Positions 1-64,000 of a stretch of 64,000 nt of DNA are shown here, piece after piece. The position numbers were made by a program, and so were the translations under genes. Below the pieces are notes generated by a model. The model was not told where the DNA came from. It saw only the letters and a program-made list of their open reading frames with translations, and did not search any database. The stretch is from the NCBI RefSeq assembly GCF_033063295.1, contig NZ_JAWJZH010000001.1, positions 1,426,001 to 1,490,000 of the forward strand, written 5' to 3'. Position 1 is the stretch's first letter; each line of letters opens with the position of its first letter. This stretch comes from Nitrosomonas sp. Is35. GTDB lineage: Bacteria > Pseudomonadota > Gammaproteobacteria > Burkholderiales > Nitrosomonadaceae.

Positions 1-1064
1 TGATGCAAAGAATGCGGGAAGAAAAAGATTTTTCTCTGATTGATCCTGTTTTTTTCACGACTTCACAAAGAGGCGGCACAGGTCCTGAAATTGGCAAGGA
101 AACGCCGCCATTGAAAGATGCTTTCGATCTTGATCAACTGAGTGCAATGGATATCATCATTTCCTGCCAAGGTGGAGATTACACCAATCAGGTTTTCAAA
201 CAATTACGCCAATCCGGCTGGCAAGGCTATTGGATCGATGCCGCTTCCGCATTACGCATGGAAAAAGATGCCGTGATCATCCTGGATCCGGTCAATAAAC
301 CGGTCATTGAACAAGCGCTGCATGACGGCGTGAAAAACTATATCGGTGGTAATTGCACGGTCAGCTTGATGCTCATGGCGGTTGGCGGCCTGTTTGAAAA
401 AGGCATGGTGGAATGGATGAGCGCCATGACGTATCAGGCGGCATCGGGCGCCGGCGCTAAAAATATGCGCGAATTGCTGCAACAAATGGGTGAAGCACAT
501 CGCGTAGCCAAGGATTTATTGAACGATCCCGCTTCCAGCATTCTGGAAATTGATCGCGAAGTCGCCGGCACATTGCGCGATAAAAAATTCCCCACGGAAA
601 ATTTTGGTGTGCCGCTGGCGGGCAGTCTGATTCCTTGGATCGATAAAGAAGTGGCCAATGGGCAAAGCCGGGAAGAATGGAAAGGACAGGCGGAAACTAA
701 CAAGATTCTCGGAAGCAGCGACCAGCAAATACCTGTCGATGGCATCTGCGTGCGCGTCGGTGCCATGCGCTGCCATAGTCAGGCGCTCACCATCAAACTA
801 AAACAAGATGTGCCCTTGGATGAAATCGAGGAAATTATCGCTCAATCCAATGATTGGGTGCAGGTTGTTCCTAACGAAAGAGAAGCAACCACGTCCAGAT
901 TAACGCCGACTGCCGTAACAGGCTCCTTATCGATACCAGTGGGGCGGTTACGTAAGTTAGCGATGGGTAAAGAATATTTATCCGTTTTCACCGTCGGCGA
1001 TCAATTATTATGGGGCGCGGCGGAACCGCTGCGAAGAATGCTGCGCATACTGATTCAGCATTGA
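1..1064 (+). CDS. asd: Aspartate-semialdehyde dehydrogenase, 5' end cut by window edge
   Basis: This enzyme reduces aspartyl phosphate to aspartate semialdehyde, the branch point to lysine/diaminopimelate, threonine and methionine. The reading frame is open from the first base and the first complete codon is at base 3. The protein aligns throughout with the long gammaproteobacterial-type Asd. The catalytic cysteine sits in [10 protein letters not shown], about 118 residues into the visible part; the E. coli equivalent is Cys135, so roughly 17 residues including the N-terminal nucleotide-binding glycine loop lie outside the window. Other family motifs are [16 protein letters not shown], the [15 protein letters not shown] block and the C-terminal [14 protein letters not shown]. 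It precedes fimV on the same strand, as is usual in betaproteobacteria. Confidence 0.96.
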
Positions 1065-1222
1065 AATTCTCATTTCTTCACACTTTAGGTACATTTTAAC
1101 AATTATAGGTCTGTTTTATATGAATTAGCCTGTAATTTGAGGCATAATCTTAGCTTACATGATTGCGTCACAATGTTAGCCTTTCGATATCTTTTTTCAA
1201 AAAAACTAGAGAGGGTACTTCG

Positions 1223-3730
1223 GTGTATAAAACATCTTTCAGAGTAAGCTTGCTTGTAATCGTTTTGATGTTGCCATGGGCTGTTGTTCAAGCCGCAGGA
1301 CTTGGTAAGCTGACACTCAATTCCGCTTTGGGACAACCGCTTGCCGCTGAAATCGAGATTGTCACTACCAGCAGCGATGATGTGGCATCTCTAAAAGCCA
1401 GTGTCGCCACTCGGGAGGCGTTTGCACAAGCCGGTATCAACTATGAGTCAGTGCTATCGGCTGTTAAAGCTTCGGTAGAATTACGGTCGAACGGCAATCC
1501 CTATATCAAGCTGACCTCTCCGCAAGCTGTCAACGATCCCTTTTTGATGATATTGATGGAGCTAAGCTGGTCTTCAGGACGGATATTACGTGAGTATACG
1601 GTTCTGCTTGATCCGGTTGAGACCAATACGCAGAATCTTGCGGCAGCCAGCACCAGTTCTACTCCGGCGATAGTGACAACACGCCTGGATGAGGAAAGAA
1701 CATCCAATGCTGAAAAAGATAACCAAGCTGCAAATTCATCACCCAAGCGGAAAAATAATGCTACAGCGCAAACGAAAAAATCCTACGGACCGGTAAAACG
1801 CGGGGATACCTTATCATCCATAGCGCGTCAGGTGTTACCAGCCGGTGTCGATCTGAATCAAATGCTGGTGGCGCTCTATCATGCAAACCGGGATGCCTTT
1901 ATTGCAGACAACATGAATCTGCTCAAGGCTGGTGCAGTGCTGAAAATACCCGAGAAGAATGAAGTTGCATCGATTGATACAACAACCGCAAAAGCAGAAA
2001 TTAAAATGCAGACTGCGGATTGGCGCAGTTATCGAGGAAAACTGGCGGATATCAGCCGAGAATCGACGGCATCCCGTACGATCAGCCAATCGGATCAAGG
2101 TCAGATTACAACCACTCTCGATAAGAAATCCGCTGCAACACCAAGCGTATCCAAAGAGGTTCTGAAACTATCCAGCGGTGCTCAATTGCCGGATAAGGAC
2201 GGTAAGACTCCTGACGCAAATCTTGTCGATCGTCTACGTATGATGGAGGAAGATGCCATCGCACGAAACCTGGCCTTGAAGGAAGCGAATGAACGTGTCG
2301 CGATGCTGGAAAAAAGCATTGATAATCTTAAGCAACTGTTAGAGCTGAAGGATTCCGTTCTGGCTCAGGCTCAACTCAAAGCGGAACCGGCTCCCAAAAC
2401 TACTGTTAAACCGGAAGTCCAGACTGCGCCTGCAGTAGACGCAGCAGCTGAAAAAGGTCCGAAGCTGCAACCTGAATCCGCAGTAGTACAAGAGATTCCG
2501 GCCGTTCAACCGGTGCCAGAAGCAGCAAAGACTGCGCCATTGACTCCATTACCCTTGCCGCCAGAAGACGCTGAGGGGCAGTCCTGGGTCGATCTGTTAT
2601 TCAATTACATCGAATATATTGCTGCTGCATCGGTGCTGGGGTTGTCGCTGATTCTGCTGATTATTAAGAGACGCCGCAACCAATTGGAAGAAGTCAGTGA
2701 CGAGGAGGAAGACAAGAAAGAGAATTTCTCCTCCGCCATGCGATCGCGTATGGCAACAATGACTGCCGCTCAGGCAGCAACGGATGCAGCAGCAGATGTG
2801 CCTGCCGCAGAGCGTGAAGAAGATGATTTAACGTATCAGAATATTAATGCTGCTTCCGAGGATGAAGAATTCGATAAGGATGCTCAGTATTACGAAGACA
2901 ATGTCGCGCAATATGATACTGTTTCAGAATCACAAGTTGACGATGAACAATCCGCCAATGAGTTGCAGCAGCATGAGCAGCCCATTGATGAAAATGGGCA
3001 GGATAATTTTGCGGAAGAGTATGGTCAAGCCGCTGACTCCGCTCAGGATTCGACCAGTCCGGTCAATCAGATTGATTTCGATTTAAGTGATGAGGCTGTT
3101 GATGCTAAGCATCAAGTGGCTGCAAATCAATCATTGATTGGCGATGAAGCTGGATTATCGAACGCTGCAGAAGACTTGAAAACGCCTGAGAGCGCTTCAG
3201 ATTATGCATTGGAAATTAATTTTGACGATTCGGAAAAATCTCTCGATACTCTCAATTTAAATGACAATGCTTCAGACGATGAAAAATTGGATTTTGATTT
3301 AGGCGATGCGGATATTGATTTTACTGAGGATAAAACAGTGAATGAAATCGAAGTGCCTGCACTCGATGACGAATCAATAGCGATTGACAGCAGTGAGAAA
3401 TTCTCTGGATTAGATGAACCCTTGGAATTTGAGTCATCGCTGGATGTTGCGCATGAAGCCATTGAGCCGGAATTGGAATCTAACATGCCCGACTTAGCTG
3501 GTATAGATTTGAATCTTGAAGATTCCGTCCAAGAGAGCGAAAAAGATGAGAATCCTGACTCGGGTGAAAAGAGCGAGCAATGGCAGGAAGTGGAAACCAA
3601 GCTCGATTTGGCAAAAGCTTATCAAGAAATGGACGATAAGGAAGGCGCCAAAGAAATGCTGGAGGAAGTCATCCGTGATGGCGACGAGAAGCAGAAAAAA
3701 GCCGCAAAGAAAATGCTGAAAAGCTTGTAA
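1223..3730 (+). CDS. fimV: FimV/HubP-family pole-organising inner-membrane protein
   Basis: FimV-family proteins are peptidoglycan-binding inner-membrane proteins that organise the cell pole, type IV pili and twitching. I chose the GTG at 1223 because GAGAGGG lies 7 bases upstream and a signal peptide (residues 1 to about 24, ending VVQA) follows directly; the frame is open further upstream but without a better start. The order is the FimV N-terminal domain (GLGKLTLNSALGQPL), a LysM domain at about 188-245 (VKRGDTLSSIA), a coiled coil at about 335-390, one membrane segment at about 458-484 followed by KRRR, a long very acidic cytoplasmic stretch, and the conserved C-terminal TPR-like FimV domain at about 788-835 (KLDLAKAYQEMDDKEGA). 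At 835 residues it is in the normal family range. Confidence 0.93.
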   Translation: MYKTSFRVSLLVIVLMLPWAVVQAAGLGKLTLNSALGQPLAAEIEIVTTSSDDVASLKASVATREAFAQAGINYESVLSAVKASVELRSNGNPYIKLTSPQAVNDPFLMILMELSWSSGRILREYTVLLDPVETNTQNLAAASTSSTPAIVTTRLDEERTSNAEKDNQAANSSPKRKNNATAQTKKSYGPVKRGDTLSSIARQVLPAGVDLNQMLVALYHANRDAFIADNMNLLKAGAVLKIPEKNEVASIDTTTAKAEIKMQTADWRSYRGKLADISRESTASRTISQSDQGQITTTLDKKSAATPSVSKEVLKLSSGAQLPDKDGKTPDANLVDRLRMMEEDAIARNLALKEANERVAMLEKSIDNLKQLLELKDSVLAQAQLKAEPAPKTTVKPEVQTAPAVDAAAEKGPKLQPESAVVQEIPAVQPVPEAAKTAPLTPLPLPPEDAEGQSWVDLLFNYIEYIAAASVLGLSLILLIIKRRRNQLEEVSDEEEDKKENFSSAMRSRMATMTAAQAATDAAADVPAAEREEDDLTYQNINAASEDEEFDKDAQYYEDNVAQYDTVSESQVDDEQSANELQQHEQPIDENGQDNFAEEYGQAADSAQDSTSPVNQIDFDLSDEAVDAKHQVAANQSLIGDEAGLSNAAEDLKTPESASDYALEINFDDSEKSLDTLNLNDNASDDEKLDFDLGDADIDFTEDKTVNEIEVPALDDESIAIDSSEKFSGLDEPLEFESSLDVAHEAIEPELESNMPDLAGIDLNLEDSVQESEKDENPDSGEKSEQWQEVETKLDLAKAYQEMDDKEGAKEMLEEVIRDGDEKQKKAAKKMLKSL

Positions 3731-3785
3731 AAATTGCTTCTTAATGCACCTTGCACCCAATCAATCAGTATGGCAATTCTAGTTT

Positions 3786-4583
3786 GTGCGGATAGCGCTG
3801 GTTTTAGAGTATGACGGCAGCCGTTATTGCGGATGGCAAAGTCAACCGCAAGGCTGCTCGATTCAGGATACGCTTGAGATAACCCTATCCAAGATCGCAC
3901 AGGAAAAAATTCGTATCATCACTGCGGGCCGTACCGATACCGGCGTGCATGCGCTTTATCAAGTGGTGCACTTTGATACATCAGCGCAGCGCCCGGTCAG
4001 TGCATGGGTACGCGGTGTCAATGCGCTCTTGCCCAACGATATTGCCATTCTATGGGCAGCAGAAGTATCTGGCGAGTTCCACGCAAGATATAGCGCTGTA
4101 GAGCGGCGCTATATCTATTTGTTATTAAATCAACCGGTTCGTCCCGGCCTCAATAACAATAAGGTGGGATGGTATCATCATCCGCTGCAATTGGAGCAAA
4201 TGCAAAGCGCGGGCGCTATTCTGGTGGGTGAGCATGATTTCTCCGCATTCCGGGCGGCGGAGTGCCAAGCGAAATCCCCGGTACGGACAATCACTCGGCT
4301 AACTGTTTCCCGCCAAGGGGATTTATTTGTTTTTGAACTATGTGCGAATGCATTTTTGCATCATATGGTGAGAAATATTATCGGTTGCCTTGTTTATATC
4401 GGGAAAGGCAAGTATTCTGTTGATTGGATGCGTACGTTGCTGGACAGCCGTAACCGGACATATGCGGCGCCGACATTTTCTCCTGCAGGATTGTATCTGA
4501 CCGGTGTGAAATACGACGCTGACTGGGGTATGCCGGAGTTTTCCCAGCTCCCGGTCATTCCGGGGTTATCGATACATAATTAA
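3786..4583 (+). CDS. truA: tRNA pseudouridine(38-40) synthase TruA
   Basis: TruA isomerises uridines 38 to 40 in the anticodon stem-loop of many tRNAs. The protein is 265 residues, the usual length, and starts with a GTG codon giving MRIALVLEYDG, the normal N-terminus. The catalytic aspartate is Asp51 in AGRTDTGVHA. The C-terminal half has the conserved FLHHMVRNIIG segment. It sits between fimV and trpF, the common betaproteobacterial order fimV-truA-trpF. Confidence 0.96.
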   Translation: MRIALVLEYDGSRYCGWQSQPQGCSIQDTLEITLSKIAQEKIRIITAGRTDTGVHALYQVVHFDTSAQRPVSAWVRGVNALLPNDIAILWAAEVSGEFHARYSAVERRYIYLLLNQPVRPGLNNNKVGWYHHPLQLEQMQSAGAILVGEHDFSAFRAAECQAKSPVRTITRLTVSRQGDLFVFELCANAFLHHMVRNIIGCLVYIGKGKYSVDWMRTLLDSRNRTYAAPTFSPAGLYLTGVKYDADWGMPEFSQLPVIPGLSIHN

Positions 4584-4610
4584 GTGACACACAAGACAAT
4601 ATAGATTTCC

Positions 4611-5228
4611 ATGTCAGTGCGCGTAAAAGTATGCGGAATCACCCGTAGTGAAGACGCAATTGCAGCAGTTCAGTGTGGTGTTGATGCCATCGGTTTTGTT
4701 TTCTGGCCACACAGCGCGCGTTATATTGATCCCGAATTCGCGCAGCGGATTGCCGAAGTGATTCCCCCTTTCATCTGCACGGTCGGTGTCTATGTCAATC
4801 CGGATGCGGCATGGGTCGTAGAAACCGCTCGAGCTGCCAAACTCAATCTACTGCAATTTCATGGTGATGAATCGCCGGAATTCTGCAATCAGTTTCCTCA
4901 GCCTTATATTAAAGCGATTCGAGTCAAACCGGACACAGATTTGCTACAATATGCCCAACGTTACGGGGCAGCAAAAGGATTATTACTCGATACTTATGCT
5001 GCGGATATGCCCGGAGGTACTGGACACGCTTTTGATTGGCAACTCATTCCACAGCAATTGTCTCTACCGCTCATTCTTTCCGGTGGCTTAAATCCAGATA
5101 ATGTGGCAAGAGCGATCAAACAAACCCAACCCTGGGCGGTTGATGTCTCAAGTGGTGTGGAAGCCTCAAAGGGTATCAAGGACAAGAAGAAAATTATTGC
5201 TTTCATGCAAGGAGTTAAACAATTGTGA
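4611..5228 (+). CDS. trpF: Phosphoribosylanthranilate isomerase
   Basis: TrpF catalyses the third step of tryptophan synthesis, the Amadori rearrangement of N-(5-phosphoribosyl)anthranilate. It is a single-domain TIM barrel of 205 residues. The N-terminal [11 protein letters not shown] carries the catalytic cysteine, and the C-terminal [10 protein letters not shown] and VDVSSGVE motifs bind the phosphate. The stop overlaps the trpB start in a GTGA arrangement, so translation of the two genes is probably coupled. The lack of trpC and trpD next to it is normal for betaproteobacteria. Confidence 0.96.
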
Positions 5229-6424
5229 GTGCTTATGATCTGCCGAATAAAGAAGGCCATTTTGGTCCCTATGGCGGCATATTTGTCGCTGAAACGTTAA
5301 TTTCAGCTTTGGAAGATTTGCGCAAGCAATATGAATTTTATCGCGACGATCCCGAGTTTAAAGCAGAATTTGCTTATGAATTAAAACATTATGTCGGGCG
5401 TCCTAGTCCTATTTATCACGCCAAAAGATGGTCGGAGCATTTAGGGGGTGCGCAGATTCTATTAAAACGGGAAGATTTAAACCATACCGGCGCGCACAAA
5501 ATCAACAATACCATAGGACAAGCTTTACTGGCTAAGCGCATGGGGAAAAAGCGCATCATCGCGGAAACCGGCGCGGGCCAGCATGGCGTGGCAAGTGCTA
5601 CAGTAGCGGCGCGTTATGGCATGGAATGCGTGGTTTACATGGGATCCGAGGATGTGAAACGGCAGGCCACCAATGTGTATCGCATGAAATTGCTCGGTGC
5701 CACCGTAGTACCGGTCGAATCCGGGTCACGAACTTTAAAAGATGCGTTGAATGAAGCGATGCGCGATTGGGTCACCAATGTTGAAAATACTTTCTATATC
5801 ATCGGCACTGTGGCAGGGCCGCACCCGTATCCGATGATGGTCAGGGATTTTCAAGCGGTGATTGGAGATGAAGCCAAAGTGCAGATGCTGGAAGATTATA
5901 ACCGGCAGCCGGATGCGTTGATTGCATGTGTCGGTGGCGGATCGAATGCAATCGGCTTATTCTACCCCTATATCGATGATGCCAATGTCCGTTTGATCGG
6001 TGTGGAAGCAGCGGGAAAAGGCATTGATACAAACCAGCACGCAGCGACTTTATCCACGGGTAAACCCGGTGTATTGCATGGGAACCGCACTTATCTGATC
6101 CAAGACGAAAATGGCCAGATTATTGAGACCCATTCCATTTCTGCCGGTCTTGATTATCCCGGCGTGGGACCGGAGCATGCCTGGCTCAAGGATTGCGGCC
6201 GTGCTGAATATGTCGCGATCACTGATGATGAAGCATTGGAAGCATTTCATACACTGTGCCGGTATGAAGGTATTATGCCGGCATTGGAGTCAAGCCATGC
6301 GCTGGCTTACGCTGCCAAATATGCGCCTACTTTACCCAAGGACAAACTGCTGCTGGTGAATTTATCCGGACGAGGTGACAAGGATATGGCAACGGTTGCG
6401 CAAATGTCCGGTTTAACGCTGTAA
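5225..6424 (+). CDS. trpB: Tryptophan synthase beta subunit
   Basis: TrpB condenses indole with serine to give tryptophan and works as an alpha2-beta2 complex with TrpA. The protein has 399 residues, the usual length, and begins with GTG overlapping the trpF stop by four bases. The PLP lysine is Lys92 in HTGAHKINN, and the phosphate-binding glycine loop is [10 protein letters not shown]. The TrpA partner is encoded 56 bases downstream on the same strand. Confidence 0.97.
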
Positions 6425-6480
6425 TGAGTGAGTAACAGTATTTTGCAGTTTTCTGAGAAGAATTGAGAGCGGATGAACAC

Positions 6481-7338
6481 ATGAGCTTTATAAAGAGTTT
6501 AATGAATATTTTCAGCGATCAGAATGACGCTAAAAAAATAAATCGTATTGCCACGAAATTCGCTGCACTAAAAAATCAAAACCGGAAAGCACTCATTCCA
6601 TTTATTACCGCCGGTGATCCTAATCCGGAAATAACCATTCAATTGATGCATCAGCTGGTTCAATCGGGTGCTGATATCGTTGAGCTGGGGGTGCCTTTTT
6701 CCGACCCTATGGCGGATGGACCAACAATTCAAAGATCATCCGAGCGCGCGTTAAAGCATCACGTCAGTCTGCATGATGTTTTGCATATGGTGGGCGAGTT
6801 CAGAAAAACGGATAGCACGACACCGGTTGTTTTAATGGGATACGCTAATCCGGTTGAAGCCCTGGGTCATGCAGCCTTTGCCGCCAAAGCAAAGGAGTGC
6901 GGCGTCGATGGTGTTTTGATCGTCGATTATCCCCCTGAAGAATCGGCTGAATGGGTGCAATGTCTGGAGCAACAAGAAATCGATGCGATCTTTTTGCTGT
7001 CCCCGACAACACCGCAGGCACGCATTGAGCAAGTGGCGAAAATGGCCAAAGGTTACATTTACTATGTTTCCCTAAAAGGAGTGACCGGCGCATCCCACTT
7101 GGATCTTCAAGATGTGAGCGCGATGCTGGCACAATTACGCCAATATATTGCATTGCCGATCGGCGTCGGATTTGGCATTCGCGATGGCGCAACAGCCAAG
7201 GCAGTCGCCGATCTGGCCGATGCCGTCGTGGTTGGCAGCCGCATCATCGAGGAAATCGAGAAATCTCCGGAAGCCGAATTGCTCGGGAACGTAGGAAATC
7301 TGATCGGCACCTTGCGTAAAGCCATTGATGAGAATTGA
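6481..7338 (+). CDS. trpA: Tryptophan synthase alpha subunit
   Basis: TrpA cleaves indole-3-glycerol phosphate to indole, which is channelled to TrpB. The acid-base pair is visible as Glu68 and Asp79 in VELGVPFSDPMADG, spaced 11 apart as in E. coli (Glu49 and Asp60). I chose the ATG at 6481, which is preceded by GAGCGG. This start gives a protein about 19 residues longer at the N-terminus than most relatives, whose sequence begins at the equivalent of INRIATKF. A start at the internal ATG at 6502 cannot be excluded. Confidence 0.95.
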   Translation: MSFIKSLMNIFSDQNDAKKINRIATKFAALKNQNRKALIPFITAGDPNPEITIQLMHQLVQSGADIVELGVPFSDPMADGPTIQRSSERALKHHVSLHDVLHMVGEFRKTDSTTPVVLMGYANPVEALGHAAFAAKAKECGVDGVLIVDYPPEESAEWVQCLEQQEIDAIFLLSPTTPQARIEQVAKMAKGYIYYVSLKGVTGASHLDLQDVSAMLAQLRQYIALPIGVGFGIRDGATAKAVADLADAVVVGSRIIEEIEKSPEAELLGNVGNLIGTLRKAIDEN

Positions 7339-7372
7339 AACAATGTTTAACACGTTTTAGGAAACGTTACAG

Positions 7373-8242
7373 ATGAGCTGGTTTCAGAACATTATCCCGC
7401 CAAAGATCAAGAGAAAAGAAGCGGGTGAAAAGAAAATAGTGCCGGAAGGCTTGTGGAGTAAGTGCCGCACCTGTGAAGCGGTTTTATACTACACGGACCT
7501 GGTCAAGAATTTGAATGTCTGCCCTAAATGTGATTTTCATAATCGTATTTCGGCAAGGAACCGTCTCGATCAACTGCTGGATCCAGAGGGACGGTATGAA
7601 ATCGGTGCTGAAGTGATTGCCACTGATGCGCTGAAATTCAAAGATAGCAAACGTTATACGGATCGCCTGACGCAAGCGAAAGAAAACACCGACGAGCAAG
7701 ATTCCTTAGTGGTGTTGCAAGGCACCATCAAAACGATGCCAGTTGTTGTTGCGGTATTTGAATTCGGTTTTATGGGTGGTTCGATGGGCTCGGTCGTTGG
7801 CGAACGATTCGTGCGCGGCGTTAAAACCTGCATTGACCATCATTTGCCTTTTATTTGTTTCAGCGCCAGTGGCGGCGCCCGCATGCAAGAAGGTTTATTC
7901 TCCTTGATGCAAATGGCGAAAACAACGGCCGTGCTGACTAAGCTGAGTCATCGTAAATTACCGTTCATATCGGTTCTGACCGATCCGACGATGGGTGGCG
8001 TATCCGCCAGTTTTGCTTTTCTTGGCGATGTAGTGATCGCCGAACCCGGCGCGCTGATTGGTTTTGCCGGTCCGCGTGTCATTGAGCAAACGGTGCGTCA
8101 AACCCTTCCCGATGGCTTCCAGCGCGCTGAATTTTTATTGCAGCATGGTGCGATCGACATGATCGTGGACCGGCGGCAAATGCGTGACAAGATTGTCAAT
8201 CTCTGCACGCAACTGATGCGTATTCCTGCGCCCATTCCTTAA
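7373..8242 (+). CDS. accD: Acetyl-CoA carboxylase carboxyltransferase beta subunit
   Basis: AccD pairs with AccA to transfer the carboxyl group from biotin to acetyl-CoA, the committed step of fatty acid synthesis. The N-terminal zinc ribbon is intact, with cysteines at about 31, 34, 50 and 53 (CRTC and CPKC). The crotonase-fold core contains [12 protein letters not shown] and [11 protein letters not shown]. At 289 residues it has the usual length. The order trpA-accD-folC is conserved in beta- and gammaproteobacteria. Confidence 0.97.
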
Positions 8243-8287
8243 ACACCGTTTGATCATTTCACTTCCTGTTAAATACAGGCACGCCAA

Positions 8288-9577
8288 ATGGAAGCTGATT
8301 CGCTTGCTGATTGGTTAACGTATCTGGAATCGCTTCATCCCAAAACGATTGAAATGGGACTGGCGCGTGTCAACCTGGTTCGATCCAAGCTTGCTTTAAT
8401 ACCACAATTTCCCATTATTATGGTGGGGGGCACAAATGGTAAAGGGTCGGTTTGTGCAATGCTGGAGTCGATATTATGCTGCGCTGGCTACAAGGTGGGA
8501 TGTTATACCTCGCCGCATTTGCTGCGCTATAACGAACGTGTCCGCATCGATAAGAATGAAGTGGATGATAAAAGCCTGTGCGATGCTTTTGCACACATCG
8601 ATGCCGCCAGAAAGGACTGCGATACTTCGTTGACTTTTTTTGAGTTTGGCACATTGGCGGCGGTGCATATATTTATTCAAGCGCGTGTTGATGTGGCGAT
8701 CTTAGAAGTCGGTCTTGGTGGACGCCTGGATGCGGTGAACATATTCGACGCGCATTGTGCAATCGTAACCAGTATCGATCTTGATCACATGGATTATCTG
8801 GGAGATACGCGGGAAAAAATAGGTTTTGAGAAAGCCGCGATTTTTAGAAAAGGCAAACCGGCTATTTGTGCGGAAGCTGATATACCGGATTCCGTTCATC
8901 AGCACATTGAAACTTCCGGTGCCCAATTTTTCCGTTTGAACAAAGAGTTTGGTTACTCAAACAAAGGCATGCAATGGGATTACTGGGGGCCGAAAGGGTG
9001 GCGGCATTCTCTTCCATACCCTGCGCTCCGGGGTGTCAAGCAACTGCAAAATGCCAGTGCTTGCCTGGCCGCATTGGATACCTTGTGTGAATTGTTACCG
9101 GTCAGTATGAAAGACATCCGGCAAGGATTGGGCGAAGCCGTCATACCGGGTAGATTTCAAATGGTTTCCACGCAACCGATGATCATTTTGGATGTCGCAC
9201 ACAATCCCGCTGCGGCCGCTGTTTTAGCGGAAAATTTGACGGCGACGAAGCCATCCGGCCACACCTATGCGGTATTTTCCATGTTGCAAGACAAGGATAT
9301 CCAAGGCGTCATTCGGGCATTAAAAAACGACATCGATTTCTGGTTAGTATCGGCTATACAATCTCCTCGCGCCGCATCGGCCGATTATTTGATCAATGAA
9401 ATTCATAAAGCGGGTATTTCGAGCGATGCGGATGTCATTTACCAGTTTTCCGACAGTGTTGCGGCTTTTGTTTTTGCCTGTGAACAAGCCGGTAAAAATG
9501 ATAGAATTTGCATATTTGGATCGTTCTATACGGTAAGCGGCGTGTTGCAGTATTTGGGCACACAACAGAGCAGGTAA
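8288..9577 (+). CDS. folC: Bifunctional dihydrofolate synthase / folylpolyglutamate synthase
   Basis: FolC adds the first glutamate to dihydropteroate and then extends the polyglutamate tail of folates. It is a Mur-ligase-family ATPase of 429 residues. The P-loop GGTNGKGS is at about 47-54, SPHLLRYNERV follows at the usual distance, and the central EVGLGGRLDAVN and DLDHMDYLG motifs bind Mg-ATP and substrate. The C-terminal domain starts near DVAHNPAA. It lies between accD and the SPOR-domain gene, 16 bases ahead of the latter. Confidence 0.96.
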   Translation: MEADSLADWLTYLESLHPKTIEMGLARVNLVRSKLALIPQFPIIMVGGTNGKGSVCAMLESILCCAGYKVGCYTSPHLLRYNERVRIDKNEVDDKSLCDAFAHIDAARKDCDTSLTFFEFGTLAAVHIFIQARVDVAILEVGLGGRLDAVNIFDAHCAIVTSIDLDHMDYLGDTREKIGFEKAAIFRKGKPAICAEADIPDSVHQHIETSGAQFFRLNKEFGYSNKGMQWDYWGPKGWRHSLPYPALRGVKQLQNASACLAALDTLCELLPVSMKDIRQGLGEAVIPGRFQMVSTQPMIILDVAHNPAAAAVLAENLTATKPSGHTYAVFSMLQDKDIQGVIRALKNDIDFWLVSAIQSPRAASADYLINEIHKAGISSDADVIYQFSDSVAAFVFACEQAGKNDRICIFGSFYTVSGVLQYLGTQQSR

Positions 9578-9593
9578 TAATCGGCTATTTCAA

Positions 9594-10322
9594 ATGAATA
9601 AAAATATCAGTGAAGAAGAATTATTACTCAGGAAACGCGCAAGGCGGCGTCTGGTTGGCGCTATCATACTGGTACTTGCTGCTGTGATTGTACTGCCGGC
9701 TATATTCGATGAGCCAAAAGGCGGAAGTGAAAAACAGGAAATTGCTATCAATTTGCCGACGTCTAAGAGCAACAGAAACGATTTGGCGCTCAAAGAAGAG
9801 TCTGTGAGCAGTGAATATTCCGGCATGGACGATGAGGCGTCGCCTGAGTTACCCGGCAAATCGAAAGCAGGTTCACAACACCATGATGAATTCTCTGGAA
9901 TGTCGAATGACCAGAAACGCATTCCAATCCCAGGTATTAAACCCAAATTTGACCGGCGTCCGGTAGCCGTCGCTCCAGAAGTGAAAAACAACGCAGTAGT
10001 AAATACCGCCGCAACTGCACCTGCCCCTGCGCCTGCGGCAACATCAATAAGTCCATCCGTGGCAGCATCTGTAGCAGTACCGATGGATGTAGCTAAAGCG
10101 TTTGTCGTGCAACTGGGCGCATTTTCCGATCAAACGAAAGCCAAGCAGCAGCAAGCCAATCTATTATCGAGCGGGTTTAAAGCCTACACTGAAACATTGA
10201 AAGTCGATCACAATGAGGTGACGCGTGTACGGATCGGTCCTTTCACGACACGAAGCGCTGCCGAAGCCGAATTAAAGAAACTAAAAAAGATTGGACTGGA
10301 CGGTGTAGTGGCTCCCAAATAA
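9594..10322 (+). CDS. DedD-like SPOR-domain cell-division protein
   Basis: This 242-residue bitopic membrane protein has a short basic cytoplasmic N-terminus (RKRARRR), one membrane segment at about 20-37, a proline/alanine-rich periplasmic linker and a C-terminal SPOR domain at about 167-242 (FVVQLGAFSDQTKAKQQQ to RVRIGPF). SPOR domains bind septal peptidoglycan lacking stem peptides, so a role in division is expected. Its place between folC and cvpA is that of dedD in enterobacteria. The architecture is clear, but exact orthology to E. coli DedD is inferred mainly from position. Confidence 0.9.
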   Translation: MNKNISEEELLLRKRARRRLVGAIILVLAAVIVLPAIFDEPKGGSEKQEIAINLPTSKSNRNDLALKEESVSSEYSGMDDEASPELPGKSKAGSQHHDEFSGMSNDQKRIPIPGIKPKFDRRPVAVAPEVKNNAVVNTAATAPAPAPAATSISPSVAASVAVPMDVAKAFVVQLGAFSDQTKAKQQQANLLSSGFKAYTETLKVDHNEVTRVRIGPFTTRSAAEAELKKLKKIGLDGVVAPK

Positions 10323-10386
10323 GCTGATCATGGAATGGCTTTTATTTTCTGTTATGAATCAACGAAAATGGGACTGATTTTAACTG

Positions 10387-10893
10387 ATGACCGCGTTTGA
10401 TTATGTTGTTTCCGGTATTTTTCTTGTTTCAATACTTTTAAGTATTTTCCGGGGATTTGTCCGGGAAACGCTATCCATTGCCGGTTGGGTAGTTGCTTTT
10501 ATAGTAGCCAGTGCGTACGGATCGTTTTTTGAGCAATTTTTACCGGTTGAAATTGTCGGTGAGACATTGCGCATTTCGATTGCCTTTGTTTTAACGTTTC
10601 TTGCGGTATTGCTGATCACTGCACTGGGGACTATGTTGCTCACTTCATTAATTAAAGGCATCGGACTGGGATTCATCGACCGATTGTTTGGCTCTATTTT
10701 TGGCCTGTTAAGGGCGCTGGCGATTGTTACGTTACTGACTTTAATCGCCGGCTTAACGACAATTCCAAATCAGGTATTTTGGCAGCAAGCAGTTTTGAGT
10801 CGTCCTTTGGAAGCGATTGCACTGCAAGTGTTACCTTGGCTTCCGGCCGATCTGTCAAAGCGCATTAGTTTTGAACGAAAAGAAAATCTTTAA
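10387..10893 (+). CDS. cvpA: CvpA family inner-membrane protein
   Basis: This is a 168-residue protein with four predicted membrane segments (about 5-22, 28-45, 60-85 and 100-122) and the CvpA N-terminal pattern DYVVSGIFLVSILLSIFRG. CvpA is needed for colicin V export in E. coli and affects envelope stress in other species; its molecular activity is not established. It immediately precedes purF, the conserved cvpA-purF arrangement. Confidence 0.94.
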   Translation: MTAFDYVVSGIFLVSILLSIFRGFVRETLSIAGWVVAFIVASAYGSFFEQFLPVEIVGETLRISIAFVLTFLAVLLITALGTMLLTSLIKGIGLGFIDRLFGSIFGLLRALAIVTLLTLIAGLTTIPNQVFWQQAVLSRPLEAIALQVLPWLPADLSKRISFERKENL

Positions 10894-10930
10894 GATGGAC
10901 CAGGGAAAACAAAATTAACGGAGCATTTCT

Positions 10931-12451
10931 ATGTGTGGAATTCTCGGCATTGTTGCAAAATCACCCGCCAATCAGTTACTTTATGATGGTTTGCTCATGT
11001 TGCAGCATCGCGGGCAGGATGCAAGCGGCATTGTAACAGCGCAAGGGAATACTTTTCACATGCATAAAGGTTTGGGTTTGGTGCGTGATGTATTTCGCAC
11101 CAGAAACATGCGTGCATTGGCAGGTAATATCGGTATCGGACATGTGCGTTATCCGACCGCCGGATCAGCTAACTCATCAGCCGAGGCGCAGCCTTTTTAT
11201 GTCAACTCGCCATTCGGCATCGTATTAAGCCATAATGGCAATTTAACCAACGCGGAGCAACTGAATCAAGAATTGTTCAGAACCGATTTGCGGCATGTGA
11301 ATACCAATTCCGACTCGGAAGTTCTGCTCAATGTGCTAGCGCATGAATTGCAAGAAAGCACGCGCAATTGCCAGCTCGATCCCGCTACTATTTTTGCTGC
11401 GGTGGCCGGTGTTCATAAACGCTGCAAAGGCGCTTATGCGGTGGTGGCGATGATCGCAGGATATGGATTGTTAGCCTTTCGCGATCCCTATGGCATACGG
11501 CCATTGGTTTTTGGTACTGCAGAAAATGAATTGGGCGATGAGTATCTGATCGCATCGGAAAGTGTCGCGCTGGATACGCTGGGTTTTAAATTAATACGCG
11601 ATATACAGCCCGGGGAAGCCATTTTTATCGATGAAGACGGCAATTTTTACAATAAGCAGTGCGCCCCCGATGCTTCGTTGAATCCTTGTATTTTTGAATA
11701 TGTTTATCTAGCCCGGCCCGATTCCGTTATCGACGGTATCTCAGTTTACGAAACGCGATTAAACATGGGAGAGCATCTGGCTGAGAAAATCAGAAATACG
11801 ATGCATCATTTGGATATCGATGTGGTCATCCCAATTCCCGATTCCAGCCGCCCAAGCGCCTTACAGCTTGCCAACAGCTTGGGCATTGATTTTCGTGAAG
11901 GATTTGTCAAGAATCGCTATGTCGGCCGCACCTTCATCATGCCGGGGCAGCAGCAGCGGCGTAAATCCGTGCGGCAGAAACTGAATGCCATGAGTATCGA
12001 ATTTCGCGGCAAGAATGTTATGTTGGTGGACGATTCCATTGTTCGCGGCACGACGAGCCGGGAAATTGTTCAGATGGCGCGCGAGGCGGGTGCGAATAAA
12101 ATTTACTTTGCTTCCGCAGCTCCGCCGGTGCGATATCCGAATGTGTACGGTATCGACATGCCGACGCGTCAGGAATTGATCGCGACTGATCGTACGACAG
12201 AAGAAATTTGTAATGAAATTGGTGCAGATTATTTGATTTTTCAAGATCTGGATGCACTAAATCATGCTGTCTCAAAAGTATTGCCTGCGGTTAAAAGTTT
12301 TGAAACTTCATGTTTCAACGGTGATTATATAACCGGGGACATTACTCCCGAATATTTACAAACCTTGGAGTTACAGCGTAATTCCAATCATTCGGTATTA
12401 CAAACTAAACTCAATACACAATTGGATCTGAGTTTGGTTTTTTCCGAATAG
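10931..12451 (+). CDS. purF: Amidophosphoribosyltransferase
   Basis: PurF makes 5-phosphoribosylamine from PRPP and glutamine, the first committed step of purine synthesis. The class II glutamine amidotransferase nucleophile is Cys2, exposed after Met removal (MCGILGIV). The PRPP-binding loop [13 protein letters not shown] is at about 363-375. A CRHRGQ-type segment appears as [10 protein letters not shown]. The 506-residue length is normal for the proteobacterial form without propeptide. GGAGC lies upstream of the ATG. Confidence 0.97.
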
Positions 12452-12577
12452 CATACTGAGCAGGGCATTCAATAACCATCATGTCATTTTGAGTCTTGCT
12501 ATTTGCCGCTCATTTTTCTATGCATAATAAACTTTTCCTGATTTCTATCAATATCGTTTTCGCTCAAGGTTCATCTT

Positions 12578-13753
12578 ATGTCCGATCATTTACAGCCTGA
12601 AACGCTGGCACTCCACACCGGAGTTCATCGCAGTCAATTCAACGAACACTCCGAAGCCATGTATCTGACTTCCAGTTTCGTTTTTGAGAGCGCCGCTCAA
12701 GCGGCCGCGCGATTCTCCGGTAACGAGCCGGGTAACATCTATTCCAGGTTTACCAATCCCACCGTCACTGCGTTTGAAGAACGGCTGGCCGCATTGGAAG
12801 GGGCCGAAGCCTGCATCGCAACTTCTTCCGGTATGTCGGCAATATTGGCCTGCACGATGGGGTTATTGTCGGCGGGCGACCATATCGTCGCATCGCGCAG
12901 TTTATTTGGCGCGACAGTCAATTTATTCAATAACATATTGAAACGCTTCAATATCGACACAACTTTCGTATCGGCGACCGATGCGCAATCATGGCAAGCT
13001 GCGATACAACCCAATACCAAGCTGTTTTTTCTGGAAACACCGTCCAATCCATTAACGGAAATCTCCGATATCGCGGAACTGAGTAAAATCGCCAAGAAAG
13101 CAGGCGTTTGGCTGGTGGTCGATAATTGTTTTTGTACTCCTATTTTGCAGAAGCCGCTTGAGTTAGGCGCTGACATCGTGATTCATTCCGCGACCAAATA
13201 TTTGGACGGGCAGGGTAGAGTATTGGGCGGTGCTGTGCTCGGTAAGCGCGAATTGCTGATGGATGGCGGAATCTATGGATTCTTGCGCACTGCCGGGCCG
13301 ACACTGAGTGCCTTCAATGCCTGGGTGATACTGAAGGGTCTGGAAACGCTCAAGTTACGCATAGAAGCGCACTCGGCAAATGCGTTGCAAATAGCGCAAT
13401 GGCTTGAGGCACAACCGAATGTGACGCGTGTTTTTTATCCCGGCTTAGCCTCGCATCCGCAGTATGCCTTAGCACAACGTCAGCAAAAATCCGGCGGCGG
13501 GATTGTGACGTTTGAAGTAAAAGGCGGCAAGGAAGCTGCTTGGCGTGTCATCGATTCGACGTGTTTGATATCAATTACCGCCAATCTGGGCGATGCGAAA
13601 AGCACGCTGACCCATCCGGCCACAACAACCCATGCGCGTATCAGTCAAGAAGCACGGGATGCTGCCGGTATCACCGATGGATTATTGCGTATTGCAGTGG
13701 GACTGGAAGCGGTGCAGGATCTGCAAGCTGATTTGCACCGCGGACTGACATAA
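12578..13753 (+). CDS. metZ: O-succinylhomoserine sulfhydrylase
   Basis: MetZ forms homocysteine directly from O-succinylhomoserine and sulfide, a PLP-dependent step of methionine synthesis. The protein is a 391-residue Cys/Met-metabolism family enzyme. The PLP lysine is Lys207 in HSATKYLDGQG, and SRFTNPTV and the SSGMSAI loop are in place. The purF-metZ order is typical of beta- and gammaproteobacteria using the direct sulfhydrylation route. Assignment as MetZ rather than MetB rests on overall resemblance and this neighbourhood. Confidence 0.93.
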   Translation: MSDHLQPETLALHTGVHRSQFNEHSEAMYLTSSFVFESAAQAAARFSGNEPGNIYSRFTNPTVTAFEERLAALEGAEACIATSSGMSAILACTMGLLSAGDHIVASRSLFGATVNLFNNILKRFNIDTTFVSATDAQSWQAAIQPNTKLFFLETPSNPLTEISDIAELSKIAKKAGVWLVVDNCFCTPILQKPLELGADIVIHSATKYLDGQGRVLGGAVLGKRELLMDGGIYGFLRTAGPTLSAFNAWVILKGLETLKLRIEAHSANALQIAQWLEAQPNVTRVFYPGLASHPQYALAQRQQKSGGGIVTFEVKGGKEAAWRVIDSTCLISITANLGDAKSTLTHPATTTHARISQEARDAAGITDGLLRIAVGLEAVQDLQADLHRGLT

Positions 13754-13793
13754 TGGCACGATGACATCGTGATGAACGGCTGCCGGATTGCGA

Positions 13794-14285
13794 TTAAATC
13801 ACTTCGGCTTTTTCGATGATGACATTTTCAAGTGGAACATTCTGGTGGCCTGCGTGATCACCCGTTTTGACCTTCTTGATTTTATCCACTACATCCTGAC
13901 CTTCGACCACTTTACCGAACACGCAATAACCGAAACCCTGCGGCGTTGAAGATTTGTAATTCAAAAAGCCGTTATTAGTGACATTGATGAAGAATTGCGC
14001 CGTTGCGGAATGAACATCGGCCGTACGAGCCATCGCGATGGTATACGCATCGTTTTTAAGTCCGTTGGCAGCTTCGTTCTGAATAGGCGATTGAGTCTTT
14101 TTTTGCTTCATTCCAGGTTCAAGCCCACCCCCTTGAATCATAAAGTCGTCAATAACACGATGAAACAATGTATTGTCGTAAAATCCGCTGGTCACGTAAT
14201 TTAAGAAATTCTGTACGGTTTCCGGCGCTTTCTCGCTATCCAGTTCAAGCGTAATAACACCATAATTGGTTTGTAATCTGACCAT
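13794..14285 (-). CDS. ppiB: Cytoplasmic peptidyl-prolyl cis-trans isomerase (cyclophilin B)
   Basis: This cyclophilin of 163 residues lacks a signal peptide, so it should act in the cytoplasm. Family motifs are [13 protein letters not shown], the AMART and SATAQFFIN stretches and [11 protein letters not shown]. It is followed on the same strand arrangement by a second cyclophilin with a signal peptide 28 bases upstream, and the two proteins are similar throughout, indicating an old tandem duplication with separated compartments. Confidence 0.95.
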
Positions 14286-14313
14286 ATTTATCCTATGTAA
14301 AGTGATGAATTTG

Positions 14314-14904
14314 TTATTGCGTATTTTTCTCGAGCGCGGGCAGTTTTATCACATCTTCAATAATGACACTGCTTTTCGGGACATCACCGCCAAAAGGGCC
14401 ACCCGATCCGGTCGGTAGCGATGCGATCTTGTTGACAACTTCCATGCCGGAAACCACCTTGCCGAATACCGCATATCCGTAGCCATTCTGAGTCGGCGCT
14501 TTGTAATTCAGGAATGCATTATTGGCGACATTAATGAAAAATTGCGCGGATGCCGAGTGCGGGTCCGAAGTCCGCGCCATCGCAATGGTTCCGGGTTCAT
14601 TTTTTAAACCGTTACCAGCCTCATTTTGGATCGGCGATCGTGCCGGTTTTTGTTTCAATGCGGTATCGAATCCTCCGCCTTGAATCATGAAACCAGCAAT
14701 CACGCGGTGAAATACGGTATTTTTGTAAAATCCATCGTCAACATATTGCAGGAAATTCTCAACGGTTTTCGGTGCTTTGTCCGGGTAAAGCTCGAGAACG
14801 ATACTGCCTAAATTGGTTTTCATTTCAACCCGGGTCTCTGTCGCATGAACAGGTAAGCACAGCGCAATTAACAATAAAAAAATCAGAATTTGATAGCGAT
14901 GCAT
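14314..14904 (-). CDS. ppiA: Periplasmic peptidyl-prolyl cis-trans isomerase (cyclophilin A)
   Basis: This 196-residue cyclophilin begins with a clear signal peptide (residues 1 to about 21, [12 protein letters not shown]), so it should fold proteins in the periplasm. The catalytic core contains [26 protein letters not shown] and [11 protein letters not shown]. It is the upstream gene of the ppiA-ppiB pair and is divergent from cysS. Confidence 0.94.
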
Positions 14905-15046
14905 AGTTAAGTATCCTAAGTGGCAAGTAGCGGGTAAGGGCTTTGCGCCTACGTTATGTTATACTCGCAGGCTATTTCAAAAAGCGCTGGAACGGCCAGA
15001 TTCTATCAAGAAGATGGCTAACTCTACAATTTTATCTGTTGACCTT

Positions 15047-16429
15047 ATGCTCAAAATTTATAACTCAATCGCCCGGGAAAAACAAGATTTTGTTCCAATA
15101 ACACCTGGAAAAGTAAAAATTTATGTGTGCGGTATGACGGTTTATGATTATTGTCATTTGGGACATGCGCGAGTTTTGGTGGTTTTCGATACGGTTATCC
15201 GCTGGTTCAAGGCCAATGATTTTGCAGTCAGTTATGTAAGGAATGTAACTGATATTGATGACAAAATTATCAAGCGTGCACAGGAAAACAATGAATCGAT
15301 CGAAACACTGACACAACGTTTCATTCAAGCGATGAATGAGGATTCGGCCGCGCTGGGTGTTTTGCCGCCGAGCCACGAGCCGCGAGCGACGGACTTTGTT
15401 GAGCATATGATTGCAATGATCAGCACGCTGGTGGAAAAACGGTTGGCTTATCATGCGAAAAATGGCGATGTGTATTATTCCGTGCATGATTTTCCCAGTT
15501 ACGGAAAACTTTCCGGTAAATCCCTGAACGACCTGCGCGCAGGGGAGCGCGTCGAGATTGATTCAAGTAAAAAAGACCCGCTGGATTTTGTGTTGTGGAA
15601 ATCGGCTAAGCCGGGCGAGCCGTTCTGGGAATCTCCTTGGGGCAGGGGACGTCCGGGCTGGCACATCGAATGCTCGGCAATGAGCGAACAGTTATTAGGC
15701 ATTCATTTTGATATTCATGGCGGCGGACAGGATTTGCAGTTCCCGCATCATGAAAATGAAATCGCACAAAGCGAAGGTGCGCATGATCATCCTTTTGTCA
15801 ATTACTGGATGCATAATGGGTTTGTCCGCGTCGACAACGAAAAAATGTCGAAGTCGCTGGGCAATTTCTTCACCGTGCGCGAGATTCTAAAATTTTACCA
15901 ACCGGAAGTGGTGCGCTTTTTTATTCTGCGCGCGCACTATCGCAGCCCATTGAATTATTCCGATCAACACCTCAGAGACACCAAGCTTGCGTTGGATCGA
16001 TTGTATATTGCGCTCAAAGACGTCGGTCCGGTCAATGCGATAGTGCTTGATTGGAATAATGCCTATGCGCAGCGATTCCAAATGGCCATGAATGATGATT
16101 TCAATACGCCGGATGCAATTGCTGTTTTGTTTGATCTGGCGAGCGATATCAATAAATCGGGCTCAAAAGAGAATGCCGGACTACTGAAAACACTGGGTGG
16201 TTTACTCGGTCTTTTGCAGCAGAATCCGCAAGAGTATTTGCAGAATACAATCGCTACCGGCCCATCGGATGCTTTGACCCCGGATGACATCGAGCTGCTG
16301 ATTCAACAACGCATCAGCGCACGTAAAGAAGGCCGGTACTCCGATGCCGACGCTATTCGTAAAAATCTGCAACAACAGGGCATCATCCTCGAAGACGGCG
16401 CGGAAGGAACGACTTGGCGCCGCACTTAG
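15047..16429 (+). CDS. cysS: Cysteinyl-tRNA synthetase
   Basis: CysS charges tRNA-Cys. Class I signature HLGH is at 37-40 and the zinc cysteine is Cys28; the second signature KMSKS is at about 267-271, and WHIECSAM and [10 protein letters not shown] supply the other zinc ligands. I start at the ATG at 15047 because relatives begin MLKIYN; an in-frame ATG at 15014 would add 11 residues. The stop codon TAG overlaps the left boundary of the inverted-repeat element that follows, so the last codons or the stop may have been set by that insertion. Confidence 0.95.
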
Positions 16430-16572
16430 GGAAGCGCTGATTAATTGACTGCACGAGCGAATTGCTTCGTTGCGCGGTACTCACTCCCTCGCCTATCAGA
16501 TTGATATGTCTCGGTTGTTGCGTTCCGTGCGCCTCGCCCTTCATCACGTTCGTTGAATTAATCAGCGCTTCC
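16430..16572. mobile_element. MITE-like element with 17-bp terminal inverted repeats
   Basis: A perfect 17-bp inverted repeat, GGAAGCGCTGATTAATT at 16430-16446 and its complement at 16556-16572, encloses about 109 bases with no credible gene. TTA lies just outside both ends (16426-16428, one base from the left repeat, and 16573-16575) and could be a target-site duplication. The size, perfect ends and absence of coding capacity suit a miniature inverted-repeat transposable element mobilised by a transposase elsewhere. I see no second copy in this window. Read as RNA it could also fold as one long hairpin between cysS and the convergent methyltransferase gene. Confidence 0.6.
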
Positions 16573-16586
16573 TTAGTGAACCTATC

Positions 16587-17348
16587 TCACGGACGCTGAA
16601 TTTTCCACAGATAAAGCGTGGAATTGGAAAAATCATCGAGTTTGATGCTTTTATCCGCTGTCACACCGGGAATGGTAAATGTGTTGCTAATCAACAGACT
16701 TCCCGGACGCATTTCCTTACCGGCCTTTTCCCATAACGCTGCCATCGGCACCGGTGACAGATAAGCGTAAACGACATCGTATTGCGAAAAATCCTGTTGC
16801 CAGAAATCTCCCCACACGATTGTGCAGTTTGGAACACCCAGAAAGCTTCTTAATTTACTGATCAGGAAAGGTAAGGGAGCTGATTCAATTCCGTGAAACT
16901 GACCGTTCTGATGTGTTCTGGCTAGATTATTCAACAGACCGCCACATCCGCTGCCCAGATCGACAAAAGAAAATCGCTCTTTGCCTGGCAGTAGTGATTC
17001 CAACGCTTGATTGGCACGTTGACTGGAAAGATACAGCGGTACTTGGGTTTTATAGGTTTTTCCATAGACCAGCCATAGGCCGATAAAAAATACCAGGAAC
17101 CATGTTGAAGAAATATTCCATGTCAGTGCAACAACAACCAGCGGTATGAAACCCAAATGAATAGCAGCCCACCATACCGGCATGCGGATGAAATAACTGA
17201 GTAATCCCGCCAATGACCCTTGTGCCAAACTCCACTCAAATATACTCAAACTGGGAAAAGCTTGTGACAAGATAATCAAATAAACCGTCAGAATGGTCAC
17301 AATCTGAATAAGCAGTGCGGCAATGCCGGGGTGGATTCGTTTTAACAT
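16587..17348 (-). CDS. Membrane-anchored class I SAM-dependent methyltransferase
   Basis: This is a 253-residue protein with three hydrophobic segments in the N-terminal half (about 10-30, 40-75 and 78-97), then a soluble class I methyltransferase domain. The SAM-binding motif I is FVDLGSGCGGLL at about 129-140, followed by an acidic residue in FHGIES and motif IV-like YDVVYAYLSP. The substrate is not predictable; a membrane or lipid substrate is plausible because of the membrane segments. It lies 18 bases downstream of motB on the same strand, so it may be cotranscribed with motA-motB. Confidence 0.75.
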   Translation of the reverse strand: MLKRIHPGIAALLIQIVTILTVYLIILSQAFPSLSIFEWSLAQGSLAGLLSYFIRMPVWWAAIHLGFIPLVVVALTWNISSTWFLVFFIGLWLVYGKTYKTQVPLYLSSQRANQALESLLPGKERFSFVDLGSGCGGLLNNLARTHQNGQFHGIESAPLPFLISKLRSFLGVPNCTIVWGDFWQQDFSQYDVVYAYLSPVPMAALWEKAGKEMRPGSLLISNTFTIPGVTADKSIKLDDFSNSTLYLWKIQRP

Positions 17349-17366
17349 GATAAATTATTGAGTTAA

Positions 17367-18278
17367 TTATGGATTCTGCAATATTTCTTTACTCGGCTCA
17401 GCCTGCATATCAACATCGATGGTCTGCCCATCCACCGTCACGGCTTTCTCGGCTTTTTCGTTCATGACGACGATGCTGATGCGGCGGTTGATCGGATTGA
17501 CAGGGTCTTCCTTGTCAAACAATACCGCAGATGACAAACCGATCACTTGCAAAACCTTGTTGGTATCCATGCCGCCAATAATCAGCTCGCGGCGCGAAGC
17601 ATTCGCGCGATCCGCCGATAATTCCCAGTTACTGTAACCTTTGTCCCCGGTAGGGAAAGGTTTGCCGTCGGTATGGCCGGAGAGACTGACTTTATTCTCG
17701 ACATCATTGAGCATTTTGCCAATCTCGCGCAAAATGGTTTTGGTATACGGCTGCAAATCGGCTTTTCCCAGTGCAAACATAGGGCGATTTTGTTCATCGA
17801 CAATCTGAATTCTTAAGCCATCGGACGTGATATCCAGCAAAAGCTGATTGGCGAATTTTTTCAATGTAGGATTGTTTTCAACCGCTTCTTCAATTTTTTT
17901 CTTCAAGCCTTCCAATTTAATGCGCTCAATGCGCTCCCTCATAATTTTCTTGGCTTGGATGTCGTCTTTAATTTCACCCTTTTTCACTTCGCCGTGCTGC
18001 CGGGTCAGATCGGTGCCGCCACCTTTCAATATGCTACTGGTTTCGCCAATGGACGATCCGCCCGTCATGGCGACTTTGAGCGGTGTTTTGAAATACTCCG
18101 AGATGCCTTCCAATTGACTCTTGGTGGATGATCCCAGCAGCCACATGAGTAAGAAGAATGCCATCATGGCTGTGACAAAGTCAGCGTAAGCAATTTTCCA
18201 AGCGCCGCCGTGATGACCACCGGCAACTTTCTTGATTCGCTTGATGACTATCGGGCGTTGTGAAAGATCATCAGCCAT
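17367..18278 (-). CDS. motB: Flagellar motor stator protein MotB
   Basis: MotB anchors the stator to peptidoglycan and, with MotA, forms the proton channel. The protein has 303 residues. The single membrane segment at about 28-48 carries the proton-binding aspartate Asp33 (YADFVTAMMAFFLLMWLL), matching Asp32 of E. coli. The C-terminal OmpA-like peptidoglycan-binding domain contains LSGHTDGKPF, NWELSADRANASRR and NRRISIVV. The charge pattern suggests a proton rather than sodium stator, which is inference. motA is 41 bases upstream. Confidence 0.95.
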   Translation of the reverse strand: MADDLSQRPIVIKRIKKVAGGHHGGAWKIAYADFVTAMMAFFLLMWLLGSSTKSQLEGISEYFKTPLKVAMTGGSSIGETSSILKGGGTDLTRQHGEVKKGEIKDDIQAKKIMRERIERIKLEGLKKKIEEAVENNPTLKKFANQLLLDITSDGLRIQIVDEQNRPMFALGKADLQPYTKTILREIGKMLNDVENKVSLSGHTDGKPFPTGDKGYSNWELSADRANASRRELIIGGMDTNKVLQVIGLSSAVLFDKEDPVNPINRRISIVVMNEKAEKAVTVDGQTIDVDMQAEPSKEILQNP

Positions 18279-18319
18279 AATTATTCTCGCAATTCAAATG
18301 GAACATCATTCCGGAGCGG

Positions 18320-19180
18320 TTATTTTGATTTACTTTGTTTGACATGCTCTTCCAGTTCCAGGAAAGACGGTCTTTCAGTCGTGAATAGCACTTTGCGGCC
18401 AAACTCAATGGCCAGAACCGGTGAATAGCCGTTCAAATTGGCCAATAACGTGATTTTGATGCACTCAAACATCTTGCTGGACTCATGAAGATTATGTTCG
18501 AGTTTGCTCGACAGCGGACTGACGAATCCATACGCCAATAAAATTCCCAGGAAGGTACCGACCAGCGCCGCGGCAATCAAAATACCCAATTCGGAAGGTG
18601 GAAGATGAACGGATTCCATCGTATGCACCACCCCCATCACCGCAGCGACAATACCGAAAGCCGGTAATCCATCGCCGAGTTTGGCGACCACATGAATCGG
18701 CACTTCGCCTTCCTGATGGTGTGTTTCCAGTTCACTGTCCATCAGACTTTCGATTTCGAGCGAATTGAGGTTCCCGCCGACCATTAAGCGCAAATAATCG
18801 GTGATAAATTCGGTGATATGATGATCGGCCAGTATGTCCGGGTATTTGGTGAAAATAGGGCTGCTGGAGGGATCGTCGACATCGCCTTCAATCGACATCA
18901 GTCCTTCTTTGCGGATTTTTCCCAGTACTTCGTACAGCAGTGTCATCAAATCCATGTACAGCGCTTTGGTATATTTGGAACCTTTGAAAACAGTCGGTAA
19001 CGCTTTCAATGTGGCTTTGAGCGCTTTATTCGAGTTGCCGACGACAAAAGCGCCTACTGCGCCGCCGCCAATCATGAGCAATTCGACCGGCTGCCACAGC
19101 GAAGCGAGATGCCCGCCTGCCAGTGCAAAGCCGCCAAAAACAGAAATAATGATGATGAGATAACCAACGGATACAAGCAT
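18320..19180 (-). CDS. motA: Flagellar motor stator protein MotA
   Basis: MotA forms the ion-conducting ring of the flagellar stator. The start is the ATG at 19180, preceded by GAGGGAG eight bases upstream; an upstream in-frame alternative would disrupt the first membrane segment. The 286-residue protein has four membrane segments, at about 5-22, 35-50, 170-190 and 200-220. The conserved prolines and cytoplasmic charged loop are present (VAKLGDGLPAFGIVAAVMGV). No other flagellar genes are in the window. Confidence 0.94.
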   Translation of the reverse strand: MLVSVGYLIIIISVFGGFALAGGHLASLWQPVELLMIGGGAVGAFVVGNSNKALKATLKALPTVFKGSKYTKALYMDLMTLLYEVLGKIRKEGLMSIEGDVDDPSSSPIFTKYPDILADHHITEFITDYLRLMVGGNLNSLEIESLMDSELETHHQEGEVPIHVVAKLGDGLPAFGIVAAVMGVVHTMESVHLPPSELGILIAAALVGTFLGILLAYGFVSPLSSKLEHNLHESSKMFECIKITLLANLNGYSPVLAIEFGRKVLFTTERPSFLELEEHVKQSKSK

Positions 19181-19413
19181 TGCGATGACTCCCTCGAATG
19201 TAATTACGCAATTTTTTGATGGCAAATTCTGGAGTGAGAAGTTAACACATCACCTTGGAATTCATTCTTGGAGATAAAGTCGGTTTTTTCCCGGTATTTC
19301 CGGGTTTTTTTATTGCTTGCGGATTTCTTTTACAGAAACAACAGGTAAGGTTGTTCAAGAAGATGCTGTGATTTCTTCATGAAAAAGATAACTTTTGCAT
19401 GAATAACGATTGA

Positions 19414-21228
19414 TTATGGTGCGGAAATAGTGTTTTCGTGCTGGTATTGATCGATTTCCTCCTGCTGTTGTAATTCCCACATCTGCGCATATGTGCCGCC
19501 GCTTGCCAGCAATTGTTGATGCGTGCCGCGTTCGATGATGCGGCCATGATCCATGACCAGAATCTGATCGGCATCGGCAATCGTCGACAACCGGTGCGCA
19601 ATGGTCAGTGTGGTGCGGTTTTGGGCGATGCGTTTCAGTTCCGCCTGAATGCGTTTCTCCGAATTGGAATCCAGCGCCGATGTTGCTTCGTCAAAAATCA
19701 AAATAACCGGATTCTTCAGGATGGTGCGGGCGATGGCGACGCGTTGTTTTTCCCCGCCGGATAGCTTCAAACCGCGCTCGCCCACAATCGTGGCATATTT
19801 TTCCGGCAGGCTTTCAATGAAATCATGGATATGAGCAGCGCGAGCGGCAGCAAATACTTCCTCCTGCGTGGCTTCCGGCCGTCCGTATGCGATGTTGTAA
19901 TAAATACTATCGTTGAACAGCACGGTATCCTGCGGCACGATACCCATCGCGGCGCGCAGGCTTTGCTGAGTCACCGCGCGAATATCCTGATCATTGATTT
20001 GAATGCACCCCGATTGCACGTCATAAAAACGGAACAGCAAGCGTGCCAGCGTCGATTTACCGGAACCGCTGTGACCGACGACGGCAATGTTTTGCCCGGC
20101 GGGGATATCGAAACTGACATCGAACAGTATCTGACGGTTATTTTCATAGCTGAAATCGACATGATGAAAGCGGATGGTTGCATGACCGGCATCGAGTGTT
20201 TGAGCATCCGGTTTGTCCTGAATTTCCTTATTCTCGTCCAATAACGTGAACATGCGTTCCATGTCGGCCAGTGAGTGCTTGATTTCGCGGTAAACAAAAC
20301 CGAGAAAATGCAGTGGCATGTACAGTTGCAGCATAAAGGCATTGATCAGCACCAAATCGCCCAATGTCATGACGCCGTCGATGACTTGATCAGCCGCCAG
20401 CAGCATCAGCAAGGTGACGCCGATTGCGATGATTGCGCTTTGTCCGGCATTCAATGTTGCCAGTGAAGTCTGGTTGCGCACGGCAGCCTTTTCCCACGAT
20501 TGCAAATGCTCGTCGTAGCGCCGCGCTTCCCAGGCTTCATTGCCGAAATATTTCACTGTTTCGTAATTCAACAAACTGTCGATTGCTTGAGTATTGGCTT
20601 TGGAATCCATATTGTTCATGGTACGGCGGAAAATCATGCGCCATTCGGTGACGATCAAAGTCAGTGTGATATAAGACAGCAGCGTCAGGAAAATGATGAT
20701 GGAAAACCGGATATCGTATTGCTTGATCAGGATGGCCAGCACCAAACCAATCTCCAGCAGCGTCGGCAGGATATTAAACAGCATGAAATTCAGCAAAAAG
20801 GAAATGCCGCGCGTGCCGCGTTCTATATCGCGCGAAACACCACCGGTCTGACGTTCCAGATGAAATCGCAACGACAGTGAATGCAAATGGCTGAATACCT
20901 TGTTCGCAACCCGCCGGATCGCCCGTTGCGTCACTTTGGCAAAGATGGCGTCACGCAATTCGCCGAATAAAGTGCTGCACAAACGCAAAACGCCATAACC
21001 GATCAGTAAAAAAACCGGTAATACCAGTTCCGCGCGTGGCTGGTCCAGAGCATCGACGATTTCCTTCAGAACCAACGGTACCGAGACATTGGCCAGTTTG
21101 GCCAGTACCAGCAGGCTGAGCGCCAGGATCACCCGCACTTTGAATTCCCACAAATAGGGTAACAGTGCGGCGATGGTTTTCAGGTTATTGCGCGTGGCGG
21201 CAGGTTTCTCAAGACGGGTGGGGCGCAT
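19414..21228 (-). CDS. Atm1-type ABC exporter (half transporter, TMD-NBD)
   Basis: This half-transporter of about 604 residues has six predicted membrane segments (about 30-320) and a C-terminal nucleotide-binding domain. Walker A is VGHSGSGKSTL, the Q-loop MGIVPQDT, the ABC signature LSGGEKQRVAIAR, Walker B VILIFDEATSALD, and the H-loop TIAHRLSTI. The overall sequence resembles the Atm1/HMT1 branch, which exports glutathione-based sulfur or metal conjugates. I start at the ATG at 21228 (MRPTRLEKP); a TTG three codons earlier is possible and neither has a strong ribosome-binding site. The substrate is inferred from family only. Confidence 0.9.
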   Translation of the reverse strand: MRPTRLEKPAATRNNLKTIAALLPYLWEFKVRVILALSLLVLAKLANVSVPLVLKEIVDALDQPRAELVLPVFLLIGYGVLRLCSTLFGELRDAIFAKVTQRAIRRVANKVFSHLHSLSLRFHLERQTGGVSRDIERGTRGISFLLNFMLFNILPTLLEIGLVLAILIKQYDIRFSIIIFLTLLSYITLTLIVTEWRMIFRRTMNNMDSKANTQAIDSLLNYETVKYFGNEAWEARRYDEHLQSWEKAAVRNQTSLATLNAGQSAIIAIGVTLLMLLAADQVIDGVMTLGDLVLINAFMLQLYMPLHFLGFVYREIKHSLADMERMFTLLDENKEIQDKPDAQTLDAGHATIRFHHVDFSYENNRQILFDVSFDIPAGQNIAVVGHSGSGKSTLARLLFRFYDVQSGCIQINDQDIRAVTQQSLRAAMGIVPQDTVLFNDSIYYNIAYGRPEATQEEVFAAARAAHIHDFIESLPEKYATIVGERGLKLSGGEKQRVAIARTILKNPVILIFDEATSALDSNSEKRIQAELKRIAQNRTTLTIAHRLSTIADADQILVMDHGRIIERGTHQQLLASGGTYAQMWELQQQEEIDQYQHENTISAP

Positions 21229-21411
21229 TGGAAGCAATCAACGATGTAGAGTGTGGAAGTAACTGAAAATAAAAGTGTTGTGTAAATTGGGTTTCTTTGC
21301 GCTACGGCATTAAGGTAACATAAGTACGGTTACTCTGCTTTTCCGTTGTTGTATTGAGTATGAACAAAGCGCCATTCCGATGAAATTTTAATATGTTGTG
21401 CCGCATTCATT

Positions 21412-21816
21412 ATGGAAATTACTTGTTACCGAGATCTTGAAGTCAGCCGGGAAGCGCGTCACTTGTCGGCAAGCACTTACAACCTGGCGATTACCCTATT
21501 GTCGCGTTGTCCGACACGGCATTTGTTCGTTCCCATCCGCAGCATGCAGTACATGGCAATCGTCGACCATGAAGAATTTGTGTTCATCGATGGCGAACGT
21601 AAATGCTGGGTCGATATCGCATGGCGCGATTTTAACCGGCAGGCGCGCGATGCATTGGATCAGCCGGTTGCGTACGATGCCGTGTATTACCGCGATAACA
21701 TGGCGGCTGTGATGAAGCGCTTACAAAGTGAATTTCCCGCGGCGTTGCAGATGCTGGTCAATAAAACCGCGCTTGAAGGCCCAGCGCGGATTATTCATTT
21801 CCCGGCGAAAAGTTAA
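21412..21816 (+). CDS. Conserved hypothetical protein, 134 aa
   Basis: I do not recognise a named domain. The protein is soluble, without signal peptide, and has an aromatic and charged composition (FVFIDGERKCWVDIAWR) typical of a folded cytoplasmic protein. The C-terminus overlaps the end of the convergent 100-residue gene by four bases, so the two are unlikely to be transcribed at high level at the same time. Codon use looks like that of its neighbours. It is an unlikely chance frame because of its length and protein-like composition. Confidence 0.7.
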   Translation: MEITCYRDLEVSREARHLSASTYNLAITLLSRCPTRHLFVPIRSMQYMAIVDHEEFVFIDGERKCWVDIAWRDFNRQARDALDQPVAYDAVYYRDNMAAVMKRLQSEFPAALQMLVNKTALEGPARIIHFPAKS

Positions 21817-22115
21817 TCGTCTTCTTTCAACTCGGCATCCCAGCCTTTCGCCTTGGCGCTTGTTATCGCCTCGGAATACAGCCGCATGTGACGCTCACGT
21901 AATTCATCCGGCAAGCGGCTGGGTAAATGTGCATAAGGTTCCCATGCAGCATGAACTTTTTCGTACAAAGTCTGCATCTGTGAACCGCTCCAGCCCACAC
22001 AGGTTTCCGTTTCCGGCAGAATTCCGAACACCCAAGCGTCACGCACGATGCGGCCTAAATGTGTGAGTCCTTCATTTTCATCTTGATTGATACCGGCATA
22101 TCGCTGATTTGTCAT
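21813..22115 (-). CDS. Conserved hypothetical protein, 100 aa
   Basis: This is a small soluble protein, starting MTNQRYAGINQDENEGLTHL, with a helical C-terminus rich in charged residues (LPDELRERHMRLYSEAI). I recognise no domain. It has no signal peptide or membrane segment. It is convergent with, and overlaps by four bases, the 134-residue gene, and lies upstream of the antiporter gene on the same strand with a 66-base gap. Confidence 0.68.
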   Translation of the reverse strand: MTNQRYAGINQDENEGLTHLGRIVRDAWVFGILPETETCVGWSGSQMQTLYEKVHAAWEPYAHLPSRLPDELRERHMRLYSEAITSAKAKGWDAELKEDD

Positions 22116-22181
22116 TGCAATAATCTCATAAAAATTTCAATTCACGGAAAGCTGTTTAAAACTTAACAATCGAACCTGATG

Positions 22182-23903
22182 CTACGACACCGATTCCGGC
22201 GCCGGTTCCGATTTTTTGTTGAATCGGTTCAGGATATGATACGACATGCTGTTGGCAAGCTCTTCCTCGGCAAAAAATACCGTACCGATCTGATCTTTAC
22301 GCAGCAATGCGGTCTCGTCTTCGCTGCGGCTGCGTAACACAATCTCGATATCCGGATTCAATGTGCGCGCGGTATCGATCATTTGCCGCACATTCAGCGG
22401 ATCCGCCGTGGCAATGACCAGCATAGCAGCATCCTTGATATGCGCTTGGATCAGCACGGAAGGTTCCGTGGCATCGCCGGATACCGCGGTAGTGCCTTTT
22501 TTACGCAAATCTTGCACCAGCTCGCGATTTTGCTCCGCAACAATGTAGGGAATATTTTTTTCGTTCAACGCCAGGGCGATACTTTGACCGACATGCCCGT
22601 AACCCACCAACACCACCTGACCCTTAAGAAACTTACGTTCCGTACTCATCGGCAGTTCCGCGTAGGGATCGTCGCGATTTTCGTATTTTCGTGCCACAGT
22701 GGAATGCTTCAATATCAAGTTTCTGAACGGCGTAACCGCGGCAAATGCAATCGGGTTGAACGCGATGGAAATTAACGCTCCAGCCAACACCAAGCTCATT
22801 CCTTCCGCTGGCATCAATCCAAGCGATAAGCCCAATCCGGCGAGAATAAAGGAGAATTCACCAATTTGCCCCAGGCTGGCGGCAACGGTCAGCGAAGTAT
22901 TGAGCGGATAACGCAAAGTAAGAACTAACAGCATGGCTGCCATCGATTTGCCGACGATAATAATGGCGACTACCGCTAAAACCCGCATCGGTTCTTCGAT
23001 CAGCACAGCCGGATCAAACAGCATGCCGACGGAGACAAAAAACAGCACGGCAAACGCATCGCGCAACGGCAGGGATTCTTCGGCGGCACGCTGACTGAAC
23101 TTGGATTCGCGCATGACCATACCGGCAAAGAAAGCGCCCAGTGCAAACGACACATTAAATAGCGCTGCGGCGCCGTAGGCGATACAAATGGCGACTGCGA
23201 CGACGGCCAGGGTGAACATTTCGCGCGAACCGGTGCGGGCAACTTGCCACAGTAGCCAAGGCAGGAAGCGGCGGCCCACGATTAGCATCAATGCGATAAA
23301 AGCGGAAACCAGCAATAATGTGATGCCGATGGTGCGCCATAGCGGATCGGCTGGGCTTCCGCTTTCATTCGTGCCGCCCAGCATAGTCGCAAACGACGGC
23401 AACAATACCAGAATCATAACGGTAACCAGATCTTCAACGATCAGCCAGCCGACGGCAATACGGCCGTTCATTGTTTCCAAAAGACCGCGCGATTCGAGTG
23501 CTTTGAGCAGCACGACCGTGCTGGCACATGATAGCGACAAACCCAACACCAATCCGGCGCCCAGACTCCAATCCCACCAGGACGCCAAAGCCATGCCCAG
23601 ACCGGTTGCAACGGCCATTTGCACGATTGCGCCGGGTACTGCGATGCGCTTGACCGACAGTAAGTCATCCAGCGAGAAATGTAATCCGACGCCAAACATC
23701 AATAACATGACACCGATTTCCGACAATTGCGAAGCAATCTCGACATCCGCGACAAATCCCGGTGTGGTCGGGCTGATGGCAATCCCAGCCAGGAGGTAAC
23801 CAACCAGTGCGGGCGTTTTAAGCTTTTCGGCAATGAAACCAAAAATCAAAGCCAAGCCAAAGCCGGCTGCAATCGTCGTGATCAGGGCAACGTTATGTTC
23901 CAT
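22182..23903 (-). CDS. KefC/YbaL-type CPA2 cation:proton antiporter with TrkA-N domain
   Basis: The 573-residue protein has the CPA2 layout: about 12 membrane segments in residues 1-390, then a cytosolic TrkA-N (RCK) nucleotide-binding domain at about 415-535 with the dinucleotide loop VVLVGYGHVGQSIA. N-terminal motifs such as LVGYLLAGIAISP and GVMLLMFGVGLHFSLDDLL are typical of the KefB/KefC/YbaL group, which moves K+ or Na+ against protons under ligand control. The closest match in flavour is YbaL. The ion and ligand cannot be read from the sequence. Confidence 0.9.
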   Translation of the reverse strand: MEHNVALITTIAAGFGLALIFGFIAEKLKTPALVGYLLAGIAISPTTPGFVADVEIASQLSEIGVMLLMFGVGLHFSLDDLLSVKRIAVPGAIVQMAVATGLGMALASWWDWSLGAGLVLGLSLSCASTVVLLKALESRGLLETMNGRIAVGWLIVEDLVTVMILVLLPSFATMLGGTNESGSPADPLWRTIGITLLLVSAFIALMLIVGRRFLPWLLWQVARTGSREMFTLAVVAVAICIAYGAAALFNVSFALGAFFAGMVMRESKFSQRAAEESLPLRDAFAVLFFVSVGMLFDPAVLIEEPMRVLAVVAIIIVGKSMAAMLLVLTLRYPLNTSLTVAASLGQIGEFSFILAGLGLSLGLMPAEGMSLVLAGALISIAFNPIAFAAVTPFRNLILKHSTVARKYENRDDPYAELPMSTERKFLKGQVVLVGYGHVGQSIALALNEKNIPYIVAEQNRELVQDLRKKGTTAVSGDATEPSVLIQAHIKDAAMLVIATADPLNVRQMIDTARTLNPDIEIVLRSRSEDETALLRKDQIGTVFFAEEELANSMSYHILNRFNKKSEPAPESVS

Positions 23904-23938
23904 TCAAATCCCAAGGTTATGGTTTATTGGCTTGAACT

Positions 23939-25840
23939 TCAGGGTGTTTCAATTGTAACGGTGTCGCCGGGAGTTTTATCCGACAACGCCGGTGTGTTCA
24001 AGAATTTTTCAAATTCGATGCGTTCTTCTTCGATCGCTTGCAGGATTTGAAGTTTAAATTCTTCGCGTGAAAATGCTTCTTCCAGCATCAGAAGGAGTTT
24101 TTCAACAGTTAAACCAATGGTGATGCCACCAATGATACCACCGATAGCCGCGCCGATGGCTGTGCCGATGCCGGGAATGAACGATCCCAATGCAGCTCCC
24201 GTTGCAGCACCGGCCGCGGCACCGCCCAAAGCACTGACCGCTTTACCGGCAGTTACTTTGATCAAGGCTTGCGCACCGAGCTTGATAATGCCTTTTCCGG
24301 CCACTTTAGCGGTGATTTTACCGGCAATGGCGCCGGTAATCGCACCGGCGGTGCCGATGCCGCCGGAAATCAGCATGCGGTTTTCCAGATTGACGATTAC
24401 GCTATGCGCCGGCGGTTCCTTGAGTGCACTTAAGGAAGCGTGCCGTACGACTTCAAGCTGGGAATTATCGAGAAGCTCAACGCGATTCTCGGCCAGAATC
24501 TGTTCCACTTTCTGCATGTGTTCGTTGCGTAACTGCTGATTACTCTGCAACACTTCTTCGATGGAAAGTTGTACCGGACCGAATACATTGCCTTTCATGA
24601 GATAGTTTTGCAGTTTCTCAGCCATCCAATTTTCCAGCACTCCGGTTGCCAATGCCACAATTCGCTCATATTCGCCCGGCAGGCTGTAATACCAGTCGAG
24701 ATAGGCATCGACGTTGTCGGTCATTTGCTGAAAACCGGTGCCGGTGGTTTCGCGCAGTTTTCCCAGCGATGCTTCCATCTTGCTGAGGCTATCGAGATAG
24801 GCTTGTTCAATCTGAGCGGCGGTTCCAGGTTTATAGTATTCATCACCGATCATTTCCACTTTTTGCACGACAACCTGCCGTGAAGCGTGGATTTCTTCGA
24901 TAGTCTCGGGGTTCGAGCGCAACCAGGCATCGACATAGACCGTCGATGGCACATAAATAAAGAAAACAAAAAAAGTGGCAAACGCTGAGGTGATTGCCCA
25001 CGCCCACGGTGAAACGGCAGGCGGTTCATCACTATCTTGCAGTGGTGCAAATACACGGCGGTATTCCGATAGGGGCACCATGAAACTGGAAATCCCCAAC
25101 GCCACATTATAAAAAAACAGCAAGCTACCGAAGAAAACGGCACCGAGATAAAGCAGGTCGTTCAGTGAATGCAGACTGCCCAGCGCGTAACGCTTCAGGC
25201 CTTCGATGAAACCCAGCAGCCGGTTGGTCTCAAGAATCAAGATGCTGTTTGTGGTGCCATCCAGCCGTAGGCTTTCTTGCGCAATGGCTTCCGTTAACGA
25301 TGCATACTGACGGTTCGCATCACTTTGATCGACAAATAAGACAAAAAATACCGCCATGGTTAATGCGGTCGCCCAGCGCGACCAAGCCAGCGATTTATGC
25401 ACAGCAATGTAGGGTTTGTATTCACGTGCCGCGATGGGATAGAAAACCGCATAAATGACGGCAAAAACCGGAATAGCGGCAAAGAATACAACCCATTCCT
25501 GTTTTTCAGCGGAACCGAGATAAAACAACAGTAAAAAAGCGAAAACAACCGACCACAACAACCACCCGATATACGACAGAATCCGCCGGGTAAAGAACCA
25601 GTGCAGCATGCCCAGTTTTTTGAATTGACTGGACAAATAAATTCTTTCAATCGTCACCGCATAAATTGCCGCAACGTAAATCGGCAAACCAAATAACAGG
25701 GTCACTAATAAAGCGAACCACAACTGCCGGTCCGGAATCAACCGGCCCAAGAAATACGCAAATGCCAGCCAGCTTGCGGCAAAAGCCAGATAAACGATAA
25801 ACCTCACAAAACTAAAGCTTTTAAGTGCAGAGAACACCAC
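23939..25840 (-). CDS. Large uncharacterised membrane protein with C-terminal glycine-zipper region
   Basis: I do not recognise a family for this 633-residue protein. It has about seven to eight hydrophobic segments in residues 1-310 (four in the first 140, then near 155, 230 and 285), a long hydrophilic helical middle (about 315-480) with coiled-coil character, and a glycine/alanine-rich hydrophobic block at about 490-590 containing repeated GxxxG patterns such as GAITGAIAGKITAKVAGKG and GTAIGAAIGGIIGG. It ends in an acidic helix. Glycine zippers of this kind drive membrane helix packing and occur in pore-forming proteins and envelope lipoproteins. Downstream is the antiporter gene, 35 bases away on the same strand. 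Confidence 0.8.
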   Translation of the reverse strand: MVFSALKSFSFVRFIVYLAFAASWLAFAYFLGRLIPDRQLWFALLVTLLFGLPIYVAAIYAVTIERIYLSSQFKKLGMLHWFFTRRILSYIGWLLWSVVFAFLLLFYLGSAEKQEWVVFFAAIPVFAVIYAVFYPIAAREYKPYIAVHKSLAWSRWATALTMAVFFVLFVDQSDANRQYASLTEAIAQESLRLDGTTNSILILETNRLLGFIEGLKRYALGSLHSLNDLLYLGAVFFGSLLFFYNVALGISSFMVPLSEYRRVFAPLQDSDEPPAVSPWAWAITSAFATFFVFFIYVPSTVYVDAWLRSNPETIEEIHASRQVVVQKVEMIGDEYYKPGTAAQIEQAYLDSLSKMEASLGKLRETTGTGFQQMTDNVDAYLDWYYSLPGEYERIVALATGVLENWMAEKLQNYLMKGNVFGPVQLSIEEVLQSNQQLRNEHMQKVEQILAENRVELLDNSQLEVVRHASLSALKEPPAHSVIVNLENRMLISGGIGTAGAITGAIAGKITAKVAGKGIIKLGAQALIKVTAGKAVSALGGAAAGAATGAALGSFIPGIGTAIGAAIGGIIGGITIGLTVEKLLLMLEEAFSREEFKLQILQAIEEERIEFEKFLNTPALSDKTPGDTVTIETP

Positions 25841-26057
25841 GTGATTCCTTCATGATTGACAACTGGGGGTAAATGCTTTGCAGCAGGGCGGATTAATAAA
25901 TTTAAAAGCTGGTTGATAGTAGACTTTATCCGGTCAGGGACTGTCAAGTTGTGATTCGTTGCGTTGAAAAGTTTCTTATTTTAATTCAAAACCAGTTAAA
26001 TTTTGACCGAACTCTGGACTAACAAATTGTATCTGCTAGTCTAGGCATTTTTATTGA

Positions 26058-26654
26058 ATGCGCGTTGTGAAACACTGGACCACTATCGAACTGCCGATAC
26101 CGGATTGGCTCAATACTTGGGCTACCGCTATCCCGCGGACTTTTCCTGAAATAAACCAGCGAATGGCGCTGGTTATCGATCTGGCGCGCACCAATGTGCA
26201 GCATGGCGGAGGGCCGTTTGCTGCCGCTATTTTTGATCAGCGCACGCATGAGCTTATTGCGCCCGGTGTCAATTGGGTTGTGCCGGGAAAGTCTTCATTG
26301 CTGCATGCGGAAGTTATGGCGCTGGCTTTAGCGGAACAATTGCTGGGTAGTTACGAGCTGGCTAGTCACGGTTCGTTTGAACTGGTAACTAGTGTGGAGC
26401 CGTGTTGCCAATGTTTGGGCGTATTGTTATGGAGCGGTGTTGCTGCACTTGTCTGCGGTGCGCATTCCGAGGATGCGCAAGCGATCGGTTTTAATGAAGG
26501 ACCACGCTCGTTGAACTGGGAAGCAGAGTTGCGGAAAAACGGCATTCACGTGACGCGGGAGGTGATGCGTCCTGAGGCAATTAAAGTGTTACAAAGCTAT
26601 CGCGGGGAAATTTATAACAGTCATTTATGCGCCGGGCAGAACCATTGCGGTTAA
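26058..26654 (+). CDS. Zinc-dependent nucleoside/nucleobase deaminase (guanine deaminase-like)
   Basis: This 198-residue protein is a cytidine-deaminase-fold enzyme. The zinc site is complete: His83 and Glu85 in LHAEVMAL, and Cys116 and Cys119 in EPCCQC. The N-terminal GGPFAAAIFD is typical of the guanine deaminase/tRNA adenosine deaminase group, where the purine pocket forms. The C-terminal region is longer than in TadA, and no TadA-like RNA-binding features are evident, so a free base or nucleoside substrate is more likely. No strong ribosome-binding site precedes the ATG. Confidence 0.85.
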   Translation: MRVVKHWTTIELPIPDWLNTWATAIPRTFPEINQRMALVIDLARTNVQHGGGPFAAAIFDQRTHELIAPGVNWVVPGKSSLLHAEVMALALAEQLLGSYELASHGSFELVTSVEPCCQCLGVLLWSGVAALVCGAHSEDAQAIGFNEGPRSLNWEAELRKNGIHVTREVMRPEAIKVLQSYRGEIYNSHLCAGQNHCG

Positions 26655-26736
26655 ATTATGATATTTTTACGTGATTTTACAGACCAGACTTTGCAGCAAA
26701 GCGTAATTCCGAACATTCGATATAGATAAAACTGAC

Positions 26737-26958
26737 ATGAAACAAAAATTTCTAGCACATTGCCTGTATTGTTTCATTATGTCGGCGACAATGACTGGCT
26801 GTGTTTCGGCCACTGTCACTGCAGTGAATCTTGGTTTTTCCGGGGCTTTTGTCGAAGAATGGCTGTATTCATGGGGTATTGCTTTTCCAATCGGCTTTGC
26901 GCTTTTGTTGCTGCTTTCACCGGTGTATCGGCGTGTAGTGGAGTCCATGCTGCATTGA
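26737..26958 (+). CDS. DUF2798-family small membrane protein
   Basis: This 73-residue protein has two membrane segments (about 8-28 and 45-65) separated by a short loop. The pattern NLGFSGAFVEEWLYSWGIAFPIGF fits the DUF2798 family, whose members have no known activity. It lies 82 bases downstream of the deaminase gene on the same strand; the gap contains nothing recognisable. The start ATG has only a weak ribosome-binding site. Confidence 0.75.
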   Translation: MKQKFLAHCLYCFIMSATMTGCVSATVTAVNLGFSGAFVEEWLYSWGIAFPIGFALLLLLSPVYRRVVESMLH

Positions 26959-27092
26959 TCATCGTACTATGATTAATGCAATCGTGTTTTGCCGCATCAA
27001 AATCTAATGATTTCCCTTATTTAAAAACAATAGATTCACCAATAGTCATTGTTGTACTCGTTTGGTACGATGCGCGTCCTTTGCTCATTTGC

Positions 27093-27121
27093 TTGGGATT
27101 ATTGCGGTCATAAATTTATAC
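27093..27121 (+). promoter_or_regulatory. Candidate sigma-70 promoter
   Basis: TTGGGA at 27093-27098 and TTATAC at 27116-27121 are separated by 17 bases, the ideal spacing. No gene follows within 200 bases, but a strong terminator lies downstream at 27298, so this could drive a short non-coding transcript starting near 27128. Confidence 0.4.
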
Positions 27122-27198
27122 TGGGTTCAAATACCAAGTAAAATCTTCTGAAAGTACATTAAAATTAGAGCGCAACCTATTAAAGTGTAATAAGAAGT

Positions 27199-27236
27199 AT
27201 CTTTGTGTGTCATACTCATCTTTGTGTGTCATACTC
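27199..27236 (+). repeat. Perfect 19-bp tandem duplication
   Basis: The unit ATCTTTGTGTGTCATACTC occurs twice without interruption at 27199-27217 and 27218-27236. Perfect identity suggests a recent slippage duplication or selection for two copies of a binding site. Confidence 0.9.
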
Positions 27237-27297
27237 CTTTCTTTAATCGAAAGTAAAGTCTGTCAGTCGTATTCATTAGTTTTACTCCTTATATTTT

Positions 27298-27334
27298 GCC
27301 GGTGTTCTATAAAGTTGAGAACACCGGCTTTTTT
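27298..27334 (+). terminator. Strong intrinsic terminator
   Basis: An 11-bp perfect stem, GCCGGTGTTCT at 27298-27308 and its complement at 27318-27328, encloses a 9-base loop and is followed by TTTTTT. It is oriented rightward and lies 340 bases after the nearest rightward gene. Confidence 0.85.
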
Positions 27335-27539
27335 ATTTTCACTTTTACTTTATTTTGATGTGGTTAGAAGCTATACATCAGCAATTAGTTAATCTAAATA
27401 CCTGTTTTAATCATGCCGCCAAGTATTTCCGCAAATATTTTGAAGAAAATATTTAAAACAACAATAAATATAATTAATTCCAAAATAATTTTCATTTAAA
27501 AAAGAGGATAGTTTGGTTTTTCAAATTTTCGTATCTTGC

Positions 27540-27587
27540 TTGGACTGCGACACTGTCCAAATCAAATGGATTGCCCATATTGGGCAA
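27540..27587. promoter_or_regulatory. Two adjacent short inverted repeats, possible operator
   Basis: TTGGAC at 27540-27545 is repeated inverted at 27555-27560, and 10 bases later TTGCCCA-TAT-TGGGCAA forms a 7-bp palindrome at 27571-27587. Paired dyads like these often bind dimeric regulators. The nearest gene start is nearly 500 bases to the right, so the target is unclear. Confidence 0.3.
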
Positions 27588-28060
27588 ATTAGTATACCCA
27601 AGGTTCCAATCAAATTTTCAGGTTTCACACTAACTTAATCGAGTATCGCATTTTATGCATCAAGATCGATATTCAGCTATCGAAATGGGTACACAATTCG
27701 TTCATTCACTATAATTTTCTGGTCCGGTGGTTTGAGCGAGTTGTGTTTTGATTTCCAGAAATAGCAGGAAAATCCCTCTTTATTCTTGAAATTGAATTCA
27801 AGTATCGAGTTAATAATCCTTATTATAGCTTTGGCTATCATTACAAATGTACTGGATCAGACGATACGAATGTCCTAGCAAAAAGGGAATAATTGCTCAT
27901 AGTTTTAATAAAATAACAAATCTATACTGTATCTTTGAAAGAAGATTAAAGTTTTAGGTATTTAAACTTATTAGTTTTTATTGTAAAAAAGCGGTAATTT
28001 TTTCAAGTTTGATGTGCTGACCACTGATTGCGTTGTATTGTTTGTTATCGGAGATAGAAA

Positions 28061-28693
28061 ATGACACGAATTTTAGTAATCACATTGCTGTTGTTCAGTT
28101 CGCACGTATCCGCTTTTTCCGTAGAGTGGATTCCTTTGACTACAGCCGAGCGTAATGGAAATCCTTTGAATATCCATGGAAATCCGGTTATTGAATATAG
28201 AAATGCCGGAAAAGGCGGGATCGATTGGACGGTTACCGGCGATGGACCGACAGGCGGGCGTGGAATACGGGAATTGTGGTTGTTTGATGACTCAGCCGCT
28301 GGCATACCCGGAACCAGTCAAGCAGCCACTTCATTTTCGGTAGCCAGCAATAGTGTCGGTTTCGTTATGGCCGGGGATCATAACGATGGCTTTGCGCAGT
28401 TTTTTGTGGATGGCATTGATGTCGGCACCTATGATATGTACCGCGGAGGAAATCGAATTTTAGTGGTTACCGAACTGGATTCCGCCGTACATTCGTTAAG
28501 AATTGTGCAACTTGGCCTGCATAATCCCCACTCAACCAAAGGCGATGTCGCTATTTTTGGCGGCGCTGCGTTTAATATGCCTATTTCTCCGGTCCCAGAA
28601 CCGCAAGTCTATGCCATGTTGTTATCCGGATTGATTTTGCTGGGTTTCATCGCACGATGCAGAAAACAAGCCATTGTATTGCATGCACTGTAA
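28061..28693 (+). CDS. PEP-CTERM sorted exported protein, 210 aa
   Basis: The protein has a signal peptide (residues 1 to about 18, ending HVSA) and a C-terminal PEP-CTERM sorting signal: VPEPQVYAMLL, a hydrophobic segment and a basic end (ARCRKQ). Such proteins are processed by exosortase and linked to exopolysaccharide export and biofilm or floc formation. The body, rich in glycine, asparagine and aspartate, looks like a beta-sandwich surface protein; I do not recognise a subfamily. GGAG lies 10 bases before the ATG. No exosortase gene is in the window. Confidence 0.85.
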   Translation: MTRILVITLLLFSSHVSAFSVEWIPLTTAERNGNPLNIHGNPVIEYRNAGKGGIDWTVTGDGPTGGRGIRELWLFDDSAAGIPGTSQAATSFSVASNSVGFVMAGDHNDGFAQFFVDGIDVGTYDMYRGGNRILVVTELDSAVHSLRIVQLGLHNPHSTKGDVAIFGGAAFNMPISPVPEPQVYAMLLSGLILLGFIARCRKQAIVLHAL

Positions 28694-28758
28694 GTCCACA
28701 CCTTCGGCGAATAGCATGTAGCCATGCCATTACAGATCTCTCAATAGAGTTTTCTTTT

Positions 28759-29316
28759 TTACTTTACGGTTAAAGGATTGACGGCACTACAGCGCTCGCC
28801 AATCCAGCGCCCCTGCGTTTCTGCCGATGCATGCATCGGAGTGCCGCCAACGGTACTGTCGAATTCGGTATTTCCTGAAAAGCTTTCCGGGCTAGTGAAA
28901 GTACCTTGTGCCACTCCATTTCCCTTAAAATATTGATTTGAGCAAACGAGCTCCAATTGATAATTGTTACCCTTGCGCGTTGCATTCTGTACTGTGCAAC
29001 CGGAACGATTCTCATAAAAATATACGGGAATTTCTTGTTTGGCCATTTCCGGGGTGATGCAGATTTTTGCTGCAGCTGCCCCGTTCTCTATTTTGGGCAA
29101 TTTAAAACCATAGCGACTGGCAAGGTCATGCAATTGCTGCATTTGTTCCGAAGGAATATGAGGCACTAATGCCAACAGATCGGAGCGAGTGGTGATTTCC
29201 CATAGCCCTGGACGGATGTGCTGGTGAGCCATGCTGGAAGTAACTATCGTCAGGGAAAAAAAGATTGCAATAATAATTTGATGCATGAATCCTGCGCATT
29301 TTCTTTTTAAAATCAT
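28759..29316 (-). CDS. DUF3617-family exported protein
   Basis: The mature part begins near HQHIRPGLWEITTRSD, the usual DUF3617 opening (PGLWEIT), and the C-terminal half carries the family's alternating pattern with paired cysteines (ENRSGCTVQNATRKGN, LVCSNQYF). I chose the ATG at 29316, which gives a basic n-region (KRK) and a signal peptide ending SSMA; the ATG at 29286 would give a shorter, less basic signal peptide. The family is periplasmic or outer-membrane associated with unknown activity. It is convergent with the PEP-CTERM gene. Confidence 0.8.
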   Translation of the reverse strand: MILKRKCAGFMHQIIIAIFFSLTIVTSSMAHQHIRPGLWEITTRSDLLALVPHIPSEQMQQLHDLASRYGFKLPKIENGAAAAKICITPEMAKQEIPVYFYENRSGCTVQNATRKGNNYQLELVCSNQYFKGNGVAQGTFTSPESFSGNTEFDSTVGGTPMHASAETQGRWIGERCSAVNPLTVK

Positions 29317-30177
29317 TTTGTGGTCTGCAAATTCCAAGTTTTAGTAAGTTTAACTGACTATAGGAAAAATCACCGGAAATTTCTATTGACGTTAAGTCTA
29401 TGTATCTGATTTAAAGATTAATCACTTGAGTGAATCGTGATATTGATAGCGTTATCCGCACCGGACTGATTCATTAAACTATGTCGGTTTTGGCATTGAA
29501 TTTATTACTAAATGTAGCTGTGCAAAGCAGGGTATTGAAGCGCGATACTTCGAATCTTGCATCAATGACAGCTCCAGAGATTGGATTCGCCTTGTCTGCG
29601 TGGATTATCTTGATACTGCTGGTAAATTTCTGACAATCCATCCCAAATTCTGTGGTTAGGTTAACTGTCTGATTATGTGTGACACCGCACAGAAGGTATC
29701 TGATACTGTTGATAAAATTAAGGGCCTTAGAAGGCTAGCTGGCGTGTTGTCAGATAAATCTGATATTATGCTTTAGAATTGAAATGCAAATAATTGATAT
29801 ATAAAAATAATAAATATATAAAATTAGAAAAATTTCTGTGCATGTAATAAATTTACTACATTTATTTTAATCATTAAGATAAGTTTTTTTATAGGAGAAA
29901 AATGAATATAACCATCTAATTCTTAATGGATAGAATCGCTTTTTTTCTTATATATCGTCAGAATTATGAGTAATAATTTGAGAAATAGCGGGTGAATCAG
30001 GCGCTATTCTGCCTCATTATTCAAAGTAGTGAACATTACTATTCCAAACGGCTTAGTACGCAAAGTCAGTTCAAACAGTCATTAGAAAATAGAGTTGTTA
30101 TGTCAGCTGAGATTTACGATTGGCTTTGATGATCGGCCCAACTGCAAGTTAATACATCTACTCAAAGGGGAATAATA
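29317..30177. other. AT-rich interval between divergent genes
   Basis: About 860 bases. It contains one start-less open frame of 69 codons at 29450-29659 listed separately. The segment 29760-30177 is very AT-rich, with TA-rich stretches, and holds the upstream region of the HAF-repeat gene; I cannot name a specific promoter there. Confidence 0.5.
29450..29659 (+). pseudogene. Possible gene fragment, 69 codons without a start
   Basis: Between a TAG at 29447 and a TAG at 29657 is an open frame encoding a protein-like sequence, for example CAKQGIEARYFESCIND and VCVDYLDTAGKFL. It has no usable start codon and no recognisable domain. It might be the decayed end of a lost gene; a chance frame in otherwise stop-rich DNA is the alternative. 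Confidence 0.2.
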
Positions 30178-31338
30178 ATGAGCAAAAATCTTTCAAGACT
30201 TAAATGCATCACAATTTCATTCACTGGAATGTTGGCTGCTTCGATTCCGGCAGCTGCGGCTGCGGAGTGGTCGATTGTTGGTCTGGGCACTCTTGGCGGA
30301 ACATACAGTGTTGCGCAAGCGATTAACGATTCCGGTCAAGTGGTGGGCAATGGTAATGGCGTGGATCGTGCTTTCATAACCGGCGCAAATGGCATAGGAA
30401 TGAGCTATTTGGATACCCTTGGCGGAACCAGAAGTTTTGCTTCGGATATCAATAATGCCGGGCAGGTAGCCGGTTATTCTTTTACGGATACAGGCGATCT
30501 GCACGCTTTCATTACCGGACCCAACGGCGTGGGAATGTCTGATTTGGGCACCTTGGGTGGAGATTACAGCATTGCTTATGGCATTAACAATTTTGGGCAG
30601 GTAGTCGGAGTTTCTTCCACGGCGGGAAATGCAGCGTATCACGCTTTCATTACCGGTCCGAACGGCGTTGGAATGACCGACCTGGGAACTTTGAGCGGGG
30701 ATTATAGCGCGGCCTATAGCATTAACGATTCAGGGCAAGTAACGGGTGTCTCTTCCACTTCCGATGCACCCGCTCAGCACGCCTTTATAACCGGTGCAAA
30801 CGGTATTGGAATGACCGATTTGACTACCCTTAACGGCGCGACAGATAGTATTGGGCGAGCTATTAACAATTCAGGACAGGTCGTTGGATTTTCCGGATTT
30901 TATAATGACTTTACCGGTTATCAGCTTGTTGAAGCATTTATCAGCGATGCAGGAAGCTCGAATATTTCCGGTCTAGGCACGCCGATTGACAGCCGTGCGG
31001 ATGCTATCAATGATATGGGGCAAGTCGTGGGGGGGATAAACAGTTATTGCGACAATTGTATTCGCAGTGCCTTCCTCTATAGCGAAGGTACTATAACTGA
31101 TCTTTCGTTACTTGCGCCGGTCGTTGAAGCTGGATGGAGTGAGCTTTCGGCTGTCGGCATCAACAATCACGGGCAGATCATCGGCTGGGGGCATTTGGAA
31201 GGTGCTCCCGGTGGCGGCTCCCGGGCATTCCTGCTTTCTCCCATCGTTGCAGTACCAGAACCCGCAACTTATGCCATGCTGTTAGCTGGGTTGGGATTGC
31301 TAGGTTTCGTGCTGCGCCGCAGACAACAAACCATTTGA
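30178..31338 (+). CDS. HAF-repeat PEP-CTERM exported protein, 386 aa
   Basis: The protein has a signal peptide (to about residue 28, PAAAAA) and a body of tandem repeats of about 45-50 residues carrying the HAFITGPNGVGM signature, LGTLGG and INNSGQVVG. This is the extracellular HAF-repeat family, predicted to form a beta-propeller-like fold. It ends with a canonical PEP-CTERM signal (VPEPATYAMLLAGLGLLGF then RRRQQ), so exosortase processing at the cell surface is expected. AAGGGGA lies upstream of the ATG. Confidence 0.9.
   Translation: MSKNLSRLKCITISFTGMLAASIPAAAAAEWSIVGLGTLGGTYSVAQAINDSGQVVGNGNGVDRAFITGANGIGMSYLDTLGGTRSFASDINNAGQVAGYSFTDTGDLHAFITGPNGVGMSDLGTLGGDYSIAYGINNFGQVVGVSSTAGNAAYHAFITGPNGVGMTDLGTLSGDYSAAYSINDSGQVTGVSSTSDAPAQHAFITGANGIGMTDLTTLNGATDSIGRAINNSGQVVGFSGFYNDFTGYQLVEAFISDAGSSNISGLGTPIDSRADAINDMGQVVGGINSYCDNCIRSAFLYSEGTITDLSLLAPVVEAGWSELSAVGINNHGQIIGWGHLEGAPGGGSRAFLLSPIVAVPEPATYAMLLAGLGLLGFVLRRRQQTI
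30268..30855 (+). repeat. In-frame HAF-type protein repeats
   Basis: At least four repeat units of about 45-50 codons occur within the HAF gene, each with a HAF(I)TG-N-G(I/V)GM core. The DNA copies are similar but not identical, so they look like old duplications kept in frame. Confidence 0.8.
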
Positions 31339-31530
31339 CCAGCTGGTATTTACCGTGCGCTTTGACGGCTGAATGGTTAAAGCAATCGTGGGTAGTTGAG
31401 CGCGGTAGACAGGGGGACTCTCGATCGTGTTCACTTTGCTGTAGCTTTACCATGGCAGTGAAAGGGTAAGATACTGAATAGTGATTTCAGTGTACTTACC
31501 CTGCCAGTTAAGCGCATCAGTAGGATACTG

Positions 31531-32481
31531 TTATTGCAAAGCCTTGCGGATTGTTTCCGCTAATTCCTCAGCGACAAATTTGGCGATATAAGCATCAGCA
31601 CCAACCGATTTGACGTGTTTTTCATTGGTTTCACCCGTTAATGAAGAATGAATCACGACCGGGATGGATTTGAATCGTTGATCACTCTTGATGTTACGGG
31701 TCAGGGTGAAGCCATCCATTTCCGGCATTTCCAGATCGGTCAGGACCAGAGCGACTTTGTCCTGAATCGTCTTACCTTCGCTTGCGGCAGCCTCCGACAT
31801 GGCTTGAATCCGATTCCAGGCTTCCAGTCCGGTTTTGGTCATGACATAAGGAATATTAAGCGCTTTGAGTTCATTCTCAACCATACTGCGCGCCAATGGC
31901 GAATCGTCGGCAGCCAGAATGACTTTTCCATCGGGCAATTTGATCTCGGGGCCGATTTTATCGAGTGACATTTCTGCAATCTGCGCAGGGAGCACATCGC
32001 GCAGTATCTGTTCAACATCCAGCACTTGCGCCAGCCGGGAGCTTTCTGTGTTACCGTCGATACGAGCAATACTGGTGACCAATTTGCCGCCTTTGCCTTC
32101 TGCTGCGATCACTTGATTCCACTCCAAGCGCACAATTTCGCTGACTTCTTCGACAGCGAAAGCCTGGGTCGAGCGCGCATACTCAGTGACCAGCATGATC
32201 GGGAGTCCTTTTCTCGGCGTGCAGCCGACCACTTTAGGTAAATTGATCACGGTAATCACTTGACCGCGAACATTCGCTACACCCATCACATCAGGGGGGG
32301 CGTTGGCGATTTCGGTGATGGTGGGCATGACCAGGATTTCACGAATTTTGAATACATTGATACCGAATAATTCCCGTTGACCGTTGTTGGAAGCTTCACC
32401 CAGTCTAAACAACAACAGTTCAAACTTATTATTGGTAGTCAAATTGGTGCGTTCGTCAATTTCGTGCAATGCTGTGGTCAT
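31531..32481 (-). CDS. cheV: Chemotaxis coupling protein CheV
   Basis: CheV links chemoreceptors to CheA and is modulated by phosphorylation. The 316-residue protein has an N-terminal CheW domain (about 20-165, with VMGVANVRGQVITVINLP) and a C-terminal receiver domain (about 185-310) with acidic pocket AADDS and phospho-acceptor in VLTDLEMPEMDGF. I start at the ATG at 32481, preceded by GCGGAGC; the frame stays open for about 114 more codons upstream, but that part is not CheV-like and contains hydrophobic, cysteine-rich sequence. It stands apart from other chemotaxis genes. Confidence 0.93.
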   Translation of the reverse strand: MTTALHEIDERTNLTTNNKFELLLFRLGEASNNGQRELFGINVFKIREILVMPTITEIANAPPDVMGVANVRGQVITVINLPKVVGCTPRKGLPIMLVTEYARSTQAFAVEEVSEIVRLEWNQVIAAEGKGGKLVTSIARIDGNTESSRLAQVLDVEQILRDVLPAQIAEMSLDKIGPEIKLPDGKVILAADDSPLARSMVENELKALNIPYVMTKTGLEAWNRIQAMSEAAASEGKTIQDKVALVLTDLEMPEMDGFTLTRNIKSDQRFKSIPVVIHSSLTGETNEKHVKSVGADAYIAKFVAEELAETIRKALQ

Positions 32482-32880
32482 AAAATACGCTCCGCAAGTA
32501 AAGAATTTGAATCGATAGGCACAGTGTATCGTATCGATTATTAATGGAAGAACGATAGCAACGCTATAAAATGCCCGCTTCTTTGCGTTTTCAGCAAGCA
32601 CATGAGCTTCCTGCCAATTGAACATAAATCCGTTTTGCTGTAAGGCTGAAAGCGCCACTACAGGGTCCATGAAACATGTCATTACATGGCTGAACTTTAT
32701 TTCAAGTGGATTATCTGAATTAAGGCCGATTCTCCTTGTTTTCTCATGATTTAATAGAACGCAGGCCCAATAAGACTTAGCGGTAATTTTGCCGGAACCG
32801 GCTGTCACGGCACCTATATTCACATCGATTAATGCCGTTCATAGCACGCTGTAGTCACCGATCGTTATCCGGAGAGAAGA
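32482..32880. other. Intergenic region between divergent cheV and peptidase genes
   Basis: About 400 bases separating two divergent genes. The leftward frame of cheV is open across most of it, which is unusual for non-coding DNA, but I find no family resemblance. I could not identify a sigma-28-type promoter for cheV. The GGAGAGAAGA just before 32881 is the ribosome-binding site of the right-hand gene. Confidence 0.4.
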
Positions 32881-34284
32881 ATGGATGTATATACGAGCAT
32901 TCCCAAAGAATCAAAGCACTCGGCGTTAATCAAGGAATTCCGGATACTCTTTCTGAATCTTTATTGCGGTATTCAGTTACTGGCTTTTCGCCGAGGTGCA
33001 ACCGATCGGATAACCGTTTCTTACGATCAATTTATTCTGCTGCTGGGTTTTTATACGCTGACGGCACTGGCTGTTTCTTACGCAGCTACACCCAATCCTG
33101 TTTTCGATCTATCCGGACTCGGTTATTTGGGTGTTAAGTTACTGATTGCACTGGTGGTGGGATATGTTTTTGTGAAATTAACCGGAAACCAAAGCGATTT
33201 ACTCAGGATTCTGGTCATTACCTATTGCGTTTTGCCAGCGCTGTATTTGATTTCTTTTGCCCTTTTAGCTTATTTGCCAGTGACGGTTCTGGTAGCTGGT
33301 TATGTCGCTTTTATCGCGTGGGCCTTAGCGATTTGTTTTTATATCGCGCTGCAATTGCTGGAATGGAACAAACCTAAAGCGGCATTGATTGCCGCGCTGT
33401 GGCTGGGCGCTTCGTATCCGTTGGTCAATTTATCGTTCAGCTTTTGGTACGAAGGGTATGACGATGATAATGAGTTGGCCGCGTATTCCACCGGCGCGCT
33501 GCATGAAGTCAATCAGGAACATGTGTATTACAGCCAATACCGGCTTCTGAACAACGCCCTGGATCCGATAAAACCCGGTGTTACAGGCGTCAATGATCTT
33601 TTCTTTATAGGATTTGGTTCCGATTCCTCTCAGGATGTCTTCATGAAGGAAATTGGACATGTACAGCGTGTCATGGACGAACGCCTGGGTACATCGGGAC
33701 GATCTGTTGCACTGATAAATAACCTAAAAACGCTGGATACAACACCGTTGGCATCTTCGACAAACCTGAGAATTGCATTAAAGCATATTGGCAGCAAAAT
33801 GAATCCTGACGAAGACGTGGCGCTGCTCTACTTGACCAGCCACGGATCGATGGATCATGAACTTGCAGTGCAAATGTGGCCGCTTGAGCTGAATAATATC
33901 CGCCCGGAAGATATCAGAGCTTATTTGGATGATGCCGATATCCGCTGGCGCATTATTTTGATTTCGGCGTGTTACTCCGGCGGTTTTATCAAAGCGTTGC
34001 AGAACGAGTATTCGCTGATTTTTACCGCAGCCGCGCCGGATAAGGCTTCATTCGGCTGTTCAAATGAAAATGAATACACTTATTTTGGCGAAGCGCTGTT
34101 TAAAAATCTGGAAGATAAACCTTACCAGTTCGTTGAGCACTTCATTCAGGCGATGGAAAGAATCCGGCAACGTGAGCGCTACGAAAACCTTACGCCATCC
34201 GAACCGCAATTATTCATCGGTAATTTGATGAAAGAAAAATTGAAATTGCTGGAGCGGGATATTGTGAGTAGCGCCGCTCCTTAA
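32881..34284 (+). CDS. Membrane-anchored C13 (legumain-like) family peptidase
   Basis: The N-terminal half (to about 190) has four to five membrane segments resembling a Yip1-type domain; the C-terminal half is a caspase-fold peptidase domain. The catalytic pair is His321 in LYLTSHGSMDHE and Cys364 in ILISACYSGGFI, the arrangement of family C13 (clan CD, with legumain and GPI transamidase). A clan-CD peptidase on the cytoplasmic or periplasmic face of the inner membrane is implied; the substrate is unknown. GGAGAGAAGA precedes the ATG. It is convergent with ubiE, with only 14 bases between the stops. Confidence 0.85.
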   Translation: MDVYTSIPKESKHSALIKEFRILFLNLYCGIQLLAFRRGATDRITVSYDQFILLLGFYTLTALAVSYAATPNPVFDLSGLGYLGVKLLIALVVGYVFVKLTGNQSDLLRILVITYCVLPALYLISFALLAYLPVTVLVAGYVAFIAWALAICFYIALQLLEWNKPKAALIAALWLGASYPLVNLSFSFWYEGYDDDNELAAYSTGALHEVNQEHVYYSQYRLLNNALDPIKPGVTGVNDLFFIGFGSDSSQDVFMKEIGHVQRVMDERLGTSGRSVALINNLKTLDTTPLASSTNLRIALKHIGSKMNPDEDVALLYLTSHGSMDHELAVQMWPLELNNIRPEDIRAYLDDADIRWRIILISACYSGGFIKALQNEYSLIFTAAAPDKASFGCSNENEYTYFGEALFKNLEDKPYQFVEHFIQAMERIRQRERYENLTPSEPQLFIGNLMKEKLKLLERDIVSSAAP

Positions 34285-34298
34285 TGGCGGTTGTATGT

Positions 34299-35033
34299 TT
34301 AAAACTTGTAGCCTCGATGGAGCGCCACGATACCTGCGGTTAAATTGAAATACTCCACGCGGTCAAAACCGGCTTGTTCCATCAATTCCTTTAATTCAGG
34401 CTGGGAAGGGTGCATGCGGATCGATTCGGCTAAATACCGATAGCTTTCCGCATCGTCGGCGATCACTTTTCCCATGGCCGGAAGTAGCTTGAATGAATAG
34501 GTATCATAAGCGGGTTGCAGCGGTTTCCAAACTTTGGAAAATTCCAGCACGATAACCGTTCCGCCCGGCTTGATGACCCGGAGCATCTCTTTGAGCGCGA
34601 CATCTTTGTGCGTCATATTTCTCAGGCCGAATGCTACGCTGACGCAGTTGAAATAATTATCGGGAAAAGGCAATTTTTCGGCATCGCATTGCGCCACCGG
34701 CGTGGGTGTGCCTTCATCGATCATGCGATCGCGGCCGATGGATAACATGGAATTATTAATATCGGTCAGCCAAACTTCACCGGACTTACCTACTTTCTGT
34801 AAAAAGAGCGCGCTTAAATCACCGGTGCCTCCTGCAATATCCAACACCTTGTCGCCTTTTTTAACGCCGCTGACTTCAATGGTGAAACGCTTCCATACGC
34901 GGTGCAGACCGGCCGACATTAAATCGTTCATCAGGTTATAGCGTTCCGCTACGGAATGAAATACTTCCGCGACTTTGCCGGCTTTTTCTTCTTCTGCAAC
35001 GGTATTAAAGCCAAAATGGGTAGTTTTTGTCAT
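34299..35033 (-). CDS. ubiE: Ubiquinone/menaquinone biosynthesis C-methyltransferase UbiE
   Basis: UbiE C-methylates the benzoquinol ring in ubiquinone synthesis (and demethylmenaquinol where menaquinone is made). The protein is 244 residues. Motif I is [15 protein letters not shown], and the UbiE-specific [14 protein letters not shown] and [12 protein letters not shown] stretches are present. It is followed upstream on the same strand by the DUF971 gene, a conserved betaproteobacterial pair. Confidence 0.96.
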
Positions 35034-35084
35034 GACGGGAATTGAATTGTAGAGTGTGATGGCTGAATGATGACCGGTAAAAAT

Positions 35085-35495
35085 TTACTTGCAGGAATGC
35101 TGCGTGGCAGTGACCCGGTTTGCGGGTTCACGGCTGGCGCCTGCTTCGTCCATGCGCTGCAGATACCGTTGCCACATTTTATCCTGATTAAGACCGAAGT
35201 TATAGAGCAAGTCCCATGAATAAAGCCCGGTATTATGGCCGTCAGTAAAATTAAGCTGTATGGCATAATTACCAACCGGTTCGATTTTGATGATACTGAC
35301 CATTTTCTTACCGGTTTGCAGCACTTCCTGCCCGGGGCCATGTCCGCTGACTTCGGCAGAGGGCGAATAAACGCGCAAAAACTCACAGGGAAATTGGAAA
35401 GTTTTGCCATCGGAGAAAGCGATATCCAGAATTCTGGATTTTTGGTGTAACTTAATTTCAGTCGGATGAGGAGTGTCTTTGGTTAAACCGGCCAT
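35085..35495 (-). CDS. DUF971 (gamma-butyrobetaine hydroxylase-like N-terminal domain) protein
   Basis: The 136-residue protein has the DUF971 pattern: PTEIKLHQKSRILDIAF, FPCEFLRVYSPSAEV and the C-terminal DGHNTGLYSWDLLY. Related N-terminal domains occur in iron-sulfur-linked proteins and in gamma-butyrobetaine hydroxylase; the free-standing bacterial protein has been linked to iron-sulfur cluster handling, but no reaction can be assigned here. It is upstream of ubiE with a 51-base gap and probably cotranscribed. Confidence 0.88.
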   Translation of the reverse strand: MAGLTKDTPHPTEIKLHQKSRILDIAFSDGKTFQFPCEFLRVYSPSAEVSGHGPGQEVLQTGKKMVSIIKIEPVGNYAIQLNFTDGHNTGLYSWDLLYNFGLNQDKMWQRYLQRMDEAGASREPANRVTATQHSCK

Positions 35496-35581
35496 GTCGT
35501 ATTCACTGCATTGGGATTAAAAGCTGATGGGGTGCATTGTAGCAAACTGTACGGAAAAAATTGATCGATACAGGAATTTAT

Positions 35582-36304
35582 ATGACGGCAACAATATTGA
35601 TTGTGGAAGACGAAGCTGCGATACAGGAATTGATCACTTATAATTTGCAGCAAGCCGGTTATGAGACAGTTTGCGCGGATAATGCCGAGAAAGCCATGAT
35701 GCTGATCACGGCGGCATTGCCGGATCTGATTCTGCTGGATTGGATGCTGCCGGGAATGAGTGGCGTTGAATTCGCCCGGGTGCTGCGGCGTAACGAACGC
35801 ACACGCTTGATTCCGATCATCATGCTCACCGCACGTACGCAGGAAACCGATAAAGTCGCCGGGTTGGAAATGGGGGCGGACGATTACATCACCAAGCCGT
35901 TCTCGCCGCGTGAGCTGGTTGCGCGTATCAATGCCGTGTTGCGCAGACTGATTCCTGAAGCCTCCGACGAAGCGGTTGAAATCGATGGTTTGCGGCTTGA
36001 ACCGGTGAATCACCGCGTGACGGCCGGAAATCAGGAAATTGAATTGGGACCAACGGAATATCGCTTGCTGCATTTCATGATGACGCATACCGAACGGGTT
36101 TATTCACGCAGTCAATTGCTCGACCGTGTGTGGGGCGATCATGTGTTCGTTGAGGAGCGTACCGTCGACGTGCATATCCGCCGGTTGCGCAAAGCGCTAC
36201 AATTAGCGGGTAAGGATGAATGGATACAAACTGTCCGCGGCGCGGGTTACCGGTTTTCCGCGACAGCCGTGCGGTCAGTCAAGGATTCCGATTCTGACAG
36301 TTAA
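35582..36304 (+). CDS. phoB: Phosphate regulon response regulator PhoB
   Basis: This is a 240-residue OmpR/PhoB-family response regulator. The receiver domain has phospho-acceptor Asp53 in [13 protein letters not shown], Lys in [14 protein letters not shown], and the winged-helix DNA-binding domain ends in [10 protein letters not shown] start at the ATG at 35582, preceded by AGGAATTT; an upstream in-frame TTG adds seven residues without support. With phoR immediately downstream it should activate phosphate-starvation genes by binding Pho boxes. I could not identify a Pho box of its own upstream. Confidence 0.94.
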
Positions 36305-36449
36305 ACTTTGATCGCTACGCATGGATACCAGGCCTATTAATTTAAGAAAAAATGCAAAGTTATTATTGTCGACCCATGAAACAGCCAATTCTCAAAACGA
36401 TCTCAGCCGGAATTTTCTTCACCTAATGACTTTTCTCAGGATTTATTAA

Positions 36450-37757
36450 GTGTCCGATATCTGGCAGCGTTCCTCTAACATTCTTTTTGTCATCTTCATT
36501 ACCGCGTTACTCTGGATGATTCTTGGCGCCGCGAATGCTTTGTTTTTCTTCGGCGTCGTCATGTTATGGATGGTGTTTCATCATATCCGTCACATCGTTG
36601 CATTGGAGCGCTGGCTGCAACTTTCCGATCATACACCGGCCAGTATTCCGGCGGGCTCCGGCGCCTGGGATGATGTTTTTGCCCATTTGGCGCGTTATGT
36701 GCGCCAGCATAGTCAAAGCCAGGAGTTACTCAGCTTGGCGCTGGAGCGCATGCAAAGTGTTACGTCCGCGATGCCTGATGGCATTGTGATTCTGGATGAA
36801 AATGACCGGATTGAATGGTGTAATCCGATTGCCGAACAGCATTTGGGGATTAATCTGTCACTGGATGCAGGGCAGCAAATTACCTATCTGGTCAGGCAAA
36901 TACCGTTTGTGACGTATCTTGCCGCGGGCCAGTTCAGCAATCCTCTGATTCTGAAACAAACGCGCCAGCACGGCATCATCGTTTCGCTGCAATTAGTGCC
37001 GTACGGTTATAACCAGAAACTACTGATCAGCCGCGATATTACGCGTTTTGAAAAAATAGAAACGATGCGGCGCGACTTTATCGCCAATGTCTCTCATGAG
37101 TTGCGCACGCCGCTGACCGTCATCGGCGGGTTTCTTGAAACCTTATCAGCCGATGAGCAGGTCAATACCGGTTTCAATAAGCGTGCCCTGGCGTTAATGA
37201 CGGAACAAACATTCCGCATGCAACGGTTGATTGAAGATTTGCTGATTTTGTCGCGACTGGAAAATGAACAGAATAAAGTGAGCGAAAAGACCGTGGATGT
37301 CGTGAATTTGCTGCACGCTGTTCTGCAGGACGCTGAATCGCTCAGCGGGGGGCGCCACCAAATCAAATTGAATGTTGCCGCGAAAGATCAATTATTGGGC
37401 AGCGAGGAAGAATTGCGCAGCGCATTTGGCAACCTGATCAGCAATGCCATTCGCTACACCCCGGATCGGGGCGAGATTACGATCAATTGGGAGAAACGCA
37501 ACGGGCAGGGGGTATTCTGGGTGCAAGACAGCGGCATCGGCATCGAACCGGAACACATTCCCCGTTTAACGGAACGCTTTTATCGCGTCGATAGCAGCCG
37601 TTCACGGGAAACCGGCGGCACCGGATTGGGACTCGCGATTGTCAAACATGTATTGAACCGGCACGAGGCACGCCTCGAAATTACCAGTCAGGTCGGTAAA
37701 GGCAGCCGGTTCACGATCTGGTTTCCCGCCAAACGGCTGGTATCGGCTGATGTGTGA
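36450..37757 (+). CDS. phoR: Phosphate regulon sensor histidine kinase PhoR
   Basis: PhoR phosphorylates PhoB when phosphate is scarce. The 435-residue protein starts with GTG preceded by AGGATT, has two N-terminal membrane segments (about 8-45), a PAS domain (about 105-205, MPDGIVILDENDRIEWCN) and a histidine kinase core. The phospho-acceptor is His216 in NVSHELRTPLTVI; ATP-binding boxes include NLISNAIRYTP, VQDSGIGIE and GGTGLGLAIVKH. It follows phoB by 145 bases. Confidence 0.94.
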   Translation: MSDIWQRSSNILFVIFITALLWMILGAANALFFFGVVMLWMVFHHIRHIVALERWLQLSDHTPASIPAGSGAWDDVFAHLARYVRQHSQSQELLSLALERMQSVTSAMPDGIVILDENDRIEWCNPIAEQHLGINLSLDAGQQITYLVRQIPFVTYLAAGQFSNPLILKQTRQHGIIVSLQLVPYGYNQKLLISRDITRFEKIETMRRDFIANVSHELRTPLTVIGGFLETLSADEQVNTGFNKRALALMTEQTFRMQRLIEDLLILSRLENEQNKVSEKTVDVVNLLHAVLQDAESLSGGRHQIKLNVAAKDQLLGSEEELRSAFGNLISNAIRYTPDRGEITINWEKRNGQGVFWVQDSGIGIEPEHIPRLTERFYRVDSSRSRETGGTGLGLAIVKHVLNRHEARLEITSQVGKGSRFTIWFPAKRLVSADV

Positions 37758-37826
37758 TGCTTGCAGTTGATTCTCGCCGGTTTTTTTGTCCAACCTGTGT
37801 ATCAAGCGTTTCCACTCGACTCATCG

Positions 37827-37855
37827 GAGGAATGCCGTTAAACATTCCTCATTTT
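37827..37855 (+). terminator. Intrinsic terminator after phoR
   Basis: GAGGAATG at 37827-37834 and CATTCCTC at 37843-37850 form an 8-bp perfect stem with an 8-base loop, followed by ATTTTT. It is oriented to stop the phoB-phoR transcript and overlaps the stop codon of the convergent lipoprotein gene. Confidence 0.75.
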
Positions 37856-38049
37856 TCCGGTTCGGTATTTTTTTCTTTTTCCTTGCTGTCGGGAATAACC
37901 GCGTCGGCAACGGCGCCAACCGCTTTAACAGTGACTTTGGCTGCGGTCGCAGCAGTAGTGACGACCGCATCGGCAACCGCTATGACAGCGCATCCTGTCA
38001 AATGCAGCAGGCATAGTAATGCGATAAACAATCGGGAAGTGGAAGACAT
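37849..38049 (-). CDS. Small alanine/valine-rich lipoprotein, 66 aa
   Basis: This short protein has a type II signal peptide with lipobox LTGC (Cys20) and a mature part of valine/alanine-rich pseudo-repeats (VADAVVTTAATAAKVTVKAV) ending in a charged tail. It resembles small lipoproteins seen widely in proteobacteria, with no known function. It is convergent with phoR. Confidence 0.7.
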   Translation of the reverse strand: MSSTSRLFIALLCLLHLTGCAVIAVADAVVTTAATAAKVTVKAVGAVADAVIPDSKEKEKNTEPEK

Positions 38050-38231
38050 AGCGATGGCATTATGACAGCATGTTGGGTTGGATGAAATGTGAAAGCCGGA
38101 GTTAGGCGGTTTTTCTGGGATTTATGCCGCTTTCCAACTTACGAACTGATTGCCATCGCTGATCCTGGATGACGTAGGCTTTCCATTTGCTGTGAACAAC
38201 AATCAGATTCAACAAGGTGGCTAACGGCAGC

Positions 38232-38945
38232 TCAAACGTGCCACGAATTAGCGTCGGCTGGAATTATTTGCTCGATATCCACTGCACTTCCGATGGCGGC
38301 AAGAAACAGGAAGCTAACAAAGAAAGCGATAGCAAAAATCACCCGTAGCAGACCAATCTGCTCATGCGCAACAGTGAATCCATTATCTTTGTCCCAGCTG
38401 GTTATACCGTTCTTTGTCAATTTGTTATACGACATTATGAGAGTGATGAGACTGATAAGTGGAAATCCAATACCTAAACCGCACCACCAAACCTTAAAAC
38501 TTCTTGAGAAAGCAGTTGAATAATCCGGTGTCTCTCCTGACGGTGGTATAAGGCGGATCTTGAAAAGCCACTTGCCGGGCGTTGTACCAGTTGTTGAAAG
38601 GAATAACGATTCGATGAACACCCAAGCAAAAAATACGCTAAACCCAAACAATTGATCAAATTGATCACTATTCTGCTCGCTGAGCGCGTCTGGATAGAGG
38701 AAGCTGATGACTATGCCACTCACGATGGAGATCAAGTAGAGGTCGAACATACGCGCCCAGTAGCGAACCCACGGGCGAATTTGGGCAACAGAAGCAGTAG
38801 CCTGTATTGGCATGGGCAAAGTAGTCGACAAAACTACATTGGGTTCTGGCACAGTTTTCTGATCCGTGGCTTCCAGAGGTGCTCCGCAATGCCTGCAAAA
38901 CTTCGCATCATCTATTATTTCCTTGCCACATTGCGTACAAAACAT
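38232..38945 (-). CDS. Zinc-ribbon RDD-family membrane protein
   Basis: The N-terminus is a zinc ribbon with CxxC pairs (FCTQCGKEI and FCRHCGAP). Then comes an RDD domain with three membrane segments in the C-terminal two-thirds, starting near RYWARMFDLYLIS (the R and D D residues that name the family) and TTPGKWLFKIRL. RDD proteins are poorly characterised; some act in ion homeostasis. It has its own start at 38945 and no close same-strand partner. Confidence 0.85.
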   Translation of the reverse strand: MFCTQCGKEIIDDAKFCRHCGAPLEATDQKTVPEPNVVLSTTLPMPIQATASVAQIRPWVRYWARMFDLYLISIVSGIVISFLYPDALSEQNSDQFDQLFGFSVFFAWVFIESLFLSTTGTTPGKWLFKIRLIPPSGETPDYSTAFSRSFKVWWCGLGIGFPLISLITLIMSYNKLTKNGITSWDKDNGFTVAHEQIGLLRVIFAIAFFVSFLFLAAIGSAVDIEQIIPADANSWHV

Positions 38946-39324
38946 CGAATTTCCCTTTGCTCCAATGCTATGATTAAAATCGCACGTTCAAAATAACGCA
39001 ATATAGTACGTCATAAATGAAATCTAAAATATGGTAGTTTACGGCACTTTCTGATACTTCCAACTAATTGACCCATTTAGCTTTGTCATCATGCCAAATT
39101 TATTTCGTTCTTCAAGTTTGGGAACGTAACGCTATCGATGCATAGCCAATCTGATTTTCTCCAGCACGCGTAAAACCGTCTATTTTGGCGCTTCAATATT
39201 CAACTGCATAAAATCGCTGCTCACGGTTCCGGATTGCACGCCGGGATTCAGGCCGATACCGGCTGGGTGGATGAAGAAGCTCAATGGTTGGCGATTTTGT
39301 TGATGTTGGGGTTCGTTCTTCACC
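38946..39324. other. Intergenic region holding a patB 3'-end remnant
   Basis: The interval contains a decayed 3' end of a patB-like gene at 39132-39290, listed separately. The part 38946-39130 is AT-rich and holds the upstream region of the RDD gene; I found no attC-like site in it. Confidence 0.6.
39132..39290 (-). pseudogene. Decayed 3' end of a patB/malY-like aminotransferase gene
   Basis: On the minus strand about 52 codons read as a diverged copy of the C-terminus of the PatB protein encoded at 41022-42191. Shared features are FFIH, AG(I/V)GLNPGVQ, then DFMQLNIEAP against GFMRLNIGAP, and TVLRVLEKIRLAM against TVLVVLERIKRAM. The frame is kept but broken by an internal TAG at 39180-39182, and the 5' part of the gene is missing. 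It lies in the same orientation as the intact gene, on the other side of the integron-like island, so the two 3' ends form diverged direct repeats. Confidence 0.8.
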
Positions 39325-40200
39325 TCAACCTACGTGCTGCTCATTTAGGCGAACTCGATCCAGAATAAAACCTGCCACTTCTTCTGGGGTGAATCGTTGT
39401 AGATCAATGTAACCATCGTGTTCAAAAACGCCAGGAATTTCGGCATCATCAGACCTTACAAACATGATGGCGTGATCACTTTTATTGTTGATAATTCCAC
39501 GGATTGCTCGCCACTCTATACCGCACCATTTTTTCTTTTCGTATTCTTTGGACAAGAACACAACGATCAAGTCGGAATTTTTAAGATAAACAGATTGAAG
39601 CAAACTATCCAAATTTGGCCTCGCCAATTGTGCTGTAAAATCGTCGTCGTAAAAAATTGAGCCTGCGGGCAAGGAACTTTTAAGGCGGTTTACTATTGTG
39701 AGAACACAGTCGCGAACCTCGCCGGGGAAAGAAAACGCAACTTTGAAGCTCAGCTCTTCGAGCTTACCGGTGCGACCAACGGGATTGATAAATCTCTCAT
39801 CGATTAGACCCGCCGCGTGCAGTCGGCTGAATAAATCTTCATCTTTAACCGCCCAGTGCGTTCTATTCATTTCCCATTCGCCAATATCGAGAAGATTCAC
39901 GATTGGCGCAATATCTGAGAATGGAATTGGCGGGATGTCAGTTTCGAAATCATATTCAATCATAATCGAGCGACTTCGCTCCTTGAGAGACCGAATATAA
40001 CCGACTCGTACTGATTCTTTTTTTCCCTCATATGCAAACAGGCACGGAAACGACTTTAGAAGTTCAATGTGTTCGGACGTAAGTGTCTTGAGCAAGGTTT
40101 TTTCTTTGTCATTTGTATGCTCAAGGAATCTATCTCGTGTGTATTCATACGCGGGTAGTTCCCATGCGCCTTCATGTGCAGTTACAAGTAGGTTATACAT
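39325..40200 (-). CDS. TIR-domain protein with novel N-terminal domain, integron cassette gene
   Basis: Residues 152-285 form a TIR domain: FKVAFSFPG at the first strand, FYDDDF after the second, SDLIVVFLSKEY, and KKWCGIEWRAI with the candidate NADase glutamate Glu229. Bacterial TIR proteins of this kind usually consume NAD+ or make signalling nucleotides in antiphage defence. The N-terminal 150 residues form an unfamiliar domain with motifs NLLVTAHEGAWELP, RFLEHTN and NRTHWAVKDEDLF; it may sense an infection cue. The start ATG at 40200 has AGAGG upstream and follows the attC end GTTAGAT by about 21 bases, the standard distance for a cassette gene. Its own downstream attC is missing. Confidence 0.85.
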   Translation of the reverse strand: MYNLLVTAHEGAWELPAYEYTRDRFLEHTNDKEKTLLKTLTSEHIELLKSFPCLFAYEGKKESVRVGYIRSLKERSRSIMIEYDFETDIPPIPFSDIAPIVNLLDIGEWEMNRTHWAVKDEDLFSRLHAAGLIDERFINPVGRTGKLEELSFKVAFSFPGEVRDCVLTIVNRLKSSLPAGSIFYDDDFTAQLARPNLDSLLQSVYLKNSDLIVVFLSKEYEKKKWCGIEWRAIRGIINNKSDHAIMFVRSDDAEIPGVFEHDGYIDLQRFTPEEVAGFILDRVRLNEQHVG

Positions 40201-40221
40201 TTACACGATGCCTCTTTGGAA

Positions 40222-40290
40222 ATCTAACGTAAAGGTGAGGGGCGCGAGCGGCTACGCCGCGAAGCGTCCCTCTCGACCGATTGGTTGGGC
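40222..40290 (-). other. Integron attC recombination site
   Basis: Read on the minus strand the 69-bp site begins with GCCCAAC (RYYYAAC) at 40290-40284 and ends with GTTAGAT (GTTRRRY) at 40228-40222. Between them is a strong imperfect hairpin: a 9-bp arm (GAGGGGCGC with GCGTCCCTC, one G-U pair), a 2/3-base bulge, then GCGGC-TAC-GCCGC. It starts immediately after the stop of the lipoprotein gene. The first bases of that gene's cassette, TTGGGC, are the exact complement of GCCCAA in this site, the diagnostic property of an integron cassette. Confidence 0.88.
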
Positions 40291-40632
40291 TTATTTGGCA
40301 ACCCTGATCTCGTAGAAGATGTCGTAAATATCGCCAAACACCCCTTTCTTTCTTAGGACGGGAACACGCGAAATAACTTCATACCTCTTGGCGTCATAAT
40401 TGTTGTCTCGCAGCCATGTTTCTAGCCAGTCAATCCGTGTTCGTTCAGCTTCCTCCGACGTGAGCGGATACGCCGCATCGGCGAATGCCGTGAATTTGAA
40501 AAATTGAGCATTCGCATCGGTTCGTGTCGGCTCAAATTTTGTTACCGCCACACGGTCGAACGAAGCACAGCCCGCCATCATCCCAAGAAGCGCAGTGTAA
40601 ACAAAAACGAGGGTAAGCTTGCGTATGGTCAT
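40291..40632 (-). CDS. Small lipoprotein, integron cassette gene, 113 aa
   Basis: The protein has a type II signal peptide with lipobox MAGC (Cys22), and a 90-residue mature domain rich in charged and aromatic residues (RIDWLETWLRDNNYDAKRYEV). I recognise no family. It is the first cassette after the attI-like core site: GTTGGGC lies 17 bases before the ATG, and the stop codon abuts the attC site. The predicted cassette spans 40228-40654, about 427 bp, a typical size. Confidence 0.8.
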   Translation of the reverse strand: MTIRKLTLVFVYTALLGMMAGCASFDRVAVTKFEPTRTDANAQFFKFTAFADAAYPLTSEEAERTRIDWLETWLRDNNYDAKRYEVISRVPVLRKKGVFGDIYDIFYEIRVAK

Positions 40633-40648
40633 GTGCGTTTATCTCGTG

Positions 40649-40778
40649 GCCCAACTAAAATTAAACATATTCAAAATAATTTAACTTGGTTTCCTAAATG
40701 AGAATGCTAGAGCATTCTTCTGTTTTGTTCATTAGGATATGATGATTATGTATTTTATACGGGCCTAAAAAAACACGG
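40649..40778. other. attI-like region between truncated integrase and first cassette
   Basis: GTTGGGC on the minus strand at 40655-40649 is a GTTRRRY core site placed where the first cassette joins attI. The remainder up to the integrase start at 40779 has no attC-type hairpin, as expected for attI. An 18-bp perfect palindrome, AGAATGCT-AG-AGCATTCT, lies at 40701-40718. The divergent layout, integrase rightward and cassettes leftward, is that of a standard integron platform. Confidence 0.6.
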
Positions 40779-40997
40779 ATGAGTAAATCTCCAAAACTGC
40801 TGGATCAAGTTCGCGAATGTATACGTGTAAAGCACTATTCTATTCGTACTGAAAATACCTATGTGGATTGGATAAAACGTTTTATTTTGTTTCATCACAA
40901 ACGTCAACCCAAAGAGATGGGGAGTTCAGAAGTCGAAGCGTTTCTGACGTACCTTGACGTTGAACGTAATGTCCCCGCTTCTACTCAGGAGCAGGCC
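40779..40997 (+). pseudogene. intI: Truncated integron integrase
   Basis: The first 73 codons encode the N-terminal SAM-like core-binding domain of an integron tyrosine recombinase: LLDQVRECIRVKHYSIRTE, TYVDWIKRFILFH, GSSEVEAFLTYL and STQEQA all match IntI proteins. After QEQA homology stops abruptly; the following bases are the non-coding and coding end of the patB gene in the opposite orientation. The whole catalytic domain (two-thirds of a protein of about 320 residues) is missing, so this copy cannot be active. The frame stays open past the junction but only as antisense of patB. Confidence 0.85.
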
Positions 40998-41021
40998 ACA
41001 AGGCGGCCATATACGCCAGAA

Positions 41022-42191
41022 TTATCCGCGCATTGCCCGTTTTATCCTCTCCAGCACCACCAAAACCGTTTTCCTCGGCGCCCCAATATTCAACCGCATG
41101 AACCCGCTGCCTTCCTGCCCGAATTGCACGCCCGGATTCAGGCCGACACCGGCTTTGTGGATAAAGAAGTGTTTCAGTTGCGCGTCGGTCATGTGCCACT
41201 CGCGGCAATCGAACCAGAGCAGGTAGGTGCCTTCGGCTTGGATCACGCGCATGTCCGGCAAATGTTCCGCGACGAAGTGTTCGACGCTGGTACGGGTGTC
41301 TTGCAGGTAATTCTGTAATGCGGTGAGCCAGGCTTCACCGTCGCGGTAGGCGGCTTCGAAGGCGGCGACGCTGAACGGGTTGGAGGCGCTGACGTGGAAT
41401 TGGGTGAAGACTTGCGCGACAGCATGACGCACGGTTTTATCGGGGATGATCAGCGCGGATAGATTCAAGCCGGGGATATTGAAGGTTTTGCTTGGCGCGA
41501 CGGCGGTGATCAGGTTGCTGTTATTGTTGACAATGGCAGCCAACACGTGGTGGCGGTGGCCGGGGTAGATCAAGTCGTGGTGGATTTCATCGGAAAACAC
41601 GATCAGGTTGTGGCGGGTGGCGATTTGTTGCAGTTGCTGCAATTCTTCCGGCGACCACACGCGTCCGACCGGGTTGTGTGGCGAACACAGCAGCAGCAGT
41701 TTGGCTTGCCGGGCGCACTGTTCCAAATGGTCGAAGTCGATGGTGTAACGGCCATGGTCGTGGCGCAGCGGGTTTTGGATCAGCTTGCGGCCGGTTTGCG
41801 TGACGGCGGAGAAGAACGGGAAATACACCGGCGGTTGGACGATGACGGCTTCGCCGGGTTGGGTGAACGCCATCACAGCGGCGTTGATCGACGGCACCAC
41901 GCCGGGGCACATAACGATCCAGTCGCGCTGTACCGCCCAGCCGTGCCGCCGTTGCAGCCAGCCGATCAGCGCGTCATACAGGTTATCGGGAAATACGGTG
42001 TAACCGTAGATCGGGTGTTGTGCGCGCTCAGTCAGCGCTCGTGTAACCGCGGGCGGGGCGGCGAAATCCATGTCCGCCACCCACGCCGGGATGACATCGG
42101 CTTTGCCGAACATGGTTTGCCGTCCATCGTATTTGACACTGTGAGTTCCTTCGCGATTGATTTCCCTGTCGAAATCGAACGCTTCGCTCAA
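41022..42191 (-). CDS. ovoB: MalY/PatB-family PLP C-S lyase, likely ovothiol lyase OvoB
   Basis: This is a 389-residue fold-type I aminotransferase-family lyase. The PLP lysine is in AVAPSKTFNIPGLN, and the MalY/PatB-type N-terminus (HSVKYDGRQTMFGKADVIPAWVADMDF in part) is present. Family members cleave C-S bonds, for example cystathionine. Its ATG overlaps the ovoA stop by four bases, so it is translationally coupled to OvoA; in known ovothiol pathways a PLP lyase of this class cleaves 5-histidylcysteine sulfoxide to 5-thiohistidine. The role as OvoB is therefore context-based inference; cystathionine beta-lyase is the alternative. Confidence 0.8.
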   Translation of the reverse strand: MSEAFDFDREINREGTHSVKYDGRQTMFGKADVIPAWVADMDFAAPPAVTRALTERAQHPIYGYTVFPDNLYDALIGWLQRRHGWAVQRDWIVMCPGVVPSINAAVMAFTQPGEAVIVQPPVYFPFFSAVTQTGRKLIQNPLRHDHGRYTIDFDHLEQCARQAKLLLLCSPHNPVGRVWSPEELQQLQQIATRHNLIVFSDEIHHDLIYPGHRHHVLAAIVNNNSNLITAVAPSKTFNIPGLNLSALIIPDKTVRHAVAQVFTQFHVSASNPFSVAAFEAAYRDGEAWLTALQNYLQDTRTSVEHFVAEHLPDMRVIQAEGTYLLWFDCREWHMTDAQLKHFFIHKAGVGLNPGVQFGQEGSGFMRLNIGAPRKTVLVVLERIKRAMRG

Positions 42192-44302
42192 GCGATACGC
42201 TCCCAGATGGTGACTTCCGCCAGCGTGTGCTGGAATTTGCGTTTGGTTTCGCGGATCACGAACGGCACGGCTTGCGGCCCTTGGATCAGACGGAAGTGCG
42301 GGCCGAGCATTTCTTTCAGGCCGTCGAGCGTGGTGAAGTTTTCACCGTCGCGCTTGAAGCCGCCGACCCACGCTTCTTTCTTGGTGTGTTCGGTGAGCCA
42401 GGTATACGGCGACGTGATCATCAGCAAACCGCCCATATTGATGCGCGTGTGAATGCTATTGAGCAGCTTGGCCGGATCGTATAACCGGTCGATCAGGTTG
42501 GCAGCGAGGATCAGGTCGTAGCCGGTGAAAATGGATTTTAAATTACAGGCATCGCCCTGGAAAAATTCGACCTTATGTTTGACGTGATCCAGGCCCAGGC
42601 CGGTTAATGTGCGTTCCTTGTACGACACCAGCTCGCCTTCGTCGGTCAGTGTGTAGCGCAAAACACCTTGCTGTGCGAGTTGCACACCCTGGCCGATGAA
42701 ACGCGCGGAGAAATCGATACCGGTGACATGATCGAACACTGTGGCCAGCTCGAAGGTCGAGCGGCCGGAAGCACAGCCTAAATCCAGCGCGCTGCGTTTA
42801 GGCCGGTTACCCGTCGCGGCGATGGCGATATCCGCGAGTGCCTTGGAGAAATTGGGCACGTCAAAATACATATCGCCGTAATGAAACTCGGCGTATTCCG
42901 ACAGCAATTTGTCAGTTTCGTAGTTGGAACCCGGCAGTGTGGCTGGTGCGTCCGACACGACATAGCGGAAACCCGCGTGCTGGAAGAAATGGCGACGGAA
43001 GGCGTAGCGCGAGCTGCGGATCGATTCGTTGCCACAAGCAATCCACGAACCGCCTTTAATCAGATTATGCTGATTATCGAACGTCGGCGTGGTGAAATCG
43101 TCGTACAACGGATGCACGTCGAATCCCTCGAACGGGTAGGTCGGCGTTTCGGTCCATTGCCAGACGTTACCGGTGATATCGAAAAACTCGCCTTGCGGGA
43201 ATTCGGTGACCGGACAGCTCGACGCATAGTAATCCAGATGCAGATTGCCGCTGGCTTTTGCGTCCGGCGGTACTTCAGATAATTGCGCGGTATCGTACAG
43301 CCGGTACCATTCGTCCTCGGTCGGCAGCCGTACCGGTTGCTTGGTCGTTTCGGCTTTCCAGTTACAGAACGCTTTGGCTTCGTGATAATTGACTTCAACC
43401 GGCCAATCCCACGGCATCGGCACTTCCTCGGTCATCAGGCGCAAACACCAGTCATTGCCTTTCTTGATCCAAAAAGTGGGGTATTCGGCTTGGGTGAATT
43501 TTTGCCAGGCACGTCCTTCTTCCGGCCAGTAACTACCGGTGCGGTAGCCGCCGGCTTCGACAAACGCCAGAAATTCCTGATTACTGACCAAGTATTTGCT
43601 GGCTTGGAAAGCGGCAATATCGGCGCTGTGCATGCCATATTCGTTATCCCAGCCGTAATGCTGATGATTGGTTCTGGTTTTATGCAGCGTGACCGTTCCG
43701 GCGGCGACGTTGATTAAAGCATTCTGCGGCGCGGCGCCGGATGTGCGGCACGGCTGCCAATCCGGGTGCGGTTGCACGAAATGCAGCGCGTGCTGGCGGA
43801 TCAGAACCGACGATGTTTCCAGGTGAATGCGTTCATGCTCGATCCCCATCACAATCGGCCACCACGAGCTTTCCCAGGTGATCGGCAAGGCCAGCGGCAT
43901 CGTTGCGATCAGCTTGTCGACCATGGCGCGCATGGTTTTGCGGTACGCGCGCACTTCGCCGACCGTCGGCCAATCGTAGTGCGTGCTATCGAGATCGTCC
44001 CAGCTCATTTCGTCGACACCGACGGCGAAGATCGATTCCAGCCGGGGATTGATGCGTTCGGGGATCAGCCCGGCGAGAATCAATTTATTGACGAAAAATG
44101 TGGCGGTATGGCCGAGATAAAAAATCAGCGGGTGGCGCAGTGAGATCGGTTTTTTGTAATAGGCCTCGTCAGTGCGCAGCGTTTCAAAGAGTTGTTCGTA
44201 ACGATCCAGCGTGTTGTGAAAATAAGCGCGGATTTCTTCACGTTTCAGGTTGATGTCATCGCCGTCCAGTAGCGGTGTTCTTTGGAATAAGGTTTGTAGC
44301 AT
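42188..44302 (-). CDS. ovoA: 5-histidylcysteine sulfoxide synthase / thiohistidine methyltransferase OvoA
   Basis: OvoA makes ovothiol A, an antioxidant thiohistidine. The 704-residue protein has the three expected parts: a DinB-like domain with the iron-binding HX3HXE motif at 156-162 (EHERIHLET), plus an additional histidine at 65; a formylglycine-generating-enzyme-like sulfoxide synthase domain (about 205-460, with MPWDWPVEVNYHEAKAF and LIKGGSWIACGNES); and a C-terminal SAM methyltransferase (about 480-700, ALDLGCASGRSTFELA). The combination and length are diagnostic. The partner lyase gene follows directly. No strong ribosome-binding site precedes the ATG. Confidence 0.94.
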   Translation of the reverse strand: MLQTLFQRTPLLDGDDINLKREEIRAYFHNTLDRYEQLFETLRTDEAYYKKPISLRHPLIFYLGHTATFFVNKLILAGLIPERINPRLESIFAVGVDEMSWDDLDSTHYDWPTVGEVRAYRKTMRAMVDKLIATMPLALPITWESSWWPIVMGIEHERIHLETSSVLIRQHALHFVQPHPDWQPCRTSGAAPQNALINVAAGTVTLHKTRTNHQHYGWDNEYGMHSADIAAFQASKYLVSNQEFLAFVEAGGYRTGSYWPEEGRAWQKFTQAEYPTFWIKKGNDWCLRLMTEEVPMPWDWPVEVNYHEAKAFCNWKAETTKQPVRLPTEDEWYRLYDTAQLSEVPPDAKASGNLHLDYYASSCPVTEFPQGEFFDITGNVWQWTETPTYPFEGFDVHPLYDDFTTPTFDNQHNLIKGGSWIACGNESIRSSRYAFRRHFFQHAGFRYVVSDAPATLPGSNYETDKLLSEYAEFHYGDMYFDVPNFSKALADIAIAATGNRPKRSALDLGCASGRSTFELATVFDHVTGIDFSARFIGQGVQLAQQGVLRYTLTDEGELVSYKERTLTGLGLDHVKHKVEFFQGDACNLKSIFTGYDLILAANLIDRLYDPAKLLNSIHTRINMGGLLMITSPYTWLTEHTKKEAWVGGFKRDGENFTTLDGLKEMLGPHFRLIQGPQAVPFVIRETKRKFQHTLAEVTIWERIA

Positions 44303-44611
44303 AGGGGTAATGTTTAGCAGTTTACTAGGTTATTAACCGCTATTATAACGCCTCGCGCTTTTCAAGCCATACTTTAACCGGGATAAATGTCATTAAACAT
44401 TGATATTAGGTGCAAAAGATTACAAGAAATTTAGAAAAATGACTTGTTTTAAGGACTAAATTATAAACAATTTCTCGTTCCGGACGGCTAATCGCTGATG
44501 GAAGGGCCGTATGCGCCGCTCACCAAGCGCTGCGTATCGTTCTTGAATGCCAGTAATTCCTCAGTGGGTTGAATCCGCCTGGATAGTGCAGCTGAACCCG
44601 GTGCTGCGGAT
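44303..44611. other. Intergenic region between ovoA and the beta-CASP nuclease gene
   Basis: About 310 bases. The part nearest ovoA (44303-44480) is AT-rich and should carry its promoter, which I cannot pinpoint. From 44488 leftward strand reading gives a short start-poor open frame ending SGAYGPSISD that overlaps the end of the nuclease gene; it may be a remnant or a chance frame. Confidence 0.4.
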
Positions 44612-46009
44612 TTACAGCGTAACAACAGACAAATATTCCGGAATAGTTGCCGTCCAATTGAGTTTCTGCTGAATGGCAGCGGCTAAGGCGGTGGAGTTGC
44701 TGAGTTCGCCGTGCACCACAAAAATATTTTCCGGCGCTTTTTCGAAGTGGCCCAGCCAATTGAGCAGATCGGCCTGATCGGCATGGGCTGAGAGTCCGCC
44801 GATTGTATAAATGGCAGCTTTGACGCGAATATCCTGACCAAAAATTTTAACTAGTTTTGCGCCGTCGACAAGCCGCCTACCCAATGTTCTTTCCGCTTGG
44901 AATCCGGTAATCAGGATGCTGCATTCGGCGCGGTCAAGATTGTATTTCAAGTGATGCTTGATACGGCCGGCATCGCACATGCCGCTGGCTGAAATGATGA
45001 TAATGCCGTGCTTGATGTGATTGAGCTGCATGGATTCTTCGATATCCTGCACAAAATGAATGCGTGGTTTTTGCACATTCTGATTCATCCAGTGCAGCGC
45101 ATCGGAAGCTTCCGCGTCGAGCAATGCCAGATGTTTCAGCGTGATTTCCGTTGCCGCCCGCGCCATCGGCGAATCGACATAAATCGCCATTTCGCCCAGT
45201 TTGCCCTGGCGGTACAAGTCAATCAGCAAAAACAACAAATCCTGCGTCCGCCCGACGGTAAAAGCCGGAATGATGACATTGCCGCCTTTATGCACGAGCG
45301 TGTTGTTAATGGCATAAACGAGCTCCTCGATGGTATCCGGCATGTTGCGGTGCAGGCGATTGCCATAAGTGGATTCGATCAGCAGGATATCCGCCTGGCG
45401 GATGAAAGCCGGATCGCGCACAATCGGATGGCCGGGTGTCCCCAGATCGCCGGAGAACACAATTTTCTTGGTGCCGGTCTGTTTTTTGACCCACAACTCG
45501 ATGATAGCGGAACCGAGAATATGACCGGCTTCACGGAAACAACAGCGTATCGACGGATGCGGATTGAGTTCGGTATTGTAATCGACGCGCTGCAATTGCT
45601 TTAACAGTGCTTCCGCCTGCGCTACGGTATACAGCGGTGCAAGCTCCTGAGTGGATTGACCGCGGCGGCGCGATTGATTGCGCCATTCGATTTCTTTTTC
45701 CTGAATGTACGCACTATCTTTCAACATTACCTGCAATAAATCCGCCGTTGCCGCAGTGCAATAAACCGGACCGCGAAAACCCCACGCGCTCAACCGCGGC
45801 AATAAACCGGAATGATCGATATGTGCATGCGTCAGCAAGACAAAATCGATGGTTTTGGGATCGTATTTAAAAGCCGTGCGGTTTTTCTTGTCGGCTTCGC
45901 GTCCACCCTGAAACATGCCGCAATCGACCAAAAAACGAACCGATCCGGTTTCGATCAGATAGCTGGAGCCGGTTACTTCGCCTGCTGCGCCTAAAAATGT
46001 CAGTTGCAT
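44612..46009 (-). CDS. MBL-fold beta-CASP RNA nuclease (CPSF-like)
   Basis: This 465-residue protein is a metallo-beta-lactamase with a beta-CASP insert. The zinc motif is THAHIDHSG, with upstream LVDCGMFQGG and downstream GHILGSAII; the beta-CASP and C-terminal parts include VIIPAFTVGRTQDLL, ISASGMCDAGRI and GGLSAHADQADLL. The arrangement matches bacterial relatives of the eukaryotic cleavage factor CPSF73 and Ysh1, so an RNA-processing nuclease is expected. Its precise substrate is unknown. Confidence 0.9.
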   Translation of the reverse strand: MQLTFLGAAGEVTGSSYLIETGSVRFLVDCGMFQGGREADKKNRTAFKYDPKTIDFVLLTHAHIDHSGLLPRLSAWGFRGPVYCTAATADLLQVMLKDSAYIQEKEIEWRNQSRRRGQSTQELAPLYTVAQAEALLKQLQRVDYNTELNPHPSIRCCFREAGHILGSAIIELWVKKQTGTKKIVFSGDLGTPGHPIVRDPAFIRQADILLIESTYGNRLHRNMPDTIEELVYAINNTLVHKGGNVIIPAFTVGRTQDLLFLLIDLYRQGKLGEMAIYVDSPMARAATEITLKHLALLDAEASDALHWMNQNVQKPRIHFVQDIEESMQLNHIKHGIIIISASGMCDAGRIKHHLKYNLDRAECSILITGFQAERTLGRRLVDGAKLVKIFGQDIRVKAAIYTIGGLSAHADQADLLNWLGHFEKAPENIFVVHGELSNSTALAAAIQQKLNWTATIPEYLSVVTL

Positions 46010-46032
46010 CGCATTTACTCGCTGTTATGAAG

Positions 46033-47352
46033 TTAGAGCGTATTCAGCACGTGCAACGTGCCGTCGACCAGTAAATTCATTTCCTGCTCGTTAATAATAT
46101 AAGGCGGCATGAAATAAATGGTTTTCCCCAGAGGGCGCAACACTAATTGTTGCTTCAATCCGGCTTGAAAGCACTGCGCGGCAAAATCGACATCATCCGT
46201 TTCGACCTCGAACGCCCAGATCATGCCGCAATTACGGAAATTCCACACTTTGGGATGAGCCGCTAACGGTGCTGCAATGCGATTCAGGTACGCGGCCTTA
46301 TGTTTGTTTGCTGTAATAACCTGGTCTTGTTCAAAAATATCCAGAGAAGCCAAAGCGGCGCGGCATGCCAGCGCGTTGCCGGTGTGCGAATGCGAATGCA
46401 AAAAAGCGCGTGCGGTTTTGTCATCGTAAAAAGCCTGAAAAACAACATCGGTCGTCATTACGACGGAAAGCGGCAAGTAGCCGCCGCTCAATCCTTTCGA
46501 CAAACATAAGAAATCCGGCGCGATATTTGCCTGGTTACAAGCAAACAGGGTTCCGGTACGGCCAAAACCGACCGCGATTTCATCGGCGATCAAATGCACT
46601 TGATAGCGGTCGCAAATTTCTCGGGCGCATTGTAAATAAATGGGATGGTACATGCCCATTCCCGCCGCGCCTTGAACCAGCGGTTCAAGAATGAGCGCAG
46701 CTGTTTGCGCATGATGTTCCGCCAGATAGTGTTCCAATGCCGCAGCGGCGCGGAGCGCGTAAGCTTCAGCGGATTCGCCTGCTGCCGCGTAGCGCCAGTC
46801 CGGTGTGGGGACATGGGTGCAGGGTCTGAGCAATGGCGCATACGTTTCGCGAAAAATGGCTACATCGGTGACGGATAACGCGCCGAGGGTTTCGCCGTGA
46901 TAATCATTTTGCAGGCTGATAAAACCGTTTTTTTGCGGCTGCCCGTTCAAAAGCCAGTAGTGAAAACTCATTTTTAAGGCGATCTCAATCGCCGATGCGC
47001 CGTCGCTGGCATAAAAACAATGTCCGAGCGAACCGGGTGCGATGCGTTTGAGCCGCTCCGATAGTGCGACGACCGGTTCATGGGTAAAGCCCGCCAGCAT
47101 GACATGCTCGATTTTTTCCAATTGGTCGCGGATCGCGGCATTAATGACCGGATTGGCATGACCGAACAAATTGACCCACCAAGAACCGATCGCATCCAGA
47201 TAGCGGTTACCGTCGGCATCGTATAACCATGCGCCTTTGCCGCTGACAATAGGAACGAGCGGATAGGTCTCGTGCTGTTTCATTTGCGTGCAGGGGTGCC
47301 ATACGGCGGCAAGGCTTCTGTGCTGGAGTTGTGTTGAAGATGAATTGGCCAT
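46033..47352 (-). CDS. bioA: Adenosylmethionine-8-amino-7-oxononanoate aminotransferase
   Basis: BioA transfers an amino group from SAM to KAPA, giving DAPA in biotin synthesis. It is a class III aminotransferase. Family signatures are HPCTQMKQH and WWVNLFGHANP near the N-terminus, the LIADEIAVGFGRTG cofactor segment, and the PLP lysine in LCLSKGLSGGYLPLS. I start at the ATG at 47352 (MANSSS), which fits relatives; an upstream ATG at 47418 would add 22 residues. Other bio genes are not in the window. It lies 23 bases upstream of the nuclease gene. Confidence 0.93.
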   Translation of the reverse strand: MANSSSTQLQHRSLAAVWHPCTQMKQHETYPLVPIVSGKGAWLYDADGNRYLDAIGSWWVNLFGHANPVINAAIRDQLEKIEHVMLAGFTHEPVVALSERLKRIAPGSLGHCFYASDGASAIEIALKMSFHYWLLNGQPQKNGFISLQNDYHGETLGALSVTDVAIFRETYAPLLRPCTHVPTPDWRYAAAGESAEAYALRAAAALEHYLAEHHAQTAALILEPLVQGAAGMGMYHPIYLQCAREICDRYQVHLIADEIAVGFGRTGTLFACNQANIAPDFLCLSKGLSGGYLPLSVVMTTDVVFQAFYDDKTARAFLHSHSHTGNALACRAALASLDIFEQDQVITANKHKAAYLNRIAAPLAAHPKVWNFRNCGMIWAFEVETDDVDFAAQCFQAGLKQQLVLRPLGKTIYFMPPYIINEQEMNLLVDGTLHVLNTL

Positions 47353-47513
47353 GTAATTGCGAAACCGGATAGTAAGAATCTCAGAAGATAGTTGTAATTT
47401 GTTGTTGTGTCCGGTCATTGTAGACTATGAATCGCCATTTTTCAGGGCTTTTGACCTGGTATAGAATCCTTGGTACATTCAAACCTTCAAACCATTTTGC
47501 TTATTTTGCCTGC

Positions 47514-48848
47514 ATGTACTCCAGTATTGATTCCGGTTTAACCGATTTGCTGCCCGATAATGATCCGCAACGTATTTTGTTGCACAACGAGGTGCATGCC
47601 CGCCCCAGTCAACGCATCCGCTTGCCTGCACTGGTGGTGTATGTAGTGGTCATTAACGAAGGCATCACGCGCGAACAAGAATGCGAACATTTGCGCCGTC
47701 TTCCCGGCCAGCAAACGCTGATGCTCGAACAGTTGCAAAATAATTTTCTGCGGCTGCGCTTGCAAGGCTATACCGTGCGCTGGGAGCGTCACAGCGAATT
47801 TACACGCTATTCAGTGGTGCAGAATTTACCCGAAACCGCGCAATTGGGGGCGACCGATCCGGAATTACTTTCTTATGTGACGTTACCGCGCGATTGGCTG
47901 GCTGAAATTCCTGGCCGCACGTTTGCTGCGGTCAAACTGGCGATGGTCTGTGGCGATCTGAATCAACCTGAAGAATTGCTGTTGCAGGCTCGCAAATGGC
48001 TGGGGGGAAATCCTGTGGTGGCGTCGCTGATCGGCAGAGAACGGCATTCCCTGGCAGTCACGGATTTCATGTTGCGTCATAGCGGCTTTGAACGCATGCT
48101 GGTGATTATGCCAGCGGGTTCTTCCGAAACGCGTGCCGGGCGAGTTTCGCAGCGTTTGCTCGAAATCGAAACTTACCGCTTGATGGCATTGCGTGGTTTG
48201 CCGGTTGCCAAACGGCTGTTTCCTGAGTTGACCAGCGCGGAACAGCAGTTGGCGGATATCACGGCGCGGCTGGAAAATAAAGCGGCGTCCGATCAGGAAT
48301 TGCTCGATACGTTGATTGCGTTAGCCGCGCGGATTGAACGTGCGACAGTTCAACACGCGTATCGCTTTGCCGCGACACAAGCATATAACAAGCTGGTGAC
48401 GCAACGCATCGCCGAACTCCGGGAGCAAGCGATACCGGGCACTCAGACGATTGGCGAATTCATGCAACGGCGGTTGTCTCCGGCGATTGCGACAGTTGAA
48501 GCGACTGTGCAGCGCATGAGTTATCTTTCCGCGCGCGTTTCACGCGCCAGTGCTTTGTTGCGTACTCGCGTTGATATTTTGACTGAAGCACAGAATCAGC
48601 AATTGCTGGAAAAACTGACGCGCGGTCAAGAGCTCCAGCTGCGGCTGCAAAGCACGGTGGAAGGTTTGTCGATTGCGGCGATTTCGTATTATGTGGTCAG
48701 TTTATTGCTGTATCTGGCTAAAGCTGGCAAGGCGGCGGGTTTGCCGGTTCATCCTGAACTGGCTGCCGGGGTGATGATTCCGGTTGTGCTCTGGGCGGTA
48801 TGGCGGGCTACACGGCGCATTCACGATAAGTTTTTTAAACTGCATTGA
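47514..48848 (+). CDS. DUF3422-family membrane protein
   Basis: The N-terminus LPDNDPQRILLHNEVHARPSQRI is the DUF3422 hallmark (LHNEVHARP), and the C-terminal part has a helical domain (about 250-400) followed by two membrane segments (about 400-440). No activity is known for the family. The frame is open from 47427 but the conserved start is the ATG at 47514, giving MYSSID. A possible -10 (TATAGAAT) begins at 47460, inside the upstream extension, which supports the later start. Confidence 0.88.
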   Translation: MYSSIDSGLTDLLPDNDPQRILLHNEVHARPSQRIRLPALVVYVVVINEGITREQECEHLRRLPGQQTLMLEQLQNNFLRLRLQGYTVRWERHSEFTRYSVVQNLPETAQLGATDPELLSYVTLPRDWLAEIPGRTFAAVKLAMVCGDLNQPEELLLQARKWLGGNPVVASLIGRERHSLAVTDFMLRHSGFERMLVIMPAGSSETRAGRVSQRLLEIETYRLMALRGLPVAKRLFPELTSAEQQLADITARLENKAASDQELLDTLIALAARIERATVQHAYRFAATQAYNKLVTQRIAELREQAIPGTQTIGEFMQRRLSPAIATVEATVQRMSYLSARVSRASALLRTRVDILTEAQNQQLLEKLTRGQELQLRLQSTVEGLSIAAISYYVVSLLLYLAKAGKAAGLPVHPELAAGVMIPVVLWAVWRATRRIHDKFFKLH

Positions 48849-48925
48849 GATAAGTAAACAGGCTTGAAAAAAACCTCGACGGGTGATTCTCCAGCCTGTT
48901 TTATGAACGGACAACGCTGCAAATG

Positions 48926-51130
48926 TTATTGCAGATAGCGCTCGAATGGATACAATGGGTTGATCCCTCTTCCTTCAGCGCCTACCGCAGGTACCGTGAA
49001 ATATTCATCCGCCGCGAAGTTATCGCTCAGCGGGTGAGTTGCCGTGATCAGCACATTATTTCCCGCATGGCCGTGTGGAACGGCCAATTCCGGATGATCA
49101 AAAGGTGCTTTCTCATAGCGCACACGATCATCTGTCAGGCTTTTCAGAAAATTCACCAAGTCTTCACGGCTTTCCGGTGACAATTGCAAATCAACTTGTG
49201 AAAAAACTTTGCCGAATTCTTTCGGCGGTACTTCAAAATTACCGCCCCGGATATAAAATTCCAACACTTCTTCTAATGAAGCCATACCGCCGTTATGCAT
49301 GTAAGGTCCCGTTAGTTCGATGTTTCTTAGTGTTGGGATTTTAAATGTGCCCGCAGCGGCGCTTAAAAAACGTTTCCTCTTAGCTTTTTTCAGTTCCGCG
49401 GCAGCTGCATCAACTGTCGGGATAAATGCACCTGCCGGATTGAAACAATCCGTAGCATCCTGTGTTTGTTTTTGTATGCCATCCGCGCGGGTAAATAGCA
49501 GCGGATGCGGCTTATCGCGATCCAGTGCAATGGCTGTATCAAAATCGCATGCGCGCACATCGGCAACATAAGGATCGATAATTCCCGCTTTATTGCCGGC
49601 CAAAAGCTGCATGTATTGATCGGCGAACGATAGGGGATTTCCAAAGGGATCGACGCCACCTAAACCGATATCGTTTTCTACGGGCGTGACGCCGGTTCCG
49701 GAAAAGCCGGTATCCTGAAACATCATGCCGCCGGTCAGCGATAAATAGGTCACAACGTTCGTGGTACTGATGCGGAAAGAGGAGTTGCCGAATGCATGCG
49801 GGTTGATTTTTTGCAAAATGCCATTCGTCACGACAGCGGATGAGGTGAAGTTCGGGCCAATATGGCAGAGTGCGCAATGTGAATCACGAAAAACATCCAA
49901 CCCACGCAGCGCCGATTCGCTGAGTTCAGTCGGCATGCCATGTTCATCAACAGCACTTTGGTCAAAAGGTGAATCGTCTGAAATCAGTGTCGATTCATAC
50001 ATTTGAATAGCAAGCGCAAAGAATAGGGCAAAGTTGGCCTCTATCTGCCGGTAAGGCAAATTGTGCGTTGCCGAGGCGGGCGAGGGAGAGCCAAACAAAC
50101 CAACATCGGTATGTTTCCAGTATTTGGAATTAAATGCATCCATGACCAACCGGTAATAACGCGTATTCAAACCTTTCTGCAAGTTATTATTGGTGCTGTA
50201 TGCCAATGGGCCGAGAACGCTATCGTTCCAGTGAACGCGTTGATGTTCCAGTGGTTTACGGTTTAATAATTTACGGCCCAGATCGGCGAAAGTGCGGCCA
50301 TGACAACTCATTTCAAAGTTATCCAATGGAGGAGCGACGGCTAGAGATGCAAGCGAGGAATTGATCAGTCTTAACCGTTGTTTGGTGACTGTGCCGTCGC
50401 TATTTTTCACCCAAACACCGGCATCCGGGTCGCGATCCCCCCAAGGGCTGCTGCCGTTAAATATGTTGTTGGCGCGGCCGTCCCAAAAACTGCGAAAATT
50501 GAAAACTGAATTGATGATGGTTGGTGTATTACGCGGTTCAACCTTGCGAGTGCTTTTTGCGCCGGCATGAAATACCGGATCGGTGCTGCGTTCGCATTCA
50601 TCGTTTTTTTCCTGAAACCATTCGACATCGCGATAGTCGCCACCGAAAGTGCCCGAGGACGATACCACGTCATTGTTGACATAAATAGGTTCACCGGTGG
50701 GGCTCATCGGATCGCTGGTTTGGAAAAAAGGAAAATCGGTCTTTTTGAGTTTACTATTCGGTCCGCGAGGGGTTCCGTCGTTTGCCAGCGAAAATTCCTT
50801 CGGTAGTGTGCTGTTTCTACCGGCCGGTGCAATTTGATTTTTTGTGCGGCGGTCCGCGCCCGCATGATAATGGCAAGTGGCACAAGCGATACCGTCGCTT
50901 CCCACATTAACATCCCAGAATAAAGCTTTGCCCAATGCGATTGCTTTGTTCTTATTGATAATAATCGGATCAGGGCCATCCAGTAAGCCGGGTACTTCGG
51001 GAACCGGCGCGCCTTTCAGAGACATGGGAATAGGCCCGAATCCATCAGCTCGCGACACTGAAACGATGCAAATAGTAAGGCAAGCTATCCGGACTAAGGT
51101 AATAATGGTGTTTTTTATATTGATTATCAT
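48926..51130 (-). CDS. Dihaem cytochrome c peroxidase / MauG-family protein
   Basis: The protein (734 residues) has an N-terminal signal peptide (to about residue 28, VSVSRA) and two c-type haem motifs, CATCH and CALCH, with a C-terminal axial-ligand region PYMHNGG. This is the di-haem CCP/MauG superfamily, with an unusually long body that includes extra segments. Roles range from peroxide detoxification to oxidative modification of partner proteins. I start at the ATG at 51130, which has GAGGAG seven bases upstream. The PEP-CTERM gene lies upstream on the same strand, 218 bases away, and may be cotranscribed. Confidence 0.9.
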   Translation of the reverse strand: MIINIKNTIITLVRIACLTICIVSVSRADGFGPIPMSLKGAPVPEVPGLLDGPDPIIINKNKAIALGKALFWDVNVGSDGIACATCHYHAGADRRTKNQIAPAGRNSTLPKEFSLANDGTPRGPNSKLKKTDFPFFQTSDPMSPTGEPIYVNNDVVSSSGTFGGDYRDVEWFQEKNDECERSTDPVFHAGAKSTRKVEPRNTPTIINSVFNFRSFWDGRANNIFNGSSPWGDRDPDAGVWVKNSDGTVTKQRLRLINSSLASLAVAPPLDNFEMSCHGRTFADLGRKLLNRKPLEHQRVHWNDSVLGPLAYSTNNNLQKGLNTRYYRLVMDAFNSKYWKHTDVGLFGSPSPASATHNLPYRQIEANFALFFALAIQMYESTLISDDSPFDQSAVDEHGMPTELSESALRGLDVFRDSHCALCHIGPNFTSSAVVTNGILQKINPHAFGNSSFRISTTNVVTYLSLTGGMMFQDTGFSGTGVTPVENDIGLGGVDPFGNPLSFADQYMQLLAGNKAGIIDPYVADVRACDFDTAIALDRDKPHPLLFTRADGIQKQTQDATDCFNPAGAFIPTVDAAAAELKKAKRKRFLSAAAGTFKIPTLRNIELTGPYMHNGGMASLEEVLEFYIRGGNFEVPPKEFGKVFSQVDLQLSPESREDLVNFLKSLTDDRVRYEKAPFDHPELAVPHGHAGNNVLITATHPLSDNFAADEYFTVPAVGAEGRGINPLYPFERYLQ

Positions 51131-51293
51131 GATATTACTCCTCATGCGCCCTGCAATTCAGTATGTGCGCTATGGTGTGTTATGGAACATCAGAACGATT
51201 TACATGTTTGAGGCGCTCACGATTGTGTTCATCACGAGCTGCGCTTAAGCTGCGTGAAATTTAGTTATGACTGGATTGATTTTTTTGGTAAGA

Positions 51294-51320
51294 ACGGAGG
51301 GTTCTGTAAAAACCCTCCGT
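51294..51320 (-). other. Perfect 10-bp hairpin between PEP-CTERM and peroxidase genes
   Basis: ACGGAGGGTT at 51294-51303 and AACCCTCCGT at 51311-51320 form a perfect stem with a 7-base loop. Neither strand has a U-run right after it, so it may act as a stability element or a weak attenuator rather than a full terminator. Confidence 0.6.
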
Positions 51321-51348
51321 AACTGCTTATCGATACATCATGCGATGA

Positions 51349-52185
51349 TTAAGCTGCGGCTTCGCATGATTCTGACGGTGATCTTCTCAGACGCCAGCCA
51401 ACTAAACCCAGACCCACGAGCAGCATCGCCCAGGTTTCTGCTTCCGGTACTGCGCTAACTGTCAATGCAAACGCTCCACCTGCTGAAGCATGGTTGGTGC
51501 CGCCGACATATACAGCGTACCAGCCTGAGGCTAAGTCATTGAATGTTAGCGTTGCTATGTTTGCACTGGTGCTGCCGGTTACCCCGTTTTCAAATGTGTT
51601 GGTTACGCTCACATCATGCGCGCCGGTAAAAATGGTTTCGCCCCAACCTGTGTCGGCTGCAGTGAATGCAGCCGGACCTGAAACTGCATATCCAAGGGTT
51701 TCGATGGCATTACCGCCTTGGCCGTTGGCCATCCACAGCGTGCCTGCATCGCCGATTGCACCGGTAGCGTTCAGTGAGTGCGGCGTGCCAAATCCTGCGG
51801 CGCTGATTTCTGAACCAAAGCCTTCGGTGCCACCATCAAATTTCGCCGCGCCGGTTGCCCACACGGTCAAACCTGGAGCAAATCCAGCAGCTCCGGAAAC
51901 GGTTACGCTCACATCCGCCAAATTGGTATTTTGAAAAACAAACCAATCTCCGGTATGCGCCCAAGCAGAGAAATTCAGATTTGGATTGCCTGTGTATGCG
52001 CTTTTCAAGCCGCTTTCATTGGCTGTAATGGTTTCACCCAGACTCACGACATTATCACTGCCGACCCAGCCTTTGGGTGATACAGCATCGGCTGCATGGA
52101 CATGGCTACTTGCCAATGCTGCAAGCGAAATAATGACGGCTGAAGCCAGTGTACTTGTTTTCTTATGATATGATTTTAATTGCAT
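51349..52185 (-). CDS. PEP-CTERM sorted exported protein, 278 aa
   Basis: The protein has a signal peptide (to about 31, SSHVHA), a low-complexity glycine/alanine/threonine-rich body likely forming a beta structure, and a C-terminal sorting signal VPEAETWAMLLVGLGLVGW followed by RLRRS. The signal is a slight variant (PEAE instead of PEP), which is common. GGAG lies seven bases before the ATG. The leader upstream contains a structured RNA element. The dihaem peroxidase gene is the next gene downstream. Confidence 0.86.
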   Translation of the reverse strand: MQLKSYHKKTSTLASAVIISLAALASSHVHAADAVSPKGWVGSDNVVSLGETITANESGLKSAYTGNPNLNFSAWAHTGDWFVFQNTNLADVSVTVSGAAGFAPGLTVWATGAAKFDGGTEGFGSEISAAGFGTPHSLNATGAIGDAGTLWMANGQGGNAIETLGYAVSGPAAFTAADTGWGETIFTGAHDVSVTNTFENGVTGSTSANIATLTFNDLASGWYAVYVGGTNHASAGGAFALTVSAVPEAETWAMLLVGLGLVGWRLRRSPSESCEAAA

Positions 52186-52343
52186 TTCTTTTCTCCAAAA
52201 CGATACTATTTAAAGGTTTTGCGGCGCTGCCGGTTGCTTGTAGAATTGAGAAGAAACAACAACTGTGCGGCGCTTCTTTTTGAGCGATGATCTGAAACCT
52301 GTGCGGTAATTTCACACTGTTTGTTTCAGCTACTCCCCATACT

Positions 52344-52410
52344 CACGGGAGGCAACCCGGCCATCTCACATTGGTAAGATTCAAATGAGATCCGCTGGCT
52401 TTCCGTGCCT
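52344..52410 (-). promoter_or_regulatory. Structured leader element resembling a c-di-GMP-I (GEMM) riboswitch
   Basis: Read on the minus strand, AGGCACGGAAAGCC (52410-52397) and GGCCGGGTTGCCT (52362-52350) flank a hairpin with a 7-bp stem ATCTCAT/GTGAGAT. AGGCA pairs with TGCCT to close the element. The GGAAAGCC...GCCGGGTTGCC layout matches the second half of the GEMM consensus (GCAAAGCC...GGGTTGCC). The GNRA-tetraloop hairpin of classical GEMM is not obvious, so this may be a variant. It is followed by a CTCCC...GGGAG hairpin that could be the expression platform, and lies about 165 bases before the PEP-CTERM start. Confidence 0.4.
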
Positions 52411-52590
52411 GTCTAGCGGCAAGCGTGGCTTTGTCTGGTATCTGTCTCAATAAATTACGTTTTTATAGTTTATGGGAAAATTCTGATAAAACAATGCGAC
52501 AAATTGTCGCTGCGGCAAATTGCCACACCACCAATAGTGGTGCGGGATTGCGCCAAATGCTATCGAGAAATTGCCAGACAAATTAACCGC

Positions 52591-52618
52591 TTTGAGCACA
52601 CAACAAGCATGGTAAAAT
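52591..52618 (+). promoter_or_regulatory. Candidate purB promoter
   Basis: TTTGAG at 52591-52596 and TAAAAT at 52613-52618 are 16 bases apart, with TGG just before the -10 giving an extended form. Transcription would start about 20 bases ahead of purB. Confidence 0.4.
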
Positions 52619-52630
52619 CCGGCCTTCTGA

Positions 52631-54022
<1,392 letters not shown>

Positions 54023-54106
54023 AAATTATTCAGATGAACAATATACTGATTAGTATCACTAATTCATCATTTCTCTACGTATTCGCAGATAAATTTTCAT
54101 TTCCGG

Positions 54107-54135
54107 CTTGAAATTTAGCAGTGCTGTCCCAATAT
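54107..54135 (+). promoter_or_regulatory. Sigma-32 heat-shock promoter of grpE-dnaK
   Basis: CTTGAAA at 54107-54113 and CCCAATAT at 54128-54135 are separated by 14 bases, matching the sigma-32 consensus CTTGAAA-N13/15-CCCCATNT. Transcription would start near 54142, giving a leader of about 20 bases with the strong ribosome-binding site GAGGAG before grpE. Confidence 0.85.
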
Positions 54136-54161
54136 CGCCCTCACAGTTATGAGGAGCTACG

Positions 54162-54755
54162 ATGCAAAGTCCAGAAAATTCACATAATACAGAAGCGAGT
54201 TCAAAAGATATGGCTGATTCCCAGGAAGAAATCAAAATCCCCGGAGCGACTAACGATGCCACCATCCAAACCGGGGAAATCACTAACGCGCAGCCCGATT
54301 GGGAACATTTACTGAAAGAAGCGGAAATCAAAGCGGCCGAGCATCACGATGCCTGGATTCGCGCCAAGGCGGAAACGGAAAATATCCGTAAACGCGCGCA
54401 AACCGACGTTTCCAATGCGCATAAATATGCGATTGAGAATTTCTCGGCGCAGTTGCTGACGGTAATGGATAGTTTGGACGCCGCATTGGCGGTTGAGAAC
54501 GCGACCATTGAAAATTTCAAAAGCGGTATGGAATTAACACAAAAACAACTCACCAGCGTTTTCGATAAATTCAATATCAAGGTGATTGATCCTAAAGGCG
54601 AGAAATTCGATCCGCATCAACATCAAGCCATGTGCACGATTGATTCCGAACAACCGCCGAATACCGTGGTTCAAGTCATGCAAAAAGGTTATAAGCTGCA
54701 TGAGCGCATTATCCGCCCGGCGCTTGTATCCGTTTCAAAAGCGAAAGACTCTTGA
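54162..54755 (+). CDS. grpE: Nucleotide exchange factor GrpE
   Basis: GrpE releases ADP from DnaK. The 197-residue protein has the usual low-complexity acidic N-terminus, a long coiled coil (about 45-110, including RAKAETENIRKRAQ) and the C-terminal beta domain with VIDPKGEKFDPHQHQAM and TVVQVMQKGYKLHERIIRPALV. GAGGAG precedes the ATG. It is the first gene behind the sigma-32 promoter and 68 bases ahead of dnaK. Confidence 0.97.
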   Translation: MQSPENSHNTEASSKDMADSQEEIKIPGATNDATIQTGEITNAQPDWEHLLKEAEIKAAEHHDAWIRAKAETENIRKRAQTDVSNAHKYAIENFSAQLLTVMDSLDAALAVENATIENFKSGMELTQKQLTSVFDKFNIKVIDPKGEKFDPHQHQAMCTIDSEQPPNTVVQVMQKGYKLHERIIRPALVSVSKAKDS

Positions 54756-54823
54756 ATTTTTTACAAGTATCTCCATTTTTATACCCATCGACAGACAGAA
54801 TTAATCTTTAAAAGGATCTAAAC

Positions 54824-56767
54824 ATGGCAAAAATTATCGGTATCGACTTGGGTACCACAAACTCTTGTGTGGCCGTTATGGAAAACGGTAATCCCAAAGT
54901 CATCGAAAATTCGGAAGGTGCGCGGACAACACCGTCGATTGTGGCTTATACGGAAGATAATGAAATTTTGGTGGGTGCCTCGGCCAAGCGTCAAGCAATC
55001 ACGAATCCTAGAAACACGTTGTTTGCAGTCAAGCGGTTGATCGGACGGCGTTTTAACGAAGATATGGTGCAACGTGACATCAAGATGGTGCCGTATAGTA
55101 TTGTTAAAGCGGACAACAATGATGCTTGGGTGGAAGTGCGTGGCAAGAAAATCGCACCGCCGGAAGTCTCTGCGCAAGTACTGATGAAAATGAAAAAAAC
55201 CGCCGAGGATTATCTCGGGGAAACAGTAACCGAAGCGGTGATCACGGTACCGGCGTACTTCAACGATTCGCAACGTCAAGCTACCAAGGATGCCGGACGC
55301 ATTGCAGGTCTCGAAGTCAAACGGATCATCAATGAGCCGACCGCTGCTGCGCTGGCATTTGGTTTGGATAAAAAAGAAGGCGACCGCAAGATTGCAGTTT
55401 ATGATCTCGGCGGCGGGACGTTCGATATTTCCATCATCGAAATCGCTGAAGTTGAAGGTGAGCATCAATTTGAAGTGCTGGCGACCAACGGCGATACATT
55501 CCTCGGTGGGGAAGATTTTGATTCGCGTGTCATGGAATATCTGGTCGATGAATTCAAGAAAGAGACCGGCATCGATCTGAAGAAAGACATGCTGGCGCTC
55601 CAACGCCTGAAAGATGCGGCGGAAAAAACCAAAATCGAGTTATCTTCCAGCCAACAGACCGAAGTGAATTTGCCGTATATCACGGCGGACGCTTCCGGAC
55701 CGAAGCATCTGGCGGTCAAAATAACTCGCGCGAAATTGGAAAGCCTGGTGGAAGATTTGATCGAACGTACCGCCGGACCTTGCCGCACGGCGATCAAAGA
55801 TGCCGGTTTATCCGCATCGGACATCGACGACGTCATTCTGGTGGGCGGACAAACCCGCATGCCGAAAGTACAAGATAAGGTAAGGGAAATATTCGGCAAA
55901 GAACCACGCAAAGATGTTAATCCGGATGAAGCGGTAGCGGTTGGCGCGGCCATTCAAGGTGGCGTGTTGAAAGGTGACGTGAAGGATGTCCTGTTGCTGG
56001 ATGTGACGCCATTGTCGTTGGGTATCGAGACGCTGGGCGGCGTGATGACCAAACTGATCCAGAAAAACACCACGATCCCAACCAAGGCGCAGCAGGTATT
56101 TTCTACTGCCGATGATAATCAAACGGCTGTGACGATCCACGTGCTGCAAGGCGAACGTGAGATGGCATCAGGAAACAAAAGCCTGGGGCAGTTTAATTTA
56201 AGCGATATTCCGACAGCACCGCGCGGCATGCCGCAAATTGAAGTGACGTTCGATATCGATGCCAACGGCATTTTGCATGTGTCCGCGAAAGACAAAGCGA
56301 CCGGCAAGGAAAACAAAATCAAAATCCAGGCAAGCTCCGGTTTGTCGGACGATGAAATTGACCGTATGGTAAAAGACGCCGAGGCGCATGCCGAGGAAGA
56401 TCATAAAGCACTGGAGCTGGTTTCCAGCCGTAATCAGTGCGATGCGATGATTCATTCGGTGAAGAAATCGCTGAAAGAGCACGGCGACCAATTAAGCAAC
56501 GATGAAAAAGCCAAGCTTGAGGCCGCATTGAAAGATGCCGAAGAAGTACTGAAAACCGACAATAAGGACGAGATCGATGCCAAAACACAGGCGTTGACCG
56601 AAGCGGCGCATAAACTGGCTGAAAAGATGTATCAACAGAAAGATCAGCAAGGCGGCGGAGAAGCGCAACCTGAAGCCGGATCTTCATCATCATCGGGTCG
56701 AGGCGAGAAGCCGGTGGAAGGCGAGGTGGTTGATGCGGAATTTGAGGAAGTTAAAAACAAAAAATAA
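54824..56767 (+). CDS. dnaK: Hsp70 chaperone DnaK
   Basis: DnaK is the ATP-driven Hsp70 chaperone. The 647-residue protein has all Hsp70 signatures: [14 protein letters not shown], the phosphate loop [15 protein letters not shown] and [14 protein letters not shown]. The substrate-binding domain begins after [14 protein letters not shown], and the C-terminus ends in a glycine/serine-rich tail. AGGATC-type spacing upstream supports the ATG. It forms the grpE-dnaK-dnaJ heat-shock block. Confidence 0.98.
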
Positions 56768-56783
56768 TTTTTGTTAAAACAAT

Positions 56784-56838
56784 CAAACGCAGAGACGCAC
56801 ACGGCAGCGCAGTAAATGCCTGTGCGAGCTCTGCGTTT
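56784..56838 (+). terminator. Long hairpin between dnaK and dnaJ
   Basis: AAACGCAGAG at 56785-56794 and CTCTGCGTTT at 56829-56838 form a perfect 10-bp stem, with an inner GCACA/TGTGC arm, followed by TTTTAGTGTTT. It may terminate part of the grpE-dnaK transcripts and set the dnaK to dnaJ ratio. Confidence 0.65.
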
Positions 56839-56909
56839 TAGTGTTTGCATAAAGCGTAAATTTCAACAATCAGAACAACATACCCTTATCACGCGAGCAG
56901 GAAGTCAAG

Positions 56910-58019
56910 ATGAGTAAGCGAGATTATTATCATGTGCTCGGCGTCAGCCGCGATGCCGATGAAGCAACAATCAAGAAAGCCTATCGAAAATTGGCGATGA
57001 AGTATCACCCCGATCGCAATGCAGGCGATGTGAAATCGGAGGAGATGTTCAAAGAAGCCAAAGAAGCTTATGAGGTATTGACGGATACGAACAAGCGGGC
57101 TGCTTACGATCAATTCGGTCATGCCGGGGTTGATGCAAATGCAGGCGGAGGAGGTGGCGCACAGGGCTTCAGCGACGCGTTTAGCGATATTTTTGGCGAT
57201 ATTTTCGGTGGGCGCGGCGGACGAGCTAATGTGCATCGCGGTTCCGATTTGCGCTACAACTTGGAGATTTCCCTGGAACAGGCGGCACATGGTACTGAAA
57301 CTAAAATCCGCATCCCTACTCAGGAGGAATGTGATGCTTGTCACGGCAGCGGCTCCAAACCCGGTCACTCACCGAAGACGTGTCCGACTTGTAATGGCCA
57401 CGGGCAAGTCAGAATGCAGCAAGGATTTTTCTCTATTCAGCAGACCTGCCCCAAGTGTCAAGGCAACGGCAAAATTATCACGCACCCCTGCGCGAGCTGT
57501 CATGGCGTAGGGCGTGTTAAACAGCAAAAGACATTGAACGTAAAAATTCCGGAAGGTGTGGACGATGGCGATCGCATTCGTATTTCCGGTGAAGGTGAAG
57601 CTGGCTTAAACGGCGGTCCGCCGGGCGATTTGTATGTTGTAATTCATTTATCGGCGCATTCTGTTTTCCGCCGGGATGGTGATAATTTACACTGTGAAAT
57701 TCCGATCAGCTTTACCGTGGCTGCGTTGGGTGGAGAAATCGAAGTGCCGACACTGGAAGGTCACGCCAAAATTAAAGTTCCGGCCGAAACACAGACCGAT
57801 AAGATTTTCCGTCTGCGCGGCAAGGGAATCAAAGGTGTACGCAGTCACGATAAAGGTGACTTGCTTTGCCATGTCGTGGTGGAAACGCCAGTTAAACTGA
57901 CTGCGCGTCAGAGAGAGCTACTGGAAGAATTGGAAGCCATCAGTTTAAAAGACGGTCCTCGCCACAGCCCGCGTGCCAAGTCTTGGATGGATAAAGCGCG
58001 GGAATTTTTCTCCGAATAG
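56910..58019 (+). CDS. dnaJ: Co-chaperone DnaJ
   Basis: DnaJ delivers substrates to DnaK and stimulates its ATPase. The 369-residue protein has the J domain with the HPD motif ([10 protein letters not shown]), a glycine/phenylalanine-rich linker, and the zinc domain with four CxxCxGxG repeats: [24 protein letters not shown] and CASCHGVG. The C-terminal substrate domain follows. GCAGGAAG lies upstream of the ATG. Confidence 0.97.
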
Positions 58020-58220
58020 GAAACCGCTTAATTTATTATTAATCAATACATAGTCATAACATTGGTAATGTGCTGGTGTCAGCTTGTGACTCACATTTAA
58101 CAAAGAATTTACATTTGCTTCACAATTGGATTGCTTTCTCAATTTATAGTTACGCCTGAGTTCACGAAACACGATCACTTTAATAGGGCAGTAATTACAA
58201 ATTTAATTCAGGGAGTAATC

Positions 58221-58667
58221 ATGGCGACAATATCTTTTCTGGTTAACGGTACCGCAGCCAATCCAGCCAAAGCATGGGTGACAATTGAAGAAGTGGCGGG
58301 CGGAGCACTATTATTCAAAGTGAATCAAATTGGCAATGTCACAGGAAATTTGTACGGAGTATATTTTGATATCGAAGATGAAAGTATTCTTAGTACGCTC
58401 AGAATTACTGGTGTTTCCGACAATATCCGCATCAACGACGAAGCGGTCAATTGCTTAAAGAACGGCACGGATGCATGTCAATCGCGCGTGCACAGTGATG
58501 GCCAGAAAATAAATAGCTATAGTTTCATTCTGAACAGCGACATGCGCGCGCTGATACTCAGCGATTTCCCGCACATACAGCTCGATTATTCCGGTGATAG
58601 TGATGATTCAAATATTAAAATCAATGATGATTTTAATCATCGCTGGTTATATCTGGAATTGTTTTAA
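58221..58667 (+). CDS. Hypothetical 148-residue protein
   Basis: I recognise no family. The start is the ATG at 58221, preceded by AGGGAG; the frame is open upstream from 58131 but without support. The protein has no signal peptide, is acidic, and alternates short beta-like segments (LLFKVNQIGNVTGNLYGVYF) with acidic loops such as YSGDSDDSNIKINDDFN, which resemble calcium-binding turns. It follows dnaJ by 201 bases without a shared promoter being evident. A secreted or surface role by a non-classical route is possible but unproven. Confidence 0.65.
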   Translation: MATISFLVNGTAANPAKAWVTIEEVAGGALLFKVNQIGNVTGNLYGVYFDIEDESILSTLRITGVSDNIRINDEAVNCLKNGTDACQSRVHSDGQKINSYSFILNSDMRALILSDFPHIQLDYSGDSDDSNIKINDDFNHRWLYLELF

Positions 58668-58740
58668 GCGATGTGATATCTCCCCGTTTGCATGTCAGTG
58701 GTTGTAGTGCAAATTTCTAATTACGTGGTTGAGTGAAACC

Positions 58741-58769
58741 CAATACCGCCGCTTCTACCGGCGGTATTG
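58741..58769. terminator. Hairpin between convergent genes
   Basis: CAATACCGCC and GGCGGTATTG form a perfect 10-bp stem with a 9-base loop between the hypothetical gene and the convergent oxidoreductase gene. T-rich tails are weak on both sides, but position and strength suggest a shared bidirectional terminator. Confidence 0.65.
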
Positions 58770-58783
58770 GATCAAACAAGAGT

Positions 58784-59779
58784 TCACAACGTTAAGACAA
58801 TCTTCCCGGCGGGATGATTTTGCTCAAGAAACTGCTGCGCTGCGGCGGCATCGGCCAGTGCGAAAGTGCGGGCAATTTTCACAGTCAGCTTATTCTCATC
58901 AAACAATGCGGCACACTGCCGCAATATTTCGCCTTGATGGCGTTTCGCTTCTTCCAGTTCCAGTAGAACGGGTGACAGCATCAATTCCAAACTGAATCGT
59001 ACATTGCGCTTCCGTGCTTCGCTCCAATCGGTATCCGGTGAAGGTTGCAGAATGGTGACCACATCGCCATAGGGCTTCACGCAGCCAAAGCAGCTTTGCA
59101 ATACCTCCGGCCCGACCGTATCAAATGCGATATCCACGCCATTGCCGTCAGTCCATCGCAACACTTCCGCAGCCACATCGTGTGTCCGGTAGTTGATGAT
59201 CAAATCGGCACCGAGTTGCTGTACAAATTGTGCTTTTTCCTCGCTGCTGACTGTCGTGATGACTTTGGCACTGGCCAGTTTTGCCAATTGGATAGCGGCA
59301 TGGCCGACACCACCGGCGCCCGCATGAATTAAGACCGTTTGGCCACTGGTCATGCGTGCCCGGTCATGCAGTGCTTCCCAGGCAGTGATAAAAACCAGCG
59401 GTGCCGCGGCAGCTTGTTCAAAGGATAAGGAACGCGGCTTCAAAGCCAGCAGGCTGGCATCGGCCAGCACGTATTCGGCATAAGTGCCCTGACGGTTGTT
59501 GAAGCCAGGCTGAGAAAAATAAACTTCGTCGCCGCGCTGGAAATTTTTGACCTGCGTGCCCACGCTCTCAACAATACCGGCGCCGTCGCAGCCAGGAATG
59601 ACTGGGAAAGTCACCGGGAAACGCTGCGGCGCGGCGCGGATTTTACAATCGATCGGATTGATACCGGCCGCTTTGATACGGATCAAGACTTGCTTATCAC
59701 CACATTGGCCGAGGGATTCTACATCACCATACTGCAGAATATCCGTTGTTCCGCCTGTATTGAAATAGATTGCTTTCAT
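58784..59779 (-). CDS. Zinc-free MDR oxidoreductase (quinone oxidoreductase-like)
   Basis: This is a 331-residue medium-chain dehydrogenase/reductase. The Rossmann glycine motif is IHAGAGGVGHAAIQLAK and the N-terminal GroES-like domain has GINPIDCKIR and VIPGCDGAGIVESVG. The zinc-binding cysteines of alcohol dehydrogenases are absent, so an NADPH-dependent quinone or enone reductase is most likely. Substrate cannot be read from sequence. Confidence 0.88.
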   Translation of the reverse strand: MKAIYFNTGGTTDILQYGDVESLGQCGDKQVLIRIKAAGINPIDCKIRAAPQRFPVTFPVIPGCDGAGIVESVGTQVKNFQRGDEVYFSQPGFNNRQGTYAEYVLADASLLALKPRSLSFEQAAAAPLVFITAWEALHDRARMTSGQTVLIHAGAGGVGHAAIQLAKLASAKVITTVSSEEKAQFVQQLGADLIINYRTHDVAAEVLRWTDGNGVDIAFDTVGPEVLQSCFGCVKPYGDVVTILQPSPDTDWSEARKRNVRFSLELMLSPVLLELEEAKRHQGEILRQCAALFDENKLTVKIARTFALADAAAAQQFLEQNHPAGKIVLTL

Positions 59780-59859
59780 GGGTTGTGCTCTTATGGTTAC
59801 TGTTCGTGGTATTGCACGGATTGAAGATGTCGTGCATCCGGTATTTTACCGGATGGCTA

Positions 59860-60096
59860 TCATGGATTGGCAATCATTCCGTAAAGCTTATCTTTATATA
59901 ACAATCGTTTCTTTTTTAATTCTTCCAAGTATTCGTCGGTGGTGTTTTCGACGCCTTCCTCGATTCTCAGGATTTCACGATTGAGATCGTGATATTCCTC
60001 AAACAGACGCGCAAAATGACTGTTATTGGTTTTTAATTCATGAATGCGATCATAATATTCAGGGAATTCATGGTGCAAATCGTGTTTGTCGATCAT
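59860..60096 (-). CDS. YdcH/DUF465-family small helical protein
   Basis: This 78-residue protein is a helical hairpin matching DUF465: HHEFPEYYDRIHELK, FARLFEEYHDLNREI and KKKRLLYKDKLYGMI. The function is unknown. I start at the ATG at 60096, preceded by GAGGAG; the open frame upstream overlaps the priA end and is not conserved. Confidence 0.9.
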   Translation of the reverse strand: MIDKHDLHHEFPEYYDRIHELKTNNSHFARLFEEYHDLNREILRIEEGVENTTDEYLEELKKKRLLYKDKLYGMIANP

Positions 60097-60170
60097 TGGG
60101 ATACTCCTCTTATTGTTTTGTTTCAATAGTTGTATTTTGACTGACTGTGAAGAATAGGCGCTGATACAGA

Positions 60171-62357
60171 TCAAAATTCCAACGGATCGACATCCAGTAC
60201 CCAGCGCACTTTTTGGCTGGGCAATGCGGTGATTTTTGCATACCAGCCGGTTAGAAAAGCGTGCAAATGTTTGCGTGAGGAAGATTGTACCAGTAAGTGC
60301 GCACGTTCCAGGCCTTTTAACCGTGACATGTGCGCCGGTACCGGGTCGAATAATTCAACCGTTTGCGGCGGACGGGCAAGTTGTGCCGTTTGTGTAAGAA
60401 AATCCAGCGCGGTTTTTATGTGATGCGCTTCCGCGCGCAATAGGGCTTGATATACGTAAGGCGGGAATCCGGCCATTTTTCTTTCCGCCAGCAGCGTTTG
60501 TGCCAGCGCATCGTAATCGTGCCGTTGTAACGCTTGATACAACGGATGATCTGGAAATTCGGTTTGAATCAAGACGTGTCCGGCCACATTGGCGCGTCCG
60601 GCACGCCCGGCGACTTGCATCAGTTGCGCAAATAATCGTTCACTGGCGCGGAAATCGGTGCTATAGAGCGCGCCATCGGCATTCAGAATGCCCACTAAGG
60701 ATAGATTGGGAAAATCATGGCCTTTGGCCAGCAATTGTGTGCCGATCAGAATATCCACCTGGTGCGTATGAACGGCATGCAGAATCTCTGGCCACGCATG
60801 TTTGCGGCGCGTGCTGTCACGATCAATGCGCAGAATCCGCGCCGTTGGAAAATGGGCGGTCAAAGTTTCTTCCACGCGTTGCGTGCCTTGCCCGAAAGGA
60901 GCGATATCTTGATTGCCGCACTGCGGGCAAGCGCGCGGAAATTGTTCTTGGTGGCCGCAATGATGGCAGCATAGTTTTTTGTCACGCAGATGCACAACCA
61001 AGCGGCTGGAACAACGCTGGCAGGGCGCTGTCCAGCCGCAGGACTTGCACAGCAGCACGGGCGCATAGCCGCGCCGGTTGATGAAAATGAGACTTTGATG
61101 CTTTTTCTGTAAACACTGATCGAGTGCCTGGATCAGTGGGCCGGATAAGCCTTCCTGGGTTTTGTGGATGCGTGTATCAATGCATTTAATCAAGGGCAGG
61201 GTGGCATTTTGCACCGCGCGGGAAAGCAGACGGATATGCCGGTAACGGCCTGTGAGCGCATTGTAATAACTTTCCAATGACGGCGTGGCCGAACCCAATA
61301 TCACCGGGATAGCGCTTTGCCTGGCGCGGAAAATCGCCAGATCGCGCGCGGAATAACGCAGTCCATCCTGTTGTTTGAACGAGCTATCCTGTTCTTCATC
61401 GACAATAATCAAACCAAGATCGGATAATGGGGTAAACACGGCGAGGCGCGTGCCCAAGATAATTTTGGCTTCACCGCGCTGGGCTTGCAGCCAACCGGTT
61501 AGCCGCTCGGTATCGTTGAGGCCGCTATGCAGGCTAACCAGCGGAACGGTAGAAAAGCGGGCGCGAAAAACACCTTCCAACTGGGGTGTCAAACTGATTT
61601 CGGGAATCAGTACCAGCGCTTGCCGGCCTTGCGCCAGCACGGATTCGATAATTCTGAGATACACCTCGGTTTTGCCGCTACCGGTCACACCATGTAGCAG
61701 CCAGGTATTGAATTGCTTGACATCGGCAGTGATGGCACTCACCGCAACCTCCTGCTCGGCAGTCAATACGGGAATTTCTGCAACTCGCGCCACTGTTGCA
61801 GTTGAGCAGAATTCTGCCGCGATCCAGCCGAGCTGAATCCAGTCTTGCAGCAATTTTTCCGCACGCGGTGAAATGTGCTTGATTTGCGCGCCGGTCAACG
61901 TCACGGCTTGTTGAAATTCACTGAGCAAGCGGCGCGCTACCCGGTTACGTGCCGGAATTTGTGCTAACTCAACGCTTTTACCGGATGCAGTCAGACTGTA
62001 TTGATACTGAGCCGGTTTTCTTTTTAAGCTAACCGGCTTGTTATTACGCAGCTTAACGGGCAAGCCATTCAGTATCACCATACCCAGCGGGTGATGATAA
62101 TACTGGCTGCAAAAATAAAATAAATCCAACAATGCGGCGGGTAGAGGTTTTATTTCCCTGAAAATGCCGTGCGCGGACTTCAGTTTCTCAATGGGAATCT
62201 GCGTTTCATCGCTGACCGCGAGGATAATACCGGTGACTTGTTTTTTGCCGAAAGGCACACAGGCGCGTAGCCCGATATCGTGTTGGCTGGCGTCCTCTAA
62301 CTGGTAATCAAACAGTGTGTCGACTGGAACATTGAGTGCGACACGGATGATGGGCAT
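60171..62357 (-). CDS. priA: Primosomal replication restart helicase PriA
   Basis: PriA restarts collapsed replication forks. The 728-residue protein has the N-terminal DNA-binding domain, Walker A in LHGVTGSGKTEVYL, Walker B DEEQDSSFKQQ, the ILGSATPSLES motif and the paired zinc fingers (CKSCGW, CQRCSS, CCHHCGH, CPQCGN). DEEQ instead of the DEEH of E. coli is seen in other betaproteobacteria. It is a full-length copy. Confidence 0.96.
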   Translation of the reverse strand: MPIIRVALNVPVDTLFDYQLEDASQHDIGLRACVPFGKKQVTGIILAVSDETQIPIEKLKSAHGIFREIKPLPAALLDLFYFCSQYYHHPLGMVILNGLPVKLRNNKPVSLKRKPAQYQYSLTASGKSVELAQIPARNRVARRLLSEFQQAVTLTGAQIKHISPRAEKLLQDWIQLGWIAAEFCSTATVARVAEIPVLTAEQEVAVSAITADVKQFNTWLLHGVTGSGKTEVYLRIIESVLAQGRQALVLIPEISLTPQLEGVFRARFSTVPLVSLHSGLNDTERLTGWLQAQRGEAKIILGTRLAVFTPLSDLGLIIVDEEQDSSFKQQDGLRYSARDLAIFRARQSAIPVILGSATPSLESYYNALTGRYRHIRLLSRAVQNATLPLIKCIDTRIHKTQEGLSGPLIQALDQCLQKKHQSLIFINRRGYAPVLLCKSCGWTAPCQRCSSRLVVHLRDKKLCCHHCGHQEQFPRACPQCGNQDIAPFGQGTQRVEETLTAHFPTARILRIDRDSTRRKHAWPEILHAVHTHQVDILIGTQLLAKGHDFPNLSLVGILNADGALYSTDFRASERLFAQLMQVAGRAGRANVAGHVLIQTEFPDHPLYQALQRHDYDALAQTLLAERKMAGFPPYVYQALLRAEAHHIKTALDFLTQTAQLARPPQTVELFDPVPAHMSRLKGLERAHLLVQSSSRKHLHAFLTGWYAKITALPSQKVRWVLDVDPLEF

Positions 62358-62382
62358 GAGCAGCCGGATTTATAACGAAGGA

Positions 62383-62432
62383 AAAGCACTACTCACCGGC
62401 TATGAAACAGTTCCGGTGAGTGTTGTGCTTTA
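62383..62432 (-). terminator. Intrinsic terminator after the lipoprotein gene
   Basis: On the minus strand AAGCAC...ACTCACCGG pairs with CCGGTGAGT...GTGCTT around a 13-base loop, followed by TTTTCC. It lies 17 bases past the stop of the lipoprotein gene and before priA. Confidence 0.75.
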
Positions 62433-62448
62433 AGATTCAAACCATCAG

Positions 62449-63870
62449 TTATTTAGAAACACGGTACAGCGTGACCGATGGTTCACCGGGTTTGTCCAGC
62501 TTGGCGGTATTGCCATCCGAACTGAGGGTGAAGCCGATGCTGCCTTCCACATCGGAGAATCCGGCGCAACCATTGGTGTTATAGGTGAAGCTGGATAAAC
62601 TGAAATTATTTCCGCCTTTGTTATAGGTATAGGAAGAAAATTCGATGCCGGGTTTTGCGCATTTTGCTTGATCTTCACGCTGTGTTGCACCTGTCGGATC
62701 GATCATCATATATTTGCCGTTAGGGAAGAAAACCACAGTTTGTGTGTTGATCGCTTCACTGTCATACGCCCAAGCGCCGACAATACCGTTTGCGTCGTTA
62801 TCAATTTTTGCGTAGCGGGATTCTTTGACTTCTTTTTCCGCAACCTCATTTTCATCGCTTAACTGTATCGGTTTGGCGATATGGAAAAGCTCACCGAATA
62901 CACTGCCTTGTTCACGCGCTCTTTGCACTGTGACAATATCGGAATTAATCAATTCGGAGCCGTCGGTACGCACTCGCCGCGTTGGGCCAGGATTAGAGAA
63001 ACCAGCCTTCAGATTGGTGTCCACGCTGGGCGTGCTCACCAGCTTGAAGCCGCGGCTGTCAAAATCAGTCGCTTTGGCTACGCCATATTCAACACCCGCT
63101 TGGAAAACGGTTTTCCCGCCGCACACCCGGTTTTCATCACAGGAATCATCCGGTCTTGCATCGCCTTGCAAGTACTCACCGCTGCTATCGGCGGCTACTC
63201 GCAGCACGCTGGCGGTTTGGTTGGTATAACTGACCCAGATTTGCGCGCTGAGCAGTGCGACACCTTGAGAAAGAAAGTGTGTGCGCGCTGCTTCAGGAGT
63301 TACGGCTTCGCCGGAAATACCACCGGCTTCCATAATTTCTTTTAGCTCGGCGGAATCGGCAAATGTTTCCGGACTGCTATCCAGATTAATCGACCCTTTA
63401 ACGGCAGCAGCCGTTTCACGGGAAATGGCAATACCATTGGAAAGATCGCTGTCGGAATCCAATGATTGCAGTAAAACCAGCAGATTTTGTAGTTTATTAT
63501 TGTTGCCACCGGCTAATTCAATCGGAGTCACAATCTGTGAACCGGGAATATTACCCAATGTCAAACCGCCCAGCTTGAATTCGATTTTGTCACCATGATT
63601 GAAATTAAAACTGCCTTTCTCGTCGGTGGTGCCGGATTTTCCGGAAGTTGCCGCGAACGTTACGCCGGACACGGGGGAATCTACTAAAATACCGGTTGCC
63701 GGGCCTGTCGGCATGGTTCTTTTGACAGCCGTTGCTGACGATGATGACGAAGAGGATGAAGTATCGAGTGCTTTTTCACCGCCGCTGTCGCAGGCAGCTA
63801 GACCAACAACAAATACTGTGGATAATACGGGTATCCATGATTTTTTTCTTAATTGCTGTTTAGATTTCAT
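62449..63870 (-). CDS. Large surface lipoprotein with poly-serine linker
   Basis: The 473-residue protein has a type II signal peptide with lipobox LAAC (Cys27), followed by a run of eight serines as a flexible linker. The first folded part resembles a carboxypeptidase-regulatory-like/Ig-type module (VSGVTFAATSGKSGTTDEKGSF), common in bacterial surface proteins with LGGLTLG. The remainder is not recognised; it has several cysteine pairs (DDSCDENRVCGG, YNTNGCAGF). I start at the ATG at 63870, preceded by GAGAG. Outer-membrane anchoring is likely. Confidence 0.78.
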   Translation of the reverse strand: MKSKQQLRKKSWIPVLSTVFVVGLAACDSGGEKALDTSSSSSSSSATAVKRTMPTGPATGILVDSPVSGVTFAATSGKSGTTDEKGSFNFNHGDKIEFKLGGLTLGNIPGSQIVTPIELAGGNNNKLQNLLVLLQSLDSDSDLSNGIAISRETAAAVKGSINLDSSPETFADSAELKEIMEAGGISGEAVTPEAARTHFLSQGVALLSAQIWVSYTNQTASVLRVAADSSGEYLQGDARPDDSCDENRVCGGKTVFQAGVEYGVAKATDFDSRGFKLVSTPSVDTNLKAGFSNPGPTRRVRTDGSELINSDIVTVQRAREQGSVFGELFHIAKPIQLSDENEVAEKEVKESRYAKIDNDANGIVGAWAYDSEAINTQTVVFFPNGKYMMIDPTGATQREDQAKCAKPGIEFSSYTYNKGGNNFSLSSFTYNTNGCAGFSDVEGSIGFTLSSDGNTAKLDKPGEPSVTLYRVSK

Positions 63871-64000
63871 TAAGATGCTCTCTTTTTGATTAATTAAATA
63901 ATTCAATCTTGTACAATTTACTTTTTTGTCCGAGTAACGTATCGATGGATGCTGATATTTTACTATCAAGATTGCTATTATAGCCATGCATTCGGTTTTT

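Follow-up and report, generated by a model that had tools for sequence, protein, structure and literature searches.

In the window, the whole stretch of 64,000 nucleotides that was analysed, the remains of an integron lie between an RDD-family gene and the gene ovoB. They consist of the 5' end of an integron integrase gene (intI), an attI site, a cassette with a lipoprotein-like gene, an attC site and a second cassette, which encodes a TIR-domain protein and lacks its 3' end. There is hardly any room for doubt about this anatomy. The name ovoB is given to the PatB-family C-S lyase gene (41022..42191, minus strand; TIGR04350, 3.8e-166) by its position beside ovoA (42188..44302, minus strand; TIGR04344, 1.2e-209, and TIGR04345, 5.6e-102). 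The RDD-family gene at the other end (38232..38945, minus strand; PF06271) is itself a possible fossil cassette.

The intI fragment (40779..40997, plus strand) holds codons 1–73 of an integron integrase and matches TIGR02249 over residues 7–73 of its translation (E 5.3e-22). Residues 1–73 are up to 78% identical to the complete intI of a genome of the same genus (G059), with the tblastn alignment ending at residue 73. The homology stops at about position 40997, some 25 bp ahead of the ovoB stop, and the remainder of the gene is missing. In its own 3.3-Mb genome no integron-integrase match exceeds the family cut-off; there are six weaker ones, the window fragment included. Integron integrases at E 1e-40 or better are present in 27 of 120 family genomes, and this genome is not among them. 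With only 73 codons of intI and no above-cut-off integrase in the genome, the locus is an integron remnant and not a functioning integron, and the TIR gene is stranded.

The attI region (40640..40760, minus strand) adjoins intI, and the cassettes diverge from the integrase gene. Its core GTTGGGC (40649–40655) is located 124 bp from the intI start. Two other integrons from this genus (L107 in G059 and L041 in G109) have the block TAATTTTAGTT at exactly the same distance, 124 bp, from intI. The cores of these, GTTAGAG and GTTAGCC, respectively, do not satisfy the strict GTTRRRY pattern. A second, decayed attI-like site (38971..39028, minus strand) is detected by nhmmer (E 6.8e-7); the attI region of an intact integron (L098) was among the seeds of the profile used.

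Cassette 1 extends from core to core (40228..40654, minus strand). Its start core GTTGGGC and its R'' GCCCAAC complement each other at all 7 positions. It carries an ORF of 113 residues (40291..40632, minus strand), which was judged lipoprotein-like by eye and has no match in Pfam, NCBIfam or PADLOC. The attC site of this cassette (40222..40290, minus strand) was assessed with a covariance model, R1, built from 15 attC sites of eight loci in related genomes, the window being left out. In 301 kb from 22 sources it scores 32.7 bits (E 1.3e-5) and ranks first of nine listed matches (E up to 5); in the segment 39000–41100 with filters off it reaches E 9.2e-8. The opposite strand scores 4.4 in that segment, and thus the attC site has the same orientation as the cassette genes. 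The DNA fold of the cassette strand is weakly better than that of shuffled sequences (z -1.5; 16 of 200 equally good). A filter combining motif and pairing was dropped as evidence for attC sites, with two matches in the window (a single site read on both strands) against 0–6 in 20 shuffles. An R1 scan of the window's own genome returned nothing, but with 150 of 978 candidates scored it overlooked even the attC site of cassette 1 and therefore carries no weight. Thus the truncated integrase, attI-type core, lipoprotein cassette and attC site named in the preliminary description are all borne out.

Cassette 2 (39337..40227, minus strand) is shortened at its 3' end. It begins with the start core GTTAGAT and breaks off after codon 288 of the TIR gene, as delimited by comparison with a gene of Nitrincola tibetensis (L007). 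That gene is 88% identical to the TIR gene of the window (39325..40200, minus strand; 291 residues) and forms a complete cassette. Its stop and an R'' (ATCTAAC), which complements the start core GTTAGAT, directly follow codon 288. In the window, the protein reads RLNEQ, the end common to the Nitrincola protein and to P0001, a 99% identical protein with its natural end, and continues with HVG, encoded by neighbouring DNA, to a new stop. By this comparison, the window cassette has lost its original stop and its attC site. With filters off, R1 finds no attC site after the TIR gene; it also misses the Nitrincola TIR attC site (up to E 5), so it is the comparison of the sequences that establishes the loss. 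The Nitrincola site was recognised by its cores, and the DNA folds of two Nitrincola attC sites are little above shuffles (z -0.7). No integrase match above the cut-off is present in the N. tibetensis genome either. These observations agree with the proposal that the TIR gene was captured as a second cassette and then immobilised.

A short palindrome-like repeat lies at the junction (39286..39336, found by blastn), recurs in several related loci and has a DNA fold no better than shuffles. The idea that it is abundant was rejected, as a 15-base word with one mismatch allowed occurs at three places in the genome, including the window.

The DNA next to the junction (39138..39279, minus strand) is an ovoB relic, the remaining 3' end of an older copy. 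It is 75% identical to the end of the intact ovoB in the window and 86% identical to the ovoB end and downstream DNA of L084; the same junction is present in L078–L080. Position 39132, previously given as the left edge, falls at this relic and outside the integron sequence. A search for ovoB gave 79 matches, and 78 of the 85 genomes of the genus have at least one. The DNA downstream was inspected at 61 loci including the window, several of them ending at a contig edge; the 18 left out mostly rank among the lowest scores. G041 (L084) has ovoB immediately in front of the RDD gene. The window, G031, G108 and G044 have the ovoB relic in this position and the intact ovoB further on, with a different cargo between the two in each. 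Besides the window, three of 20 loci compared show the relic arrangement. An attC-like site at the 3' end of the RDD gene is strong in L079 (25.5 bits) and weak in the window (11 bits, E 4), and the R1 scan of L078 also lists it (13.4 bits).

Cargo is found at loci without the relic as well: L083 has a GmrSD/HNH protein with matches to NsnA and PD-T4-2_A, and L081 a kinase with matches to mad6 and PD-T4-6. With filters off, R1 detects no attC site after these two genes or after the CAP12-like gene of L078 (matches of at most 8 bits, at chance level). The assignment of these three cargos as cassettes is thus unsupported. An attC match is present in the cargo of L080 and L082 (21.1 bits, E 0.011). 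At 11 of the 61 ovoB loci there is an attI-like site accompanied by a micro-ORF of 20 residues; it recurs at two of 29 integron loci, one with an intact intI (L098) and one with a broken intI (L044); five of the 11 sites and both integron ones were seeds of the profile. We infer that the place downstream of ovoB serves as a cargo hotspot, which either originated as an integron attachment site or acquired one. Accordingly, the view of the locus as a standard integron platform holds for the divergence of intI and cassettes, but a hotspot with a duplicated ovoB end is not a simple platform.

The content of this locus is not the common state of related chromosomes, since, of 125 family genomes searched, none of the 124 besides its own contains a match to the lipoprotein-like ORF, and the TIR protein has no full-length match in 60 other genus genomes. 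A plasmid search with the lipoprotein-like ORF found none. The TIR protein has 1,341 relatives at E 1e-3; none was found in viral contigs by pattern search or in phage records at E 1e-5. R1 was run over 17 loci with TIR or N-terminal-domain relatives and gave attC matches in three (L124, L007 and L168). The 14 blanks (up to E 2) carry little weight, since the Nitrincola TIR attC site escapes R1 as well. Reading of the cores identifies complete cassettes of two kinds. One, N-terminal domain with CAP12-type TIR, occurs on plasmid p251 of Vibrio tubiashii and in G667; the other, N-terminal domain with TIR_2, occurs in Nitrincola. The domain family is thus integron cargo at four of 18 places including the window, with two effector kinds. 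One relative is encoded in a cassette array on a plasmid, with restriction endonuclease and kinase genes close by.

The window TIR protein is composed of an N-terminal domain (residues about 1–140) and a TIR domain (about 151–288). The latter is recognised both by sequence profile (PF13676, E 8e-9, above the gathering score) and by fold. Glu229 is conserved in 42 of 42 aligned rows, and from its position in the motif WCxxEW we take it to be the catalytic glutamate. Judged by the modelled fold and this invariant residue, the domain is quite probably an NADase. PADLOC matches the protein to no system model up to E 0.1. It is nonetheless probably a defence protein.

A fold search with the predicted structure of the N-terminal domain returned almost exclusively YTH-, ASCH- and EVE-type domains. 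The match is moderate and spans the whole domain, and a YTH/EVE-like fold is likely, if somewhat less so than the defence role. Sequence searches gave no link: an EVE profile aligns with an hhalign probability of 0.6%, Pfam scans of the window protein and of 65 proteins with the N-terminal domain contain no EVE match, the domain has no Pfam family and a PDB sequence search found none up to E 10. A viral fold library yielded nothing at E 0.001 or better. One phage ASCH protein is among its first rows.

The domain precedes effectors of at least four kinds (five with the SEFIR type counted apart): TIR_2, CAP12-type TIR, SEFIR/TIR, a further TIR-effector-like end and FRG. In the 65 proteins Pfam detects FRG in 32, TIR_2 in 30 and TIR in 14; other matches are stray and weak (at most four members, best E 0.012). 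PMC9503650 proposes that FRG may be an NADase belonging to the ART superfamily, and each effector partner either is TIR-like or has a proposed action on NAD. The effector halves of relatives match the PADLOC models bSEFIR, PDC-S15 and PDC-S35. The matched stretches begin at residue 145 or later (at least 145 in L010, 148 in L168 and 165 in L170), so the N-terminal domain lies outside these models. A sensor would be expected to show just such a pattern, a single unnamed domain preceding four or more effector types. Together with the YTH/EVE/ASCH-like model, this leads to the proposal of a swappable sensor whose trigger can be tested.

The proposal that this sensor reads modified bases is tentative. 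If it does, it would tie modification-dependent restriction to NAD-depleting immunity. Slightly more speculative still is the general form, in which a YTH/EVE-like domain, reading nucleic acid that is modified or foreign, acts as the exchangeable trigger of different NAD-linked effectors in one-gene immune proteins spread by integrons; modified phage DNA or RNA would then be met by NAD loss rather than cleavage. The strongest competitor, a real possibility with less than even chances, keeps the same defence protein but lets its N-terminal domain sense a phage protein or merely join TIR domains, reading no nucleobase. PUA-like folds serve many ligands, the similarity in fold is moderate and the sequence searches show no link to EVE. 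On the other hand, the rows of the fold search are nearly all of the YTH/ASCH/EVE type.

The account that we favour, with chances fairly above even, is a stranded piece of a chromosomal integron with a one-gene anti-phage effector and a swappable N-terminal sensor. The TIR gene would have arrived as an ordinary cassette from a wide mobile family. Deletions at both ends would then have taken the integrase and the attC site, and afterwards the gene would move by vertical inheritance or homologous exchange only. Its product is most likely a one-gene anti-phage effector, in which the C-terminal TIR domain would break down NAD+ and the N-terminal domain would hold it off until a trigger is met, perhaps modified or foreign nucleic acid.

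That the TIR gene is a stranded passenger, silent or harmless debris in a recombination hotspot, is unlikely. Cassettes usually rely on the integron promoter, the adjacent intI is truncated, the promoter scan gave nothing above chance and three sister genomes carry other cargos. Against this, the frame of 288 codons is intact, its invariant residues are kept and P0001 retains its natural end. A secreted TIR effector acting on eukaryotic hosts, as PMC11089894 reads the TIR cassettes of plant microbiomes, has little probability: the N-terminal domain is shared with FRG, CAP12-type and SEFIR proteins with PADLOC-matching effector halves, and the relative in the plasmid array lies near restriction endonuclease and kinase genes. 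Insertion of single cassettes at a non-integron, attG-like site beside an unrelated intI piece would fit the varying cargos of sister genomes but is highly improbable and largely refuted, as intI, attI sequence and exact spacing equal those of two genus integrons.

Work by Darracq, Getz and Kieffer, all of 2025, is said to describe integrons as stores of phage-defence cassettes. The window, too, has a defence-type gene as a cassette, but its TIR protein is without a PADLOC model and its N-terminal module is common to other effectors. With integrons now viewed as such stores, the locus illustrates how a cassette leaves one, both ends being lost and the gene kept at a hotspot. Compared with AbTir and other bacterial TIR domains, the window protein differs by an N-terminal domain without a Pfam family, and its activity is a prediction. 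In its predicted fold, this domain may resemble EVE, YTH and ASCH (PUA-like) domains, e.g. those of VcaM4I and YTHDC2, over its whole length; it differs from them in sequence, in which no similarity was found, and in its TIR-like and FRG partners. The words TIR and Frg are absent from the main text of an EVE survey (PMC7641849), and no report of an EVE/PUA-like domain fused to a TIR or NAD effector was found in the titles and opening abstract lines of open-licence papers. The likeness to bSEFIR, PDC-S15 and PDC-S35 is confined to the effector halves of relatives.

TIR proteins as integron cassettes are already known from plant microbiomes (PMC11089894). The earlier suggestion of a distinct case holds for the modular N-terminal domain, which is what sets the element apart, and not for the dead integrase, of which Xanthomonas offers precedents. 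As described in PMC12444791, sedentary chromosomal integrons of Xanthomonas lie downstream of ilvD, and their intI is often inactivated while the arrays are kept. The window shares with them the fixed housekeeping gene, the decayed integrase and the retained cassettes. It differs in having only two cassettes, the second without attC, and in its location at ovoB, where the end of the gene is duplicated and cargo has been exchanged.

The RDD gene of the window may be a fossil cassette, because the attC-like site at the end of this gene (minus strand) is strong in the locus L079 of a relative (4034–4093, 25.5 bits) and decayed in the window (38219–38276, 11 bits, E 4). The intI–attI interval of the window contains an inverted repeat (GAGAATGC..GCATTCTC, 40700–40719), a putative operator or hairpin. 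Terminator-like matches in the promoter scan are near chance level.

Elsewhere in the window, a c-di-GMP-I riboswitch is located at 52348–52439 (minus strand, 38.5 bits). A gene at 32881–34284 (plus strand) encodes a 467-aa protein and adjoins a ubiE-like gene. By eye, the protein has membrane segments and its C-terminal part is caspase-like; the ubiE-like identity of the neighbor is likewise assigned by eye.

In Nitrincola (L007), a second cassette (3481–4606) follows the TIR cassette. Its products are a ThsB-type TIR protein and a small protein that by eye is of membrane type. On the Vibrio tubiashii plasmid p251, two strong attC sites flank the N-domain/CAP12-TIR gene (L124, 3873–5020 and onward). 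Additional weak attC matches lie close to this gene, which is adjoined by HNH, restriction endonuclease, kinase and phosphatase genes.

Three relatives within the genus (L011, L012 and L017) possess a related TIR domain (47–49%), positioned N-terminally in long proteins with a nucleotide-binding motif. By eye these proteins appear NLR-like; the L011 copy has an internal stop.

A conserved attI-like site carries a 20-residue micro-ORF (consensus about MxxxVxDFIxDVIxCVISxV). It is found in L078 (5132–5249), L098 (6702–6585), L080, L082, L083, L090 and L044, in some loci 3' of ovoB without intI and in others beside intI. The micro-ORF recalls the small ORF of attI1.
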